Source of the DNA: Aurantiacibacter luteus
GTDB lineage: Bacteria > Pseudomonadota > Alphaproteobacteria > Sphingomonadales > Sphingomonadaceae
Assembly (NCBI RefSeq): GCF_001010945.1
Contig: NZ_LBHB01000001.1
Location: 744,001 to 808,000, forward strand
DNA: 64,000 nucleotides
Direction: 5' to 3'
The notes under the pieces: model-generated
What the model was told of the DNA's origin: nothing
The model's database searches: none
Seen by the model: the letters and a program-made list of their open reading frames with translations, nothing else
Translations under genes and position numbers: made by a program
Shown: in pieces, positions 1-64,000 of the stretch
Numbering within the stretch: the stretch's first letter is position 1
Layout: each line of letters opens with the position of its first letter

Positions 1-1162
1 GCTGAACCAGCTCACCGGCAAGCGGGTGGCGCTCGTCGCGCACCCCGCGTCCGTGACGGTGGATCTGACACACAGCCTCGATGCGCTGATCGCGGCTGGC
101 GTCAACGTCACCAGCGCCTTCGGCCCGCAGCACGGGCTGAAGGGCGACAAGCAGGACAACATGGTGGAGACCGCGGACGAAACCGATCCGCAATACGGCA
201 TTCCCGTTTTCAGCCTCTACGGCGAAGTGCGGCGGCCCACGGGTCAGATGATGTCGAGCGCGGACGTGTTCCTGTTCGACCTGCAGGACCTCGGCTGCCG
301 CATCTACACCTTCGTCACCACGCTGCTCTACCTGCTGGAGGAGGCCGCGCGTCACGGCAAGAGCGTGTGGGTGCTCGACCGGCCCAACCCCGCGGGTCGC
401 CCGGTCGAAGGCACGTTGCTGGTGCCGGGGCACGAGAGCTTTGTCGGCGCCGCGCCCATGCCCATGCGCCACGGGCTGACGATGGGCGAGATGGGCCACT
501 GGTTCATCCGCCACTTCGGACTCGACGTCGACTACCGCGTTATCGAGATGCTCGACTGGCTGCCGGAGGGACCGGGGCACGGCTGGCCGAGCGACCGCGT
601 GTGGATCAACCCGTCGCCCAATGCCGCCAACGTCAACATGGCGCGCGCCTATGCCGGGACGGTGATGATCGAGGGCGCGACGCTGAGCGAGGGCAGGGGC
701 ACCACCCGCCCTCTCGAAGTGCTGTTCGGCGCGCCCGATCTCGACGCGAAGGCCGTGCTCGCCGAGATGCACCGCTTCGCGCCCGAATGGCTGGCAGGCT
801 GCGCGATCCGCGAGTGCTGGTTCGAGCCGACCTTCCACAAGCACGCGCACCAGTTGTGCAGCGCGCTGATGATTCACGCCGAGGGCCCGTTCTACGACCA
901 CGAGGATTTCCGCCCGTGGCGGCTGCAGGCGCTGGCCTTCAAGGCGATCCGCAATCTCCACGCCGATTACCCGATCTGGCGCGGCAAAGATTTCAAGTAC
1001 GAATACACCGACGATGTGCTCGCCATCGACGTTATCAACGGCGGGCCAGCCCTGCGCGAATGGGTGGACGATCCGTCGTCCACGCCAGCCGACCTCGAAG
1101 CGCTCGCCGCGCCCGATGAGGCGCGGTGGCGCGAGGATGTGGCGGACCTGCTGCTTTACTGA
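1..1162 (+). CDS. NamZ-like exo-beta-N-acetylmuramidase (DUF1343), 5' end cut by window
   Basis: The reading frame is open from base 2, so the true start and any signal peptide lie outside the window. The visible 386 residues match the DUF1343/NamZ family (glycoside hydrolase family GH171), which removes MurNAc from the non-reducing end of peptidoglycan fragments during wall recycling. Visible family signatures are FGPQHGLKGDKQ near the start, DLQDLGCRIYTF, VLDRPNPAGR and the EGATLSEGRGTTRP motif. The C-terminal half contains the usual KAIRNLHADYP segment. The stop overlaps the stop of the convergent gene at 1156-1524 by 7 bases. The family call is secure; the exact substrate is inferred from characterised members. 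Confidence 0.85.
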   Translation, partial: LNQLTGKRVALVAHPASVTVDLTHSLDALIAAGVNVTSAFGPQHGLKGDKQDNMVETADETDPQYGIPVFSLYGEVRRPTGQMMSSADVFLFDLQDLGCRIYTFVTTLLYLLEEAARHGKSVWVLDRPNPAGRPVEGTLLVPGHESFVGAAPMPMRHGLTMGEMGHWFIRHFGLDVDYRVIEMLDWLPEGPGHGWPSDRVWINPSPNAANVNMARAYAGTVMIEGATLSEGRGTTRPLEVLFGAPDLDAKAVLAEMHRFAPEWLAGCAIRECWFEPTFHKHAHQLCSALMIHAEGPFYDHEDFRPWRLQALAFKAIRNLHADYPIWRGKDFKYEYTDDVLAIDVINGGPALREWVDDPSSTPADLEALAAPDEARWREDVADLLLY

Positions 1163-1524
1163 GCCGGCTGCGGACGGAGCGGCCCTTCCTGCGGCAGCGG
1201 GAGGGGGCGAATGTCGCCATCGTTCACGACCAGCACGGCACACCCGTCCACGGTGTGGTCCACGGCCTTGAATAGGATGGGGTAGTCCGGATCGGCGGGG
1301 CGGCGGTCGAGCCGGGGCAGGCCACGCTCCTCTCGCACCTGATGGATCGTATCGTCGCAGCGACCGCGCGCCGTAAGCTGAAGATCGGGCTGCGCATCCA
1401 GCACGAGGGGGCCGCGCTCGAACAACGGGGGCGGGTTGGCGGGCGCTTGCTCCAACCTCTCCTGCGCTGCGACCAGCAGCGGGGCGGCGGCGATCAGGGC
1501 GGCAAAGGGAAGGATTTTCCTCAT
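1156..1524 (-). CDS. Small secreted protein of unknown function
   Basis: A 122-residue protein starting MRKILPFAALIAAAPLLVAA, a clear Sec signal peptide with likely cleavage after about residue 20. The mature part is proline-rich (APANPPPLFERGP) and holds two cysteines, in GRCDDT and DGCAVLV, that could form a disulfide. No family is recognised. An AGGAAC Shine-Dalgarno-like element lies just upstream of the ATG at 1524. Its 3' end overlaps the NamZ-like gene by 7 bases in convergent orientation. The coding call rests on the signal peptide, the ribosome site and lack of a better competing frame. Confidence 0.65.
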   Translation of the reverse strand: MRKILPFAALIAAAPLLVAAQERLEQAPANPPPLFERGPLVLDAQPDLQLTARGRCDDTIHQVREERGLPRLDRRPADPDYPILFKAVDHTVDGCAVLVVNDGDIRPLPLPQEGPLRPQPAQ

Positions 1525-1622
1525 CGATAGGTTCCTTTCGGAGCAAAGGCTATCATGCGGCCTCCGTTTCGCCTAGCGAGAGAGTTAACCCGATATTCGC
1601 GTCCCGCTGCTAGCGCGCGGGC

Positions 1623-2531
1623 ATGGGCAGGGACCTCGCCATCACCAGCGACACCGCGGCGCAAGCGGCTTGCAACCTGTGCGGGTCGCACTCGGCCGAG
1701 CACCTGTTCACCAAGAAGGGCTACCGCCTCGTGCAATGCTGCGACTGCGGTCTCGCCTTTATCGCCAACCCGCCCGATGCGGCAGGTATCGCGGCCATCT
1801 ACGACGTCGCCGCGTCTTATCACGACCAGCTGCTCGATCCCGAGAGCGAGGACCACAGGCGCCAGCTGCGCGTCGCACACCAGCATCTGAAGATGCTGCG
1901 AAGGTTTCGGCCGCAACTCGAAGGGCTGCGGTTGCTGGACATCGGGTGTTCTTCGGGCATTTTCCTGAGCGAGGCGAGCGCCCACGGCGTCGAGGGTGAA
2001 GGCGCCGAACTCTCACGCCGGACCGCCGAGTTCGCCCGCACCCATTTCGGACTGCCGATCCACCCCGGCGACTGGCGCGAAGCGGGCTATGGCGATGCCA
2101 GCTTCGACATCGTCACCCTGTTCGACGTGATCGAGCACCTGCCCGATCCCATGCAGGAGCTGCGCGACATCCGCCGCCTGTTGAAACCGGGCGGTCTGCT
2201 GCTGCAATCGACACCCGATATCGAAGGCCTGTTCCCTCGCATCTCGCAGCGCTTTGCCGGGGCGCTCGATTACTGGCCGCATCCCGAGCCGCCGCACCAC
2301 CTGTTCCAGTTCTCCGAAGCCACGCTCGCGGCGATGGTCGAGAAGGCCGGATACCGAACCACCGGCGCGCATCACGTGGCCATCGATTTCGCCTACAACT
2401 TCGGAACGCCCGCGCACTGGAAAGTCAGCCCGAAGATGCTCGCCTACGCCGCCGCATTCGCCCCTGTCGCGGTCGTCGGCAATTACATGGGGCAGGGCGA
2501 CTGGCTGTACCTCGGCGCAACGCGCGACTGA
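1623..2531 (+). CDS. Class I SAM-dependent methyltransferase with N-terminal zinc ribbon
   Basis: A 302-residue protein. Residues 17-43 carry CNLCG and CCDCG, a Cys4 zinc-ribbon-like module common in front of this methyltransferase group. The Rossmann fold follows, with the SAM-binding motif LLDIGCSSGIF at about residues 104-114, acidic VEGEGAEL and the post-I segment VTLFDVIEHLPDP; KPGGLLL is typical of the UbiG/Methyltransf_23 type. The substrate cannot be read from sequence; relatives act on lipids, sugars or small molecules. It stands alone between a divergent secreted-protein gene and convergent parE. No strong ribosome site is seen at the chosen ATG. Confidence 0.8.
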   Translation: MGRDLAITSDTAAQAACNLCGSHSAEHLFTKKGYRLVQCCDCGLAFIANPPDAAGIAAIYDVAASYHDQLLDPESEDHRRQLRVAHQHLKMLRRFRPQLEGLRLLDIGCSSGIFLSEASAHGVEGEGAELSRRTAEFARTHFGLPIHPGDWREAGYGDASFDIVTLFDVIEHLPDPMQELRDIRRLLKPGGLLLQSTPDIEGLFPRISQRFAGALDYWPHPEPPHHLFQFSEATLAAMVEKAGYRTTGAHHVAIDFAYNFGTPAHWKVSPKMLAYAAAFAPVAVVGNYMGQGDWLYLGATRD

Positions 2532-2559
2532 GACGACGACCTGGCGGGCAAACGCTCGA

Positions 2560-4536
2560 TCAGGCGTCGATCAAGTCGCGGTCGACCTCGCCGGCGCGGT
2601 TCTGGATGAAGTTGAAGCGGTGTTCCGGATTGCGGCCCATGAGCTGGTCGACTAGCTCCTTCACCGCGTGGCGATCCTGATGTTCGGCGGGGAGCGTGAT
2701 GCGGGTGAGAGTGCGGGTGGCCGGGTCCATCGTCGTCTCGCGCAGCTGGCCGGGGTTCATTTCGCCAAGGCCCTTGAAGCGGCTGACCTCCACCTTCTTG
2801 CCTTTGAACTTGCCCGCCTCGATCTCCGCGCGGTGCTCGTCGTCGCGGGCGTAGACGCTCTCCTTGTTGGCGGTCAGGCGGTAGAGCGGCGGCTGCGCGA
2901 GGTAGAGGTGGCCGTTGCGCACCAGCTCCGGCATCTCCTGGAAGAAGAAGGTCATCAGCAGCGTGGCGATGTGCGCGCCGTCGACGTCGGCATCGGTCAT
3001 GATGACGATCTTGTCGTAGCGCAGCGCTTCCTCGTCGTAGTCCTTGCGCGTGCCGCACCCGAGCGCCAGCCCGAGGTCGGCGATTTCGCTGTTGGCGCGG
3101 ATCTTGTCGGCGGTGGCGCTGGCGACGTTGAGGATCTTGCCGCGGATCGGCAGGATCGCCTGCGTCTTGCGGTTGCGCGCCTGCTTGGCGCTGCCGCCCG
3201 CGCTGTCTCCCTCGACGATGAACAGCTCGGTCTCGCCGTCCCCTTCGCCCGAGCAATCGGTCAGCTTGCCGGGCAGGCGCAGCTTCTTGGCATTGGTCGC
3301 GGTCTTGCGCTTGATCTCGCGTTCCTGCTTGCGCTTCAGCCGCTCGTCCATCCGCTCCATGACGCTGGCGAGCAGGGCGCGGCCGCGGTCCATGTTGTCG
3401 GCGAGGAAGTGGTCGAAGTGATCGCGCACCGCGTTCTCGACCAGCCGCGCAGCCTCGGGCGAGGTCAGCCGGTCCTTGGTCTGCGACTGGAACTGCGGAT
3501 CGCGGATGAACACGCTGAGCATGATCTCGGCGCCGGTCATCACGTCGTCGGCCGTCAGGTCCTTCGCCTTCTTTGCGCCGGTCAGCTCGCCGAAGGCGCG
3601 CAGGCCCTTGGTCATGGCCGCGCGCAGGCCCGCCTCGTGCGTGCCGCCATCGGGCGTGGGTACGGTGTTGCAGTACCAGCTGGTCGAGCCGTCGGACCAC
3701 AGCGGCCAGGCAACGGCCCATTCGACGCGGCCCTGTTCTTCTGCGAAATCCTGCCGCCCGGTGAAGAAATCCGCCGTCACGCACTCGCGCGCGCCGACCT
3801 GTTCGCGCAGGTGATCGGCAAGGCCGCCGGGAAACTGGAATACCGCTTCCGCCGGCACGTCGTCGTTGGAGAGGGCGGGGGCGCATTTCCAGCGGATCTC
3901 GACCCCGGCGTAGAGGTAGGCCTTGGAGCGGGCGAGCTGGAACAGGCGCTTGGGCTTGAAGGCGCGGTCGCCGAAAATTTCGGTATCGGGCACGAATGTG
4001 ACGCTGGTGCCGCGACGGTTGGGCGTATCGCCCACCTTCTTCAGCGCGCCTTGCGGCATCCCGCGAGAGAATTCCTGCGCGTAGACCTCCTTGTTGCGGG
4101 CAACCTCGACCCGCGTGTGGCTGGAGAGCGCGTTGACCACGCTGACGCCCACGCCGTGCAGGCCGCCGCTGGTGGCGTAGGCCTTGCCGGAGAACTTGCC
4201 GCCCGAATGCAGCGTGGTCATGATGACTTCCAGCGTGGACTTGCCGGGGAATTTCGGATGCTCGTCCACCGGCATGCCGCGGCCATTGTCGGTGATGGTG
4301 AGGCGGTTGCCCTCTTCCAGCGTCACCTCGATGCGGCTCGCATGGCCTGCCACGGCCTCGTCCATCGAGTTGTCGAGCACCTCGGCGGCGAGGTGATGCA
4401 GGGCGCGCTCGTCGGTGCCGCCGATGTACATACCGGGCCGGCGGCGGACGGGCTCCAGCCCCTCCAGCACCTCGATCGCGCTGGAATCGTAATCGCCTCC
4501 GCCCTTGGGCAGGCTGTCGAACAGGTCATCGCTCAT
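2560..4536 (-). CDS. parE: DNA topoisomerase IV subunit B
   Basis: A 658-residue GyrB/ParE-type ATPase subunit; with ParC it decatenates daughter chromosomes. The GHKL ATPase motifs are intact: EVLDNSMDEA (from residue 52), ITDNGRGMP (81-89) and GLHGVGVSVVNALS. The TOPRIM domain has EGDSAGG (442-448) and TDADVDGAHI (DAD 515-517), and the C-terminal KGLGEMNPGQLRETTMD segment is normal. The length, the lack of the GyrB insert and RRRPGMYIGGTDER support ParE rather than GyrB. A strong GGAAG-like site lies before the ATG. parC is not in the window. Confidence 0.95.
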   Translation of the reverse strand: MSDDLFDSLPKGGGDYDSSAIEVLEGLEPVRRRPGMYIGGTDERALHHLAAEVLDNSMDEAVAGHASRIEVTLEEGNRLTITDNGRGMPVDEHPKFPGKSTLEVIMTTLHSGGKFSGKAYATSGGLHGVGVSVVNALSSHTRVEVARNKEVYAQEFSRGMPQGALKKVGDTPNRRGTSVTFVPDTEIFGDRAFKPKRLFQLARSKAYLYAGVEIRWKCAPALSNDDVPAEAVFQFPGGLADHLREQVGARECVTADFFTGRQDFAEEQGRVEWAVAWPLWSDGSTSWYCNTVPTPDGGTHEAGLRAAMTKGLRAFGELTGAKKAKDLTADDVMTGAEIMLSVFIRDPQFQSQTKDRLTSPEAARLVENAVRDHFDHFLADNMDRGRALLASVMERMDERLKRKQEREIKRKTATNAKKLRLPGKLTDCSGEGDGETELFIVEGDSAGGSAKQARNRKTQAILPIRGKILNVASATADKIRANSEIADLGLALGCGTRKDYDEEALRYDKIVIMTDADVDGAHIATLLMTFFFQEMPELVRNGHLYLAQPPLYRLTANKESVYARDDEHRAEIEAGKFKGKKVEVSRFKGLGEMNPGQLRETTMDPATRTLTRITLPAEHQDRHAVKELVDQLMGRNPEHRFNFIQNRAGEVDRDLIDA

Positions 4537-4598
4537 GGAAGGGGATATAGGCTGGCGGAATCCCGGCGTTCAAGGCGCACAGCAGCGGTTATCCGGCA

Positions 4599-5771
4599 TC
4601 AGGAGCCCGTTGGCGCGGGATCGACGACGGTAAAGGCCCCGTTGCCGATCTGGCGGACCTCCAGCGCGCGGTGGCCTACACCGTCGGCGGAAAACCGGAT
4701 CGGCCCGTCGAGCCCGAGAAAGCCTCCCTCGTCGGTCAGCATCGCGGGCACAAGCGGGCGGCCAGGCTGCCAGTCGCGCGCCAGTCGCAGCGTCAGCAGC
4801 ACCGAATCGTAGCCGAGCGTGGCGATGCGGTAAGGCTCGCTTCCGAAACGCGAGACGTAGCTTGCGGCAAACTGGCGATAGCGGGCATCGGGCACGGCGG
4901 CGAACCAGGCACCGCGCAGCGCCGGGGTGCGGGTGAGCTCGTCCTCCCGGCTCCACAGTTCGGTGCCGATGATCGAGGGCAGGGCCTGGCCTGCATCCTT
5001 CAGCCGCGGCGCGGCCATCGCCGCGAGGCGCGCGCCATCGGCGATCAGCACGGTGTCGTAGCCGCCTGCTGCACGCAGCCGGTCGGCGGCAGAGAGGATC
5101 GAGGTGTTGTTGCGGTCGTACCGCTCGCTGCGCACCACCCGCGCACCGCTGGCCGTCACCGCCTGCTCCAGCGCGCGCAGGGCGCGGTCGCCGTAGTCGC
5201 CGCGCGGGGCGAGCGCGGCAAAGGTGCGCGCGCCCTGGTCGACCGCGAATGTCACCACGCGCGCCACCGATTGGTCGGGGATATGGCCCATCACGAAGAC
5301 ATCGCGCTGGGCGACGGAGGTATCGTTGGAGAAGGTGAGCAGCGGTGTCGCGGCAGGCCGTGCCGCGGCCAGCACCGGAGCGACGTCGTCGCGCACCAGC
5401 GGGCCGAGGATCAGGCGGTTGCCGTCCGCCACTGCGCGGCGCGCGGCATCGCCGGCTCCCGCGCCCGTATCGTAGGTGGTGATGCGCAGGTTCTGCGCGC
5501 CGGTGTCGAGCAGCGCCATCGTGCTGGCATTGGCGATCGACTGGCCGACCTCGGCATTCTCGCCCGACAGCGGCACGAGCAGGGCGATGCGGTGCCGCTC
5601 GACATCGACGGGCAGGGCATCGGCATCGGGAGGGGGGGGCGGTGGCGGGGGCAGCATCACGGCGGGCTCATTGCGAACGGGCGCTTCGTTGCCGCCGGGA
5701 ATGACTGCGCACCCCGCCAGCGCGAGCGCGCCGAGCCCCGCCAGTGCGAGCCGCTTCACCGCATCGAACAT
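4599..5771 (-). CDS. LpoA-like periplasmic lipoprotein (penicillin-binding protein activator family)
   Basis: A 390-residue lipoprotein: the signal LALAGLGALALAGC ends in a lipobox with Cys near residue 21, followed by a proline run (eight P) acting as a tether. The remainder is a type I periplasmic-binding fold (Peripla_BP_6/LpoA), from HRIALLVPLSGENAEVGQS through FLGLDGPIRFSADG. In E. coli LpoA activates PBP1A from the outer membrane. Context supports LpoA: the gene is divergent from rsmI, with yraN next, as in the E. coli yraL-yraM-yraN region. An amino-acid ABC transporter receptor is the alternative, but no transporter genes are nearby. Confidence 0.75.
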   Translation of the reverse strand: MFDAVKRLALAGLGALALAGCAVIPGGNEAPVRNEPAVMLPPPPPPPPDADALPVDVERHRIALLVPLSGENAEVGQSIANASTMALLDTGAQNLRITTYDTGAGAGDAARRAVADGNRLILGPLVRDDVAPVLAAARPAATPLLTFSNDTSVAQRDVFVMGHIPDQSVARVVTFAVDQGARTFAALAPRGDYGDRALRALEQAVTASGARVVRSERYDRNNTSILSAADRLRAAGGYDTVLIADGARLAAMAAPRLKDAGQALPSIIGTELWSREDELTRTPALRGAWFAAVPDARYRQFAASYVSRFGSEPYRIATLGYDSVLLTLRLARDWQPGRPLVPAMLTDEGGFLGLDGPIRFSADGVGHRALEVRQIGNGAFTVVDPAPTGS

Positions 5772-5809
5772 ACTTGCCGTCCCTCTGCCTCGCGTCCAAG
5801 GGTCGCGGC

Positions 5810-6652
5810 GTGACCGACGACAGCGCGACCCTTTCCCCCGGACTCTACATCGTCGCCACGCCCATTGGCAATCTCGGCGACATCACCATGCGCGCCGCCG
5901 ACGTGCTGGCGCGCTGCGACGGGATTGCCTGCGAGGATACGCGAGTCACGCACAAGCTCATGCGCCATCTCGGCGTGTCGAAGCCGCTGTGGCGTTACGA
6001 CGATCACAGCGCCCCCAACGACCGGGCGCGGCTGGTGGAATCGATGCGCACCCGCGCCGTGGCCTTGGTGAGCGACGCGGGCATGCCGCTCGTTTCCGAC
6101 CCCGGCTATCGGCTGGTGCAGGATGCGAAGGAAGCGGGCGTGAGCGTCACCGCGCTGCCGGGCGCGAACGCTCCGCTGACGGCGCTGGCACTTTCGGGCC
6201 TGCCGAACGACCGCTTCCTGTTCGCAGGCTTCCTTCCGCCCAAGGGCAAGGCCCGGCGTGATGTGCTGGCCGAGCTGGGGCGGGTGCGGACGACGCTCAT
6301 CTTTTTCGAGACCGCGCCGCGCCTCGTGAAAAGCCTGTCCGCCATCGCCGAGGTGCTGCCGGGCCGCGCGGTGGCCGTGGCACGCGAGTTGACCAAGATG
6401 TTCGAGGAATGTCGCACCGGCACCGCCGAAGACCTCGCGGCGCATTACGAAGCTCATCCGCCCAAGGGAGAGATCGTCCTCCTTGTAGGCCCGCCGCTAG
6501 AGGAAGCGCCGAGCGAGGACGAAGCCGAGGCCATGCTGCGCGAACTGCTCGAGACCGAGAAGGCTTCGCGCGCCGCCGCCGAGGTCGCCAGGGTTACGGG
6601 GCTCGACCGCAAGGCGCTTTACGCCCGCGCGATGGAGCTGAAAGGCGAATGA
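5810..6652 (+). CDS. rsmI: 16S rRNA (cytidine(1402)-2'-O)-methyltransferase
   Basis: A 280-residue tetrapyrrole-methylase-fold enzyme that 2'-O-methylates C1402 in the 16S rRNA decoding centre. Signatures seen are LYIVATPIGNLGDITMRA near the N-terminus, CEDTRVTHKLMRHL, LVSDAGMPLVSDPGYRLV and LPGANAPLTALALSGLP. I chose GTG at 5810 because homology begins at once (VTDDSATLSPGLYIV); an upstream ATG at 5744 would add 22 unrelated residues and run into the divergent lipoprotein gene. Its stop overlaps the yraN start (ATGA), so the two are translationally coupled. Confidence 0.93.
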   Translation: MTDDSATLSPGLYIVATPIGNLGDITMRAADVLARCDGIACEDTRVTHKLMRHLGVSKPLWRYDDHSAPNDRARLVESMRTRAVALVSDAGMPLVSDPGYRLVQDAKEAGVSVTALPGANAPLTALALSGLPNDRFLFAGFLPPKGKARRDVLAELGRVRTTLIFFETAPRLVKSLSAIAEVLPGRAVAVARELTKMFEECRTGTAEDLAAHYEAHPPKGEIVLLVGPPLEEAPSEDEAEAMLRELLETEKASRAAAEVARVTGLDRKALYARAMELKGE

Positions 6653-6999
6653 AGCGCCAGGTCGCGGAGACTAGCGGCCGCGATGCCGAGGCGCGGGCCG
6701 CGCGCTGGCTGGAAGGACAGGGCTACGCGGTGCTGGCTCGCCGCGTGAAGACGAAGGTGGGCGAGATCGACCTCGTCGCGCGAACACAAGGCGTGGTTGC
6801 CTTCGTCGAGGTGAAGTGGCGCCATCGCGCCGCCGATCTCGACCACGCCATCGACGAACACCGGCTGGCCCGCGTTGCCGCCGCGACCGAAGCCGTGGCG
6901 CACAAGTATGCGTTGGGCGGCGAGGACATCCGCATCGACGTGATCCTCCTTGCCCCCGGCACCGAGCCGCGCCACATCGTCAATGCCTGGATGCCGTAG
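6649..6999 (+). CDS. yraN: YraN family protein (UPF0102), putative restriction-endonuclease-fold protein
   Basis: A 116-residue UPF0102 protein. The nuclease-like core is visible as GRDAEARAARWLEGQGY, VGEIDLVAR and FVEVKWR, giving the Asp...Glu-x-Lys arrangement of PD-(D/E)XK folds. The biochemical role of the family is not established. The ATG overlaps the rsmI stop by four bases, which fixes the start; longer upstream frames are shadows of rsmI. The conserved rsmI-yraN adjacency is shared with many proteobacteria. Confidence 0.88.
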   Translation: MKRQVAETSGRDAEARAARWLEGQGYAVLARRVKTKVGEIDLVARTQGVVAFVEVKWRHRAADLDHAIDEHRLARVAAATEAVAHKYALGGEDIRIDVILLAPGTEPRHIVNAWMP

Positions 7000-7007
7000 G
7001 AGCCCCA

Positions 7008-7979
7008 ATGTCCCTCAAAGTAGCCGTCCAGATGGACCCGCTGGAAACCGTCAACATCGCCGGCGACAGCTCCTTCGCCCTGATGCTCGCGGCGCAGGAG
7101 CGCGGGCATTCGCTGTGGGAATACGACGTCAGGACGCTGAGCTGGCAGGACGGCGCGATCTGCGCCTGGGCGCGGCCCGTAAGCCATGTGCAGCGGGTGA
7201 AGGGCGACCACTTCCGCGCGGGCGAGCGGCAGAAGATCGATCTCGCCGAGGATATCGACGTGGTCCTGATGCGGCAGGACCCGCCGTTCGATCTCGGCTA
7301 CATCAGCGCCGCGCTGCTGCTCGACCGGCTGAAGGGCACAACGCTCGTCAGCAACGATCCGCGCGAGGTAATCAACGCGCCGGAAAAGATGTACGTGCTC
7401 GATTACGCGCGCTTCATGCCGCCTACTCTCATCACTAGAGTGCTGGAGGACGTGCGCGCCTTCCAGCGCGAGCACGGGGCGGTGGTGGTGAAACCGCTGC
7501 ACGGCAACGGCGGCAAGGCGATCTTCCGTGTGGATGCCGACGGCACCAACCTGTCCGCCCTGTTCGAGGTGTTCAACCAGACCTGGCCCGAGCCGCACAT
7601 GGTGCAGCCCTTCCTCCCCGAGGTGGCGAAGGGCGACAAGCGCATCGTGCTGGTCGACGGCGAGGTCGCGGGCGCGATCAACAGGCGGCCGGGTGCGGGC
7701 GAGTTCCGCTCCAACCTGGCGCAGGGCGGCAGCGCCGAGGCGACCACGCTTACCCCGCGAGAGCGGGAGATCTGCGAGGCGATGGGCCCCGACCTCAAGC
7801 GCCGCGGGCTCACATTCGTCGGCATCGACGTGATCGGCGGCGAGTGGCTGACCGAGATCAACGTCACCAGCCCCACCGGCATCGTCGCCATCGACGGCTT
7901 CAACGGCACCGACACCGCCGGCATGATCTGGGACGCGCTGGAACGGCGCCACGCGGCGATGATCGGCGGCGCGACCTAG
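7008..7979 (+). CDS. gshB: Glutathione synthase
   Basis: A 323-residue ATP-grasp enzyme that joins gamma-glutamylcysteine and glycine, the second step of glutathione synthesis in the cytosol. Family features are VAVQMDPLETVNIAGDSSF at the N-terminus, LMRQDPPFDLGYISAALLLD, NDPREVINAPEKMYVLDY, the ATP-grasp KPLHGNGGKAIFRV and the metal-binding LTEINVTSPTGIVAIDGF near the C-terminus. The start is 8 bases after the yraN stop, preceded by TAGGAG. It sits in the rsmI-yraN-gshB run common in alphaproteobacteria. Confidence 0.95.
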   Translation: MSLKVAVQMDPLETVNIAGDSSFALMLAAQERGHSLWEYDVRTLSWQDGAICAWARPVSHVQRVKGDHFRAGERQKIDLAEDIDVVLMRQDPPFDLGYISAALLLDRLKGTTLVSNDPREVINAPEKMYVLDYARFMPPTLITRVLEDVRAFQREHGAVVVKPLHGNGGKAIFRVDADGTNLSALFEVFNQTWPEPHMVQPFLPEVAKGDKRIVLVDGEVAGAINRRPGAGEFRSNLAQGGSAEATTLTPREREICEAMGPDLKRRGLTFVGIDVIGGEWLTEINVTSPTGIVAIDGFNGTDTAGMIWDALERRHAAMIGGAT

Positions 7980-8011
7980 GACCGAACCGGCCATTTGTCC
8001 GTTGGGGGCGA

Positions 8012-8626
8012 ATGGACCAGCTCATCATCGACCTCATCCACCGCGGCGGATACTTCGGCGTCTTCCTGCTGATGGCGCTCGAGAACGTCGTTCCGCCGGT
8101 ACCGAGCGAAGTCATCATGGGCGTGGGTGGCCTGCTGGTGCACCAGGGCCGGATGGACTTCTGGCCGCTGCTGCTGATCGGCACGCTGGGCACAACGGCG
8201 GGCAACTACTTCTGGTACTGGATCGGCGACAAGTGGGGCTTCGAGCGGCTCGAGCCTTTCGTCGAGCGCTGGGGCCGCTGGCTGACCCTCGATTGGGAGC
8301 ATATCGCCAAGGCGCAGCAGTTCTTCGTGCGCAAGGGCCACTGGGTGGTCTTCTTCCTGCGCTTCAGCCCTTTCCTGCGCACCATCGTCTCGTTGCCCGC
8401 GGGGCTGGCGCATATGCCGCTGTGGAAATTCTTCGGCTATACCTTTGCCGGATCGCTGATCTGGAACGCCCTGCTCATCAAGGGCGGCGAGTGGCTGGGC
8501 GCCTATTTCGCGGAATCGCAGCACGTCCTCGCGTGGATCATCATTGGGCTGATCGTGCTGGGCGTGATCGGCTACGTCTGGCGCGTGATGACCTGGGTGC
8601 CGCGGTCAGAGCGGCCGACCGACTAG
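8012..8626 (+). CDS. DedA family inner-membrane protein
   Basis: A 204-residue polytopic membrane protein of the DedA/SNARE-associated family, now viewed as phospholipid or undecaprenyl-phosphate translocases. Typical motifs are ENVVPPVPSEVIMGVGG near the first re-entrant segment and FLRFSPFLRTIVSLPAGLAHM, which includes the conserved arginine and proline-glycine. About four or five hydrophobic segments are visible. It follows gshB by 32 bases, with GTTGGGGGCG before the ATG. Its stop overlaps the stop of the convergent recombinase gene (palindromic CTAG). Confidence 0.87.
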   Translation: MDQLIIDLIHRGGYFGVFLLMALENVVPPVPSEVIMGVGGLLVHQGRMDFWPLLLIGTLGTTAGNYFWYWIGDKWGFERLEPFVERWGRWLTLDWEHIAKAQQFFVRKGHWVVFFLRFSPFLRTIVSLPAGLAHMPLWKFFGYTFAGSLIWNALLIKGGEWLGAYFAESQHVLAWIIIGLIVLGVIGYVWRVMTWVPRSERPTD

Positions 8627-9522
8627 TCCTGCTCCCGGGGATGGGCGTCGCGGTAGGCCTCAAGCATCCTGGCCGCGTCCACCTTGGTGTAAATCTGCGT
8701 CGAGCCGAGGCTGGCGTGGCCGAGCAGTTCCTGTAGGCTCCTGAGATCCGCCCCCGCGCCAAGCAGATGCGTGGCGAAGCTGTGGCGCAGGGCGTGGGGC
8801 GTGGCGGTATCGGGAAGGCCGAGCGCAGTCCGCGCCCGTGCCATCGCCTTTTGCACCATGCCTTGTCCCAGCGGTCCGCCCTTGGCGCCGCGGAACAGCG
8901 GTGTCTCGCGCTCCAGCGGCCAGGGGCAGGCGGCGGCGTAGGTCGCCACGGCCTCGCGCACCACGGGCAGCAGGGGAACCATGCGCTGCTTGTTGCCCTT
9001 GCCGGTCACCACCAGCGTTTCGCCCAGCGGAAGGTCGCGGGCCGTCAGCAACAGCGCCTCGGCAATGCGCAGCCCCGCGCCGTACATCAGCATCAGCACC
9101 GCCATGTCGCGCTGGCCAATCCAGTCCTCGGCGGCGCTGGTCGCCACGACATCGGCAAGGTTAGCCGCCTCGTCGGGCGTGACGGGGCGGGGCAGGCCTT
9201 TCTTGATGCGCGGACCGCGCAGGCGCGGGGCGCTGCCCGGATCGGCACCGACCTGTTCGCGGGCGTAGGCGGTAAAGGCCTTTAGCGCCGAGAGTTCGCG
9301 CGCCGCGGAGGCGTTGGACAGGCCCTCGGCCCGCCGCGCCGCCAGGTGACCGCGCAGGTCGCGGGTGGAGAGCGCGGCGACCTCGGCCCAGCCCGGCGCG
9401 TCCCATCGCGTCAGCAGACGCGCCGCCGTGGCGACGTAGGCGCGCACCGTATGGGGCGAGCGACGCTGGCCGGCCGCGAGATGATGGCGCCACTGGTCGA
9501 GGAGGTCCGCGGCCTCGCTCAC
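8623..9522 (-). CDS. xerC: XerC/XerD-type tyrosine recombinase
   Basis: A 299-residue site-specific recombinase of the size used for chromosome dimer resolution at dif. The N-terminal SAM-like domain begins LLDQWRHHLAAGQRRSPHTV. The catalytic set is complete: Arg in GAGLRIAEALLL, Lys in VTGKGNKQRMVPL, HxxR in TPHALRHSFATHLL, His in LLGHASLGSTQIY and the Tyr nucleophile in QIYTKVD. I placed the start at GTG 9522, which overlaps the hemW stop; an upstream start would add residues without homology. I cannot separate XerC from XerD with certainty. No integrated element is adjacent, so it is not read as a phage integrase. Confidence 0.8.
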   Translation of the reverse strand: MSEAADLLDQWRHHLAAGQRRSPHTVRAYVATAARLLTRWDAPGWAEVAALSTRDLRGHLAARRAEGLSNASAARELSALKAFTAYAREQVGADPGSAPRLRGPRIKKGLPRPVTPDEAANLADVVATSAAEDWIGQRDMAVLMLMYGAGLRIAEALLLTARDLPLGETLVVTGKGNKQRMVPLLPVVREAVATYAAACPWPLERETPLFRGAKGGPLGQGMVQKAMARARTALGLPDTATPHALRHSFATHLLGAGADLRSLQELLGHASLGSTQIYTKVDAARMLEAYRDAHPREQD

Positions 9523-10670
9523 GCCTGGACCAGTTCGTCCGCCACCAGGCGCGGCAGGATGGCGTCGAGCAACGGCATTCCCGCTTCGGTGACCCCGACC
9601 CGCCCGCCGTCGTGCCATGCCATCCCGATGGCGACGAGGTGGTCGAGTTCGCGCGGATCGACCAGCGCCTCTCGCGGCAAGGCAAAGCGGCTGCCGAGGT
9701 TATCGAGATCCACACCCTCGGCCAGCCGAAATCCCATCAGCAACGCTTCGCTCGCCTGCTCCGCCATCCCGAGAGCGCGCTCCTCCTGCAGGCCGTGGCC
9801 GTTGCGCGCCACGGCGGATAGCCAGTTCTCGGGCTTCTTGTGACGCATGGTCGCAAGGCCGCCGCGCCGTCCGTGCGCGCCGGGCCCGATGCCGGCATAG
9901 TCGCGGTATCGCCAGTAGGCGAGGTTGTGGCGGCTTTCCTCGCCGGGGCGGGCGTGGTTGCTGATCTCGTAGGCGGGCAGGCCAGCGGCCGCCGTGCGCT
10001 CGCGCGTGAGGGTAAACAGGTCCGCCGCCGCATCGTCGTCCAGCGGCGCGAAACCGCCGAGCCTCACATCGGTGGCGAAGCGGGTGCCCGGCTCGATCGT
10101 CAACTGGTAGAGCGAGAGGTGGCCGGTGCCCAAGGCAAGCGCGCGGGAGAGTTCCGCGTCCCATGCCGCCGCGCCCTGGCCGGGCCGGGCGTAGATGAGA
10201 TCGAAACTGACGCGGCCGAACACCCGCTGCGCGGTCTCCAGAGCCGCCAGCCCCTCAGCCGCATTATGCAGGCGTCCGAGGAAACGCAGGGCCTTGTCAT
10301 CGAGCGACTGCAGCCCCAGCGAAGTGCGATTGACCCCTGCCGCCGCGAGATCGGCGAATTTCGCCGCCTCGACCGAGCTCGGATTGGCTTCCAGCGTGAT
10401 CTCGATGCCGGGGGTAAAACCCCACAGCTTCTCCGCCTCCGCGAGCAGCGCGTCGACCAGCGAGGGCGGCATCAGCGACGGGGTGCCGCCGCCAAAGAAG
10501 ATCGATTCCAGTGCCTCGCCGCCCACAAGGTGCGCCTCGTGCCGCAGGTCGGCCAGCAATGCGGCCTGCCATGCCGCCGTGTCCACGCTCTCGCGCACGT
10601 GCGAGTTGAAGTCGCAGTAAGGGCACTTGGCGAGGCAGAAGGGCCAGTGAATGTAGAGCGCGCGCGCCAT
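9519..10670 (-). CDS. hemW: Heme chaperone HemW (radical SAM, coproporphyrinogen-III-oxidase-like)
   Basis: A 383-residue radical SAM protein. The cluster motif CLAKCPYCDF (Cys 12, 16, 19) follows ALYIHWPF directly, as in HemW, with FGGGTPSLM and SLGLQSLDDKALRFLGR downstream. The C-terminal HemN-like domain has YEISNHARPGEESRHNLAYWRYRDYAGIGPGAHGR, in pieces typical of the family. HemW proteins bind heme and deliver it to respiratory enzymes; earlier names (oxygen-independent coproporphyrinogen oxidase) are probably wrong for this subgroup. The start ATG at 10670 is fixed by homology; upstream in-frame sequence is antisense to the CAP gene. Confidence 0.92.
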   Translation of the reverse strand: MARALYIHWPFCLAKCPYCDFNSHVRESVDTAAWQAALLADLRHEAHLVGGEALESIFFGGGTPSLMPPSLVDALLAEAEKLWGFTPGIEITLEANPSSVEAAKFADLAAAGVNRTSLGLQSLDDKALRFLGRLHNAAEGLAALETAQRVFGRVSFDLIYARPGQGAAAWDAELSRALALGTGHLSLYQLTIEPGTRFATDVRLGGFAPLDDDAAADLFTLTRERTAAAGLPAYEISNHARPGEESRHNLAYWRYRDYAGIGPGAHGRRGGLATMRHKKPENWLSAVARNGHGLQEERALGMAEQASEALLMGFRLAEGVDLDNLGSRFALPREALVDPRELDHLVAIGMAWHDGGRVGVTEAGMPLLDAILPRLVADELVQA

Positions 10671-10715
10671 GCCCGTTTCAGTGTGCGTTAACGCCGCCAA
10701 GTCAAGCTGCGCGGA

Positions 10716-11219
10716 ATGAAACGCCTGTTTCCGCTCGCGCTCCTCGCCCTGGTCGCCGCCTTGCCTGTCACGGCGCAAACGAACCCCTTTGCCGCCCGCC
10801 TGCTGGCCGCGCACAACGCCGCACGGGCCGAGGCGGGAACGCCTCCGCTTGAATGGAACCCGCGCCTTGCCGCCGAGGCGCAGGCGTGGGCCGAGCATCT
10901 CGCCGAGATCGGACGGATGGAGCACTCGGACCGCGACACGCGCGCGGGCGTGGGCGAGAACCTGTGGATGGGCAGCGCGGGGCGGTTCGGCGCGGAATTC
11001 ATGGTCGGTGCCTTCGTGGCCGAGCGCCAGCACTATCGCCCCGGCACCTTTCCCCATGTCTCGACCACCGGGCAATGGAGCGACGTCGGGCACTACACGC
11101 AGGTCGTCTGGCGCGAGACCCGGCAGCTCGGCTGTGCGGTGGCGCGGGGCGCGCGCGACGACTTCCTCGTCTGCCGCTACTGGCCCGCGGGCAATGTCTA
11201 CGATCGAGAGGTGATGTGA
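10716..11219 (+). CDS. Secreted CAP-domain (SCP/PR-1-like) protein
   Basis: A 167-residue protein with a signal peptide (MKRLFPLALLALVAALPVTA, cleavage near residue 20) and one CAP domain filling the rest. Domain marks: LLAAHNAARAEAGTPPLEWN, GENLWMGSAG, HVSTTGQWSDVGHYTQVVW and GCAVARG. The His and Glu residues of the CAP cavity are present (HNAAR, HSDRD, GENL, GHYTQ). Bacterial CAP proteins are exported and poorly understood. The gene is divergent from hemW, with about 45 bases between starts, and converges on rdgB with one base between stops. Confidence 0.88.
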   Translation: MKRLFPLALLALVAALPVTAQTNPFAARLLAAHNAARAEAGTPPLEWNPRLAAEAQAWAEHLAEIGRMEHSDRDTRAGVGENLWMGSAGRFGAEFMVGAFVAERQHYRPGTFPHVSTTGQWSDVGHYTQVVWRETRQLGCAVARGARDDFLVCRYWPAGNVYDREVM

Positions 11220-11220
11220 C

Positions 11221-11850
11221 CTAGGCGCCGAACTGGTCGGCCTTCAGCCGGGCAAAGGCATCGGCACGGTGGCTGATGGCGTGCTTTTCCTCTGGGTCGA
11301 TTTCGGCGAACGTGTGCTCGCGGCCCTCCGGCACGAAAACGGGATCGTAACCGAAACCGAGCGTGCCGCGCGGAGGCCAGCTGAACTTGCCCGCCGCCTT
11401 CCCTTCGTAGATCGCGTGCTCGCCGTCAGGCCATGCCAGCGCGAGGACGCAGTGAAAGGCGCAGGCGCGCGAGGCGCCGGGTCCGAGCTGCTGCAAAAGC
11501 CCTTCGACCTTGCCCATCGCCATGTACCAGTCGCGTCCCGGTTCGCCTTCGAACCACTGCCGCTGGGCCCAGTCGGCGGTGTAGACGCCGGGGCGGCCGT
11601 CGAGCGCATCGACGGCGAGCCCGCTGTCGTCGGCGAGCGCGGGCAGGCCCGAAGCCTCGGCAGCAGCGCGCGCCTTGATGAGTGCGTTCTCGACGAAAGT
11701 GCGGCCTGTCTCGGCAGGCTCCGGCAAGCCCAGCGCACCCGCCGACACGCAATCAACGCCGTAGGGCGCGAGCAGGGCCGAAATCTCCTTCAGCTTGCCC
11801 GCGTTGTGCGTCGCGATGACGAGCTTGCCGCTGCCGAGCTGCCGCGTCAC
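11221..11850 (-). CDS. rdgB: XTP/dITP diphosphatase (non-canonical purine NTP pyrophosphatase)
   Basis: A 209-residue Ham1/RdgB enzyme that removes ITP, dITP and XTP from the nucleotide pool. Motifs are [14 protein letters not shown] at the N-terminus, [34 protein letters not shown] and [11 protein letters not shown]; the end has [13 protein letters not shown] at 11850 is chosen because it overlaps the rph stop (GTGA) and homology begins a few residues later. The rph-rdgB pair on one transcript is a common alphaproteobacterial arrangement. Confidence 0.93.
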
Positions 11851-12560
11851 CTGACTGCCGCCTCTTGTGCACGGAAGATCTCGCCGCAACCCATCTGCGC
11901 GAGGCGCAGCAGGCGCAGCAAGCCTTCCTCGTCGTAGGTCGCGCCTTCCGCCGTGGCTTGCGCCTCGGCGATCTGCCCGCCCTCGATCAGCACGAAGTTG
12001 GCATCGGCATCGGCGTTCGAATCCTCGATGTAGTCGAGGTCGAGCACCGGCGTTCCCTGGTGGATGCCGCAGGAAACCGCGGCGACCTTGGCGGTGATCG
12101 GATCGGCCTTCAAGGTGCCCGATGCCAGCAGGCTGTTGACCGCGAGCCGCAACGCCACCCAGGCGCCCGATATCGAGGCCGTGCGCGTGCCGCCGTCGGC
12201 CTGCAGCACGTCGCAATCGAGCGTGATTTGTCGCTCGCCCAGCTTCTCCAGATCTACCACGGCGCGCAAGGAGCGCCCGATAAGCCGCTGAATTTCCTGC
12301 GTGCGCCCGCTCTGCTTGCCGCGCGCCGCCTCGCGACTGCCGCGCGTGTGCGTGGCGCGCGGAAGCATCGAGTATTCGCCCGTCACCCAGCCGCGGCCCT
12401 TGTTGCGCATCCACGGCGGCACGCTGTTTTCCACGCTCGCGGTGCACAGCACGCGCGTGTCGCCGAAACTGATGAGACAGCTTCCTTCGGCGTGCTTGGT
12501 GAAGCCGGTTTCGATCGTGATGGCGCGCATTTCGTCGGGCGCACGGCCGGAAGGTCGCAT
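11847..12560 (-). CDS. rph: Ribonuclease PH
   Basis: A 237-residue phosphorolytic 3'-exoribonuclease that trims tRNA 3' ends. Recognisable segments are [46 protein letters not shown] (phosphate-binding region), [19 protein letters not shown] and [18 protein letters not shown]. Full length and intact. It overlaps rdgB by four bases. The divergent hrcA start lies 53 bases away, so the two promoters share that gap. No HrcA operator (CIRCE) is visible in it. Confidence 0.95.
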
Positions 12561-12613
12561 GAAGGTCTCCAGATATTGCGAAGCGGGCCGTAGCGCCTAG
12601 AGTAGGACTTGTC

Positions 12614-13657
12614 ATGGCTTCCCCCACCATCACCGACCTGACGGACCGCGCGCGCGACATCTTCCGGCTCGTGGTGGAGGACTATCTCGCCAGCGGGCAG
12701 CCGGTCGGCTCGAAGGCGCTCGCGCAGAGCGGGGCGGTGAACCTCTCGCCCGCCTCGATCCGCTCGGTGCTGAGCGAGCTGGAAATTCTCGGCCTGCTCG
12801 CCGCGCCGCACACCAGTGCCGGGCGGATGCCGACCGAGAGCGGGCTCAGGATGTTCGTCGACGGTATCATGCAGGTGGCCGAGCCGACCGCCGAGGAGCG
12901 CGCGACCATCGAAAGGAAGCTCTCCGCCCCCGGACCGATCGAGAGCGCGCTCGAAAAGACCAGCGCCATGCTGTCGGAAATCAGCGGCGCGGCGGGCATG
13001 GTCATGGTGCCGCGCCGGGAGCCGCGGCTCGCGCAGATGCGGCTGGTCGCGCTCGACGAACGGCGCGCGCTCGCCGTGCTTGTGGGCGAGGACGGCGGGA
13101 TCGAGAACCGCGTGCTCGACATCGGCGACGGGCTCTCCCCGGCAGATCTGGTGGAGGCGGGCAACTACGTCACCGCGCAGCTTGCCGGGCGCACGCTCGC
13201 CGAGGCTGCGCGGGCCATGCAGGCGGAAATCGCCTCGGGCCGCAGCGCGCTGGGCGAGGCGGCGCGGCACCTGGTCGAGGCCGGCATCGCCACCTGGAGC
13301 GAGGATGCCGCGCGGCGCCCGGTGCTGATCGTGCGCGGCGCCTCCAACCTGCTCGACGAGAGCGCGCTGACTGATATCGAACGGGTCCGCTCGCTGATCG
13401 ACGACCTCGAGAACAAGCAATCCGTCGCCGAATTGCTGGAAAGCGCGCGCGAGGCCGAATCGGCGCGCATCTTCATCGGCGCCGAGAACCGGCTGTTTGC
13501 GCTCTCCGGATCCAGCGTCATTGCCTCGCCCTACCGCGACCGAGAGGGCAGGGTGGTGGGTGTGCTTGGCGTTATCGGCCCTACGCGGTTGAATTACGCG
13601 CGCGTCGTACCGATAGTGGACTTCACCGCCCGATCGCTGGGCAGGATCATCGGATAG
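12614..13657 (+). CDS. hrcA: Heat-inducible transcription repressor HrcA
   Basis: A 347-residue HrcA repressor, which binds CIRCE inverted repeats (usually before groESL) and is kept active by GroEL. The N-terminal winged helix reads [21 protein letters not shown] then [18 protein letters not shown] and [19 protein letters not shown], all typical. The C-terminal GAF-like domain ends [23 protein letters not shown]. An AGGA site lies before the ATG. grpE follows after 10 bases, so the two are co-transcribed. groESL is not in the window. Confidence 0.95.
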
Positions 13658-13667
13658 ACAGGTAGAG

Positions 13668-14270
13668 ATGACGGACAACGAAAAGGCCGAAACCGGCCAG
13701 ACGGATATCGAACGCGACGAGGAAGTGGCGCGCGAACTGGAAGGCGTGCCGGAGGAATTTCTCGCCGACGGGGACGACGAGGAGGACGGCGGGAGCGTGG
13801 ACGACGCGCTCGCCTCGCTGCGCGCCGATCTCGAGGCGGCGAAGCAGGAGACGCTTTATGCCAAGGCCGAAGCGCAGAACCAGCGCCGCCGGATGGAGCG
13901 CGAGGTGCAGGACGCACGCACCTATGCGGCGACCGGCTTCGCCCGCGACGTGCTGAGCGTGGCCGACAACCTCTCGCGCGCCATCGATGCGGTGCCGGCC
14001 GAACTGCGCGAGGACGATAAGTTTCGCGGCCTGGTCGCCGGGATCGAAGCCACCCAGCGCGAGCTGGAAAAGGTCTTCGCCCAGCACGGCATCAGCCGAA
14101 TCGCGGCGATGGGTTTGCCGCTCGATCCGAACCAGCACCAGGCGATGCTGGAAATCCCCTCAAACGACGCGGAACCGGGCACGGTGGTGCAGGAAATGCA
14201 GGCCGGCTACATGATCCGCGACCGCCTGCTGCGCCCGAGCATGGTCGGCGTTGCGAAGAAGCCGGATTGA
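13668..14270 (+). CDS. grpE: Nucleotide exchange factor GrpE
   Basis: A 200-residue GrpE, the ADP/ATP exchange factor and thermosensor of DnaK. It has an acidic N-terminus (DGDDEEDGGS), a long coiled coil from about residue 45 (SLRADLEAAKQETLYAKAEAQN) with RRRMEREVQDARTYA, and the C-terminal beta domain MGLPLDPNQHQAMLEIP and GTVVQEMQAGYMIRDRLLRP. It follows hrcA directly (GTAGAG before the ATG). Regulation is presumably shared with hrcA. Confidence 0.95.
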   Translation: MTDNEKAETGQTDIERDEEVARELEGVPEEFLADGDDEEDGGSVDDALASLRADLEAAKQETLYAKAEAQNQRRRMEREVQDARTYAATGFARDVLSVADNLSRAIDAVPAELREDDKFRGLVAGIEATQRELEKVFAQHGISRIAAMGLPLDPNQHQAMLEIPSNDAEPGTVVQEMQAGYMIRDRLLRPSMVGVAKKPD

Positions 14271-14289
14271 TACCAGGCGCGTAAAATTC

Positions 14290-14314
14290 GGAACACCGGC
14301 CGTTCCTGTCCGTA
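14290..14314 (+). promoter_or_regulatory. Possible EcfG-type general-stress promoter
   Basis: GGAAC at 14290-14294, then 16 bases, then CGTA at 14311-14314. The known alphaproteobacterial EcfG (general stress sigma) consensus is GGAAC-N16/17-CGTT, so this matches 8 of 9 defined bases. It lies 34 bases upstream of the glycine-zipper gene at 14348, in the grpE-downstream gap, a sensible place for a stress promoter. GGAAC is also the left arm of a short inverted repeat with GTTCC at 14302-14306, so a chance match is possible. Confidence 0.35.
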
Positions 14315-14347
14315 TCGTCATCAGCGGGGGCGACACGGAGAGACGAC

Positions 14348-14638
14348 ATGAAAAACAAGATTTTGCTCGCACCCGCGCTGATCGCGTCCAGCATGGGCCT
14401 GACCGCGTGCGCCGAGAATTACGCTGTCGAAGGTGGTCTGGCCGGGGCTGCAGCCGGCGCAGCCGTGGCTGCGATAACCGACGAGGACATCACGACTTAT
14501 GCCCTGGCAGGTGCCGCTATCGGTGCCGTGGTCGGCTACGTGTCTGACAAGAACAACCGCTGCGACGGCTACTACTACGATGGCCGCTATGTCGACGACG
14601 ATTGTCGCAATGACGATCGCTATCGCCGATATTTCTGA
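14348..14638 (+). CDS. Small glycine-zipper lipoprotein
   Basis: A 96-residue protein. The signal ends in a lipobox (SMGLTACAENY, Cys near residue 21). Residues about 29-67 form two glycine-zipper helices (GGLAGAAAGAAVAAI and AGAAIGAVVGYVSD), followed by a Tyr/Asp-rich tail with two cysteines. Glycine-zipper lipoproteins usually sit in or near the outer membrane; no specific role is known. GGAGAGACG lies before the ATG. A possible EcfG promoter and a long hairpin after the stop suggest a single-gene transcript. Confidence 0.8.
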   Translation: MKNKILLAPALIASSMGLTACAENYAVEGGLAGAAAGAAVAAITDEDITTYALAGAAIGAVVGYVSDKNNRCDGYYYDGRYVDDDCRNDDRYRRYF

Positions 14639-14655
14639 AGAGTAAAAATGCGAAA

Positions 14656-14686
14656 CGGGTCCGCCGGGCAATACCCGGCGGACCCG
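14656..14686. terminator. Bidirectional transcription terminator hairpin
   Basis: A perfect 13-bp inverted repeat (14656-14668 with 14674-14686) around a 5-base loop, left arm CGGGTCCGCCGGG. It sits between two convergent genes (stops at 14638 and 14708). On the minus strand the hairpin is followed by TTTCGCATTTTTACT, giving a reasonable intrinsic terminator for the minus-strand gene; on the plus strand no T-run follows, so termination there would be weaker. Confidence 0.8.
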
Positions 14687-14707
14687 CCTCCATTCGCACC
14701 TGCGGCT

Positions 14708-15622
14708 CTATTCGCTGTAGAGCTCGGAAATATTGAGTTCGGCCGCCTGTAGCGAGCCGCTCGAAAAGGTGCCGACCCAGATCTGGTAACGGCCCGTCAT
14801 GGGCGTCTGCAGCCACACGCGCGGATTGTTGCCCTCGCCGCTGTCGTCGTCGCAATAATAGCTGCCATTGGGAGCGCGCACGACCAGCGTCGTGTCCGCC
14901 ATGGCGTCGGCGGAAATGTATAGCGGCAGCGAGCCCGAGGTGTAGTCGAGTTCGAAATCGGCGGCGGAGGAGACGTAGCCGGCGCAGCCCGAAGCCATGT
15001 TCGAAGCGCTCATGCTGCCGCCGGCCTGGACGCGCACGAGGTAGGGATCGGGAGTGAAGCCGGACTGCAGGCTGACGCTGCCGTAGTTGGTGCCACCACC
15101 GCCGGAGCTGCCGCCGCCACTGGACGAACCGCCCTGATCGTCCGCCAGCGTGCTTTCCAGCTCGGTGATGTAGAGGCGGGCGGGATGGAGGTCGCTGCCG
15201 CCGTAGGTGCCGACCCAGATGTCGTATTGCCCGGCCTGCGGTTGGTGGAAGCGGATGAGAGGGTTGAGATCGGCGCCGCGGTCGTCGTCGCAATACCAGC
15301 TGCCGTCGGGAGCGTTGATCACCAGCGTCGTATCGCTGTCGGCCATCGCGCCGATGATCAGCGGCAACGTGCCGCTGCCCTGGCCGTAGTTCAGCCGCAC
15401 GTCGGGCGCATCGGAAATATAACCGGCGCAGTCGCTGGAAATGCCGCTCGCATCCACAGACCCGCCCGACTGGACGTTGATCACGCGGGGGTCGTCGGCG
15501 AAGCCGGGCTGGATGGAAAAGGTGCCGTAGTTCGGCTCGGCAGAATAATCCTGCGCCATCGCGGGCGCGGAAAGGCCGAGCGCGGACATCGCGACGGCGG
15601 CGAGCAAGGTCTTCTTATACAT
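14708..15622 (-). CDS. Secreted protein with two tandem homologous domains, function unknown
   Basis: A 304-residue protein. After a signal peptide ending APAMA (near residue 23) come two copies of one domain of about 115 residues, joined by a Gly/Ser linker (about residues 160-175). Each repeat runs NYG(T/S)xSxQxGFxxDPxxxxVxxGGS, CAGY(I/V)S, a LP-L-I segment, DTTLV(I/V)xAP(D/N)GS(W/Y)YCDDD, and G-(Q/R)Y-IWVG(T)(Y/F). Each has Cys in DCAGY or GCAGY and YCDDD, probably one disulfide per domain. DDD stretches could bind calcium. The domain resembles bacterial secreted beta-sandwich modules, sometimes labelled trypsin/peptidase S1, but no protease triad is visible. AGGGGG lies 7 bases before the ATG. 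Confidence 0.75.
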   Translation of the reverse strand: MYKKTLLAAVAMSALGLSAPAMAQDYSAEPNYGTFSIQPGFADDPRVINVQSGGSVDASGISSDCAGYISDAPDVRLNYGQGSGTLPLIIGAMADSDTTLVINAPDGSWYCDDDRGADLNPLIRFHQPQAGQYDIWVGTYGGSDLHPARLYITELESTLADDQGGSSSGGGSSGGGGTNYGSVSLQSGFTPDPYLVRVQAGGSMSASNMASGCAGYVSSAADFELDYTSGSLPLYISADAMADTTLVVRAPNGSYYCDDDSGEGNNPRVWLQTPMTGRYQIWVGTFSSGSLQAAELNISELYSE

Positions 15623-15933
15623 GAATGGTCCCCCTAAGTAGTCTGTGCGACTATGCGGAGCGACCCGTTCGTTCAGCCATGTGCCCACCAGCATGAACGA
15701 CCGATTGCCCCCCAGCACGGTCTCTGTTTGTGTAACACAGTGCATCCGATGGGCAAGTCTCCGAATCAAGATATTGAAACGGTGCCCGAAATCGAACCAT
15801 GGTGCATAGCCGCGCGCCGATCTCGAGTGTTGTCCGGAGACTTTGGCCACCGGTTGCGCGGCGTGCTCGCCGGGCTGGCCGAAGTGGGAAAAATCAGCTG
15901 GAATCGCGTGTCGCTTGACGCGCCAAACAGCTG
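15623..15933. other. Intergenic region without a supported gene
   Basis: This 311-base stretch lies upstream of the two-repeat secreted protein gene (minus strand) and downstream of the membrane protein gene, so it should hold the former's promoter. It contains a short near-palindrome, TGTGTAACACA, around 15729-15739. A 98-codon plus-strand frame is present, but it lacks a ribosome site and its product resembles nothing. I see no RNA gene or terminator with a T-run. Confidence 0.4.
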
Positions 15934-16515
15934 TCAGACCAGCAGGTAAAGCACCAAGTAGCGAACGATCAGCGCAACCAGCAAAATCGCCTGCACCCTG
16001 CGTTGGCGGAACACCATCGCCGCTCCCATCAGGCCGACGAACAGCAGGGTCGTCCAGATGCTGCGCGCAGACATAAGCGCCGACCTGATTTCCTCGATAG
16101 AGAGCAGGTAGGCCCACTGGATGGCGACCAGCGCGATGAGGATGCCGAAGATGGTGCGGGAAACTCGGAAGTAGTGGGCATCGAGGTTGCGGAAACGCTC
16201 TGGATCCGCGGGAAATACCAGCCGCGCCGCCAAGTAATAGGCGCTCGCAAAGGCCATCACGGCCAGCAAGGTGTGCGGGGTCACGGTGACGAGCCGCTGG
16301 ACGGTCCAGGAGAACATCCAGAAGGACATCAAGTCCACCATGACGAAGATCGCCATGAGCGGGGTGAGCCAGCCTATCGTGAAACGCCGCTCTCCGCCCC
16401 GGGCCTCGCCTGCGAATTCGAGTTCCAGCGCGCGGCCCAGCCCGCCGAGCAACTCGACCAGCGAGAAGCCGAGAATGAGAGCGTAAAGCGCGAAAATGAA
16501 CTCGAAGTCGGTCAG
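15934..16515 (-). CDS. Six-helix inner-membrane protein of unknown function, apparent CTG start
   Basis: A 193-residue hydrophobic protein with about six membrane segments (near 4-25, 48-72, 78-98, 118-140, 150-170, 173-193). The N-terminus reads TDFEFIFALYALILGFSLVELLGGLGRA. No ATG, GTG or TTG exists near where the hydrophobic homology-like N-terminus begins. A CTG at 16515-16513 overlaps the upstream TGA (CTGA) and has GGGAG seven bases before it, so I chose it. The first ATG would delete the first helix. Third gene of the PCuAC operon. Function unknown. Confidence 0.65.
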   Translation of the reverse strand: MTDFEFIFALYALILGFSLVELLGGLGRALELEFAGEARGGERRFTIGWLTPLMAIFVMVDLMSFWMFSWTVQRLVTVTPHTLLAVMAFASAYYLAARLVFPADPERFRNLDAHYFRVSRTIFGILIALVAIQWAYLLSIEEIRSALMSARSIWTTLLFVGLMGAAMVFRQRRVQAILLVALIVRYLVLYLLV

Positions 16516-17015
16516 CCGGTCGCTCCCGGAAAATTCACCAGGGCCTCGTAAGCCCGCGCATCTGCCACGCCCGCCAGTTTCACCCCGTTGCGCAGCAGGA
16601 AGGCATGCTCGACGATGCGCGCCTGCTGTTCGATGCCGTACTGTTCCAGCTTCCAGTCGGGCTTCAGCGCATAGTCGTATCGCGCCCAGGGCATGCGGTT
16701 GAGCAGCAGATACCAGTCGCCCAGCGTCTGGGTCTGCCAGACATGGGTCATCTCGTGAATAAAGAGCGCCTGCCGCCTGAGCGAGACCTTTGTGAAATCG
16801 TCGCAATAGCCGCTGCCGAGCGGGTGGAAGTGAATGTGGCCGCGCGGGGCCATCGTCACCCGCTTCGGCTGGAAGAAGGCGAATTTGCGTCGGCGTATGG
16901 TGACCTTCGCGTAGTCGATGGCGTGGCCGAACATGGTCCGGGCGAGGGCGACCTCGCCCGCACTCAGGGGGCGTTCCCCGCCGACGGGGCAGGAGAGGGC
17001 TGTTTCGCCGTTCAC
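16512..17015 (-). CDS. HEMTH-motif zinc metalloprotease-like protein (Vgr-related type)
   Basis: A 167-residue cytosolic-looking protein. The centre holds ALFIHEMTHVWQTQ, a HExxH zinc motif, preceded by HIHFHPLGSGYCDDF. A possible third ligand (Glu in QYGIEQQARIVEHAF) follows about 45 residues later. This pattern resembles small proteins annotated Vgr-related or DUF4157-like; proteolytic activity is not shown. The start ATG overlaps the stop of the copper chaperone gene by four bases, and its stop overlaps the membrane protein start, so the three are coupled. A role in metal handling is inference from context. Confidence 0.7.
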   Translation of the reverse strand: MNGETALSCPVGGERPLSAGEVALARTMFGHAIDYAKVTIRRRKFAFFQPKRVTMAPRGHIHFHPLGSGYCDDFTKVSLRRQALFIHEMTHVWQTQTLGDWYLLLNRMPWARYDYALKPDWKLEQYGIEQQARIVEHAFLLRNGVKLAGVADARAYEALVNFPGATG

Positions 17016-17533
17016 TCGGCGGCGGCGTTTTCCGTCGCGGCGGCAGGCGCGTCACCCGCGGCGCGCACCTCGACCGGGAAGCTGCACTTGTCGCCGCGCA
17101 CGTCGGTCAGGGTGATCTCGCCCTGGCCCCCTGCGACCAGGTCGGCGGGGACGCCCATGACCATCACGTGCTTGCCGCCCGGCGCGAACTGCAGGGTCTC
17201 GCCCGGCTCGACCGGCTGCTGGACCAGCTCCTGCATGTCTTCCTGCAGATTGAACTCGGTGGTCTCATGCAGCATTGCGCTCTCGGCACCCAGCAGGTCC
17301 GCGCCGCGGATCGTCCACGGCTGGCTGCCGGTGTTGGTGAGGGTGAAATAGGCCGCGCCGGGATTGCCCTCGACCGCAGGCAGCGAGAGCCATGCGTCCG
17401 TCACCTCGATGCCGGTTACGCAGTCCCCATTCGCCTCGGCAACCTGTTCGGGCGCGGCATCTTCGCCGCAGGAAGCGAGCAGCAGCGCGGCGGCGGCGAG
17501 CGAAATCGTGGCGGAAAACGGCGTCTTGATCAT
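17012..17533 (-). CDS. Periplasmic copper chaperone PCu(A)C
   Basis: A 173-residue lipoprotein or secreted protein (signal LAAAALLLASCGEDAAPEQ, Cys near 22). The PCuAC domain (DUF461) has TDAWLSLPAVEGNPGAAYFT, MLHETTEF and the FAPGGKHVMVMG motif. The copper ligands H(M)x10-12MxxM are partly changed: MLHETTEFNLQEDMQELV retains Met-His and Met, and GGKHVMVMG supplies His and Met. Family members carry Cu(I) to cytochrome c oxidase. ATG at 17533 is chosen over one 57 bases upstream because GAGAGGGG lies before it and the signal peptide starts there. First gene of a three-gene operon. Confidence 0.85.
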   Translation of the reverse strand: MIKTPFSATISLAAAALLLASCGEDAAPEQVAEANGDCVTGIEVTDAWLSLPAVEGNPGAAYFTLTNTGSQPWTIRGADLLGAESAMLHETTEFNLQEDMQELVQQPVEPGETLQFAPGGKHVMVMGVPADLVAGGQGEITLTDVRGDKCSFPVEVRAAGDAPAAATENAAAE

Positions 17534-17580
17534 TGGTGTACCCCTCTCGGACAATGGCGGATTTCTAGCCGGGCAGGTCT

Positions 17581-17608
17581 CTTGTGCCAAGCCAAACCGC
17601 TCCTATAT
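17581..17608 (+). promoter_or_regulatory. Heat-shock (RpoH) promoter of dnaK
   Basis: CTTG at 17581-17584, 17 bases, then CCTATAT at 17602-17608. This is an exact match to the alphaproteobacterial heat-shock promoter consensus CTTG-N17-CYTATNT. It lies 100 bases before the dnaK start, leaving a leader of roughly 90 bases. No CIRCE element is seen nearby, so dnaK here looks RpoH-controlled rather than HrcA-controlled. Confidence 0.75.
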
Positions 17609-17707
17609 CGCGGCTCGTTACACAGCTTTATCCGAGCTGCCGACAGGTTTCGCCGGGACGGGAAACCGAGCGCGCAGCGTCCAACCGTAAAGAGAATGGG
17701 AACGTAA

Positions 17708-19642
<1,935 letters not shown>

Positions 19643-19662
19643 TCATCCCGATGGACAACGAA

Positions 19663-19695
19663 GCCGCCACCGTCGCCCTGCGCGCCGGTGGCGGC
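19663..19695 (+). promoter_or_regulatory. Hairpin in dnaK-dnaJ gap, possible attenuator
   Basis: A perfect 10-bp inverted repeat (GCCGCCACCG at 19663-19672, CGGTGGCGGC at 19686-19695) with a 13-base loop, in the 72-base gap between dnaK and dnaJ. No clear T-run follows, only GACGTTTGGGGG. Such hairpins often lower dnaJ expression relative to dnaK or protect the dnaK mRNA 3' end. That role is inferred. Confidence 0.5.
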
Positions 19696-19714
19696 GACGT
19701 TTGGGGGTTCGCGT

Positions 19715-20830
19715 ATGTCATCTGAAATCGACTTCTACGAGGTGCTCGGCATCGAGCGCACGGCGGACGGCGCGACGATCAAGTCCGCCTATCGCAAGCT
19801 CGCCATGAAATATCACCCGGACCGCAATCCGGGTGATGCCGAGGCGGAAAACCAGTTCAAAATCTGCAGCGCCGCCTACGAGGTGCTGAAGGACCCGCAG
19901 AAGCGCGCGGCCTACGATCGCTATGGCCACGCTGCCTTCCAGCAGGGCGGCGGCCCGGGCGCGGCGGATTTCGGCGACATCGGCGATATCTTCGAGACGA
20001 TCTTCGGTAGCGCTTTCGGCGGGCAGGCTCCCGGCGGCAGGGCCCGCCCGCGTCGCGGCGCGGACCTGCGCTACGACATGCAGATCACGCTGGAAGAAGC
20101 GTTCCACGGCAAGCAGACCGAGATCGAGGTGGAGGTTTCCACCACCTGCGACACCTGCACCGGCACCGGCGCCACCCCCGGCACCAGCAGCCGCCGCTGC
20201 GAACTGTGCCACGGCGCGGGCAAGGTTCGGGCCAAGCAGGGCTTCTTCGTCATCGAACGGCCGTGCCCCAATTGCCACGGCGCGGGCGAGGTGATCGAGA
20301 GCCCTTGCCGCGACTGCCGCGGCGAGGGTCGCGTCGACAAGGAGCAGCACTACGAGGTCGAGGTGCCGCCCGGCGTCGACAACGGCACGCGCATCCGCCT
20401 CTCCGGCAAGGGCGAGGCCGGCCCGCGCGGCGCCCCCGCGGGCGATCTCTACATCTTCGTCCACGTCAAGCCGCACAAGGTCTTCGAGCGCGAGAGCACT
20501 TCGCTCTTCACCCGCGTGCCGATCAGCTTCACCACGGCAGCGCTCGGTGACACGATCGAAATTCCCGGCCTCGACGGCGAGGTGAACCAGATCGAGATTC
20601 CCGCCGGAATCCAGTCGGGCAAGCAGTTGCGCAAACGCGGTGCGGGTATGCCAGTGCTGCAGGGGCGCGGACGCGGCGAGCTGGTGGTCGAGGTCATGGT
20701 GGAAACGCCGACCAGGCTTACGGCGCGGCAGAAGGAACTGCTGTGCGAGTTCCGCGAGACCGAGACCGGCGAGGAATGCCCGGAGAGCCGCGGTTTCTTC
20801 GAAAAGATTAAGGACGCTTTCGGGGCTTAG
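19715..20830 (+). CDS. dnaJ: Chaperone protein DnaJ (Hsp40, type I)
   Basis: A 371-residue co-chaperone that stimulates DnaK ATPase. The J domain is at the N-terminus (DFYEVLGIERTADG, HPD in MKYHPDRNPGD), then a Gly/Phe-rich segment, four zinc-binding CxxCxGxG motifs (CDTCTGTG, CELCHGAG, CPNCHGAG, CRDCRGEG) and C-terminal substrate domains ending in AFGA. ATG at 19715 is chosen because the J domain begins there; an upstream in-frame ATG adds nine non-homologous residues. The stop is 9 bases from the convergent patatin gene stop. Confidence 0.97.
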   Translation: MSSEIDFYEVLGIERTADGATIKSAYRKLAMKYHPDRNPGDAEAENQFKICSAAYEVLKDPQKRAAYDRYGHAAFQQGGGPGAADFGDIGDIFETIFGSAFGGQAPGGRARPRRGADLRYDMQITLEEAFHGKQTEIEVEVSTTCDTCTGTGATPGTSSRRCELCHGAGKVRAKQGFFVIERPCPNCHGAGEVIESPCRDCRGEGRVDKEQHYEVEVPPGVDNGTRIRLSGKGEAGPRGAPAGDLYIFVHVKPHKVFERESTSLFTRVPISFTTAALGDTIEIPGLDGEVNQIEIPAGIQSGKQLRKRGAGMPVLQGRGRGELVVEVMVETPTRLTARQKELLCEFRETETGEECPESRGFFEKIKDAFGA

Positions 20831-20839
20831 CGGTCATAG

Positions 20840-23152
20840 CTAGCCGAGCTTGCCGACAATCTCGTCGCGCAGCCGTTCGACCAAAGCCGGCTTGCAGAGG
20901 CCCCGCTCCAGCTCCTCGTCGCAGATCGCGAGCAACGCATCGCGCTTGAAGCTGAGGCACACGGTCTCGTCGAAACCGCCCGGCACCGTCGAGCAGACGA
21001 GGTCGATCATCCGCTCGGCCCCGTGCATCCGGCCCCACAGGTAATCGTTCTCGCGGTAGGCGCGGCTGAAGAAGGCGCCGAAGTTGAAGAACTCGGTGCC
21101 GCGCAGGCTCGCCGCCGCGCCGCCTTCACGGATCGCGGTGGCATCGTCGGGACTGATGCGATCGACCTTGACCGGGTCGAACTCGGTGAAGCCCTCGTTG
21201 CGCAGCAAAGGCAGGGTGGCGACGTCGTAGAATGGGAAGCCGAGGTAGGCGAGCAGGACGCGGCGCCTGAGGTCGCGCGACATGGCCTGCATGGTCTCGG
21301 CGAGTATGCCTTCGGCCTCCTCGTCGGCGGCGCGGAGCGAACGGGCCGCGGCAAGGGCATCGAGAAACGCTCCCGGCTCGGCCAGCACATTGCTCGCCGC
21401 TGAGACAAAGTCGTCGCCGAAAGTGCTGAAGTTCTCGCGGTCGAAATACAGCGCCATCGCGCGGTAGACTCCGTCCCGCGCGCGCTCCAGTTCGTCATCG
21501 TCGATATGCGGATCGGCATCCCATTCGCGCGACAGGCGGCGGGCGATCAGTCGCAGGCGGCGAATGCGAAAGGCGAGGTCGTGATCGCGCAGGAAGAAGA
21601 TCGCCGCGGGGCTGGCGCCGCCCTTCGGACTGCCCAGGGTGTCAAGCCCGCTCGCCTCGATAGCCCCGCGCAACGCCGCGGCCACGCTCGCGCGGTCGGG
21701 TGCGGTGTCAAAATTGCCGGCAGCAAGCGCCAGGTCCGCGAGGCGATCGACGATCCCGGCGAGCTTGGCGAGCGCATAGGACTGGAACGCGTAGCCGGCC
21801 TGCTCCGCCGCCTCCTGCTGCGCGCGAGCACGCCACTTGGCGAGGCGAGCGGGCGTGGGCCGGTCGAAAAACAGCGTGCGTCCGAAAATGCCCTCGACCA
21901 CCGCTTCCACCTGCGGTCGCAGGGTCTGCACCATGCGCGAAAGCCGCAGCGCCTCGCGCGACTGTGCGGCGAGCGTCTCCAGGTTGTCGCGGATCGGCTG
22001 TTCCCGAGGGATCGCGGAAAGCGACCCGACGATGGCGGAAAAGAAGCCGATGCGGCGCGGGGTTTCGCCGCGGGCCGGGGCGCGGCGGGCCGGGGTGGGG
22101 TCGATGTAGACGAAACGGCGATCCACCTCGCGCTGGGCCGGCCGCGCGCTAAGCCCCGCCATGGCGCCCGCGAATGGCGCGTTGACCAGCACCGATCCGT
22201 CGATCAGCGCCACCTGGTCGAGCGTTCCCTGTGCAACGTGTGCAGGCATCACGCGCTTCAGAAAGGCGTCGCGCCCCTCCCATCCGCCGGGCAGCGCAGC
22301 TTCCACCTCGCCCACACTCATCGGCGGAAAGGCGCCCGGGAAGCTCGCGGTGGCGCGGGCGGCGAAGGTGAGTTCGGCGAGAGGCGCAAGGTCCCGTCCA
22401 CCGCTTGACGGGGTCGCCGCGCGAAAGCCGATGGGCAGGCGATGCTCGCTTTCTTCCACCAGCGGCGGGCTGTTGAGCCGCAGCAACTCGCGGTGGCCGC
22501 GATAGTCCGTGGCCGTGACCAGCAGGTCGAGCGGATGGCCCGGCGGCAGCAACGGCTTCTCGGCGCCCGCTGTGCCGAGCGAGAGCAGCGCATCGTGCAG
22601 CAGGCGGGTGAAGCCGGGGCCGGAGAACGGCGGCTCGAACCAGCGCCCGCGCACCAGCCCCGATAGCTTGCGTCGCACCTCCTGCCGCGTTTCGGCAGAG
22701 ACGCTCTCGCTCACCGGGTTGCCGGGCCGATTGGTGAGGTACCAGACGAAGGGCCGCATCCACGGCTTGGCCGCCACGTCCGACCACGGCCGCGCGTCCT
22801 CGTCCACCAGTTGCTCGACGTCGGCGTTTTCCAGCCACAGCTCGGTCAGCGGCTCGAGGCTGTGGCCGGAGTGGATCGCCTGGGCGAGGAAGACCGCGTT
22901 GATGCCGCCCGCGCTAGCGCCCGTCACGATGTCGGTCAGCACCCGCAGCCGCAGGCCGTCGCCGCTCTCGATCTTGCGCAGGAGGGCAAGATAGACGGCC
23001 TCGACACCGCCGGACGGCGCAGGCGTGGCGGCGTGGTGGTCGCGGCTGGCGCGGGCGAGCTTCCAGATCTCCTTCGTGACGCCGTGCATGTAGACGGCAA
23101 GGCTCACCCCGCCGTAGCAGACCAGCGCTATCCTCAGTTCCTTCTGCCGCAT
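20840..23152 (-). CDS. Large patatin-like phospholipase (patatin-related, DUF3376 type)
   Basis: A 770-residue cytosolic patatin-fold protein. The nucleophile elbow GASAGG puts Ser at residue 80, the N-terminal glycine loop is CYGGVSLAVYMHG, and the catalytic Asp is in LIDGSVLVNAPF (Asp 318; DGS instead of the usual DGA/DGG). The C-terminal half is helical and matches the DUF3376-containing patatin-related group, including a FDRENFSTFGDDF segment. Activity would be lipid acyl hydrolysis; the target is unknown. ATG at 23152 is chosen from homology (MRQKELRIALVCYGG); the upstream frame runs antisense through radA. It is divergent from radA with a 79-base gap. Confidence 0.85.
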   Translation of the reverse strand: MRQKELRIALVCYGGVSLAVYMHGVTKEIWKLARASRDHHAATPAPSGGVEAVYLALLRKIESGDGLRLRVLTDIVTGASAGGINAVFLAQAIHSGHSLEPLTELWLENADVEQLVDEDARPWSDVAAKPWMRPFVWYLTNRPGNPVSESVSAETRQEVRRKLSGLVRGRWFEPPFSGPGFTRLLHDALLSLGTAGAEKPLLPPGHPLDLLVTATDYRGHRELLRLNSPPLVEESEHRLPIGFRAATPSSGGRDLAPLAELTFAARATASFPGAFPPMSVGEVEAALPGGWEGRDAFLKRVMPAHVAQGTLDQVALIDGSVLVNAPFAGAMAGLSARPAQREVDRRFVYIDPTPARRAPARGETPRRIGFFSAIVGSLSAIPREQPIRDNLETLAAQSREALRLSRMVQTLRPQVEAVVEGIFGRTLFFDRPTPARLAKWRARAQQEAAEQAGYAFQSYALAKLAGIVDRLADLALAAGNFDTAPDRASVAAALRGAIEASGLDTLGSPKGGASPAAIFFLRDHDLAFRIRRLRLIARRLSREWDADPHIDDDELERARDGVYRAMALYFDRENFSTFGDDFVSAASNVLAEPGAFLDALAAARSLRAADEEAEGILAETMQAMSRDLRRRVLLAYLGFPFYDVATLPLLRNEGFTEFDPVKVDRISPDDATAIREGGAAASLRGTEFFNFGAFFSRAYRENDYLWGRMHGAERMIDLVCSTVPGGFDETVCLSFKRDALLAICDEELERGLCKPALVERLRDEIVGKLG

Positions 23153-23231
23153 CGCCCACCTTGTTGGCAGATGGGGCAGGGGCCGACAACCGCTGTTGCG
23201 TTCCAGTTCTGTTCCGGTTAGTCCGCCTGCG

Positions 23232-24599
23232 ATGGCGAAGCCGAAGAAGCGATATGTATGCACCGAATGCGGCAGCGTCGCCTCGCGCTGGCAGGGGCAG
23301 TGCGCGGATTGCAGCGAGTGGAATACGCTCGTCGAGGAAGCGCCGGAAACCAAGTTCGCCGCCGCGCACAACCTGTCGAGCGGCGGGCGGGCGATCCGGT
23401 TCGAAAGCCTCGACGCGCCCACCGCCCCGCTGGCCCGTCGCTCCACCGGCATCGCCGAATTCGACCGCGCGCTCGGCGGCGGGCTGGTGCCGGGATCGGC
23501 TATCCTGATGGGCGGCGAGCCGGGGATCGGCAAATCCACGCTGCTGCTCCAGGCGGCCGCCTCCATCGCCAAGGCGGGGGGCGACGTGGTCTATGTCAGT
23601 GGCGAGGAAGCGACCGGGCAAGTGCGGATGCGCGCCGGACGCCTCGGCGTGGCGGATGCCAACCTGCGCCTCGCCTCGGCCACATCGGTGCGCGATATCC
23701 TGACCACGCTCGGCAACGGCACGCCGCCCGACCTGCTGGTGGTCGATTCGATCCAGACCATGCATTCCGACATGATCGAGGGTGCGCCCGGCACCGTCAG
23801 CCAGGTGCGCGCCAGCGCGTTCGAACTGATCCGCTTCGCCAAGGAGACGGGGACCTGCCTCGTCCTCGTCGGCCACGTCACCAAGGACGGCAACATCGCA
23901 GGGCCCCGCGTGCTGGAACACATGGTCGATACCGTGATGAGCTTCGAGGGCGAGCGCAGCCACCAGTATCGCATCCTCAGGAGCCTCAAGAACCGTTTCG
24001 GCGCGGTGGACGAGATCGGCGTCTTCGCGATGGAGGGGCATGGCCTCGCCGAGGTCAGCAACCCTTCCACCCTGTTCCTGTCCGGCCGCGACGAGCCCAT
24101 CGCCGGCAGCGCGGTTTTCCCTGCGCTTGAGGGGACCCGGCCCGTGCTGGTCGAGATCCAGGCCTTGATCGTGCGGCTGCAATCGGGCGCGACCCCGCGC
24201 CGCGCGGTGGTGGGGTGGGACAGCGGGCGCTTGGCGATGCTGCTTGCCGTGCTGGAGGCGCGCTGCGGGCTCAGTTTCTCCACGGCAGAGGTCTATCTCA
24301 ACGTCGCGGGCGGCTACCGCTTGTCGGACCCGGCCGCCGATCTCGCCGTGGCCGCTGCATTGATTTCCGCCCTGGCCGACAAACCGCTGGCCAAGGACGC
24401 GATCTGGTTCGGCGAGCTGTCGCTTTCGGGCGAGGTGCGCCCCGTGGCGCATTCCTCGTTGCGCCAGCGCGAGGCGGCGAAGCTCGGCTTTGCCCGCGCA
24501 TTCGGCCCCGCGGACGGCGGGCAGGACGTGAAGGGGCTGCGCTATGCCGGGATCGGCGGCGTGACGTCACTCGTTGACCGGTTGCTGGCATCGACCTAA
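23232..24599 (+). CDS. radA: DNA repair protein RadA (Sms)
   Basis: A 455-residue RecA-like branch-migration protein that processes recombination intermediates. N-terminal zinc finger CTECGSVASRWQGQCADC (from about residue 10); Walker A in GGEPGIGKSTLLLQ; VYVSGEEATGQVRMRA; the RadA-specific KNRFG motif (SLKNRFGAVDEIGVF); and a Lon-protease-like C-terminal domain with GELSLSGEVRPV. ATG at 23232 directly precedes the zinc finger. cvpA follows after 12 bases. Confidence 0.96.
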   Translation: MAKPKKRYVCTECGSVASRWQGQCADCSEWNTLVEEAPETKFAAAHNLSSGGRAIRFESLDAPTAPLARRSTGIAEFDRALGGGLVPGSAILMGGEPGIGKSTLLLQAAASIAKAGGDVVYVSGEEATGQVRMRAGRLGVADANLRLASATSVRDILTTLGNGTPPDLLVVDSIQTMHSDMIEGAPGTVSQVRASAFELIRFAKETGTCLVLVGHVTKDGNIAGPRVLEHMVDTVMSFEGERSHQYRILRSLKNRFGAVDEIGVFAMEGHGLAEVSNPSTLFLSGRDEPIAGSAVFPALEGTRPVLVEIQALIVRLQSGATPRRAVVGWDSGRLAMLLAVLEARCGLSFSTAEVYLNVAGGYRLSDPAADLAVAAALISALADKPLAKDAIWFGELSLSGEVRPVAHSSLRQREAAKLGFARAFGPADGGQDVKGLRYAGIGGVTSLVDRLLAST

Positions 24600-24611
24600 A
24601 TTGACCGGCGA

Positions 24612-25157
24612 ATGACGGGTTTCGATATCATCGTGCTTCTGCTCGTGGGGGTCGGGGCGGTCGGCGGGTTCATGCGCGGCTTCGTGCAGGAAGTGCTCTC
24701 GCTCGCCGCGTGGATTCTCGCCGTGCTGGCGATCCGCTACCTTCACACCGATCTGACCGCCGCCATCCTCGATTTCATGGGCTCGCCGGTCACCGCCGCT
24801 ATTCTTGCCTTCGCGTTGCTGCTGCTCATCCCCTATGCGGGCATGAAGCTGATCGCCCGCATGGCCGGGCAAAGCTCGCGCAATTCGGTGCTCGGCCCGA
24901 TCGACCGCGTCCTCGGCTTCGGCTTCGGCGCGGTGAAGGGCGTCATCATCGTCGTCATCGCCTTTTCGCTGCTGGTGCTTGGCTACGATACCGTCTGGGG
25001 CGCGCGCGGGCGGCCCGACTGGATTTCCGAGGCGCGCACCTACCAGCTCGTCGATGCCGGTTCGCGCGCCATGGTGCAGATCATACAGGAACGCCGCGCC
25101 CGCTTGCAGGGCGAGAGCGAGGCGGAGGGTGATCCCGCCGTCGGCACTACCGGGTGA
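24612..25157 (+). CDS. cvpA: CvpA family membrane protein
   Basis: A 181-residue protein with four membrane helices (about 5-25, 32-50, 62-85, 100-125) and a hydrophilic C-terminal tail. GFDIIVLLLVGVGAVGGFMRGFVQEVLSLAAW and FGAVKGVII are the CvpA signatures. Named for colicin V production in E. coli, the family is linked to envelope stress; the mechanism is unknown. It is coupled to the next gene by a GTGA overlap and lies 12 bases after radA. Confidence 0.88.
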   Translation: MTGFDIIVLLLVGVGAVGGFMRGFVQEVLSLAAWILAVLAIRYLHTDLTAAILDFMGSPVTAAILAFALLLLIPYAGMKLIARMAGQSSRNSVLGPIDRVLGFGFGAVKGVIIVVIAFSLLVLGYDTVWGARGRPDWISEARTYQLVDAGSRAMVQIIQERRARLQGESEAEGDPAVGTTG

Positions 25158-25585
25158 GCGCGGACAAGCTCTATACCCCGCAGTTGCTGGCCGCCGCCGT
25201 GGAACTGGCCGCCTGGCCGCCGCTGCCTGGCGCTGCGCTCCATGCAGAGGCGCGCTCGCCTGCGTGCGGCTCGACCATCGCGCTCGACGTAGAGCCTGCC
25301 GCGGACGGTTCGGTCGCCGGGCTGGGAATGCTCGTGCGCGCCTGCGCCGTCGGACAGGCGGCGGCCGCTGTCTTCGCGCGCCACGTGGGCGGTCGCATGC
25401 CGGACGAGGTGATTTCCGCCCACGATGCCATCGCGGCCTGGATCGCGGGCGAAGGCGCCATGCCCGACTGGCCCGACCTCGCGCTGATCGCTCCGGCGCG
25501 CGCCTTTCCCGGACGTCACGGCGCCATGCTGCTGCCGTGGAAGGCGGCGCTGGCGGCCCTTTCCACCGCGCCCGCGACCGGCTAA
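25154..25585 (+). CDS. NifU/IscU-N-like iron-sulfur scaffold protein, third Cys absent
   Basis: A 143-residue protein of the SufU/IscU N-terminal fold. The first cluster Cys lies in SPACGSTIALDVE and the second in VRACAVGQAAAAVF (with nearby Ala/Gly pattern typical of the family). At the third Cys position, usually RxxCAxLxW, this protein has GRHGAMLLPWKA, with Gly replacing Cys. It may be a divergent scaffold, an accessory protein or use another ligand. GTG at 25154 overlaps the cvpA stop. No suf or isc genes are in the window, so the functional call is tentative. Confidence 0.7.
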   Translation: MSADKLYTPQLLAAAVELAAWPPLPGAALHAEARSPACGSTIALDVEPAADGSVAGLGMLVRACAVGQAAAAVFARHVGGRMPDEVISAHDAIAAWIAGEGAMPDWPDLALIAPARAFPGRHGAMLLPWKAALAALSTAPATG

Positions 25586-25615
25586 CCGCTCGCTCAGGAG
25601 ACTTCGGGGGAGCGC

Positions 25616-27253
25616 ATGGACGCGATACTCGCGCAATCGGAACACCAGCCCACGGCGAAAGACATTCGCCTGGTGATTGCTGCCAGCTCGGCGGGCACGA
25701 TCTTCGAATGGTACGATTTCTTCATCTACGGCACGCTGGCGGCGCTGATCGGCGCGGCCTTCTTCCCGTCCGGCAACGAGACGCTGCAAACGCTGCTGGT
25801 CTGGGCCGGTTTTGCGGTGGGCTTCGGCTGCCGTCCGCTGGGCGCGATCCTGTTCGGCTACTTGGGCGACAAGCTGGGGCGCAAGTACACCTTTCTCGTC
25901 ACCGTCACGCTGATGGGCGTAGCGACGGCGGGAGTCGGCCTTATCCCCACCGCGGCGAGCATCGGGGTGGCCGCGCCGATCATCGTCATCGCCCTGCGCG
26001 TGCTGCAGGGCCTGGCGCTCGGCGGCGAATACGGCGGCGCGGCGATCTACGTCGCGGAGCACGCCCCGCCCGAACGGCGCGGCTATTACACCAGCTTCAT
26101 CCAGGCGAGCGTGGTCGGCGGCTTCGTGCTGTCCATCCTCGTCGTGCTTGTATGCCGCGCGCTGATCCCGGAGGAGGCCTTTTCCGAATGGGGCTGGCGG
26201 GTGCCTTTCCTGCTCTCCATCGCCCTTCTCGCCATATCGTTGTGGATGCGCCTGAAGCTGTCGGAAAGCCCGGTGTTCAAGGCGATGAAGGAAGCCGGCG
26301 AGACCGCGGGCAATCCCTTCGTCGAAAGCTTCACTTATCCCGGCAACAAGCGCCGCATCTTCGTGGCGCTGTTCGGCGTGGCGGGCGTGCTGACGGTGAT
26401 CTGGTACACGGCTTTCTTCTCCACCCTCAGCTTCCTGCGCGGGCCCATGCGGATGGAAAACGGCCTTGTCGAAGGCATCATGCTGGTCGCCGGTGCGATC
26501 GCGATGAGTTTCTACATCGTCGTGGGCAAGTGGTCGGACAGGGTAGGGCGCAAGAAGCCCATCCTCATCGGCGCGCTGCTCTCGCTAGTGCTGCTGTTTC
26601 CCATCTTCTGGGGCATGGGCGCGCTGGCCAATCCGGGCCTGTCCCGCAGCAGTGCCGAGGCCCAGGTCTTCGTCAGCGGCCCGGCTTGCGACTTCGATCC
26701 CTTCGCCGACGTGCAGGCGAGCGAGTGCGGACGGGTGCTGTCCGATCTCACCGCGCTCGGCGTGCCCTACGATATCCGCCCGGTTGCCGCCGGTGCCGAG
26801 GATGTGCCGCAGGTCGTGGAGATCGGCGACTTCAGTCTCGATTACACCGGGCTGGAGGATGCGCCCCGCAAGGAGCGAATCCAGGGTTCGCTGGAGGCGG
26901 CGGGCTACGACTTCGATCGCCAGTTTCCGCCGTGGATCGCCGTGCTCGGCATCGTCGCGCTGCTACTCGCGCTCGGTGCGCTCTCGGCGCTGACCTACGG
27001 CTCCGTTGCGGCTCTGCTGACCGAGATGTTCCCCGCGCGCATCCGCTATTCCTCCATGTCGATCCCCTACCACATCGGCGCAGGCTATCTCGGCGGGTTC
27101 CTGCCGCTGATCTCCAGCTACATCGTGGCACGCACGGGCGATGTCTATTCGGGCCTCTGGTACACCTGGGCTGTGGTCGCCTTCGGCGCGCTGGTCGCCT
27201 GGTGGGGTCTCAAGAGCGGACCGCCTACCGACTTCGCCGATGACCCCGCCTGA
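25616..27253 (+). CDS. MHS-family MFS transporter with periplasmic insertion
   Basis: A 545-residue major facilitator of the metabolite:H+ symporter type (ProP/KgtP/ShiA-like). Motif A is seen twice in cytosolic loops: GYLGDKLGRK (81-90) and GKWSDRVGRKK (304-314); GGEYGGAAIYVAEHAPPERRG is the MHS signature after helix 4. About 100 extra residues (339-437, Cys 358 and 371) sit between helices 9 and 10, which places them in the periplasm; usual members are 430-450 residues. The substrate is unknown. GGGGGAG precedes the ATG. The last 14 bases overlap alr. Confidence 0.87.
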   Translation: MDAILAQSEHQPTAKDIRLVIAASSAGTIFEWYDFFIYGTLAALIGAAFFPSGNETLQTLLVWAGFAVGFGCRPLGAILFGYLGDKLGRKYTFLVTVTLMGVATAGVGLIPTAASIGVAAPIIVIALRVLQGLALGGEYGGAAIYVAEHAPPERRGYYTSFIQASVVGGFVLSILVVLVCRALIPEEAFSEWGWRVPFLLSIALLAISLWMRLKLSESPVFKAMKEAGETAGNPFVESFTYPGNKRRIFVALFGVAGVLTVIWYTAFFSTLSFLRGPMRMENGLVEGIMLVAGAIAMSFYIVVGKWSDRVGRKKPILIGALLSLVLLFPIFWGMGALANPGLSRSSAEAQVFVSGPACDFDPFADVQASECGRVLSDLTALGVPYDIRPVAAGAEDVPQVVEIGDFSLDYTGLEDAPRKERIQGSLEAAGYDFDRQFPPWIAVLGIVALLLALGALSALTYGSVAALLTEMFPARIRYSSMSIPYHIGAGYLGGFLPLISSYIVARTGDVYSGLWYTWAVVAFGALVAWWGLKSGPPTDFADDPA

Positions 27254-28301
27254 CTTGTCACAGGTCGCGGTGCCGCCCGCCAGCCTGCGGATGCGGCTCG
27301 ATACCGAGGCGCTTAAGGCCAACTGGCGAACTCTCGACAGGCTGTCGGGCGCCGCGGCGGCCGGCGCGGCGGTAAAGGCGAACGCTTACGGCCTGGGCGT
27401 CGAGCGCGTCGTACCTGCCCTGCGCGAGGCGGGCGCTCGGCAGTTCTTTCTCGCCCACTGGGGCGAAGTCGCGCCGCTACTGGCGCATACCGATGCAGCC
27501 TCCATCGCCGTCCTCCACGGGCCGCGCGACGAGGCGGAGGCCGCCTATGCACGCGCCACCGGGGCCGTGCCGGTCATCAATTCGCTGCGGCAGGCCGACC
27601 TGTGGACGCGGACCGGCGGCGGGCGCTGCCATCTGATGCTCGATTCCGGCATCAACCGCCTGGGCATCGCTGCGGACGAGGTAGGCGATGCCGCGGTGGC
27701 CGGGCTGGACGTCGACGTGCTGCTCTCGCATCTCGCCTCGGCGGACGAGGATAGTGACATGAACGCGCGCCAGCTCTCGACCTTTCGCGAGGTCGCAGGG
27801 CAAGTCGAGGCGCGGCGCCTCAGTTTCGCCAACAGTGCCGGGATTGCGCTGGGGAGTGATTATCACTTCGACCTGACCCGTCCGGGCATCGCGCTCTACG
27901 GCGGAGTGCCGGTGCCGGCGCTCGCGCCCCACGTCGCTCAGGTCGCCTTCCCGGAGGCAGCGGTGCTGCAGGTGCGCAACCTGAAGCCGGGCGAGAGCGT
28001 GGGCTACAACGCACTGTGGACCGCCGACCGGCCAGTGCGCGCCGCAACGGTGTCCATCGGCTATGCCGACGGCTTCCTGCGCGCGCGGGGCGAGGGCGGG
28101 GCGCTCGGTTATGGGGGTGTCATGCTGCCGATCCTGGGACGCGTATCGATGGACATGGTGGTGGTCGACTGCGGCGACCTGCCGGTGAAGGAGGGCGATT
28201 ACCTGACCGTGCCCTTCGCCCTGCCCGAGGTGAGTGCGCGGTCGGGTCTGTCGCAATACGAGCTGCTGACCACCATCGGCCACCGCTTCCAGTCCCGCTA
28301 G
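27240..28301 (+). CDS. alr: Alanine racemase
   Basis: A 353-residue PLP enzyme making D-alanine for peptidoglycan. The PLP lysine is in AAVKANAYGLGVERVV (near residue 42), HLASADEDSDMNARQLSTF matches the family, and the C-terminal barrel has GYNALWTADRPVRAATVSIGYADGF (in two parts) with LGRVSMDMVVVDC. ATG at 27240 gives the normal N-terminus and overlaps the MFS gene by 14 bases. Whether this is the biosynthetic (alr) or catabolic (dadX) type cannot be told; no dadA is nearby. Confidence 0.93.
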   Translation: MTPPDLSQVAVPPASLRMRLDTEALKANWRTLDRLSGAAAAGAAVKANAYGLGVERVVPALREAGARQFFLAHWGEVAPLLAHTDAASIAVLHGPRDEAEAAYARATGAVPVINSLRQADLWTRTGGGRCHLMLDSGINRLGIAADEVGDAAVAGLDVDVLLSHLASADEDSDMNARQLSTFREVAGQVEARRLSFANSAGIALGSDYHFDLTRPGIALYGGVPVPALAPHVAQVAFPEAAVLQVRNLKPGESVGYNALWTADRPVRAATVSIGYADGFLRARGEGGALGYGGVMLPILGRVSMDMVVVDCGDLPVKEGDYLTVPFALPEVSARSGLSQYELLTTIGHRFQSR

Positions 28302-28331
28302 GGGACAACAATTTACCGCGTTTGCTAATTG

Positions 28332-28342
28332 CTTGCTGCAAG
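28332..28342. promoter_or_regulatory. TGC-rich inverted repeat before phaR, possible autoregulatory site
   Basis: CTTGC-T-GCAAG at 28332-28342 is a perfect 5-bp inverted repeat in a TGC-rich stretch, 44 bases before the phaR start. PhaR repressors of related bacteria are reported to bind TGC-rich palindromic DNA and to repress their own gene. The match here is to that general character, not to an exact published site. Confidence 0.3.
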
Positions 28343-28385
28343 TGCTAAGGCGAACCGGGCGCAACCCTCTATCGAGTGCAACATC

Positions 28386-28949
28386 ATGGCTAACAACGAC
28401 CGCGCGGGAGAGGGGCCCGTCATCATCAAGAAGTACGCCAACCGGCGTCTCTACAATACCCGCTCCTCCAGCTACATCACGCTCGACGATCTCGCCGTGA
28501 TGGTGCGCGACGAGGTGGATTTCCAGGTGGTCGATGCCAAGACCGGTAACGACATCACCCATTCCATCCTGACCCAGATCATCATGGAGGAAGAGGCCAA
28601 TGGCGAGCACATGCTGCCCGTCAGCTTCCTGCGCCAGCTGATCGGGATGTACGGCAATTCCATGCAGGCGATGATGCCGCCCTATCTCGAGGCGGCCATG
28701 GCGAACTTCCAGTCCAACCAGGACAAGATGCGTGACGCCTTCAAGGCCAACATGGGGCCGGAAATGTTCGCCCGCATGGCGGAAACCAACATGGCGATGT
28801 TCCAGGCCGCCGCCGCGGCCTTCATGCCCGGCGCCAAGCCAGCTCCGACGACCGCGACTACCGCGGCGGGCGGGGACGGGTCCGATATCGAAACCCTGCG
28901 CGCGCAGATGGAAGAAATGCAGCGCAAGCTCGACAAGCTCGGCGAATAG
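28386..28949 (+). CDS. phaR: Polyhydroxyalkanoate synthesis repressor PhaR
   Basis: A 187-residue PhaR. The N-terminal DNA-binding domain is highly conserved (VIIKKYANRRLYNTRSSSYI, LDDLAVMVRDEVDFQVVDAK, DITHSILTQIIMEEE); the Met/Ala-rich middle (MMPPYLEAAMANF, NMAMFQAAAAAFM) is the PHA- or phasin-interacting part; a short coiled coil ends the protein. ATG at 28386 is preceded by no strong site, but the DNA-binding domain starts within 15 residues. PHA synthase and phasin genes are outside the window. Seventeen bases separate it from proS. Confidence 0.93.
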   Translation: MANNDRAGEGPVIIKKYANRRLYNTRSSSYITLDDLAVMVRDEVDFQVVDAKTGNDITHSILTQIIMEEEANGEHMLPVSFLRQLIGMYGNSMQAMMPPYLEAAMANFQSNQDKMRDAFKANMGPEMFARMAETNMAMFQAAAAAFMPGAKPAPTTATTAAGGDGSDIETLRAQMEEMQRKLDKLGE

Positions 28950-28966
28950 ACTAACGCGCCTGTCCC

Positions 28967-30511
28967 ATGTCCCAGATTCGGCACGCACTCACCACCCGGC
29001 GCGAGGACGATTTCGCGGCTTGGTACCAGGAAGTCATCTCCGCCGCCGACATGGCCGAGGAATCGGGCGTGCGCGGCTGCATGGTCATCAAGCCGTGGGG
29101 CTTCGGCATCTGGGAACGGATGCAGCGCCTGCTGGACGACCGGATCAAGGCCGCAGGCGTCGAGAACGCCTATTTCCCGCTGTTCATCCCGCTCGCCAAT
29201 TTCGAACGCGAGGCCGCGCACGTCGAGGGTTTCGCCAAGGAGATGGCGGTCGTCACCCATCATCGCCTGATCGCCGACAACAAGGGCGGGCTTATTCCCG
29301 ATCCCGAGGCGAAGCTTGAAGAGCCGCTCGTGGTGCGCCCCACCAGCGAGACGATCATCGGCGACGCCATGAGCCGCTGGACCCAGAGCTGGCGCGACCT
29401 GCCCTTGAAGCTCAACCAGTGGGCCAACGTGGTGCGCTGGGAGATGCGCACGCGGATGTTCCTGCGCACCAGCGAGTTCCTCTGGCAGGAAGGCCACACC
29501 GCGCACGAGAACGAGGCCGATGCCAAGGCCGAGACCATGCGCGCGCTGGAAATGTACCGCGCCTTCGCGGAGGAGAACTGCGCCATCCCGGTCGTGGCCG
29601 GAGAGAAGCCCGAGAACGAGCGCTTCCCCGGCGCGGTGGAGACATGGTCGATCGAGGCCATGATGCAGGACGGCAAGGCCCTGCAGGCGGGCACCAGCCA
29701 CTATCTGGGCACCAATTTCGCGCAGGCCGCGAACATCCGGTACCAGGACCGCGAGGGCGGACAGGCGCTGGCGCATACTGTCAGCTGGGGCGTGTCGACC
29801 CGCATGGTCGGCGGTCTCATCATGACGCATGGCGACGACGACGGGCTGCGCGTGCCGCCCGCGCTGGCGCCGCAGCAGGTCGTCATCCTGCCGATGCTGC
29901 GCGACAAGCCCGAAGATTCTGAGATTATCGCCTGGTGCGAGGACTTGCGCGCCGGACTGGCCGCGCATCACGTGCTGGGCGAGCCGCTGCGCGTTCTGCT
30001 CGACACCAAGCCGGGCAAGGCCGCCGCCAAGCGCTGGGACTGGGTGCGCAAGGGCGCGCCCGTCATCATCGAGGTGGGACCGCGCGACATGGAGAACGGC
30101 GTCGTCAGCCTGCTGCGCCGCGACGCGCTGTGGGACGAAGCAAGCGGCAAACCTGCCTTCCAGTCGCCCGCCCGCGACGAGGCACTGACACGTGTGCCCG
30201 CCATCCTCGCCGAAATGCAGACTGGCCTGCTCGCCGAGGCGCGCGCCCGGCGTGATGCGAACATTGTTCGCGGCATTACCGACATGGACGCGCTCGCGGC
30301 GTTTTTCGGCGGCGAGGCGAAATATCCGGGCTGGGTCGAGGTCCAATGGTCGAAGCCGACCGGCGGCGCGCTCGACAAGGTGGTCGAGCAGCTCAAGACG
30401 CACCGGCTCACGCTGCGCAATGTGCCGCTGGATGCCGCTCCGGCGGACGGCACCTGCGTGTTCACCGGCGAACCGGCGGTGGAACGGGTCCTGGTCGCGC
30501 GCGCATACTAG
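28967..30511 (+). CDS. proS: Proline--tRNA ligase, archaeal/eukaryote-like (type 3) form
   Basis: A 514-residue class II aminoacyl-tRNA synthetase. Motif 2 region VVRWEMRTRMFLRTSEFLWQEGHTAH and ALQAGTSHYLGTNFAQ are those of the type 3 ProRS; FAKEMAVVTHHRL and VVRPTSETIIG also fit. It has no INS editing domain between motifs 2 and 3, which typical long bacterial ProRS carry, and it has the extra C-terminal domain of type 3. The complete catalytic core and anticodon domain (QVVILPM, DTKPGKAAAKRWDW) are present. The start is 17 bases after phaR. Confidence 0.94.
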   Translation: MSQIRHALTTRREDDFAAWYQEVISAADMAEESGVRGCMVIKPWGFGIWERMQRLLDDRIKAAGVENAYFPLFIPLANFEREAAHVEGFAKEMAVVTHHRLIADNKGGLIPDPEAKLEEPLVVRPTSETIIGDAMSRWTQSWRDLPLKLNQWANVVRWEMRTRMFLRTSEFLWQEGHTAHENEADAKAETMRALEMYRAFAEENCAIPVVAGEKPENERFPGAVETWSIEAMMQDGKALQAGTSHYLGTNFAQAANIRYQDREGGQALAHTVSWGVSTRMVGGLIMTHGDDDGLRVPPALAPQQVVILPMLRDKPEDSEIIAWCEDLRAGLAAHHVLGEPLRVLLDTKPGKAAAKRWDWVRKGAPVIIEVGPRDMENGVVSLLRRDALWDEASGKPAFQSPARDEALTRVPAILAEMQTGLLAEARARRDANIVRGITDMDALAAFFGGEAKYPGWVEVQWSKPTGGALDKVVEQLKTHRLTLRNVPLDAAPADGTCVFTGEPAVERVLVARAY

Positions 30512-30539
30512 CGCGGGTCGTTTAGAGGGGGATTTCGAA

Positions 30540-31130
30540 ATGTTGACTGCCATCAAGTATTGCCTGGGCAACCTGGCCAACTTCGCCGGGCGCGACGCGC
30601 GCCCCACGTTCTGGTGGTACCTGCTCTTCCTCCTAATCGTGCAATTCGTCGCCGGGCTGCTGATCTCGATCCCGCTGGTCGTCGATTCGGCCACCACCGC
30701 CTACGATGCAGCGCAATCGGGCGCGGACCAGGCTCAGATGCAGAGCCAGCTCATGGCGCAGATGGGCGAGAACCTTGCCTCGACCATCTGGCTGTCGCTG
30801 GCGGTCAGCGCGGTGACGACGCTGATGCTACTCGCGGCTTTCGTGCGCCGCCTGCACGACGGCGGCTTCACCGGGTGGATTGCCGCGATCCCACTGGCGA
30901 CGCAGGCCATCGCGATGGTCGTCGCGGTACGCTCCGTCGATGTCATCCGCGAAGCTTTCGCGCAGGGCAGCGGCACGCCCGCCAACATCGAAGCGATGCA
31001 GGCGCAGGTCCAGCAGGACCCGCTGAATTACGTTGCGTGGATCGGTTATCTCGTGGTGATCGTCTTCGGCGTGTGGAAATCGCAGCCCGGAGCGAACCGA
31101 TACGGCGCGGAGCCCGCGCTTCTCGGCTGA
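30540..31130 (+). CDS. DUF805 family membrane protein
   Basis: A 196-residue inner-membrane protein. FAGRDARPTFWWYLLFLLIV and the AAFVRRLHDGGFTGW motif are hallmarks of DUF805; four hydrophobic helices are visible (about 25-50, 80-102, 112-130, 165-185), with a Gln-rich loop holding MQAQVQQDP. It ends PGANRYG-like (GANRYGAEP), also typical. Function unknown. ATG at 30540 follows AGAGGGGGAT, a strong ribosome site, 28 bases after proS. Confidence 0.85.
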   Translation: MLTAIKYCLGNLANFAGRDARPTFWWYLLFLLIVQFVAGLLISIPLVVDSATTAYDAAQSGADQAQMQSQLMAQMGENLASTIWLSLAVSAVTTLMLLAAFVRRLHDGGFTGWIAAIPLATQAIAMVVAVRSVDVIREAFAQGSGTPANIEAMQAQVQQDPLNYVAWIGYLVVIVFGVWKSQPGANRYGAEPALLG

Positions 31131-31170
31131 GACTTGCCAAGCGCATGACTTTGCGCGCAAAGTCGGCCCC

Positions 31171-32550
31171 ATGCGTTTATCCGTTTTGCTGGCGGCCTGT
31201 TCCGCCCTCGTCGCCATCCCCGCCACCGCGCAGGACGACCCCGCCGCGCCCGTCTCGGCAGAACGGCTGCGCGCCGATGTCGAGCGGATGGTCGCCTTCG
31301 GCACCCGCCACACGCTCTCGGGCTACGACGACCCGGTGCGCGGAATCGGCGCGGCGCTCGACTGGGGCAAGGCCGAATTCGACGAGGCCAGCGCCGCCTG
31401 CGGGGGATGCCTCGAGACGCAACTCATCGAGACGATGGCGAGCGGTCGCCGCATCCCCGAACCCGTGCTGATCCGCGATGCCATCGCCATCCAGCGCGGC
31501 ACCGAGCGCCCCAACGAGGTCGTCATCATCCAGGGCCACATCGACAGCCGCGGCTCCGACGTCATGGACGCCGCGGTCGAGGCGCCCGGTGCCAACGACA
31601 ACGCCAGCGGCAGCGCGCTGGTGCTGGAGGCGGCGCGCTCCCTCAGCCGCCGCAGCTATCCCACCACCATCGTCTATGCCCTTCTCGCCGGCGAGGAACA
31701 GGGTCTCTACGGCGGGCAACTGCTGGCCGACTACGCGAGGGAACAGGGCTGGACGGTCAAGGCCGTGCTCAACAACGACATCGTGGGCGGCAGCTGCGGC
31801 AGCGACGGCGTGTGCGACGACGATCACCTGCGGGTGTTTTCCGATGGCACGCGGGTCGATGCGACCGACGAGATGCGCGCCGCCATGCGCAGCCGCGGCG
31901 GCGGCAACGACAGTCCGAGCCGCAATCTCTCGCGCTGGCTGGACCGGCTGGCCGAAGGGCATCCGGACGGGCTCGACGTGCGTCAGACCTGGCGCAGCGA
32001 CCGCATGGGCCGCGGCGGGGACCACCTGCCCTTCCTCGACCACGGTTTCCCGGCCATCCGCATGTCCGTCGCCATCGAGGATTACGAGCACCAGCACCAG
32101 GACCTGCGGGTGGAGGATGGCGTCACCTACGGCGACACGGTCGACGAGATGGATTTCGACTATCTCGCGCAGGCGACTCGCTTCAACGTCCGCGCCGCCG
32201 ACCGCCTCGCCCGCGCACCGATGCCGCCGTCGGTGACCGCCGATGCCGCGCTGAGGGTCGATACACTGCTCGAATGGCAGGGTGTCGAGGGGGCGACGAA
32301 CTACGTCATCGTCAAGCGGCGCACCGACGCGAGCAACTGGGAAGAGGACGATGCCGTGATCATGTCGTTCGAGACACCCGTCGGCGATCCGACCCCGATG
32401 ACCGAACGTGCAATCCATTACACGGCGCCGTTCCGCGGGGACGACTGGATCTTCGGAGTCGCATCGTGCGCGAACGATGTGTGCAGCCCCGTCGCCAGCG
32501 CCGTGCCGGGCGGGGCGTTCTATCCGCTGCCGGTCGACACGGCAGAGTAA
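31171..32550 (+). CDS. Secreted M28-family zinc aminopeptidase
   Basis: A 459-residue exported peptidase: signal peptide MRLSVLLAACSALVAIPATA. The M28 metal ligands are visible in order: His in VIIQGHIDSRG, bridging Asp in GANDNASGSALV, catalytic Glu in LLAGEEQGLYG, Asp in LNNDIVGG and His in YEHQHQDLR. A fibronectin-III-like C-terminal segment follows (residues about 350-455). It would release N-terminal amino acids from peptides in the periplasm or outside. It lies between DUF805 and rnr, each with its own ribosome site. Confidence 0.92.
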   Translation: MRLSVLLAACSALVAIPATAQDDPAAPVSAERLRADVERMVAFGTRHTLSGYDDPVRGIGAALDWGKAEFDEASAACGGCLETQLIETMASGRRIPEPVLIRDAIAIQRGTERPNEVVIIQGHIDSRGSDVMDAAVEAPGANDNASGSALVLEAARSLSRRSYPTTIVYALLAGEEQGLYGGQLLADYAREQGWTVKAVLNNDIVGGSCGSDGVCDDDHLRVFSDGTRVDATDEMRAAMRSRGGGNDSPSRNLSRWLDRLAEGHPDGLDVRQTWRSDRMGRGGDHLPFLDHGFPAIRMSVAIEDYEHQHQDLRVEDGVTYGDTVDEMDFDYLAQATRFNVRAADRLARAPMPPSVTADAALRVDTLLEWQGVEGATNYVIVKRRTDASNWEEDDAVIMSFETPVGDPTPMTERAIHYTAPFRGDDWIFGVASCANDVCSPVASAVPGGAFYPLPVDTAE

Positions 32551-32568
32551 GCGCCCATATAGCGGGCC

Positions 32569-34860
32569 ATGAACCAGAAACAGAACAAGTCGAAATTCCA
32601 GGGACTGCCGAGCAAGGACCAGATCGTCGCCTTCGTTACCAGCGCCGAGGGGCAGGTCGGCAAGCGCGAGATCGGCAAGCATTTCCGTCTCAAGGGGCAG
32701 GAGAAGATCGCCCTGAAGGCGCTGCTCAAGGACATGGCCGAGGAAGGCCTGATTGACGGGCGCAAGAGCGCCTATCACCGCATGGGCGGCGTGCCCAAGG
32801 TGACGGTGCTGAAGATTGTCGAGATCGACGAGGGCGAGCCCATCGCCGTTCCCGAGAGCTGGAACCCCGACGACGGCGGGGCTCCGCCGCGCCTGCGGGT
32901 GATCGAGAAGAAGAAGCAGGCGGCACTACGCAAGGGCGACCGCATCCTTGCCCGAACCGAAGAAGCCGGGCGCGGCTGGATCGCGCATCCGATGAAGAAG
33001 CTGCCGGACGCCGAGGGTGCGATGCTCGGCGTGCTGGAGATCGACGCGGGCGGGCAGGCCTGGCTTGCGCCGGTCGACAAGAAGATCCGCAACTCCGTGA
33101 AGGTCAGCGACCGGGGCGAGGCCGACAAGGGCCAGCTGGTGCTCGCCGAACCGGCCGGGCGCGGGCGCAACGCCGGCGTCAAGGTGGTCGAAGTGCTCGG
33201 CGATCCGCTTGCGCCGCGCAGCTACTCGCTCATCGCCATCCACAAGTACGGAATCCCGCACACGTTTCCGAACGAGGTGCTGGACGAGGCCAAGCTCGCC
33301 GCCAAGCTGCCGCTCAGCGAGGACCGGCGCGAGGATCTGCGCGGCCTGCCGATCGTCGCCATCGATCCCGCCGACGCGCGCGATCACGACGATGCGATCT
33401 GGGCCGAGCCCGACGGCAAGGGCGGCTTCAAGGCCGTGGTCGCCATCGCCGACGTCAGCTTCTACGTCCGGCCCGGCAGCAAGCTCGACCGCGAGGCGCG
33501 GAAGCGCGGCAACTCGGTCTACTTCCCCGACCGCGTCGTGCCCATGCTGCCCGAGGTGCTTTCGGCCGACGTCTGCTCGCTGAAATCCGGCGAGGACCGC
33601 GCGGCCATGGCCTGCCACCTGCATATCGACGCTGAGGGCAGGGTGACAGACTGGCGCTTCACCCGCGCGCTCGTCCGCATCCACGAGGTCATCGCATACG
33701 AGGACGCGCAGGCGCGCATCGACGCGGGCGAGGCGGGGGAGAACCTCATCAACCTGTGGGCCGCGTGGAAGCTGCTGGGCGATGCGCGCAATGCCCGCGA
33801 CCCGCTCGACCTCGACCTGCCCGAACGCCGTGTCGTGCTCGACGAAAAGGGCCGCATCGCCGAGATCGCAGTGCGCGAACGGCTCGACGCGCACCGCGTG
33901 GTCGAAGACTTCATGATCGCCGCGAACGTCGCCGCCGCCAAGGCGCTGGAAAGCAAGGCGCAGCCGGTCGTCTACCGCATTCACGAGCCGCCCACGCGCG
34001 AGAAGCTGATCGCGCTGCGCGAATATTTCGACAGCATCGGCAAGAAGCTGGCGCTCGGCCAGGTCATCACGCCGGGCCTGTTCAACCGGATGATGAAGGA
34101 TATCGCCGATCCGGGCGAAAAGGCGCTGGTGATGGAGGCCGTGCTGCGCAGCCAGACGCAGGCTTACTACGGGCCGAAGAACGCCGGGCACTTCGGCCTG
34201 TCGCTCGGCAGCTACGCGCACTTCACCTCGCCCATCCGCCGCTATTCGGATCTCCTCGTCCACCGCGCGCTGGTCGACGGTTTCGGTCTTGAGCAACCCG
34301 CGCCAAAGGGGCCGATCCCGGACCACAGCGGCCTGTCGGACCGCGACCGCGAGGCGATGGAGAAGATTACCGAGGCCATCAGCCAGACCGAGCGCCGGGC
34401 GATGGAGGCCGAGCGCGATACCATCGACCGCTACGTAGCCGCATGGCTATCCGCGCGGGTGGGTGAGGTTTTCCGCACCCGCATCACCGGCGTGCAGAAA
34501 TTCGGCTTCTTCGCCACCATCGTCGATCTTGGCGGCGACGGGTTGGTTCCGATCAGCACGCTGGGCCGCGAATACTTCCGCCACGACGAGGGCGCGCATA
34601 CGCTGATCGGCGAGGATACGGGCACGCGATTTGCCGTGGGCGATTTTCTCGAACTGCGGCTGGCCGAGGCCAATCCGCTTACCGGCGCGCTGAAATTCGA
34701 GCTGCCCGAGGGCGGCGGATCGCAGCGCGTGGAGCCGCGCGGCAAACGTCCCGACAAAAAGCCGCGCCGCGATGGCCGTAAGGATGCGAAGGGCAAGCAC
34801 CAGGTCGGCCAGCGCGGCCGGCCGGGCAATATCCGTCATCAGGGTCGGGGGAAGAAGAAA

Positions 34861-34863
<3 letters not shown>
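32569..34863 (+). CDS. rnr: Ribonuclease R
   Basis: A 764-residue RNB-family 3'-5' exoribonuclease that degrades structured RNA and takes part in rRNA/tmRNA turnover. An N-terminal winged helix (GKREIGKHFRLKGQEKIALK) precedes cold-shock domains, then the RNB domain with catalytic Asp cluster VAIDPADARDHDDAIWAE, YAHFTSPIRRYSDLLVHR, and an S1 domain (GVQKFGFFATIVDLGGDGLV). The last 50 residues are Lys/Arg-rich, as in other RNase R proteins. Its TGA begins a 10-base inverted repeat shared with the convergent stress gene. Confidence 0.96.
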
Positions 34864-35390
<527 letters not shown>

Positions 35391-35522
35391 CCCCGCCTCC
35401 TCCAAGCAGGGGCAGAGTATCGGGCGAATGGCGTGCGGGCGCAAGACACCTTGCCCCGCCGTGTCAAATTGGGCAGGGATTGCGGCCACGACCTGTCGCC
35501 CGAAACGGAGCCCAATCAGCCC

Positions 35523-36845
35523 ATGCCGATCGCCATCAAGATGCCCGCCCTCTCGCCCACGATGGAGGAGGGGACGCTGTCCAAATGGCTGGTCAAGGTG
35601 GGCGACAAGGTCAGTTCCGGCGATATCATGGCCGAGATCGAGACCGATAAGGCGACGATGGAATTCGAGGCCGTGGACGAGGGCACCATCGCCCATATCC
35701 AGGTCGAGGAGGGCACCGAGGGCGTCAAGGTCGGCACGGTCATCGCCACGCTGGCCGAGGAAGGCGAGGACGTCGGCAGCGTGGAGGCCGCAGGTGGCAC
35801 TTCGCCCGCGCCCGCCGCCAAGCCGGTCGAAGAAGCGCGCAAGGAAGAGGTCGCGGGCGAGGCCAAGCGCACCGAGGAGGCATCGCCTGCTTCCGTCCCG
35901 ACGCCCGCGCCTGCGGCGTCCGGCGATCGCATCGTCGCCTCCCCGCTTGCCAAGCGGATCGCGCAGCAGAAGGGCGTCGATCTCTCCAGCATCAAGGGCT
36001 CCGGCCCCAATGGCCGCATCGTGAAGGCCGACGTGGAGGGTGCGCAGTCCGGCGCCGCCGCCGCGCCGCAGCAGGCACCCGCCGATGCCGGCCCGGTCGA
36101 GCGCGAGATGGCGCCGTCCGTCCCTGTCAAACCCGCCGAGGCGCAGGACTTCGGCATCCCGCACGAAGTCGAGAAGCTCTCGACCATGCGCAAGGTCATT
36201 GCCCGCCGCCTGACCGAGAGCAAGCAGAGCGTGCCCCACATTTACCTGACGGTGGACGTCCGCCTCGATGCGCTGCTCAAGCTGCGCGGCGAACTGAACG
36301 CGGCGCTGGAGCCGCAGGGCGTGAAGCTGAGCGTCAACGACATGCTGATCAAGGCGCTCGCCAAGTCGCTGGAGCAGGTGCCCGCCTGCAACGTGCAATT
36401 CGCCGGCGACACCATGCTGAAGTTCAACCGCGCCGACATCTCCGTGGCGGTGAGCATCCCGGGCGGCCTCATCACCCCCATCGTAAAGGACGCGGGCGGC
36501 AAGGCGATGAGCAAGATCTCGACCGAGATGAAGGACCTCGCCGCGCGCGCCAAGGACGGCAAGCTGGCGCCCGAGGAATTCCAAGGCGGTACCGCCAGCC
36601 TCTCCAACATGGGCATGTTCGGCATCAAGCAGTTCGAGGCCGTCATCAATCCGCCCCAGGCCATGATCATGGCCATCGGCGCGGGCGAGCAGCGGCCCTA
36701 CGTGGTCGACGGCGCGCTATCGGTCGCCACCGTCATGAGCGCCACCGGCAGCTTCGACCACCGCGCCATCGACGGCGCGGACGGCGCGCAACTGATGCAG
36801 GCGTTCAAGCAACTGGTCGAGGCGCCGCTGGGGCTGGTGGCCTGA
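35523..36845 (+). CDS. pdhC: Dihydrolipoamide acetyltransferase, E2 of pyruvate dehydrogenase
   Basis: A 440-residue E2. One lipoyl domain (residues 1-80) with the lipoylated Lys in [14 protein letters not shown], an Ala/Pro/Glu linker, a peripheral subunit-binding domain ([20 protein letters not shown], about 138-172) and a catalytic core with [13 protein letters not shown] and the [16 protein letters not shown] active site. The [17 protein letters not shown] start is characteristic of alphaproteobacterial PdhC. E1 genes are not adjacent; the E3 gene follows after a thioesterase. Lipoyl synthase is encoded at 61.9 kb. Confidence 0.94.
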
Positions 36846-36858
36846 GGAGAGCGGCGCC

Positions 36859-37227
36859 TTGTCCCGCGACCCCGCCATCCGCGTCACCGCCATGCCTGCC
36901 GACGCCAATGCCTATGGCGATATCTTCGGCGGGTGGCTGATGAGCCTCATGGATTCCGCCGCCGGGCTCACCGCCTCGCGCCGGGTGAAGGGCAGGGCGG
37001 TCACCGTGGCGATGGACGGGATGCAGTTCCACGCGCCCGTCAGCGTGGGTGACGAAGTTTCCGTATATACCGAGATCCAGCGCGTGGGTCGCACCAGCAT
37101 GACCATCGCGGTGGATGCGTGGCGGCGGCATCGCAACGAAGACGACGCGGTCAAGGTGACCGAGGCGATCTTCACCTTCGTCGCCATCGACGAGAACAAG
37201 CACCCGCGCCCAATCGAGCAGGAGTAG
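36859..37227 (+). CDS. YciA-like acyl-CoA thioesterase (hot-dog fold)
   Basis: A 122-residue single hot-dog protein. Marks of the YciA group are MPADANAYGDIFGGWLMSLMD (catalytic Asp region), then GMQFHAPVSVGDEVSVY and FTFVAIDENKHPRP. Members hydrolyse short to long acyl-CoA esters in the cytosol. TTG at 36859 is chosen as start, with GAGGAGA nine bases before it; a later ATG would remove the conserved N-terminal strand. It sits 13 bases after pdhC and 3 before lpdA, so the three form one operon. Confidence 0.87.
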   Translation: MSRDPAIRVTAMPADANAYGDIFGGWLMSLMDSAAGLTASRRVKGRAVTVAMDGMQFHAPVSVGDEVSVYTEIQRVGRTSMTIAVDAWRRHRNEDDAVKVTEAIFTFVAIDENKHPRPIEQE

Positions 37228-37230
37228 CAA

Positions 37231-38658
37231 GTGGCCGACAGCAATTACGACGTCATCGTTCTAGGCAGCGGACCCGGCGGCTATGTCGCGGCGATCCGCT
37301 GCGCGCAGCTCGGCCTCAAGACCGCCATCGTCGAGCGGGAACTGCTGGGGGGCATATGCCTCAACTGGGGCTGCATCCCGACCAAGGCGCTGCTGCGGAG
37401 CGCCGAGATCATGCACTACGCCCAGCACGCCAAGGACTACGGCCTCAAGATCGCCGGGACTATCGAGGCCGACCTGGAAGCAGTGGTGAAGCGCAGCCGC
37501 GGGGTGGCCAAGCAGCTCAACCAGGGCGTCACGCACCTGATGAAGAAGAACAAGATCGCCGTGCACATGGGCGAGGGCACGCTGACCGGGCCCACCAGCT
37601 TGACGGTCAAGGGCGGCGCTTCCGGTTCTGGGGCAGAGGAGAAGCTCACCGCCAAACACGTCATCGTCGCCACCGGCGCCCGCGCGCGCGACCTGCCCTT
37701 CGCCAAGGCCGACGGGGAGCGGGTCTGGACCTATCGCCATGCTATGACGCCGAAGGAAATGCCGACGAAGCTGCTGGTGATCGGCAGCGGCGCCATCGGC
37801 ATTGAATTCGCCAGCTTCTATAACGACATGGGCTGCGATGTTACCGTGGTCGAGATGCTCGATCGCATCGTGCCTGTTGAGGACAAGGACGTCTCCGCCT
37901 TCCTCGAGAAGAGCCTGACTAAGCAGGGCATGACCATCATGACCGGCGCGGGCGTCGAGGCGCTGGCCGTCTCCGGCAGTGGCGTAAAGGCGAAGATCAA
38001 GGACAAGGCGGGCAAGGTCGCCGAGACCGAATTTTCCCACTGCATCGTCGCCGTTGGGATCGTGCCCAACACGGAAAACATCGGCGTCGAGAAGCTCGCC
38101 GAGATGGACCGAGGCTTCATCCAGATCGACCCCTACGGCCGCACCAAGTCGAAGGGCCTCTGGGCCATCGGCGACTGCACGCCGGGGCCATGGCTCGCGC
38201 ACAAGGCGAGCCACGAAGGCGTCACCGCCGCCGAGGCTATTGCGAAGGAGCTGGGCAACAAGGAGGTCCACCCGCATCCGCTCGACCGCTCAAACATCCC
38301 CGGCTGCACCTATTGCCACCCGCAGATCGCCAGCGTCGGCCTGACCGAGGCCAAGGCCAAGGAAGCGGGCCACGAGGTCAAGGCCGGCACCTTCCCCTTC
38401 ATCGGCAACGGCAAGGCCATCGCCCTGGGCGAGGCGGAGGGCTTTGTGAAGACCGTGTTCGATGCGAAGACCGGCGAACTGTTGGGCGCGCACATGGTCG
38501 GCGCGGAGGTGACCGAGATGATCCAGGGCTACGTCATCGGCAAGACGCTGGAGACGACCGAGGCGGAACTGATGAACACCGTCTTCCCGCACCCGACCAT
38601 CAGCGAATCCATGCACGAAAGCGTGCTCGGCGCCTACGGCCGGGCACTGCATATCTGA
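37231..38658 (+). CDS. lpdA: Dihydrolipoyl dehydrogenase (E3)
   Basis: A 475-residue FAD disulfide reductase that reoxidises lipoyl groups of 2-oxo-acid dehydrogenases. FAD site VIVLGSGPGGYVAAIRCAQL, redox disulfide GGICLNWGCIPTKALL, NAD site VIGSGAIGIEFASFYNDMG and the C-terminal catalytic HPTISE are all intact. GTG at 37231 follows GGAGTAGCAA, in the 3-base gap after the thioesterase gene. Pairing with pdhC suggests service to pyruvate dehydrogenase, though E3 is usually shared. Confidence 0.95.
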   Translation: MADSNYDVIVLGSGPGGYVAAIRCAQLGLKTAIVERELLGGICLNWGCIPTKALLRSAEIMHYAQHAKDYGLKIAGTIEADLEAVVKRSRGVAKQLNQGVTHLMKKNKIAVHMGEGTLTGPTSLTVKGGASGSGAEEKLTAKHVIVATGARARDLPFAKADGERVWTYRHAMTPKEMPTKLLVIGSGAIGIEFASFYNDMGCDVTVVEMLDRIVPVEDKDVSAFLEKSLTKQGMTIMTGAGVEALAVSGSGVKAKIKDKAGKVAETEFSHCIVAVGIVPNTENIGVEKLAEMDRGFIQIDPYGRTKSKGLWAIGDCTPGPWLAHKASHEGVTAAEAIAKELGNKEVHPHPLDRSNIPGCTYCHPQIASVGLTEAKAKEAGHEVKAGTFPFIGNGKAIALGEAEGFVKTVFDAKTGELLGAHMVGAEVTEMIQGYVIGKTLETTEAELMNTVFPHPTISESMHESVLGAYGRALHI

Positions 38659-38662
38659 TCGC

Positions 38663-39589
38663 GTGGAAGGGCAGGGCACCCACTCCTACATCCCCGATCC
38701 GCGTAACGCGGAGGTACTGATCGACGTCAACGGCGAGCATTTGCCGCGCGACGAGGCAAAGGTCAGCGTGTTCGACAGCGGGTTCATGCTGGGCGACGGG
38801 GTGTGGGAGGGGCTGCGGCTGCATGGTGGCAGGCTGGCTTTCCTCGATCGCCACCTCGACCGGCTGTGGCGCGGGGCCAAGGCCATCGCGATGGACATCG
38901 GCATCAGCCGCGAGGAGATGGTGCGCCGCCTCTACGCCGTGCTCGATGCCAACGGCATGACGGATAGCGGCGCGCACCTCAGGCTGATGGTGACGCGCGG
39001 CGTGCGCTCCACGCCCTACCAGGATCCGCGCGTGGTGGTGACGCCCGCCACGATCGTCATCATTCCCGAATGGAAGCAACCCGCGCCCGAGACGGCGACG
39101 CGGATGCTGCGCCTGTTCACCGTCCACGTCCGCCGCGGTTACCCGGACGTGCAGGACCCGATGTTGAACTCGCACAGCAAATTGAACTGTATCACCGCTT
39201 GCATCCAGGCGAGCGAGGCGGGGGCTGACGAGGCACTGATGCTCGATCCGCATGGCTTCGTCGCCACCTGCAACTCCACGCATTTCTTCATCGTCCGCGA
39301 TGGCGAGATTTGGACCAGCAGCGGCGACTACTGCCTCGACGGCATCACCCGCGGCGTCGTTATCGAGGTCGCGCGCGCGGCAGGCATCACCGTGCGCGAA
39401 CGCAATTTCTCGCTCACCCACGTCTACGGCGCGGACGAGGCGTTCACCACTGGCACATTCGCGGGTGTGGCTCCGGTGGGCAGCGTGGACGGGCGGGTGC
39501 TCGGCACCGAGCGCGGCCCGATGGTGGAGCGGTTGCAGCAGCTCTACCTGGCTCGCATCGCCGACGAGGCGAAGGGGCCGCGGCCGTGA
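38663..39589 (+). CDS. Class IV aminotransferase (branched-chain / D-amino-acid type)
   Basis: A 308-residue fold-type IV PLP enzyme. VSVFDSGFMLGDGVWEGLRL is the family N-terminal motif, the PLP lysine is in NSHSKLNCITACIQASEAGADEALML, and GFVATCNSTHFFIV and CLDGITRGVVIE complete the fold. It lacks the clear BCAT-specific residues, so amino acid specificity is open. GTG at 38663 is four bases after the lpdA stop. Its stop overlaps the next GTG, coupling it to the sulfotransferase-like protein. Confidence 0.88.
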   Translation: MEGQGTHSYIPDPRNAEVLIDVNGEHLPRDEAKVSVFDSGFMLGDGVWEGLRLHGGRLAFLDRHLDRLWRGAKAIAMDIGISREEMVRRLYAVLDANGMTDSGAHLRLMVTRGVRSTPYQDPRVVVTPATIVIIPEWKQPAPETATRMLRLFTVHVRRGYPDVQDPMLNSHSKLNCITACIQASEAGADEALMLDPHGFVATCNSTHFFIVRDGEIWTSSGDYCLDGITRGVVIEVARAAGITVRERNFSLTHVYGADEAFTTGTFAGVAPVGSVDGRVLGTERGPMVERLQQLYLARIADEAKGPRP

Positions 39590-40308
39590 CGATCCGCATC
39601 GCCATGTGGTCGGGTCCGCGCAACCTCTCCACCGCGATGATGCGCAGCTTTTCCGCCCGCGCGGACTGCGAGGTGACGGACGAGCCGTTCTACGGGGCCT
39701 ACCTGAGGCAAACCGGCGACCCGCAACCGATGGCGGACGCGGTCGTGGCCGCGATGGACTGCGACTGGCAATCGGTCGCCCGGGCCATGCGCGGACCGGC
39801 TCCGGGCGGCGCGTCGATCTGGTACCAGAAGCACATGAGCCACCACATGGAAGGCCCGGTCTCGATCGCGGATTTTCCCGATCACCGGCACGCCTTTCTC
39901 ATTCGCGATCCGGTTCGCGTCGCTGCCAGCTATGCTGGCAAGCGCACGGCCATTCGTCCCGAACATCTCGGCACCGCCCGCCAGCGCGCCTATTTCGAGG
40001 CCGAGGCCGACCGGCTCGGCCATGCGCCTCCGGTCATCGACAGCGCCGACGTGCTGGCCGACCCGTCGGGGGTTCTGTCGCGGCTATGCCACGCGCTCGG
40101 CATCCCTTGGGATCCAGCCATGCTGCATTGGGCCAAGGGACCGCATCCGCGCGACGGTGTCTGGGGCGCCCATTGGTACGATGCCGTCAATGCCTCGACC
40201 AGCTTCGGCCCGCCGCCCCCCGAACCGCCCGTTCTCGTGCCCGAATACGCCGTGGTGGCCGAGGTGTGCCGCGAAGATTACTATGCCTTGAAGCGTCACG
40301 CTCTCTGA
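39586..40308 (+). CDS. Sulfotransferase-like P-loop protein
   Basis: A 240-residue protein. MWSGPRNLSTAMMRSFSARADC near the N-terminus is a PAPS-type 5' phosphosulfate/P-loop motif (SGPRNLSTAMMRSF), FLIRDPVRVAASYAGK is the 3' phosphate-binding motif with Arg and Ser, and YEA-like C-terminal LHWAKGPHPRDG is usual for this group. This supports a sulfotransferase fold; activity is not certain. GTG at 39586 overlaps the aminotransferase stop. The two genes probably act on a common product. No cysteine/PAPS synthesis genes are seen nearby. Confidence 0.75.
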   Translation: MTIRIAMWSGPRNLSTAMMRSFSARADCEVTDEPFYGAYLRQTGDPQPMADAVVAAMDCDWQSVARAMRGPAPGGASIWYQKHMSHHMEGPVSIADFPDHRHAFLIRDPVRVAASYAGKRTAIRPEHLGTARQRAYFEAEADRLGHAPPVIDSADVLADPSGVLSRLCHALGIPWDPAMLHWAKGPHPRDGVWGAHWYDAVNASTSFGPPPPEPPVLVPEYAVVAEVCREDYYALKRHAL

Positions 40309-40390
40309 CATCGATTGCGACGAACCGTTTATCGCAAATTGCCGGATATTTCCTCAACTTGCATCGTTTTTGGCAGGAGAGGAAATTGCC

Positions 40391-40528
40391 GTGGAATTCG
40401 AGATCGTGGATCGCCAGCGCGACATGCAACGCCCGCTTGCGCGATGCACTGCCCAGATGGACGAAGCGCCGGCCGCGCGGCATGGCTGTGATGACGGCGA
40501 AGAGTTCGTCTGGCAGCAACAGGGCTAA
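40391..40528 (+). CDS. Possible small protein of 45 residues
   Basis: GTG at 40391 is preceded by AGGAGAGGA with a spacing of about 7 bases, an unusually strong ribosome site for this gap. The frame reads VEFEIVDRQRDMQRPLARCT and continues Asp/Glu-rich to TAA. The product is hydrophilic, has two Cys and no signal or membrane segment. It fills part of the gap between the sulfotransferase-like gene and tRNA-Ser. With no homology visible, it could be chance. Confidence 0.3.
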   Translation: MEFEIVDRQRDMQRPLARCTAQMDEAPAARHGCDDGEEFVWQQQG

Positions 40529-40586
40529 GCGCACGTCCCTTGATGACAGGCGCAGAAATTCCCGCTAGCAGCCGACCAGCTCGGAC

Positions 40587-40676
40587 GGATGGGTGGCAGA
40601 GCGGTTGAATGCACCGGTCTTGAAAACCGGCGAGGGTGCAAGCCCTTCGTGGGTTCGAATCCCACCCCATCCGCCA
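40587..40676 (+). tRNA. tRNA-Ser (UGA)
   Basis: Cloverleaf with a perfect 7-bp acceptor (GGATGGG with CCCATCC), discriminator G and encoded CCA at 40674-40676. The anticodon stem CCGGT/ACCGG encloses CTTGAAA with anticodon TGA at 40621-40623. The long variable arm (GCGAGGGTGCAAGCCCTTCGT region) and T-loop TTCGAAT are typical of tRNA-Ser. It reads UCA codons (and wobble). Confidence 0.97.
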
Positions 40677-40994
40677 GAAAAGTTTCGGGCATCGGCGATA
40701 ACTTGCTCTCGTATTCGCGCCAAGTTGCGGGATTATCTTCATCAAATGTCGTGAGTTCCGGGACCACGCCGAAGGCTTTCCGCATGGAGGACGCGTGCTT
40801 ATGCTACGTCCATCCGGTGGCCTATAGTGCCCAGCGCAGATCCGGCCTCACACTTCGGCCGTAAGCTCGCCCGGCAAGCAAATTTGCAGTCGCCTTAAGC
40901 GGACCGGCGAGCGCTTAACGGTTCGGCGCGGGGAACGGGCGCCCGATCGCTCGGTTCATTTCCCATACCCGCGCAAGGACATAGCCACATTAGC
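40677..40994. other. Intergenic region after tRNA-Ser without a supported gene
   Basis: This 318-base stretch between tRNA-Ser and the lytic transglycosylase gene has no supported coding frame, no T-rich terminator after the tRNA and no integration remnants. Only frames of under 50 codons without ribosome sites occur. Its last 65 bases hold a possible EcfG promoter (described separately). Confidence 0.4.
40932..40956 (+). promoter_or_regulatory. Possible EcfG-type promoter of the transglycosylase gene
   Basis: GGAAC at 40932-40936, 16 bases, then GGTT at 40953-40956, close to the alphaproteobacterial general stress consensus GGAAC-N16/17-CGTT. It lies 38 bases before the ATG at 40995, a normal distance. 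A lone match of this length is weak evidence. Confidence 0.35.
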
Positions 40995-42026
40995 ATGACA
41001 TTTCCCGCCATCCGCCGTCTCGCCCTTTCCGCCGCCGCCCTGCTCGCCTGCGCCAGCCCGGCCGCGGCGCAGAACCAGTCATTCGATGCCTACCTGCAGG
41101 ATGTCGCCCGCCACGCCCGCGCCGAGGGCGTGTCGCAATCGGCCATAAACAGCGTGCTCGGCGGCCTCACGCCCAACCAGCGGGTGATCGAGCTCGACCG
41201 CGACAACGTGGGTTCGAGCGGGTCGGGCGCGTCCAACAGCTTTCCCTCGATGGCGAACTACATCGCCCGCCACAACACGCAGGCCCGCATCGACGGCGGC
41301 AGGCGTGCACTGGCGAGGATCGGCAGCATGGCGAGCCGGATCGAGCGTGAATACGGCGTGCCCGCGGAAATCGTCGTGGCCATCTGGGGGCACGAGACGA
41401 GCTACGGCGCGGTGATGGGCGGGTTCGACCTGCCGCGCAGTTTGGCAACACTGGCCTGGGAAGGCCGTCGCCGCGAGCTGTTCGAGCAGGAGCTGATCGA
41501 CACCATGAAAATGGTCGACCGCGGCGTGCGGCGCGACCAGCTGGTGGGCAGCTGGGCGGGGGCCTTCGGCAACGGGCAGTTCCTCCCCAGCATCTACCTG
41601 CGCCTCGCCGTGGACGGGGACGGCGACGGGGACCGCGACGTGTGGAACTCCGATGCCGACAGCGTCGCCTCGATCGCGAATTATTTCCGCGATGCCGGCT
41701 GGCGAAGCGGGCAGCCCTGGGCCGTGCGCGCCTACGTGCCCAACAGCGCCAACCGCGCGGGGCTGGAGAGCAGCATGAATGCCCCGATCTGCCCGCGCGT
41801 GCACGATCGCCACAGCCGCTGGCTGACCGTGCGCGAGTGGCGCGAACGCGGCGTGCAGCCGCAGGGCTACCTGCCCGATGACGCCCTTGCCGCGCTGTTC
41901 GAGCCCGATGGCCCGGCCGCGCCCGGATACCTGTTAACCCAGAATTATAGGGTCATCCTCGAATATAACTGCTCGAATTACTACGCCATGAGTGTGGGAT
42001 TGCTTGCAGATGAGATCGCCCGATGA
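40995..42026 (+). CDS. Lytic murein transglycosylase, MltB family
   Basis: A 343-residue exported protein: signal MTFPAIRRLALSAAALLACA ending ASPAAA. The SLT_2/MltB domain starts FDAYLQDVARHARAEGVSQSA; the catalytic Glu lies in IVVAIWGHETSYGAVMGGF. LATLAWEGRRRELFEQEL and GSWAGAFGNGQFLPSIYLR are also typical. It cleaves glycan strands with 1,6-anhydro-MurNAc formation. It precedes an RlpA-like and a PBP5-like gene, giving a local peptidoglycan remodelling group. No ribosome site is obvious near the ATG. Confidence 0.92.
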   Translation: MTFPAIRRLALSAAALLACASPAAAQNQSFDAYLQDVARHARAEGVSQSAINSVLGGLTPNQRVIELDRDNVGSSGSGASNSFPSMANYIARHNTQARIDGGRRALARIGSMASRIEREYGVPAEIVVAIWGHETSYGAVMGGFDLPRSLATLAWEGRRRELFEQELIDTMKMVDRGVRRDQLVGSWAGAFGNGQFLPSIYLRLAVDGDGDGDRDVWNSDADSVASIANYFRDAGWRSGQPWAVRAYVPNSANRAGLESSMNAPICPRVHDRHSRWLTVREWRERGVQPQGYLPDDALAALFEPDGPAAPGYLLTQNYRVILEYNCSNYYAMSVGLLADEIAR

Positions 42027-43080
42027 CGCCCGTTTCGCTTCGCTTGCCCGAAGCGCGTTAACCCTGCTCACCATTGCCGGGCTTGCCGGGTGCGGCACTC
42101 TGGGCGGGCTGACGGGGGATGGCTTGCAGCGCGGCCCGATTGCCGGCGTGGGCGATATTGCGGCTCCGGTGAGCGGCCCGGCAGCCGATTATCCCGTGGT
42201 CGTCGGCGAACCCTACGTCGTGAATGGGATCGAGTATGCGCCAAGCGACAGCATGAACGTCGACCAGGTCGGCTATGCCGCCACCGATATCGGCGCGCGC
42301 GGTTACTCCGCTGCGCATCACACGCTGCCGCTGCCCAGCTATGCCGAGGTCACCTCGCTTGAGACCGGGCGCACGGTGCTCGTCCGAGTGGAGCGACGCG
42401 GGCCGATGGGCACGAACGATGTCATCGGTCTTGCTCCCGGCGCGCTGGCGCAGCTCGGTGCCGGGGAGGGGCATCCCGTGCGCGTGCGCCGCGTGAACCC
42501 GCCGGAGGACCAGCGCGCCCTGCTGCGCGACGGGGCCGCCGCACCGCTGCGGATGGATACGCCCGCCTCGCTGCTAACCGTTCTCCAGCGCCGCCTGCCC
42601 GAGCGGGGTGCAGCTTCGCTCGCCGCTCGCCGCAGCGCGGTGCCGCAGTCGGGCGATGTCGAGGTGGCAGGGTTCGCATCGCCGACCGAAACGGTGGCCG
42701 AAGCCGAGCTTCCCGCTGCCGCCCAAGGTCATCCCAACGTAGCACAATTCGCCGAGGACTTCGCCGAGCCGGTCGAGGCTGCCGAAGATGCGGATTCCGA
42801 AGTGGCACCCGTCACGCTGGCCGAAGCCGCGCCCGTGGCCCAAGCAGAGCCCACGCCCACACCCACCGCGGACGGCCGCTTCGTGGTCCAGGCCGCCGCC
42901 TTTGCCAGCGAGGACAACGCTCGCCGTGCGGCTGCCGCGCTGGACGGCACTATCACGCAGTCGGGTCGCTTCTACCGCGTGCGCACGGGCCCCTACGCTA
43001 CCCGTGGAGAAGCCGAGGCCTCGCTCGCCAACGTGCGGCGCGCAGGCTATAGCGACGCGCGAATCCTGACCAGCGGCTGA
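42010..43080 (+). CDS. RlpA-like double-psi barrel and SPOR-domain lipoprotein, degenerate active site
   Basis: A 356-residue lipoprotein (LTIAGLAGCGTLGG, Cys near 28). The RlpA barrel is seen as AAHHTLPLPSYAEV and GRTVLVRVERRGPMGTNDVIGLAPGALAQLG; a long low-complexity Glu/Ala linker follows, then a SPOR domain (FVVQAAAFASEDNARRAAA, FYRVRTGPY) that should bind denuded glycan at the septum. Compared with active RlpA, the loop with the catalytic Glu is missing and NDRGP is ERRGP, so the catalytic Asp is lost. It overlaps the mltB-like gene by 17 bases. Septal targeting without lytic activity is the likely role. Confidence 0.8.
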   Translation: MRSPDDARFASLARSALTLLTIAGLAGCGTLGGLTGDGLQRGPIAGVGDIAAPVSGPAADYPVVVGEPYVVNGIEYAPSDSMNVDQVGYAATDIGARGYSAAHHTLPLPSYAEVTSLETGRTVLVRVERRGPMGTNDVIGLAPGALAQLGAGEGHPVRVRRVNPPEDQRALLRDGAAAPLRMDTPASLLTVLQRRLPERGAASLAARRSAVPQSGDVEVAGFASPTETVAEAELPAAAQGHPNVAQFAEDFAEPVEAAEDADSEVAPVTLAEAAPVAQAEPTPTPTADGRFVVQAAAFASEDNARRAAAALDGTITQSGRFYRVRTGPYATRGEAEASLANVRRAGYSDARILTSG

Positions 43081-43126
43081 CACGTTCCTATGGCGTCGTC
43101 CCCCGCAGGCGTGCGGTGGAGGCGGT

Positions 43127-44347
43127 GTGAAGTATCTCGTGGCAATGGCACTCGCGGCGGCGGCAGCTGCCGGACTGTCCGCCATGCCCGACGACACGCC
43201 CACGCCGGATGCCGCGCCGGCCGCGCAGCAGGACGAGGCGCGCAATCCCCCCGATGCACCCGTTACCGACGACATTCCCGTGATCCTTCTGGTCGATCTC
43301 TCGACCGGGCAGGTGCTCTACAGCCGCGAACCCGACCGGCGCTTCGTGCCCGCTTCGGTGACCAAGGTGATGACCGCCTACACGGCGTTCAAGCTGGTCG
43401 AAGAGGGCAAGCTGCGCCTTGACCGGCCGTTCCTCTACACGCAGGCCCTGGAGGACGAGTGGTACAATGAAGGGTCGAACATGTTCCTCCTCGCGGGCGA
43501 ACGGCCGACCATTGCTCAGCTGCTGCTCGGCGTCACCACCGTCTCGGGCAACGATGCCAGCGTGGCGCTCGCCATAGCCGGGGCGGGGTCTCTCGATGCC
43601 TGGCTCGCGCTGATGAACGCCAACGCGCAGGAACTGGGCATGGCGGACACGCATTTCGGCTCGCCCAACGGATTTCCCGACGGCGGGCAAACCTATACCA
43701 CGGCGCACGACTTGGCCCTTCTCGCGGAGGGGCTGACCCAGCGCTATCCCGGCCTTTATCGCCGCTTCTTCGGTCATCGCTTGCTTACCTGGCGCGAGGT
43801 GACGCAGGCCAACCACGACCCGGTGACGGGCGTTGTCGAGGGCGGGGACGGGATCAAGACCGGCTACACCAACGAGGCCGGATACACTTTCGTAGGTTCG
43901 GCGGAGCGCGAGGGGCGACGGCTGGTGGTGGTCATCGGCGGGGCGCCCAGTGCGAATGTCCGCAACCGCGCCGCGCGCGGGCTGCTCGACTGGGGCTTCG
44001 ACGGGTTCGATCGGCGCAAGCTGCTGACCGGGGGCTCCATCGTCGGCAATGCCGAGATGCAGGACGGTTCGGCCTCCAGCGTCCCACTGCGCCTGCCGGA
44101 GGATTTCGAGGTCGCGGTCCCGCGCGAAGGTGGCGGTCCGCTGGCCTCGGGCGGGGAATGGCGGGTCGAGATCGTCTATCGCGGGCCGATCGAGGCACCC
44201 GTCTCGCGCGATGCAGAGATTGCCCGCCTGCGCTTCACGATGGATGGTCGCACGGTAATGGAAAGCCCGCTGCTCGCCGACCAGTCCGTGGCCAAGGCTG
44301 GCCCTGCCCGGCGGGTCTTCAACGCGCTCGGGCAATGGGTACGATGA
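43127..44347 (+). CDS. D-alanyl-D-alanine carboxypeptidase, PBP5/6-like
   Basis: A 406-residue low-molecular-weight PBP that trims D-Ala from pentapeptides. Signal MKYLVAMALAAAAAAGLSA; SxxK in FVPASVTKVMTAYTAFK; SGN in TTVSGNDASVAL; KTG in GDGIKTGYTNEAGY, all three intact; a PBP5-type C-terminal beta domain follows. GTG at 43127 is preceded by GGAGGG at 5 bases. Its stop overlaps the tmk ATG, so it heads the tmk-holB-metG run. Confidence 0.93.
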   Translation: MKYLVAMALAAAAAAGLSAMPDDTPTPDAAPAAQQDEARNPPDAPVTDDIPVILLVDLSTGQVLYSREPDRRFVPASVTKVMTAYTAFKLVEEGKLRLDRPFLYTQALEDEWYNEGSNMFLLAGERPTIAQLLLGVTTVSGNDASVALAIAGAGSLDAWLALMNANAQELGMADTHFGSPNGFPDGGQTYTTAHDLALLAEGLTQRYPGLYRRFFGHRLLTWREVTQANHDPVTGVVEGGDGIKTGYTNEAGYTFVGSAEREGRRLVVVIGGAPSANVRNRAARGLLDWGFDGFDRRKLLTGGSIVGNAEMQDGSASSVPLRLPEDFEVAVPREGGGPLASGGEWRVEIVYRGPIEAPVSRDAEIARLRFTMDGRTVMESPLLADQSVAKAGPARRVFNALGQWVR

Positions 44348-44979
44348 GGAGCGGGCGCTTCATCAGCCTCGAGGGCGGGGAGGGCGTGGGCAAGTCGACG
44401 CAGGCTGCCATGCTCGCCGATGCCCTGCGCGGGCGCGGCCTAGGTGTGTTGCAAACGCGCGAGCCGGGCGGAACGCCGGGCGCCGAGGCGATCCGCGCCC
44501 TGCTGCTCGACAAGCAGTACGACTGGGATGCCAGCGCCGAGGCATTGCTGTTCGCCGCCGCTCGTTCCGACCATGTCGTTCACGCCATCCGTCCGGCGCT
44601 GGAGCGCGGCGACTGGGTGGTGTGCGACCGCTTCGTGGACAGCTCGCGCGCCTATCAGGCAGGCGGAGACGATCTCTCCGACGATGCCATCCTCTCGCTC
44701 CACACCATCGGCTCCTATGCACTGATGCCCGATGTCACTTTCCTGTTGCAGGCCGACGGAGCCGCCGTGGCCGAGCGTCTGGCCGCGCGCGACAGCGACG
44801 GGGCGGATCGCATCGGGGCCAGGTCCGCAGCCTATCACGCCCGCGTCGCCCAGCGGTTTCGCGATCTCGCGGCGATGGACCCGGAACGCTTCGTCCTCGT
44901 CGATGCTTCGGGCAGCCCGCACGATGTGCACCTGCGCATCATGCGCGCGATGGCGCCGCTGCTGGGCGAGGGCGGGTGA
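44344..44979 (+). CDS. tmk: Thymidylate kinase
   Basis: A 211-residue kinase that makes dTDP from dTMP. Walker A FISLEGGEGVGKSTQA, TREPGGTPGAEAIR, the VVCDRFVDSSRAYQAGG motif and a LID region with ERLAARDSDGADRIG are present. ATG at 44344 overlaps the preceding stop (ATGA). The tmk-holB pair is widespread and fixes the identity of both. Confidence 0.96.
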   Translation: MRSGRFISLEGGEGVGKSTQAAMLADALRGRGLGVLQTREPGGTPGAEAIRALLLDKQYDWDASAEALLFAAARSDHVVHAIRPALERGDWVVCDRFVDSSRAYQAGGDDLSDDAILSLHTIGSYALMPDVTFLLQADGAAVAERLAARDSDGADRIGARSAAYHARVAQRFRDLAAMDPERFVLVDASGSPHDVHLRIMRAMAPLLGEGG

Positions 44980-45935
44980 GCTACATCGGGCACGAGGATG
45001 CGTGGCAGGCCTGGCGCCGCGCGCTCGGCGGCGAGCGGATGCATCACGCCTGGATCCTCTCGGGCAGGCGCGGTGTGGGGAAGAGCGCCTTTGCCATGGC
45101 CGCCGCGCGCGAACTGGTGGGCGAACCCGGCGTACCGCAGCCCGCCGATCACCCCGACATCCTCTATCTCTCGCACCCCGCCAAGAACGACCAGGAAGCC
45201 AGGAAGCAGGCCGAAGGCAAGCCCTTCGAGCTGGCGCGCAATATCAAGATCGAGCAGATCCGCCGCCTCCAGCAGCGCCTGACCACGCGGCCGACGCTGG
45301 GCGCCCGGCGCGCGGTCATCATCGATCCGGCCGACGACATGGAAACGCCGACGGCCAACGCTCTGCTCAAAAGCCTCGAGGAACCCCCGCAGGGCACCTA
45401 TTTCCTCCTGATCGCCCACCGCATCGGTCGCCTGTTGCCGACAATCCGTTCGCGCTGCCGCGTGCTCGCCTTCCCGCGCGTGCCCGATACGGAGATGGAA
45501 GCCGTGCTGGCGCGCGAAGCGCCTGCCGCCAGTGCGGAGATGCGCGCCGCCGCCATCGCCGCGGCCAGCGGTTCGCCCGGGGCGGCAATCGATTTCGTCC
45601 AGCTGGACCTCGGCAAGATCCACGCCTTGATGCGCCAGATCGCAGGCGAGGGCGATCCCGACTTCGCCCTGCGCGGCAGGCTGGCGGCTGCAATGGGCAC
45701 GCGGCCCGACAGGAAAAGACAGCTCGCCGCGATCGAGCTCGCCCGCTCAGTGGTGGCCGCGCGGATGCCGTCCGTCGCCCCGCGCGACATTCCCGCCATG
45801 ACCGGCATCCACGCCGACCTCGTCCGCCTCGCCGCGCAGGCGCCGACGGCAAATTTCGACGCGGGGCTGCTCGTGATGGAAATCGGCACCTTGCTCGCCG
45901 GACTGGCGCCCTCTAGGGCTCCGGCAAATGGCTGA
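44976..45935 (+). CDS. holB: DNA polymerase III subunit delta prime
   Basis: A 319-residue clamp-loader subunit. N-terminal AAA+ core: HHAWILSGRRGVGKSAFAMA (P-loop) and ANALLKSLEEPPQGTYFLLIAHR (Walker B area with SRC motif in RSRCRVLAFPR). The usual four zinc cysteines of E. coli delta prime are absent: the segment AADHPDILYLSHPAKND lacks them, as in many alphaproteobacteria. GTG at 44976 overlaps the tmk stop; its own end overlaps metG by 8 bases. Confidence 0.92.
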   Translation: MSYIGHEDAWQAWRRALGGERMHHAWILSGRRGVGKSAFAMAAARELVGEPGVPQPADHPDILYLSHPAKNDQEARKQAEGKPFELARNIKIEQIRRLQQRLTTRPTLGARRAVIIDPADDMETPTANALLKSLEEPPQGTYFLLIAHRIGRLLPTIRSRCRVLAFPRVPDTEMEAVLAREAPAASAEMRAAAIAAASGSPGAAIDFVQLDLGKIHALMRQIAGEGDPDFALRGRLAAAMGTRPDRKRQLAAIELARSVVAARMPSVAPRDIPAMTGIHADLVRLAAQAPTANFDAGLLVMEIGTLLAGLAPSRAPANG

Positions 45936-47490
45936 CCCCTTCTATCTCACCACCGCGATCCACTATCCCAATGGCAAGCCGCACATCGGCCACGCCTACG
46001 AGACCATAGCCGCCGACGTGCTTGCCCGCTTCCACCGGCAGGGCGGGCGCGAGGTGCGGTTCCAGACCGGCACCGACGAGCACGGGCTGAAGATGGCGCA
46101 AAAGGCGCGCGACCTCGGCGTGACCCCGCGCGAGCTGGCGGACGAAATGTCCGGCTATTTCCGCGACCTGTTCGCCAAGCTTGATATCTCGCACGACCGC
46201 TTCTTCCGCACCAGCGAAGCTGAGCATCACCGCGCCAGCCAGGCGCTATGGCGAGCGATGGAGGCGAATGGCGATCTCTATCTCGACCGCTACGAAGGCT
46301 GGTACTCGATCCGCGACGAAGCCTATTACGACGAGAGCGAGCTGGTGGACGGGGAAGGGGGCGACAAGCTGTCCCCGCAGGGCACGCCGGTCGAGTGGAC
46401 CGTGGAGGAGAGCTGGTTCTTCCGCCTGTCGAAATACCAGCAGCCGCTGCTGGACCTCTACCGCGAGCGGCCCGACTTCATCCGTCCCGAAAGCCGCCGC
46501 AACGAGGTCCTGCGCTTCGTGGAAGGCGGCCTGCGCGACCTCTCGGTCAGCCGCACCAGCTTCGACTGGGGTGTAAAAGTGCCGGGGCACGACGACCACG
46601 TCATGTACGTATGGGTCGATGCGCTCACCAATTACCTGACCGGCCTCGGCTTTCCCGACGATACCGAGGAAATGGCCAGGTTCTGGCCGGCGGACCTTCA
46701 CCTGATCGGCAAGGACATCGTGCGTTTTCACGCCGTGTACTGGCCCGCCTTCCTGATGAGCGCCGGGATCGCGCTACCCAAACAGGTCTTCGGCCACGGC
46801 TTCCTGCTCAATCGCGGCCAGAAGGAAAGCAAGAGCCTGGGCAATACGACCGACCCGGGCGAGCTGGCCGACCTCTATGGCGTCGACGTGTTGCGCTACT
46901 TCCTGCTGCGCGAATTCAGTTTCGGACAGGACGGCAGCTATTCCCATGAAGCCATTGTTTCGCGGTCGAATTCCGAACTGGCCAACAGCTTCGGCAACCT
47001 GGCCCAGCGCACCTTGTCGCTCATCTTCAAGAACTGCGACGGCGTGCTGCCTTCTGTGCATGAGCGCACGGCCGAGGACGACGCCCTGCTCGCCCATGTC
47101 AGCCGTGTCGTCGGCAAGGAAATGCCCGTCGCCTACGCCGACCTCGCCTTTGCGCAGGCGCTGGAGGCGTGGATGGGCGCCGTGTTCGCGTGCAACGCCT
47201 ATATCGACGCGCAGGCACCATGGGCGCTCAAGAAGACCGACTTTAAGCGGATGGAGACGGTGCTGGCGACGCTTTATGCTGCGATCGCGCAGCTGGCGGT
47301 AGCGGTCGTGCCGGTCATGCCCGGATCGATGGACAGGTTGCTCGGGGCAATGGGCGTAGACGCGCACCAGCGCGATCCCGCCGCCATCCTCGAAGAATGG
47401 TACGCGGCGCTCGCTGGAGGGGATTTCCGTCTCGCCAAGCCGGAAGGCCTGTTCCCCCGCCTAGAAGCTCCGGCGCAAGAGCCGGCATGA
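45928..47490 (+). CDS. metG: Methionine--tRNA ligase (MetG2 type)
   Basis: A 520-residue class I synthetase. HIGH in GKPHIGHAYETIAADV, TGTDEHGLKMAQKA, and the KMSKS-like motif KESKSLGN. The zinc-binding Cys pairs of the E. coli type are absent from the connective region (YSIRDEAYYDESELV), as in the short MetG2 form. The C-terminal tRNA-binding extension (EMAP-like) is lacking. ATG at 45928 overlaps holB; the stop overlaps the TatD start. Confidence 0.96.
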   Translation: MADPFYLTTAIHYPNGKPHIGHAYETIAADVLARFHRQGGREVRFQTGTDEHGLKMAQKARDLGVTPRELADEMSGYFRDLFAKLDISHDRFFRTSEAEHHRASQALWRAMEANGDLYLDRYEGWYSIRDEAYYDESELVDGEGGDKLSPQGTPVEWTVEESWFFRLSKYQQPLLDLYRERPDFIRPESRRNEVLRFVEGGLRDLSVSRTSFDWGVKVPGHDDHVMYVWVDALTNYLTGLGFPDDTEEMARFWPADLHLIGKDIVRFHAVYWPAFLMSAGIALPKQVFGHGFLLNRGQKESKSLGNTTDPGELADLYGVDVLRYFLLREFSFGQDGSYSHEAIVSRSNSELANSFGNLAQRTLSLIFKNCDGVLPSVHERTAEDDALLAHVSRVVGKEMPVAYADLAFAQALEAWMGAVFACNAYIDAQAPWALKKTDFKRMETVLATLYAAIAQLAVAVVPVMPGSMDRLLGAMGVDAHQRDPAAILEEWYAALAGGDFRLAKPEGLFPRLEAPAQEPA

Positions 47491-48284
47491 TGCTCGTCGA
47501 CAGCCATTGTCACCTCAATTACGAGGGCCTGGCAGAACGGCAGGACGAGGTTCTCGCCAATGCCCGCGCCGCCGGGGTGGAAGGTTTCCTCAACATCTCG
47601 ACGCGCGAAAGCGAATGGCGCGACGTGGTCGCCACCGCGGAGCGAGAGCCCGACGTCTGGGCCACCGTCGGCATCCACCCGCACGAGGCGGACAAGCACT
47701 CCGACCTCGGGCGCGAGGTCTTGCGCCGGGCAACCGATCACCCGCGCGTCGTCGGCATCGGCGAGAGCGGCCTCGATTTCTACTACGACAAGTCCGACCG
47801 CGATGTGCAGCGCGACCTGTTCCGGATGCAAATCGGCGTGGCGCGCGAGACCGGTCTGCCGCTCGTCATCCACACCCGCGATGCCGACGAGGACACAGCG
47901 GCGATCCTCGAGGATGAGATGGGGAAGGGCGCATTCCCCGCACTGATCCATTGCTTCACCGCTTCGCCTGACTTCGGGCGGCGCGTGCTGGCGTTGGGGC
48001 TGACAATCTCGATTTCCGGTATAGTCACGTTCAAGAATGCCGTGGAACTGCAGCAATTTGTGGCAGAAATTCCCGCCGACCGCCTGCTGGTCGAAACCGA
48101 CAGTCCGTTTCTTGCTCCCGTCCCGCACCGCGGCAAGACCTGCGAGCCCGCTTTCGTCCGTAACACCGCACAATTCGTCGCGGACCTGCGCGGCGTGAGC
48201 ATCGAGACGCTTGCCGAGACGACCACCGACAATTTCTTCCGCCTCTTCTCCAAGACGCGGACGGCCGGGGCGCGCGCCTCGTGA
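47487..48284 (+). CDS. TatD family metal-dependent hydrolase (YcfH-like DNase)
   Basis: A 265-residue amidohydrolase-fold enzyme. Metal ligands are in VDSHCHLNY, the Glu in GIGESGLDFYY, His in VIHTRDAD and LIHCFTAS, Asp in LVETDSPFLAP. Members degrade DNA 3'-5'. Position after metG is the same as for E. coli ycfH (tmk-holB-ptsG/ycfH). Start ATG at 47487 overlaps the metG TGA; its stop overlaps the next GTG. Confidence 0.93.
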   Translation: MMLVDSHCHLNYEGLAERQDEVLANARAAGVEGFLNISTRESEWRDVVATAEREPDVWATVGIHPHEADKHSDLGREVLRRATDHPRVVGIGESGLDFYYDKSDRDVQRDLFRMQIGVARETGLPLVIHTRDADEDTAAILEDEMGKGAFPALIHCFTASPDFGRRVLALGLTISISGIVTFKNAVELQQFVAEIPADRLLVETDSPFLAPVPHRGKTCEPAFVRNTAQFVADLRGVSIETLAETTTDNFFRLFSKTRTAGARAS

Positions 48285-49048
48285 AGCTGATCGTGCTCGG
48301 TTGCGGCACCTCCACCGGGGTTCCGCGCATCGGCAACGACTGGGGCGAATGCGACCCCGCCAATCCGAAAAACCGGCGCACGCGCGTTTCGATCGTTGTC
48401 GAGAGCGAGGCGCGAAACAGGCTGCTCGTCGATACCTCGCCGGACTTGCGCCAACAGTTGCTCGCCAACGACATCGGGCGCATCGACGGGGTGTTCTGGA
48501 CGCACGACCACGCCGACCATTGTCACGGGATCGACGATCTCAGGCCGCTGCGGTTCGGACGCACCACAGGCATCCCGGGATTTGCCTCGCAGGCGACCGG
48601 GGACAGCCTGAAACGGCGATTTTCGTACGTTTTCACTGGGCAGAACGGCTATCCCAACATCGTCGATCTCAATCGGCTCGACACGCTTCGCATCCATGCG
48701 GGCTTCGGCGTGGACTCGCTGGAAATGCCGCACGGGCCCATTTGCTCGACCGGATACCGCTTCGAGGCCGACGGCAAATCAATCGGTTACGCGACGGACT
48801 TTTGTGAGCTTAGCAACGAGATGATCACCTTCTTCGAGGGCGTCGATATCCTCGTGACGGATTGTCTGCGCCGCGAACCGCATCCGACACATGCGAGCCT
48901 GGCAATGGCGCTCGAATTCGCCGAACGGACGCGCGCGCGTACGACGGTGCTGTCGCATCTCGACAAGAGCATGGACTACGCGGAGCTGGCCGGCGAAGTG
49001 CCGAAGGGTGTGCTGGTAGGCTACGACGGGATGGAATTGGTCGCGTGA
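48281..49048 (+). CDS. Metallo-beta-lactamase-fold hydrolase, PhnP-like
   Basis: A 255-residue MBL-fold protein. VLGCGTSTGVPRIGNDW at the start, zinc motif WTHDHADHCHGIDDLR, a later His/Asp pair in EMPHGP and YATDF, and TTVLSHLDKSM. It is closest to the PhnP/RNase Z-like phosphodiesterase group. The alphaproteobacterial tatD-MBL pair is conserved, hinting at a role in nucleic-acid or cyclic-nucleotide turnover, but substrate is unknown. GTG at 48281 overlaps tatD. Confidence 0.85.
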   Translation: MKLIVLGCGTSTGVPRIGNDWGECDPANPKNRRTRVSIVVESEARNRLLVDTSPDLRQQLLANDIGRIDGVFWTHDHADHCHGIDDLRPLRFGRTTGIPGFASQATGDSLKRRFSYVFTGQNGYPNIVDLNRLDTLRIHAGFGVDSLEMPHGPICSTGYRFEADGKSIGYATDFCELSNEMITFFEGVDILVTDCLRREPHPTHASLAMALEFAERTRARTTVLSHLDKSMDYAELAGEVPKGVLVGYDGMELVA

Positions 49049-49224
49049 ACGGCTTCGGAGGTGAAGGCGCGTGGCTGTCTATCGTGGCGTTGCTGGCATG
49101 GGCCGTGTTGGCGATAAGCGCATATCGGTCGTACCGTGTCGACACGGCGAAAACGCTGCGCATGGCGCTGACCTGGGCTGCGATTTTCGCTGGAGTGGCC
49201 ATACTGTTCGGAATGATCGTATGA
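49045..49224 (+). CDS. Small two-helix membrane protein
   Basis: A 59-residue protein, with GTG at 49045 overlapping the MBL gene stop (GTGA). Two hydrophobic segments are visible, WLSIVALLAWAVLAISAY (about 10-27) and MALTWAAIFAGVAILFGMIV (40-59), joined by a basic loop. No function is known. The coupled start and hydrophobic profile support a real gene; it ends the long operon that begins with the carboxypeptidase. Confidence 0.7.
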   Translation: MNGFGGEGAWLSIVALLAWAVLAISAYRSYRVDTAKTLRMALTWAAIFAGVAILFGMIV

Positions 49225-49272
49225 GTGGCGCTGAAGGGGAAAGCGCTCCACCTGCGCGAACCGGAGTTTTAC

Positions 49273-49286
49273 ATAATATATATTAT
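49273..49286. promoter_or_regulatory. AT-only 14-bp palindrome upstream of mazG
   Basis: ATAATATATATTAT is a perfect palindrome in a run of AT-rich sequence (TTTTACATAATATATATTAT...) inside an otherwise GC-rich window. It lies 56 bases before the mazG start. It could be an operator or contain a strong -10 region (TATAAT-like on either strand, e.g. TATATT and its complement). No regulator is known. Confidence 0.45.
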
Positions 49287-49341
49287 CATCCCAACGCACG
49301 CGGATCGCGGTCGGTGCTGACCGAACTCCCCTTTCCTGATT

Positions 49342-50096
49342 ATGTCTGAGATCGATCGCCTTCTCGCCATCATGGCGCGGCTGCGTGATCCGGAGCGCGG
49401 CTGCGAGTGGGATCGCGCGCAGGATTTCGCGTCCATCGCGCCGTACACGATCGAGGAAGCCTACGAGGTCCACGATGCCATCGAGCGTGCCGACATGGCA
49501 GACCTGTGCGGCGAACTCGGCGACCTGCTGTTCCAGGTGGTCTTCCACGCGCGCATGGCCGAGGAGGCCGGCCATTTCTCATTCGACGATGTCGCCCGGG
49601 CGATCTCGGACAAGATGGAGGCGCGCCATCCGCATATCTTCGGCACCGAAGGCGGGACGATGGACGGTGCCCGTTGGGAGGATCTGAAGGCCGCCGAGCG
49701 CGTGTCAGGTGGGGCTGACAGCGCAATGGACGGCGTCGCGCTCGCGCTTCCGGCCTTGATGCGCAGCGAGAAATTGCAAAAGCGCGCGGCGCGTGCCGGT
49801 TTCGACTGGCCCGACATTGTCGGCCCGTCCGACAAGCTGGTCGAGGAGCTTGGCGAACTCGCCGAGGCAAGCGAGGACGAGCGCCTGATGGAGGCGGGCG
49901 ATGTGTTGTTCGTGGCTGTCAACATCGTGCGCAAATACGGCGTCGACGCCGAACAGGCGCTGCGGGCTTCCAATGCCAAGTTCGAGAAGCGCTTCCGGGC
50001 GATGGAGGCCCTTGCCGCACAGCACGGCGACGATTTCTCGACACTCCCGCTCGATGAGCAGGAAGCCTTGTGGCAGCGTGTGAAAGCCTCCGAAAT

Positions 50097-50100
<4 letters not shown>
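49342..50100 (+). CDS. mazG: Nucleoside triphosphate pyrophosphohydrolase MazG
   Basis: A 252-residue tandem MazG that hydrolyses non-canonical NTPs. First repeat: RDPERGCEWDRAQDFASIAP then YTIEEAYEVHDAIE and LCGELGDLLFQVVFHARM, with the metal-binding EExxE and ExxD; second repeat has LVEELGELAEA and AGDVLFVAVNIVRKY. The ATG has only a weak site (TGATTATG). Its TAA overlaps the hflX stop on the other strand. Confidence 0.95.
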
Positions 50101-51419
<1,319 letters not shown>

Positions 51420-51421
51420 GA

Positions 51422-52060
51422 TCAGTCGTCGTCGCCCGGTTCGTCGTTGGCGGTCTCATCCCCGTCATCCTCGGCAAAGCCGTCGTCGGTGAGATCGACA
51501 GGGGTGGCGGGCTGGATCGTCGAAACGGCGTGCTTGTAGGCAAGCTGGACGTAGCCGTCGCGCTCCAGCAGCATGCAGAACAAGTCATAGGCGGCGATAC
51601 GGCCCTGCAGCATGACGCCATTGACGAGGAACATCGTCACCTGCACCGCGGCATCGCGCACCCGGCTGAGGAAAATATCCTGCAATACGCGTTGCTTGGG
51701 ATTGCCATTGAAGCCCGTGTCGAAGCTGTCGGCATCGACCGGGTTGGCGGGCATGATTGTGCTGATCGCATGCTTGTAGACAAGCTGCGACTGTCCATCG
51801 CGGCGCAATAGTATCGAGAAGTTGTCGAACCAGGTGACGATGCCCTGCAGCTTCACGCCCTTCACCAAGAACATGGTGACGGGCATTTTCTCGCGACGCA
51901 GGTAGTTGAGGAAGATATCCTGCAGATTACCCGTCTTCGGTCCGCTCGCGGAAGGCTTGCGGCCGGTCGCCGGGCGCATACCGGTGGGAGCAGGTGCTGC
52001 GGGCGCGGTGTCCTCTTCGCGTTTGGGCCGCGGTCGGGCCGAAAGGGTACCCTTGGTCAT
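51422..52060 (-). CDS. hfq: Hfq-like RNA chaperone with two tandem Sm domains
   Basis: A 212-residue protein; normal Hfq is 70-110. Domain 1 spans about residues 45-108 ([32 protein letters not shown]); domain 2 spans about 125-188 ([34 protein letters not shown]). Both keep the QD and YKHA proximal-face residues. Domain 2 loses the rim arginines (RRE becomes RDA) and the distal Lys (K70 to M150). A basic, Pro-rich N-terminal tail and an acidic C-terminal tail flank them. The second of two adjacent ATGs (52060) is chosen because GGAG is six bases away. It sits between ntrX and hflX, matching hfq synteny. Confidence 0.93.
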
Positions 52061-52238
52061 CATCGACTCCGTTATCTTTGGCCCGCCGGGTAATGGCAGG
52101 CGATCTGGCGCGCGGACTGTAAGGGCCGCGCGCCGAACACACCGATTGTGCACCTGCAACATGGCATCTGTGAGGACAAGTTTCGAGAGGGGCAAAAGTT
52201 TCCCGGCGAAAATACGTGCTTTCGGCCCTGCCGCGCGC

Positions 52239-53621
52239 CTATTCGTCCTCTTCCGACTTGCGATCGCTCATGCCCAGCAGCTTGAGCTTCCTGTGCAGTG
52301 CCGAGCGCTCCATCCCGATGAATCCCGCGGTCTTCGAGATGTTGCCGGAAAAGCGCCTGATCTGGATGCGCAGGTACTCGCGTTCGAAGCTTTCGCGCGC
52401 TTCGCGCAAGGGGACGCCCATGAGGTTCGTCAGCCCCGCCCCGGCATCGCTCGCCCCGCCGGTAATCTCCTGCGGCAGGAGGCCGGGGGTGATGGTGTCG
52501 AAGTGCTCGCGCGGGGCGAGGATCACGGTGCGCTCGATCACGTTGCGGAACTGGCGCACGTTGCCGGGCCAGTCGTAGGCCTGCAATGCGGCCATCGCCT
52601 CAGGCGAGATGGCAGGTGGGTTGAGACCCTGTTCGCGCGCGTATCGGGTCACGAAATGCTCGGCGAGCGCGGGCACGTCGTCGCGCCGCTCGGATAGCGC
52701 CGGCACTTCGATCGGCACCACGTTGAGGCGGTAGTAGAGGTCCTCGCGAAAGCGTCGTTCCTCGATCTCGGCGTTGAGGTCCTTGGCGGTCGACGAGACC
52801 ACCCGCACGTCCACGCCCACCTGCCGCGCCCCGCCCACGCGCACGAAGCTCTGGTCGGTCAGCACGCGCAGGATGCGGGCCTGGGTGTTTTCCGGCATAT
52901 CGGCCACCTCGTCGAGGTAGAGCGTGCCGCCGTCGGCGAGCTCCAGCAGGCCGGGGCGAACAAGCTTGCCGTCATCCTCCTCGCCGAACAGCTCCTGCTC
53001 GAAGCGTTCGGGGGTGATGCGCGCGGAATTGACAGTGACGAAGCTCTTGTCCGCACGCGGACTCCAGGCGTGGAGCAGGCGGGCGGCGACTTCCTTGCCC
53101 GATCCCGCGGGACCGCTGATCATCACCCGGCTACCCGTATTGGCGACGCGCTTCAGCGTGGCGCGAACCTGGTTGATGGCGCTGGAATTGCCGGTGAACT
53201 CGTCATGGTTCACCATGCCCTCGCGCAGCCGTTCGTTCTCGCGTCGCAAGCGTTCGGTCTCGGTCGCCCGTTCGACGAGATGGAGCAGCTTGGATGCCTC
53301 GAACGGCTTCTCGATGAAGTCCATCGCCCCGCGGCTGACGGCGGATACCGCGGTGTCGATGTTGCCGTGGCCGGAGAAGATCAGCACCGGAACGCCCGGC
53401 TCGCGCGCCTTGATGGCATCGAGCACCTCAAGCCCGTCGCGCGGGCTCCCGTGCAGCCAGACGTCGAGCAGGACGAGACTGGGCCGCCGCTCGTCGACCA
53501 TTGCAATGGCCGTTTCGCTGTCGCCGGCGGTGCGGCATTCGTAGCCCTCGTCGCTGAGGACACCCGCGACAAGATCGCGAATATCGCGTTCGTCGTCGAC
53601 CACGAGGATATCGAGTGCCAT
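52239..53621 (-). CDS. ntrX: Response regulator NtrX
   Basis: A 460-residue NtrC-family regulator paired with NtrY. Receiver domain ([14 protein letters not shown], phosphoacceptor Asp in [10 protein letters not shown], Lys in FIEKPF); AAA+ domain with Walker [14 protein letters not shown]-terminal Fis-type HTH ([20 protein letters not shown]). The sigma-54-binding GAFTGA loop is absent: [18 protein letters not shown] lies where it should be, so it probably acts without sigma-54, as other alphaproteobacterial NtrX proteins appear to. Its ATG lies 3 bases after ntrY stops. Confidence 0.93.
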
Positions 53622-53624
53622 CGT

Positions 53625-55877
53625 TTACTCTCCTGAAGGGGTGCGTTCGGGGGCGCCGGGTTCGGCCAGCTTGGCAGGATCTCGGGCGAAGCGCAGGCGT
53701 GCACGGGTCCCACCGCCCGTCCCCGGGTTCGCGGCGAACTGCAGATCGCCGCCGTGTTCCTCGACGATCTTCTTGACGATGGCGAGGCCGAGGCCCGTGC
53801 CCTTTTCGCGCGTGGTGACGTAGGGCTCCATCACGTTGAGCCCGCCCTTGGGCATCCCGATGCCGTTGTCGGTCACATCGACCTGCACGAACCCGTCGTG
53901 GGCGGAAACCTCCACGCCGATGCGCGCGCGCCAGTCGGGCTCGGCACCGCGCAGCCGCGTTTCGACCGCCTCGGCGGCGTTCTTGAGCACGTTGGTCATG
54001 GCCTGCCCGAACTGGTGACGATCGCAGGCGATGGGCGGAATGTCGGGCGAAGCGGCGAAGGTATAGACGATCTCCGGATGCGCGACCTCCTGCAGAAACA
54101 GGGACTGGCGCACGAGGTCGACGGCGTCCTCCTGCCGGAACACGGGCTTGGGCAGGCGTGCGAAGCTGGAAAATTCGTCCACCATCTTCCTGAGATCGCC
54201 GACTTGGCGGATAATCGTGCCGGTGAGCTCGTCGAACAGTTCGGCATCGGTCTCGATCTGCTTGCCGTAGCGGCGCTTGAGGCGCTCCGTGGCGAGCTGG
54301 ATGGGCGTAAGCGGGTTCTTGATTTCGTGGGCGATGCGCCGCGCCACGTCGGACCAGGCGGCCTGCCGCTGGTCGACCAGCTGGCGGGTGATGTCCTCGA
54401 AAGTAATCACATGGCCCTCGGCGGCAGGCGAGATCTGCACCGCCAGCGTCAGCAGCTCGCCGCCCTGGCTGTACTGGATGATCTCGCTGCGTTTGCTCTC
54501 GCGGATGAGCTGAGCGAACTGCGGCGCGACCTCGGCCAGGTCATGCCCGATCACGCCACCTGTCCCGTCTGCAAGCAACAGTTCCTGCGCCGAACCGTTG
54601 ATCAGCGCGATGCGCCCCCCGGCATCCACCGAGACAATCCCCGCGGTGATCGACTCGAGCACCGCCTCGATGAAGGCGCGGCGTTCGGCGAGCTGGTGGT
54701 TGGCACCGAGCAGCTCGTCGGTCTGCCGCTCGATCTGCGCGGTCATGCGGTTGAAGGCGCGGTTGAGCAGGCCGATCTCGTCCTGCCGTGCCGTTCGGCC
54801 CGACACGCGCATGGCATAGTTGCCGCTGCCGATCTCTCCGGCGGCGGCGGCAAGCTCGGTCAATGGCTTGACCTGACGGTCCGCGAACCGGAGCGCCACC
54901 CACACCGCGATGGCGACGAGCGCGAGGCTGACGAGGAACAGCGCGACATTGAACTGCAATTGCAGCACGCGGGCGCCTTGCGTGAGGTCGGCGTACGAAC
55001 TGGTGACCAGTTGCGCGCGCCGGTAAAGCTGCAGAACCTGCGGCTGGGGTTCTCGGGCGACATAGAGGAAAGCCTCGGCATCGCGGTCGAGTAGTGCCAC
55101 GGCTTCAATGCGCGTCGCGGACGGGCGGACGATATATTGCTCACCCGCCAGAAGACGCTCTGCATCGCCTTCGAGCATCCGCACGCGCTCGGGATCGTTG
55201 CCTGGATCTACGATCGCAAGCGTTCCGACAGTACCGTCCTCGGATAACCTGAGGACGGCCGCCTCGCTCAATTCGCGCTGGTATGTCTGGTAGATGAAAA
55301 AGTCTTCGAACTCGGCACTGGTGATCGGAGAACCTTGCAAAAATCCCCGCAAGTCCATTGCCATTGTCACGGCGTTGTAGCCGACATTTCGCTGGCTCTC
55401 GTCGTAATATCCTTCCGCCAAGTCGTTGGCATTCTGCATCATTCCGCGCGAATCGTCGGAAAACCAGAACTCCACGCCCGACTGGAACAGGATCGAAGCG
55501 AAGACCGCCACGAACAGTGTCGGGATGGCGGCGATCAGCGAGAAGAAGAACACCAGGTTCACGTGCAGGCGCGCGCTGGTGCCGCCGGCGCGGCGGATGG
55601 CGGCGCGGCGTCCCGCCAGCACCACCATGCCGAGCGCGGGGATCAGCGTGCCCAGCAGCAGCGCTGCCGCCTGCTCCGACGGCATCAGCCCGTCGGTCCC
55701 GGCGCGCGCGGCGATGGTGAAATAGGCGGTGCCGAGCATCGCCACGAGCGTCACCGCGCACAGGATTTCCAGCCACAGGAACAGGTTCAGGCGCCGCGCG
55801 GCAACCTGCGTGCGTCGCCACAGGCGCGATCGCGTTGCTGCGGCAGGGTCCGCTTTCAGGAGGAGCGAGGTCGCCAC
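53625..55877 (-). CDS. ntrY: Sensor histidine kinase NtrY
   Basis: A 750-residue membrane histidine kinase. Two N-terminal hydrophobic pairs, a periplasmic sensory region, a further helix near residue 310, a HAMP domain (ADRQVKPLTELAAAAGEIGSG), PAS (ITAGIVSVDAGGRIALINGS), HisKA with the phosphoacceptor His in [21 protein letters not shown] and HATPase with DNGIGMPKGGLNV and GTGLGLAIVKKIVEEH. GTG at 55877 gives the full N-terminus; no good ribosome site is seen. It is separated from ntrC by a small opposite-strand gene. Confidence 0.93.
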   Translation of the reverse strand: MATSLLLKADPAAATRSRLWRRTQVAARRLNLFLWLEILCAVTLVAMLGTAYFTIAARAGTDGLMPSEQAAALLLGTLIPALGMVVLAGRRAAIRRAGGTSARLHVNLVFFFSLIAAIPTLFVAVFASILFQSGVEFWFSDDSRGMMQNANDLAEGYYDESQRNVGYNAVTMAMDLRGFLQGSPITSAEFEDFFIYQTYQRELSEAAVLRLSEDGTVGTLAIVDPGNDPERVRMLEGDAERLLAGEQYIVRPSATRIEAVALLDRDAEAFLYVAREPQPQVLQLYRRAQLVTSSYADLTQGARVLQLQFNVALFLVSLALVAIAVWVALRFADRQVKPLTELAAAAGEIGSGNYAMRVSGRTARQDEIGLLNRAFNRMTAQIERQTDELLGANHQLAERRAFIEAVLESITAGIVSVDAGGRIALINGSAQELLLADGTGGVIGHDLAEVAPQFAQLIRESKRSEIIQYSQGGELLTLAVQISPAAEGHVITFEDITRQLVDQRQAAWSDVARRIAHEIKNPLTPIQLATERLKRRYGKQIETDAELFDELTGTIIRQVGDLRKMVDEFSSFARLPKPVFRQEDAVDLVRQSLFLQEVAHPEIVYTFAASPDIPPIACDRHQFGQAMTNVLKNAAEAVETRLRGAEPDWRARIGVEVSAHDGFVQVDVTDNGIGMPKGGLNVMEPYVTTREKGTGLGLAIVKKIVEEHGGDLQFAANPGTGGGTRARLRFARDPAKLAEPGAPERTPSGE

Positions 55878-55952
55878 GTTGCAAGCTTACAACAACGCTG
55901 TTGCCCTTTCGCAAGGACAATCTCTGGTAAGCGCACTTTGATGCGCGCTCGT

Positions 55953-55981
55953 TTGACAACGTCGACGGTCAATGAAATACA
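55953..55981 (+). promoter_or_regulatory. Possible sigma-70 promoter for the small secreted protein
   Basis: A perfect TTGACA at 55953-55958 with, 17 bases later, AATACA (55976-55981), a weak -10. It lies 34 bases before the ATG at 56015, in the ntrY upstream gap. The -35 is strong but the -10 is poor; the site might instead belong to an activated promoter. Confidence 0.3.
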
Positions 55982-56014
55982 AGAGAGGCTATATTCGTGT
56001 GAAGGAAATCTGGC

Positions 56015-56231
56015 ATGTCAAAAGGCTCCCCTCTTGCCGTCGCGTTTCTGCTCTCCACCGCGATCTTCCCCATGCAGTCAATGGCCTTGGCAAAGTCGGA
56101 TGATCCTCCGCTACTCCCGGTGAATTCTGATGGCTCTTGTCCTCCGGGTTATATGCGCTTTACGAGCACTAATGGATTCGTCGTGTGCATGTCTGTCAAC
56201 AATCCTCCGACGCCCTCAGATCCAGGCATGC

Positions 56232-56245
<14 letters not shown>
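56015..56245 (+). CDS. Small secreted protein on the strand opposite ntrC/ntrY
   Basis: A 76-residue product with a plausible signal peptide (GSPLAVAFLLSTAIFPMQSMA) and a mature part with two Cys (SCPPGYMRF and FVVCMSV), ending in a proline-rich tail. AAGGA is 9 bases before the ATG and TTGACA lies upstream. It interrupts the ntrC-ntrY order and overlaps the 3' end of ntrC by 14 bases. Local base use is less GC-rich than the neighbours. No family is recognised. Confidence 0.6.
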
Positions 56246-57608
<1,363 letters not shown>

Positions 57609-57618
57609 CGTAAACTCC

Positions 57619-58686
57619 TCAGCGCGCCACGGGCAGATGCACGCGGAAATGCGTCCACCCGGCCTCGTCGTCGCGTTCGTGGCTGACCCGCCCGTCCATG
57701 TCGCGCACCAGTTTCTGCACCAGCGCGAGGCCGAGGCCTTGCCCGTTGGCCTTGCTGGAGACGAAGGGCTCGAAGATGTGGTCCGCTAAAGCGGGGTCGA
57801 TGCCCGGCCCGTTGTCGCTCACCTGCACCTCGATCGGCAGCTTGACCGGCCGGCCCAGGCGCATGACGCGCATGGCAAGCCCGCTGGCAAACCGGGTGCG
57901 GATCGTCACCTGCGGCGCGGGCGAGGTCATGGCGGCATCGCGGGCGTTGGCGAGCAGGTTTACGAGGACCTGCACGAGCGCCCCCTCGCTCGCCAGCACG
58001 GGCGGCAGAGAGGGGTCGAACTCCTCGCGCCAGGCAAGCTCGGGCGCAGTCGTCAGTCGCACGGTCTGCATTGCCCGGTGGACGGCAGAGTGAAGGTTGA
58101 ACGCGGCGACGGGATCAGGCCGCTCGCGTCCCAGCCGCTGCATCCGGTCGATAAGCTGCGCGATGCGATCGACCTCGTCCTGGATGAGGCCGGTCAGCTT
58201 GGCCTCGCCCTCCCCCAGCTTCCTGCCGAGCAGCTGCGCCGCGCCGCGGATGGCGGCGAGCGGGTTCTTGATCTCGTGCGCGAGCACGGCGGGGCCGCGC
58301 AGCGCCGGTCGCCGTTCCTGCTCCTCGAACCGCTCGCCCTGGCTCGCATCGGACAGCGTCAGCACCCGCCAGCCCGGATTGCCCGGCAGGGTGGAGACGG
58401 TAAGGTTGACGCGCAGGCGTTTGTCGCCGACCGCCATGTCCAGCCCGCGCGCGACCAGCTGCGCCTCCGGACTCTCCAGGCTCTCGCGAAAGCGGGGCTC
58501 GGCAAGCTGGAGGCAATCGAGCAGGCCGCGACCGACGAAGCGAGAGGCGCTGGCTCCCAGCAGGTCCTCGCCCGCCGGATTGACCTCGCGCACGGTCATG
58601 TCCGGACCGACCAGCAGCAGGGCGAAATTCAGTCCCGCGATCTGCTCGCGCGGGCCGGGAACGTCGGCTGAAACGCCCTCGCTCAC
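57619..58686 (-). CDS. ntrB: Nitrogen regulation sensor kinase NtrB
   Basis: A 355-residue cytosolic histidine kinase/phosphatase for NtrC. PAS domain ([20 protein letters not shown]), HisKA with His in [22 protein letters not shown] (in two parts) and HATPase N/G boxes ([40 protein letters not shown]). GTG at 58686 overlaps the dusB stop (GTGA), fixing the start. No membrane segment, consistent with NtrB rather than NtrY. Confidence 0.94.
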
Positions 58687-59723
58687 GCAGCTTCGCGGGA
58701 AGGCGACATGGCGGGCGAGCGCGTCACGAACGGCTCGTAGAAGCGCTCCAGCTCGTCCAGCACCACTTTCGCATCGTCGATGAAGTTGACCTTGTTGCGG
58801 AAGTCGGCGCTGCCGTGGAGGCCCTTGGTGTACCAGCCCAGATGCTTGCGCGCGATCTTGACGCCGACGTCCTCGCCGTAGTGCGCCAGCATCCCGTGAT
58901 AATGCTCGATCAGCGTATCGTACTGCTCGCCGAAGCTGGGGCCCTCGAGACTCTCGCCGGTGCACCACCAATGCATGACCTGGCCGAGCAACCACGGCTT
59001 GCCGTAGGCGCCGCGTCCGATCATCAGTCCGTCCGCGCCCGATTGCTCGAGCGCCGCAGCGGCATCGGCGATCGTGCAGATATCGCCGTTGACGATTATG
59101 GGGATGGACACCGCTTCCTTCACCTTGCGCACGAAGCGCCAGTCGGCGCTTCCCTTGTACATCTGGTTCCGGGTGCGGCCGTGAACGGTGACGAGCTGGA
59201 CGCCCAGGTCCTGCGCTATGCGGGCGAGTTCGGGCGCATTCAGGCTGTCATGGTCCCAGCCCATGCGCATCTTGACTGTCACCGGCACCTTTACCGCCTG
59301 TACCGTCGCTTCCATCAGCTTGATGGCCAGCGGCACCTCGCGCATCAGCGCGCTGCCGGCGAACTGGCCCACGACCTTGCGCACCGGGCAGCCGAAGTTG
59401 ATGTCGATGATGGCCGCCCCGTTTGCCTCCTGGATGCGCGCCGCCTCGGCCATCGAGGCCGGGTCGCAGCCGACGAGCTGCATGGAGACCGGCTCTTCGG
59501 TCGGATGCCACTCGGCCTTCTGGATGGACACGCGCGTCTCGCGGATGGCGGCCTCGCTGGCGATCATCTCGGTCACGTTGAGGCCGCTGCCGTATCGGCG
59601 TACCAGCGTGCGGAACGGCAGGTCGGTCACCCCCGTCATCGGCGCAAGCACGACCGGCTCGGCAATCGTCACGGGGCCGACGGCGATGGGCTTGAGGGCC
59701 GGAGGGGCGGGGATGGTCGTCAT
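58683..59723 (-). CDS. dusB: tRNA-dihydrouridine synthase B (NifR3)
   Basis: A 346-residue FMN-dependent enzyme that reduces uridines in tRNA. It has [20 protein letters not shown], the catalytic-Cys loop [57 protein letters not shown], and NGDI and [10 protein letters not shown]. As nifR3 it heads the ntrBC operon in many alphaproteobacteria; here too the next gene overlaps by four bases. Confidence 0.96.
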
Positions 59724-59797
59724 GCGGGGTGCCTAAAATATGGGCAGGCGCATAGTGGATTGCTTGGGTGCACTCAAGCGGCTAGCGCGCGGAGCCG

Positions 59798-60943
59798 ATG
59801 GTGGACACCCCCCTCCCCTCCTTTGCCGCGATCATCGTGGCGGCCGGGCAAGGCCTGCGCGCCGGACAGCCGCTGCCCAAGCAGTTCGCCTCGTGGCGCG
59901 GCAAGCCGGTGGTGCGCCACTCCGCCGAGGTGCTGTCCCGTGCGAGCCAGCTCTTCGTCGCCATCCCCGAAGGTGCGGATGAGGTGGCGGGCGAGGCACT
60001 GGCAGGTTTGTCCGGCATCAAGCTCGTCACCGGCGGAGCGACGCGGCAGGACAGCGTGCGGTTGGCCTTGGAGACTTTGGAGAGCGACGCGCCCGAGCGC
60101 GTGCTGATTCACGATGCCGCCCGGCCCGACTTGCCTGCCGAGGTCATCGCCCGCCTGCTTTACGCGCTAGACGAGCATACCGGTGCCATTCCCGTACTAC
60201 CGGTGGTGGACTCGATGGTCGTCGCGGAATACGGCCTGATGGCAGGCGATGCCGGGCGCGAGCGGTTACGCCGGGTGCAGACCCCGCAGGCTTTTCGCTA
60301 CGCAGACATCCTCGCCGCCCATCGCGCGTGGACGGGTGAAGCCACAGCGGGCGACGATGCCCAGGTGCTGCGCGCCGCCGGGCACGACGTGGCACTGGTC
60401 GAGGGTGACGAGCGGCTCAAAAAGCTGACATTTGCGGAGGATTTCATGCACATCGCCCTTCCCTCCCTGCGCGTCGGCACAGGCTACGACGTCCACCGCC
60501 TCGCGCCCGGCGAGGAACTGTGGTTGTGCGGCCTCAGGATCGAGCACGACCAAGGCCTCGCCGGTCACTCCGATGCCGACGTCGGCCTGCACGCCGTGGT
60601 CGACGCCATCCTCGGCGCGTGCGCGCGCGGCGACATCGGGCAGCACTTCCCGCCAAGCGAGGCGCGCTGGAAGGGCGCGGCCTCCTCCGCCTTCGTCGAG
60701 CACGCCGTCGTGCTGGCCGCCGAGGATGGATGGCAGGTCGGCAACGTCGATCTAACGCTGATCTGCGAGGCACCGAAGATCGGCCCCCACCGCGAGGCAA
60801 TGCGTGCGAAGCTGGCGGAACTGCTGGGGGTTGCCGTCGATTGCGTCAGCGTGAAGGCCACCACCACCGAGCGCCTCGGCTTCACCGGTCGCGGCGAAGG
60901 CATTGCCGCACAGGCCATTGCCATGCTGGTGCGCGGGTCATGA
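59798..60943 (+). CDS. ispDF: Bifunctional IspD/IspF enzyme of the MEP isoprenoid pathway
   Basis: A 381-residue fusion. N-terminal IspD (residues 1-220): AAIIVAAGQGLRAGQPLPKQF, LIHDAARPDLPAEV and QTPQAFR; C-terminal IspF (225-381): RVGTGYDVHRLAPGEELWLCG, HSDADVGLHAVVDAILGACARGDIGQHFP (in pieces) and SVKATTTERLGFTGRGEGIAAQA. It makes CDP-ME and MEcPP for isopentenyl diphosphate. The fusion is typical of alphaproteobacteria. ATG at 59798 is in the 74-base gap divergent from dusB. Confidence 0.95.
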   Translation: MVDTPLPSFAAIIVAAGQGLRAGQPLPKQFASWRGKPVVRHSAEVLSRASQLFVAIPEGADEVAGEALAGLSGIKLVTGGATRQDSVRLALETLESDAPERVLIHDAARPDLPAEVIARLLYALDEHTGAIPVLPVVDSMVVAEYGLMAGDAGRERLRRVQTPQAFRYADILAAHRAWTGEATAGDDAQVLRAAGHDVALVEGDERLKKLTFAEDFMHIALPSLRVGTGYDVHRLAPGEELWLCGLRIEHDQGLAGHSDADVGLHAVVDAILGACARGDIGQHFPPSEARWKGAASSAFVEHAVVLAAEDGWQVGNVDLTLICEAPKIGPHREAMRAKLAELLGVAVDCVSVKATTTERLGFTGRGEGIAAQAIAMLVRGS

Positions 60944-61431
60944 GCCTGCTGCCGGACGACATCGCCGCCCTTGCCCGGCGCGTGATCGAGGAAAACCGCG
61001 CCGCCGGGCGCACCGTGGCCCTTGCCGAAAGCTGCACCGGGGGACTCGTCGCAGCCGCTCTCACCGAGATTGCCGGAAGCTCCGCCGTGCTCGATCGCGG
61101 CTGGGTGACCTATTCGAACGCCGCCAAGCAGGCCGAATTGGGCGTTCCGGGCGACATCATCGATGCCTTCGGCGCCGTGTCGGTCGCGTGTGTGTTCGAG
61201 ATGGCCCGCGGCGCTTTGGAACGCAGCGGGGCCGACGTGGCCGTGGCAATCAGCGGAATCGCCGGCCCCGACGGCGGCAGCGCGCTGAAGCCGGTGGGCA
61301 CGGTGGTCTTCGGCAAGGCGGTGCGCGGCGAGGACGATCCCAGCGCCGACGAGCGACTGTTCGAGGGCGAGGACCGCGCCGGCGTACGCCGTCAGGCGAC
61401 GCTCTGCGCGCTGGAACTGCTGCTGCCGTAA
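60940..61431 (+). CDS. pncC: Nicotinamide-nucleotide amidase (CinA C-terminal type)
   Basis: A 163-residue stand-alone CinA C-terminal domain, which deamidates NMN in NAD recycling. LAESCTGGLVAAALTEIAGSS, GWVTYSNAAKQAELGVP and VAISGIAGPDGGSALKPVGTV are typical. ATG at 60940 overlaps the ispDF stop. Its last 40 bases overlap the 3' end of the convergent ratA gene. Confidence 0.9.
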   Translation: MSLLPDDIAALARRVIEENRAAGRTVALAESCTGGLVAAALTEIAGSSAVLDRGWVTYSNAAKQAELGVPGDIIDAFGAVSVACVFEMARGALERSGADVAVAISGIAGPDGGSALKPVGTVVFGKAVRGEDDPSADERLFEGEDRAGVRRQATLCALELLLP

Positions 61432-61856
61432 AGCTCTGCCGCGCGCGCCTCGAAGGCGCCCACCATCTTGCGGAAGGCGCGGTCGATGTACTGGCCCGCC
61501 AGCGTCTCGAACATGATGTTCTTGAAGGCGAAGTCGACGCAGAAATCGATGTCGCAGGCGTGTTCGCCCGGCACGTCCTTGAACGTCCAGTTGTTGTCGA
61601 GATCGCGCAGCGGCCCATCGACGTAGTGGACGTTGATGGTGCGCGGACGGTCCTTGATCACGCGGCTGGTGAACTTCTCGCGCAGCGCCTTGAAGCCGAC
61701 CAGCATGTCGGCCGTCATCTCGGTATCGCTGTCGCGCTTCACCCGCGTGGCGATGACCCAAGGCAGGAATTCGGGATAGCGATCGACGTCGGCGACGAGG
61801 TCGAACATCTGCTCGGCGCTGTAGGGAAGGCGCCGCGTTTCCTGGATCTTAGGCAT
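61392..61856 (-). CDS. RatA/COQ10-like START-domain protein
   Basis: A 154-residue Polyketide_cyc/COQ10 family protein. The start [21 protein letters not shown] and DVDRYPEFLPW are signature, plus VGFKALREKFTSRV and LAGQYIDRAFRKMVGAFEARA. Eukaryotic COQ10 binds ubiquinone; bacterial RatA names come from a proposed ribosome-associated toxin. Pairing with lipA is usual in alphaproteobacteria, where a ubiquinone-chaperone role is the more likely. Its ATG overlaps the lipA stop by one base (TGATG). Confidence 0.88.
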   Translation of the reverse strand: MPKIQETRRLPYSAEQMFDLVADVDRYPEFLPWVIATRVKRDSDTEMTADMLVGFKALREKFTSRVIKDRPRTINVHYVDGPLRDLDNNWTFKDVPGEHACDIDFCVDFAFKNIMFETLAGQYIDRAFRKMVGAFEARAAELYGSSSSSAQSVA

Positions 61857-62800
61857 CAGGCCTTCGCCTTCGCCTTTGCCAGCTTCGCCTCGCGCGCGGC
61901 GCGCATCTGGGCGAAATCATCGCCTGCGTGATAGCTGGAGCGCGTCAGCGGGGTTGCGGCCACCTGCAGGAATCCCTTCGCACGCGCGATCGAGCTGAAG
62001 GCGTTGAACGCCTGCGGGGTAACGAAATCCTCGACCTTGGCGTGCTTCGGCGTCGGCTGGAGATATTGCCCCATGGTGATGAAATCGACATCGGCGCTGC
62101 GCATGTCGTCCATCACCTGGTGAACCTCCAAGCGCTGTTCGCCGAGGCCCAGCATGATGCCCGACTTGGTGAAGATCATCGGGTCGTGGCTTTTCACCTC
62201 TTCCAGCAGGCGGAGGGAGGCGTAGTATCGCGCGCCCGGCCGGATCGTCGGGTACAGCCTTGGTACCGTTTCGAGATTGTGGTTGTAAACGTCCGGCCCT
62301 GCCTCACAAATCGCCTCGACGGCGGGGCGCATCTTGTTGCGGAAGTCGGGCGTCAGGATTTCGATGGTCGTGTCCGGTGTCTCGCGGCGCAGCGCCCGGA
62401 TCACCTTCACGAATTGGCTCGCCCCGCCGTCGGGCAGGTCGTCGCGGTCGACGCTGGTGATGACGATGTGTTCGAGCCCCATCTTGCCCGCCGCCACGGC
62501 GACATTCTCGGGCTCCATCGGGTCGACGAGACGCGGCATCCCCGTCTTGACGTTGCAAAAGGCGCAGGCGCGCGTGCACACGTCGCCCAGGATCATCACC
62601 GTGGCGTGCTTCTTCGTCCAGCACTCGCCGATGTTCGGGCAGGCCGCTTCCTCGCACACCGTATTGAGATTGAGGTCGCGCATCAGCTTGCGCGTCTCGT
62701 GATAGCCCTGGCTGGTCGGTGCCTTGACGCGGATCCAGTCGGGCTTGCGCTGGCGTGCCGGACGCTCTTCGGGCTGCGGTGGCGAGGAAAGATCGTTCAT
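61856..62800 (-). CDS. lipA: Lipoyl synthase
   Basis: A 314-residue radical SAM enzyme that inserts sulfur into octanoyl groups of E2 and GcvH proteins. The auxiliary cluster [12 protein letters not shown] and the radical [16 protein letters not shown] are intact, with [18 protein letters not shown] and [14 protein letters not shown] conserved C-terminal [11 protein letters not shown] follows. ATG at 62800 is chosen; an upstream ATG at 62887 would overlap the divergent carbonic anhydrase start and adds unrelated residues. Product is needed by PdhC encoded in this window. Confidence 0.95.
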
Positions 62801-62864
62801 TTCGCGTGCCCACTTAGTGCCCCCCCTTGCCAGAGGCAATGCCGCGCGGCAGAGGCTTTCGTCC

Positions 62865-63515
62865 ATGACGCAGCATAATTCCGCCATGGGCGATCTCCTT
62901 GCCGGCTATCACCGCTTCCGCGACGGCCATTGGGCCGAGGAACGCGAACGGTGGAGCGCCCTCGCCGAAGGGCAATCCCCGCGCACGATGGTGATCTCCT
63001 GCTCCGACAGCAGGGTCGATCCCTCGCAGATTTTCGACGTCGCGCCGGGCGAGCTGTTCGTGGTCCGCAACGTCGCCGCGCTGGTGCCGCCGTTCGAGAC
63101 TACTCCCGGTCAGCACGGCGTTTCCGCCGCGCTCGAGTTCGCGGTGCAGTTCCTGAAGGTGGAGCAGGTCATCGTGCTCGGCCACGGCATGTGCGGCGGT
63201 TGCCAGGCTGCGCTGACGCAGGACCTGCACGGCAATGCGCTGGGCGAAGGCGGGTTCGTCGCCAAGTGGATCGACATGCTCGACGACGTGCGCGATCCCA
63301 TCGCGGCGGAGCTCGGCACCACCGGACGCACAGCGGAACGTGCGATGGAACTGGCCGCCGTGAAGGTCAGCCTCGCCAACCTCAGGACCTTCCCCTGCAT
63401 CCAGGAGAAGGAACCGGCCGGCGAGATCGCCCTTCGCGGCGCCTACTTCGCCATTTCTGACGGCGTGCTGCACCTGCTCGATGAGGAAACCGGCGAATTC
63501 GCGCCCGCGGGTTGA
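62865..63515 (+). CDS. Beta-class carbonic anhydrase
   Basis: A 216-residue zinc enzyme converting CO2 and bicarbonate. Zinc ligands: Cys in [11 protein letters not shown] (with catalytic Asp-Arg), His and Cys in [27 protein letters not shown] is also typical. ATG at 62865 ([12 protein letters not shown]) is used; an ATG at 62886 is possible. Upstream frame is antisense to lipA. It is divergent from lipA with 64 bases between starts. Confidence 0.92.
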
Positions 63516-63583
63516 CCTGCCGAGGCTGATCCGGCATTGTTGCGAACCATTCGCAATCTATGTCAGCCATTCAAGGTAATTCC

Positions 63584-64000
63584 ATGCGCAAGATCATCCT
63601 GTCCACCGCCCTCGCCTCCACCGCCCTCGCGCTCACCGCCTGCGGGGACGCGCCGGAAACCACGATGGACGACCGCGTCGCGGAAAACAGCATCGACGTG
63701 CCCGAGGCGCCCGAGGCCTCCGGCGTGATGGACGCGAGCACTGTCACCGCCGAGCAACTGGCGGCCGCTGGCGTTTCGCAGGAAGCTGCCGCGGCCATCG
63801 TCGCCGGCCAGCCCTATGCCAATGTCACCGCGTTCAACGAGGTGTTGATGCAGTCGATGACGGAAGAACAGGCCGCGGCCCTGCGCGCCAACGTGTTCGT
63901 CCCCGTCAACCTCAACACCGCCACACGCGACGAACTGGCGCTGATCCCCGGCATCGACGACCGGATGATCCACGAGTTCGAGGAATACGTACCCTACGAC
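63584..64000 (+). CDS. Helix-hairpin-helix lipoprotein, 3' end cut by window
   Basis: A frame open from ATG at 63584 to the window end (139 codons, no stop). The signal ends in a lipobox LALTACGDAPE (Cys 20), followed by an acidic/Ala linker, a segment VTAEQLAAAGVSQEAAAAIV and, from about residue 111, VNLNTATRDELALIPGIDDR, a ComEA-type helix-hairpin-helix motif. This suggests a periplasmic DNA- or protein-binding lipoprotein. The full length and the second half of the HhH repeat lie outside the window. No strong ribosome site (TAATTCC upstream). Confidence 0.7.
   Translation, partial: MRKIILSTALASTALALTACGDAPETTMDDRVAENSIDVPEAPEASGVMDASTVTAEQLAAAGVSQEAAAAIVAGQPYANVTAFNEVLMQSMTEEQAAALRANVFVPVNLNTATRDELALIPGIDDRMIHEFEEYVPYD

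Follow-up and report, generated by a model that had tools for sequence, protein, structure and literature searches.

Background

Two Sm-like domains in a single Hfq chain were described by Yang et al. 2010 (PMC2877685) for ZMO0347 of Zymomonas mobilis and for six other Sphingomonadales. The authors asked whether three chains make a ring; the accessible part of their paper does not treat inequality between the domains. Zymomonas hfq mutants show stress phenotypes (PMC2877685, PMC9797736), which implies that this two-domain homologue works in vivo. Two hfq copies are mentioned for N. aromaticivorans (PMC3474761), and in the fitness paper on that species Hfq was found in the reference list only. 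Burkholderia-type hfq/hfq2 (PMC3474761) likewise amounts to two Hfq domains per genome, but these are encoded by two separate genes. Eukaryotic Sm/Lsm rings (PMC2877685) also combine non-identical Sm domains, although they are assembled from seven separate chains. In the one-domain Hfq of Caulobacter, the basic rim of one monomer receives the acidic tip of its neighbour, and rim arginines are associated with annealing (PMC6561178). In Pseudomonas Hfq, distal RNA weaves between six positive protuberances, with each RNA triplet sitting between neighbouring subunits (PMC6422490).

In a homohexamer each mutation appears six times, so that the number of rims, tails or distal sites needed for function is hard to test. 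Here we describe the Hfq of Aurantiacibacter luteus, encoded within a window of 64,000 nucleotides (the whole stretch of DNA that was analysed). It is a real, single-copy protein of one origin and known architecture, and the fixed inequality of its two halves is the part worth testing. The fused architecture is already in print, while the fixed inequality seems to be new: our literature search, which mostly did not reach subscription papers, found no account of unequal halves, of the switch at positions 28 and 31, of the TLSARP peptide or of a measured stoichiometry.

Methods

In all, 996 genomes (G000-G995) were searched with profiles, samples being drawn from the larger groups. The fetched loci yielded 290 Hfq-carrying sequences, 200 with both domains in one ORF and 90 with one domain. 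Two of the 200 repeat the A. luteus gene and were dropped, leaving 198 rows in which some genes were fetched twice and which contain 170 distinct domain pairs. From the 90 one-domain rows, 72 that were distinct and nearly full-length were kept. The genus-level set holds one sequence per genus: 64 two-domain genera, 15 one-domain genera within the family and 42 outside it (57 one-domain genera). Positions 8-63 in comparisons of the RNA-binding faces follow E. coli Hfq numbering. For the random-position divergence test, some residues were assigned to the face on which we take them to lie. AlphaFold2 was run on A. luteus Hfq with 74 aligned sequences.

The A. luteus hfq locus

The features of the gene are listed in Table 1. 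The plus-strand frame of the same interval contains a stop, and the coding ORF is on the minus strand; the ATG at 52060 gives the 212-residue protein, and the ATG at 52063 is equally possible as a start. PF17209 matched the protein twice in hmmscan (E 5.4e-56 for the whole protein, 186.5 bits against a cut-off of 27), with residues 46-108 as the better-scoring stretch. The two domains are 60% identical to each other. The first-pass annotation, made from the sequence alone, had proposed two complete Sm domains in one chain, as these matches bear out. The residues it had singled out (Q47/D48, Q127/D128, YKHA at 95-98 and 175-178, RRE at 55-57, K70, R135-D136-A137-A138 and M150) all carry those numbers in the translation.

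The gene lies between ntrX (52239-53621) and hflX (50097-51419), both on the minus strand, again as had been annotated. This order, ntrX-hfq-hflX, is the orthologous hfq position, and among the two-domain rows fetched hflX adjoins in 196/197 and ntrX in 191/197. Two bases separate the hfq stop from the listed GTG start of hflX (51417-51424), a spacing at which translational coupling would be possible.

Table 1. Positions of hfq and its features in the window
Feature	Position	Strand	Basis
hfq, 212 aa + stop, two Sm (Hfq) domains in one chain	51422..52060	-	ORF list, Pfam
N-terminal extension, residues 1-45, predicted disordered	51926..52060	-	pLDDT 44-58, residues 1-40
Conserved peptide TLSARP, residues 5-10	52031..52048	-	single clade of 31 genera
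Sm domain 1, residues 46-108	51737..51925	-	PF17209, E 7.6e-31, genome search
Domain 1 rim N52...R55 R56 E57 K58 (E. coli 13, 16-19)	51887..51907	-	
Domain 1 distal lysines K67, K70 (E. coli 28, 31)	51851..51862	-	K/K in 64/64 genera
Linker, residues 109-125	51686..51736	-	near-neutral, mean net charge +0.94 over 64 genera
Sm domain 2, residues 126-188	51497..51685	-	PF17209, E 1.6e-23, genome search
Domain 2 weakened rim S132...R135 D136 A137 A138	51647..51667	-	
Domain 2 N147, M150 (E. coli 28, 31)	51611..51622	-	N/M in 64/64 genera
Acidic C-terminal tail, residues 189-212, 13 D/E, no K/R	51425..51496	-	translation count

Both PF17209 matches in the 2.89 Mb A. luteus genome, which is listed as 100% complete, fall within this hfq, and searches of the genome with PF17209, PF21979 and PF01423 gave nothing else over the cut-off. 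Two weak sub-cut-off matches lie elsewhere, at C1:642680-642757 (E 0.0107) and C11:790014-790082 (E 0.671), and a second Hfq was rejected, no other match having passed the cut-off. A separate single-domain hfq carrying the normal role, which the first-pass annotation had considered, was accordingly not found with these three profiles. The ProQ profile (PF04352) had no match in the genome, so ProQ was rejected as a substitute and Hfq may be the sole RNA chaperone of the Hfq/ProQ kinds in A. luteus.

Distribution and origin of the two-domain form

Within the genus, 38 of 40 genomes had an Hfq match, and all 38 had two. Across the GTDB Sphingomonadaceae, 194 of 199 genomes had a match, with two matches in 167 and one in 26 (matches were counted here, not ORFs); one genome of the family (G046) carries the one-domain gene in two copies. 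In the rest of the order, 60 of 61 genomes had a match and in none were two domains found in one ORF. The Sphingomonadales-wide search suggested by the first-pass annotation thus recovered many two-domain proteins, all of them from Sphingomonadaceae. In the class outside the order, where 240 of 284 genomes had a match, no tandem domains were found, and in the phylum sample of 397 genomes nine outside the class had two matches, all at separate places. Candidates in one genome of the order (G235) and one of the class (G419) were rejected, the paired matches sitting on different contigs. No two-domain Hfq was therefore seen outside GTDB Sphingomonadaceae among the 996 genomes, and no genus contained both forms.

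Sequence comparisons indicate that the two-domain Hfq is one fused tandem duplication of the ordinary alphaproteobacterial hfq inside GTDB Sphingomonadaceae. In a tree of HflX from 106 chosen rows, all 58 two-domain rows (four genes being entered twice) fall on one branch with an SH-aLRT of 97, and the one-domain members of the family fall outside it. In a tree of HflX and NtrX together, covering 79 genera and rooted by choice on the one-domain rows, a single change suffices for the two-domain state. These two trees support a common origin of the two-domain forms, A. luteus Hfq being of the one-chain, two-domain kind that Yang et al. 2010 describe for ZMO0347. The first-pass annotation had rightly pointed to a sphingomonad precedent. 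A tree of the domains themselves (65 columns, few supported forks) places domain 2 on one branch (SH-aLRT 89), and domain 1 requires two changes there because of four long rows. No loss of the two-domain form was seen in the sampled genera.

Proximal and distal faces

The residues of the RNA-binding pockets are present in both halves. Proximal Q8, Y55, K56 and H57 occur in both domains of 64/64 two-domain genera, so that the first-pass reading of conserved proximal residues (Q8 and YKH 55-57 in A. luteus) extends to all of them. Likewise, distal F25 (Y in E. coli), G29, Q33, Q52 and T61 are present in both domains in 64/64 genera.

Against this background the domains differ at two distal positions. 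Domain 1 combines K28 with K31, and domain 2 combines N28 with M31, in 64/64 genera; 57/57 one-domain genera have N28 and K31. A fast-evolving genus, g77, is represented in these genus counts by its least changed sequence. At row level, K28 in domain 1 holds for 198/198 and M31 in domain 2 for 190/198, the eight exceptions all belonging to g77. Together, positions 28 and 31 contribute a charge of 2 to domain 1 and of 0 to domain 2 (169 and 168 of the 170 pairs), and K/K plus N/M therefore gives two neighbours the same summed charge as N/K in each of two one-domain subunits. At genus level the 28/31 switch has no exception in these sequences, unlike the rim loss described below. The first-pass annotation had domain 2 missing its distal contacts, which holds for position 31, the only switch in domain 2 among the tabulated distal residues, but is too strong for the base pocket, whose residues are kept. 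It had also missed that domain 1 is itself altered, by N28K.

Domain 2 has further changes, including Q at position 63 in 64/64 genera (M in 57/57 one-domain genera), N41L in 59/64, W38 to A in 58/64 and D9E in 23/64. Given N41L, which is proximal, and D9E, its U-pocket may not be identical to that of domain 1. Mean identity between genera is 0.72 for domain 2 and 0.85 for domain 1. In the random-position test the distal set of domain 2 had low divergence (0.0238 of draws as low), and that of its proximal set was also low, though not significantly so (0.166 of draws as low).

The rim

Net rim charge (positions 13 and 16-19) averages 2.89 in one-domain Hfq, 2.65 in domain 1 and 0.12 in domain 2. 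It is +2 or +3 in domain 1 of 64/64 genera, and zero or below in domain 2 of 41/64. The domain 2 rim is less basic than that of domain 1 in 55/64 genera and equal or higher in 9/64, so rim loss cannot be required by the basic design. The weak domain 2 rim that had been annotated is thus clear in A. luteus, but it depends on lineage rather than being general. In the random-position test this rim had high divergence, 0.0235 of draws being as high. A loop arginine that E. coli lacks is present in domain 1 of 64/64 genera; at the same place domain 2 has E in 36 and R in 14. The alphaproteobacterial baseline rim is R16-K17-x-K19, from which the RRE of domain 1 departs.

Tails and N-terminal extension

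The first-pass annotation had described a basic N-terminal and an acidic C-terminal end, as seen in the A. luteus translation, and the acidic tail is typical of its relatives: two-domain C-terminal tails have a net charge of -2 or lower in 63/64 genera. Their mean is -5.08, compared with -4.40 for one-domain tails in the family and -3.71 for other one-domain tails. The acidic tail follows domain 2, and the place of a tail behind domain 1 is occupied by the near-neutral linker.

The 31 genera of one clade, that of A. luteus among them, have a basic extension ahead of domain 1 that contains a peptide near TL[ST]ARP. The basic N-terminal extension of A. luteus Hfq is also longer than that of Zymomonas ZMO0347 (PMC2877685). 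The N-termini of other two-domain and of one-domain Hfqs are mostly MADKxN-like. The number of genera with the motif varies with the pattern used (27, 29 or 31), the first, narrow pattern matching 4 rows only. The peptide was gained once (support 100 in the HflX and NtrX tree). Among 93 distinct genes that encode exactly this motif, most of its codons show each of the four bases at the third position with the residues constant, which argues that the TLSARP peptide itself is selected. Nearly all members of this clade have lost the domain 2 rim, its charge being zero or less in 30/31 motif genera and in 11/33 others. A single gain makes one independent pair and permits no statistical test, so a link between peptide and rim loss was set aside; the Mann-Whitney p ignores kinship and was not relied on.

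Predicted structure and a probable ring of three chains

AlphaFold2 predicted both Sm domains with pLDDT 95-98, with low values at the ends and a pTM of 0.69 for a chain having about 70 low-confidence residues; two of the five models scored far lower (mean pLDDT 56.6 and 54.7). Foldseek matched Hfq chains, and the 50 listed of its 1191 matches (E up to 10) each align 60-68 columns, corresponding to a single domain. By sequence, 35/35 PDB matches cover one stretch. The best PDB match to domain 1 is Caulobacter crescentus Hfq (6gwk; phmmer E 3.2e-30, 77% identity by Foldseek). That protein resembles A. luteus Hfq in its basic rim and acidic C-terminal tip, and differs in having one domain per chain in a homohexamer, with N28 and K31 throughout, six rims and six tails.

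From sequence conservation, A. luteus Hfq probably forms a three-chain pseudo-hexamer in which all six proximal pockets are kept and the rim and backbone sites alternate. Both halves retain the pocket residues despite the divergence of domain 2 elsewhere, which suggests that domain 2 lies in the ring and touches RNA. We infer a ring of three, as the first-pass annotation had, docking of its tails and the following consequences for RNA. Three chains would close a ring of six Sm domains with domains 1 and 2 alternating. Six proximal U-pockets and six distal base pockets would remain, so that sRNA 3' U-tails and A-rich mRNA sites could still be gripped. The two distal lysines, at 28 and 31, lie in domain 1, as does the basic, annealing-promoting rim, and domain 2 of A. 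luteus has neither; if annealing goes with rim arginines, as the accessible text of PMC6561178 has it, three rims would do the annealing. By the Caulobacter geometry, the acidic tip, present on domain 2 alone, would pack against the rim of the following domain 1, and three tails would face three domain 1 rims if that packing is valid for two-domain Hfq. Such a ring would have switchable annealing sites at three positions and blank rims at the other three, together with three inhibitory tails. Its alternation would stem from the fusion of two domains, in contrast to the separate chains of Sm/Lsm rings.

For the distal face, we read residue 31 as belonging to the positive protuberances. As the charge at 28 and 31 is split 2/0 with its sum unchanged, we propose that the base pockets would stay six-fold and the guidance of the backbone become three-fold. 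More tentatively, and with rather less confidence than in the ring, covalent fusion may fix the alternation of a (D1-D2)3 Sm ring such that backbone charge, rims and tails are active at every second position, and A-rich RNA may be guided in three units of six nucleotides rather than in six units of three. Half-different rings seem to have been fixed by evolution across a whole clade, in the cell's only Hfq. One substitution in such a ring would alter one kind of site in half of it, making the stoichiometry of annealing and of autoinhibition by tails testable, for instance in Zymomonas or Novosphingobium, which are tractable and harmless.

Alternative explanations

A three-chain ring could also carry inequality that is no more than drift, a redundant half of the rim and lysine sites having decayed with no new function. 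The faster divergence of domain 2 than of domain 1 fits this account, as does a rim charge that differs between genera and whose loss in domain 2 needs 8 changes on the tree. We nevertheless hold it to be unlikely, since domain 1 gained its K28, and this residue, M31 and Q63 are each present in 64/64 genera, a constancy beyond drift alone.

Alternatively, six chains might form an ordinary ring (or two stacked rings) through domain 1 only, leaving domain 2 to dangle as an additional module for binding RNA. Domain 1 closely resembles the one-domain form (mean identity 0.79) and could build a closed ring by itself, but domain 2 keeps proximal and distal pocket residues, several of which lie between subunits. 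By our estimate, the predicted pTM of 0.69 would require a placed second domain, suggesting a fixed placement of both. Such an assembly appears quite improbable, more so than drift within the ring of three chains that we prefer. Nothing was found in favour of an artefact of sequencing, assembly or gene modelling: the domains are just 60% identical and the same two-domain ORF recurs in 64 genera; this reading, whose probability we consider negligible, was rejected.

Divergent hfq sequences

Two observations on individual hfq genes were made among the fetched loci. A one-domain hfq (L208; G101, C125:2397-2585) is interrupted by a stop codon within its Hfq match; the genome is a draft in 170 contigs, and this is either a broken gene or a sequencing error. 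In genus g77, whose genomes are small (L211, L212, L214-L219), the two-domain Hfq is evolving very fast, with scores down to about 72-90 bits for domain 1 and about 45-58 bits for domain 2. There, M31, the rim residues and sometimes H57 are altered, and Q8, K28 and K56 are unchanged.
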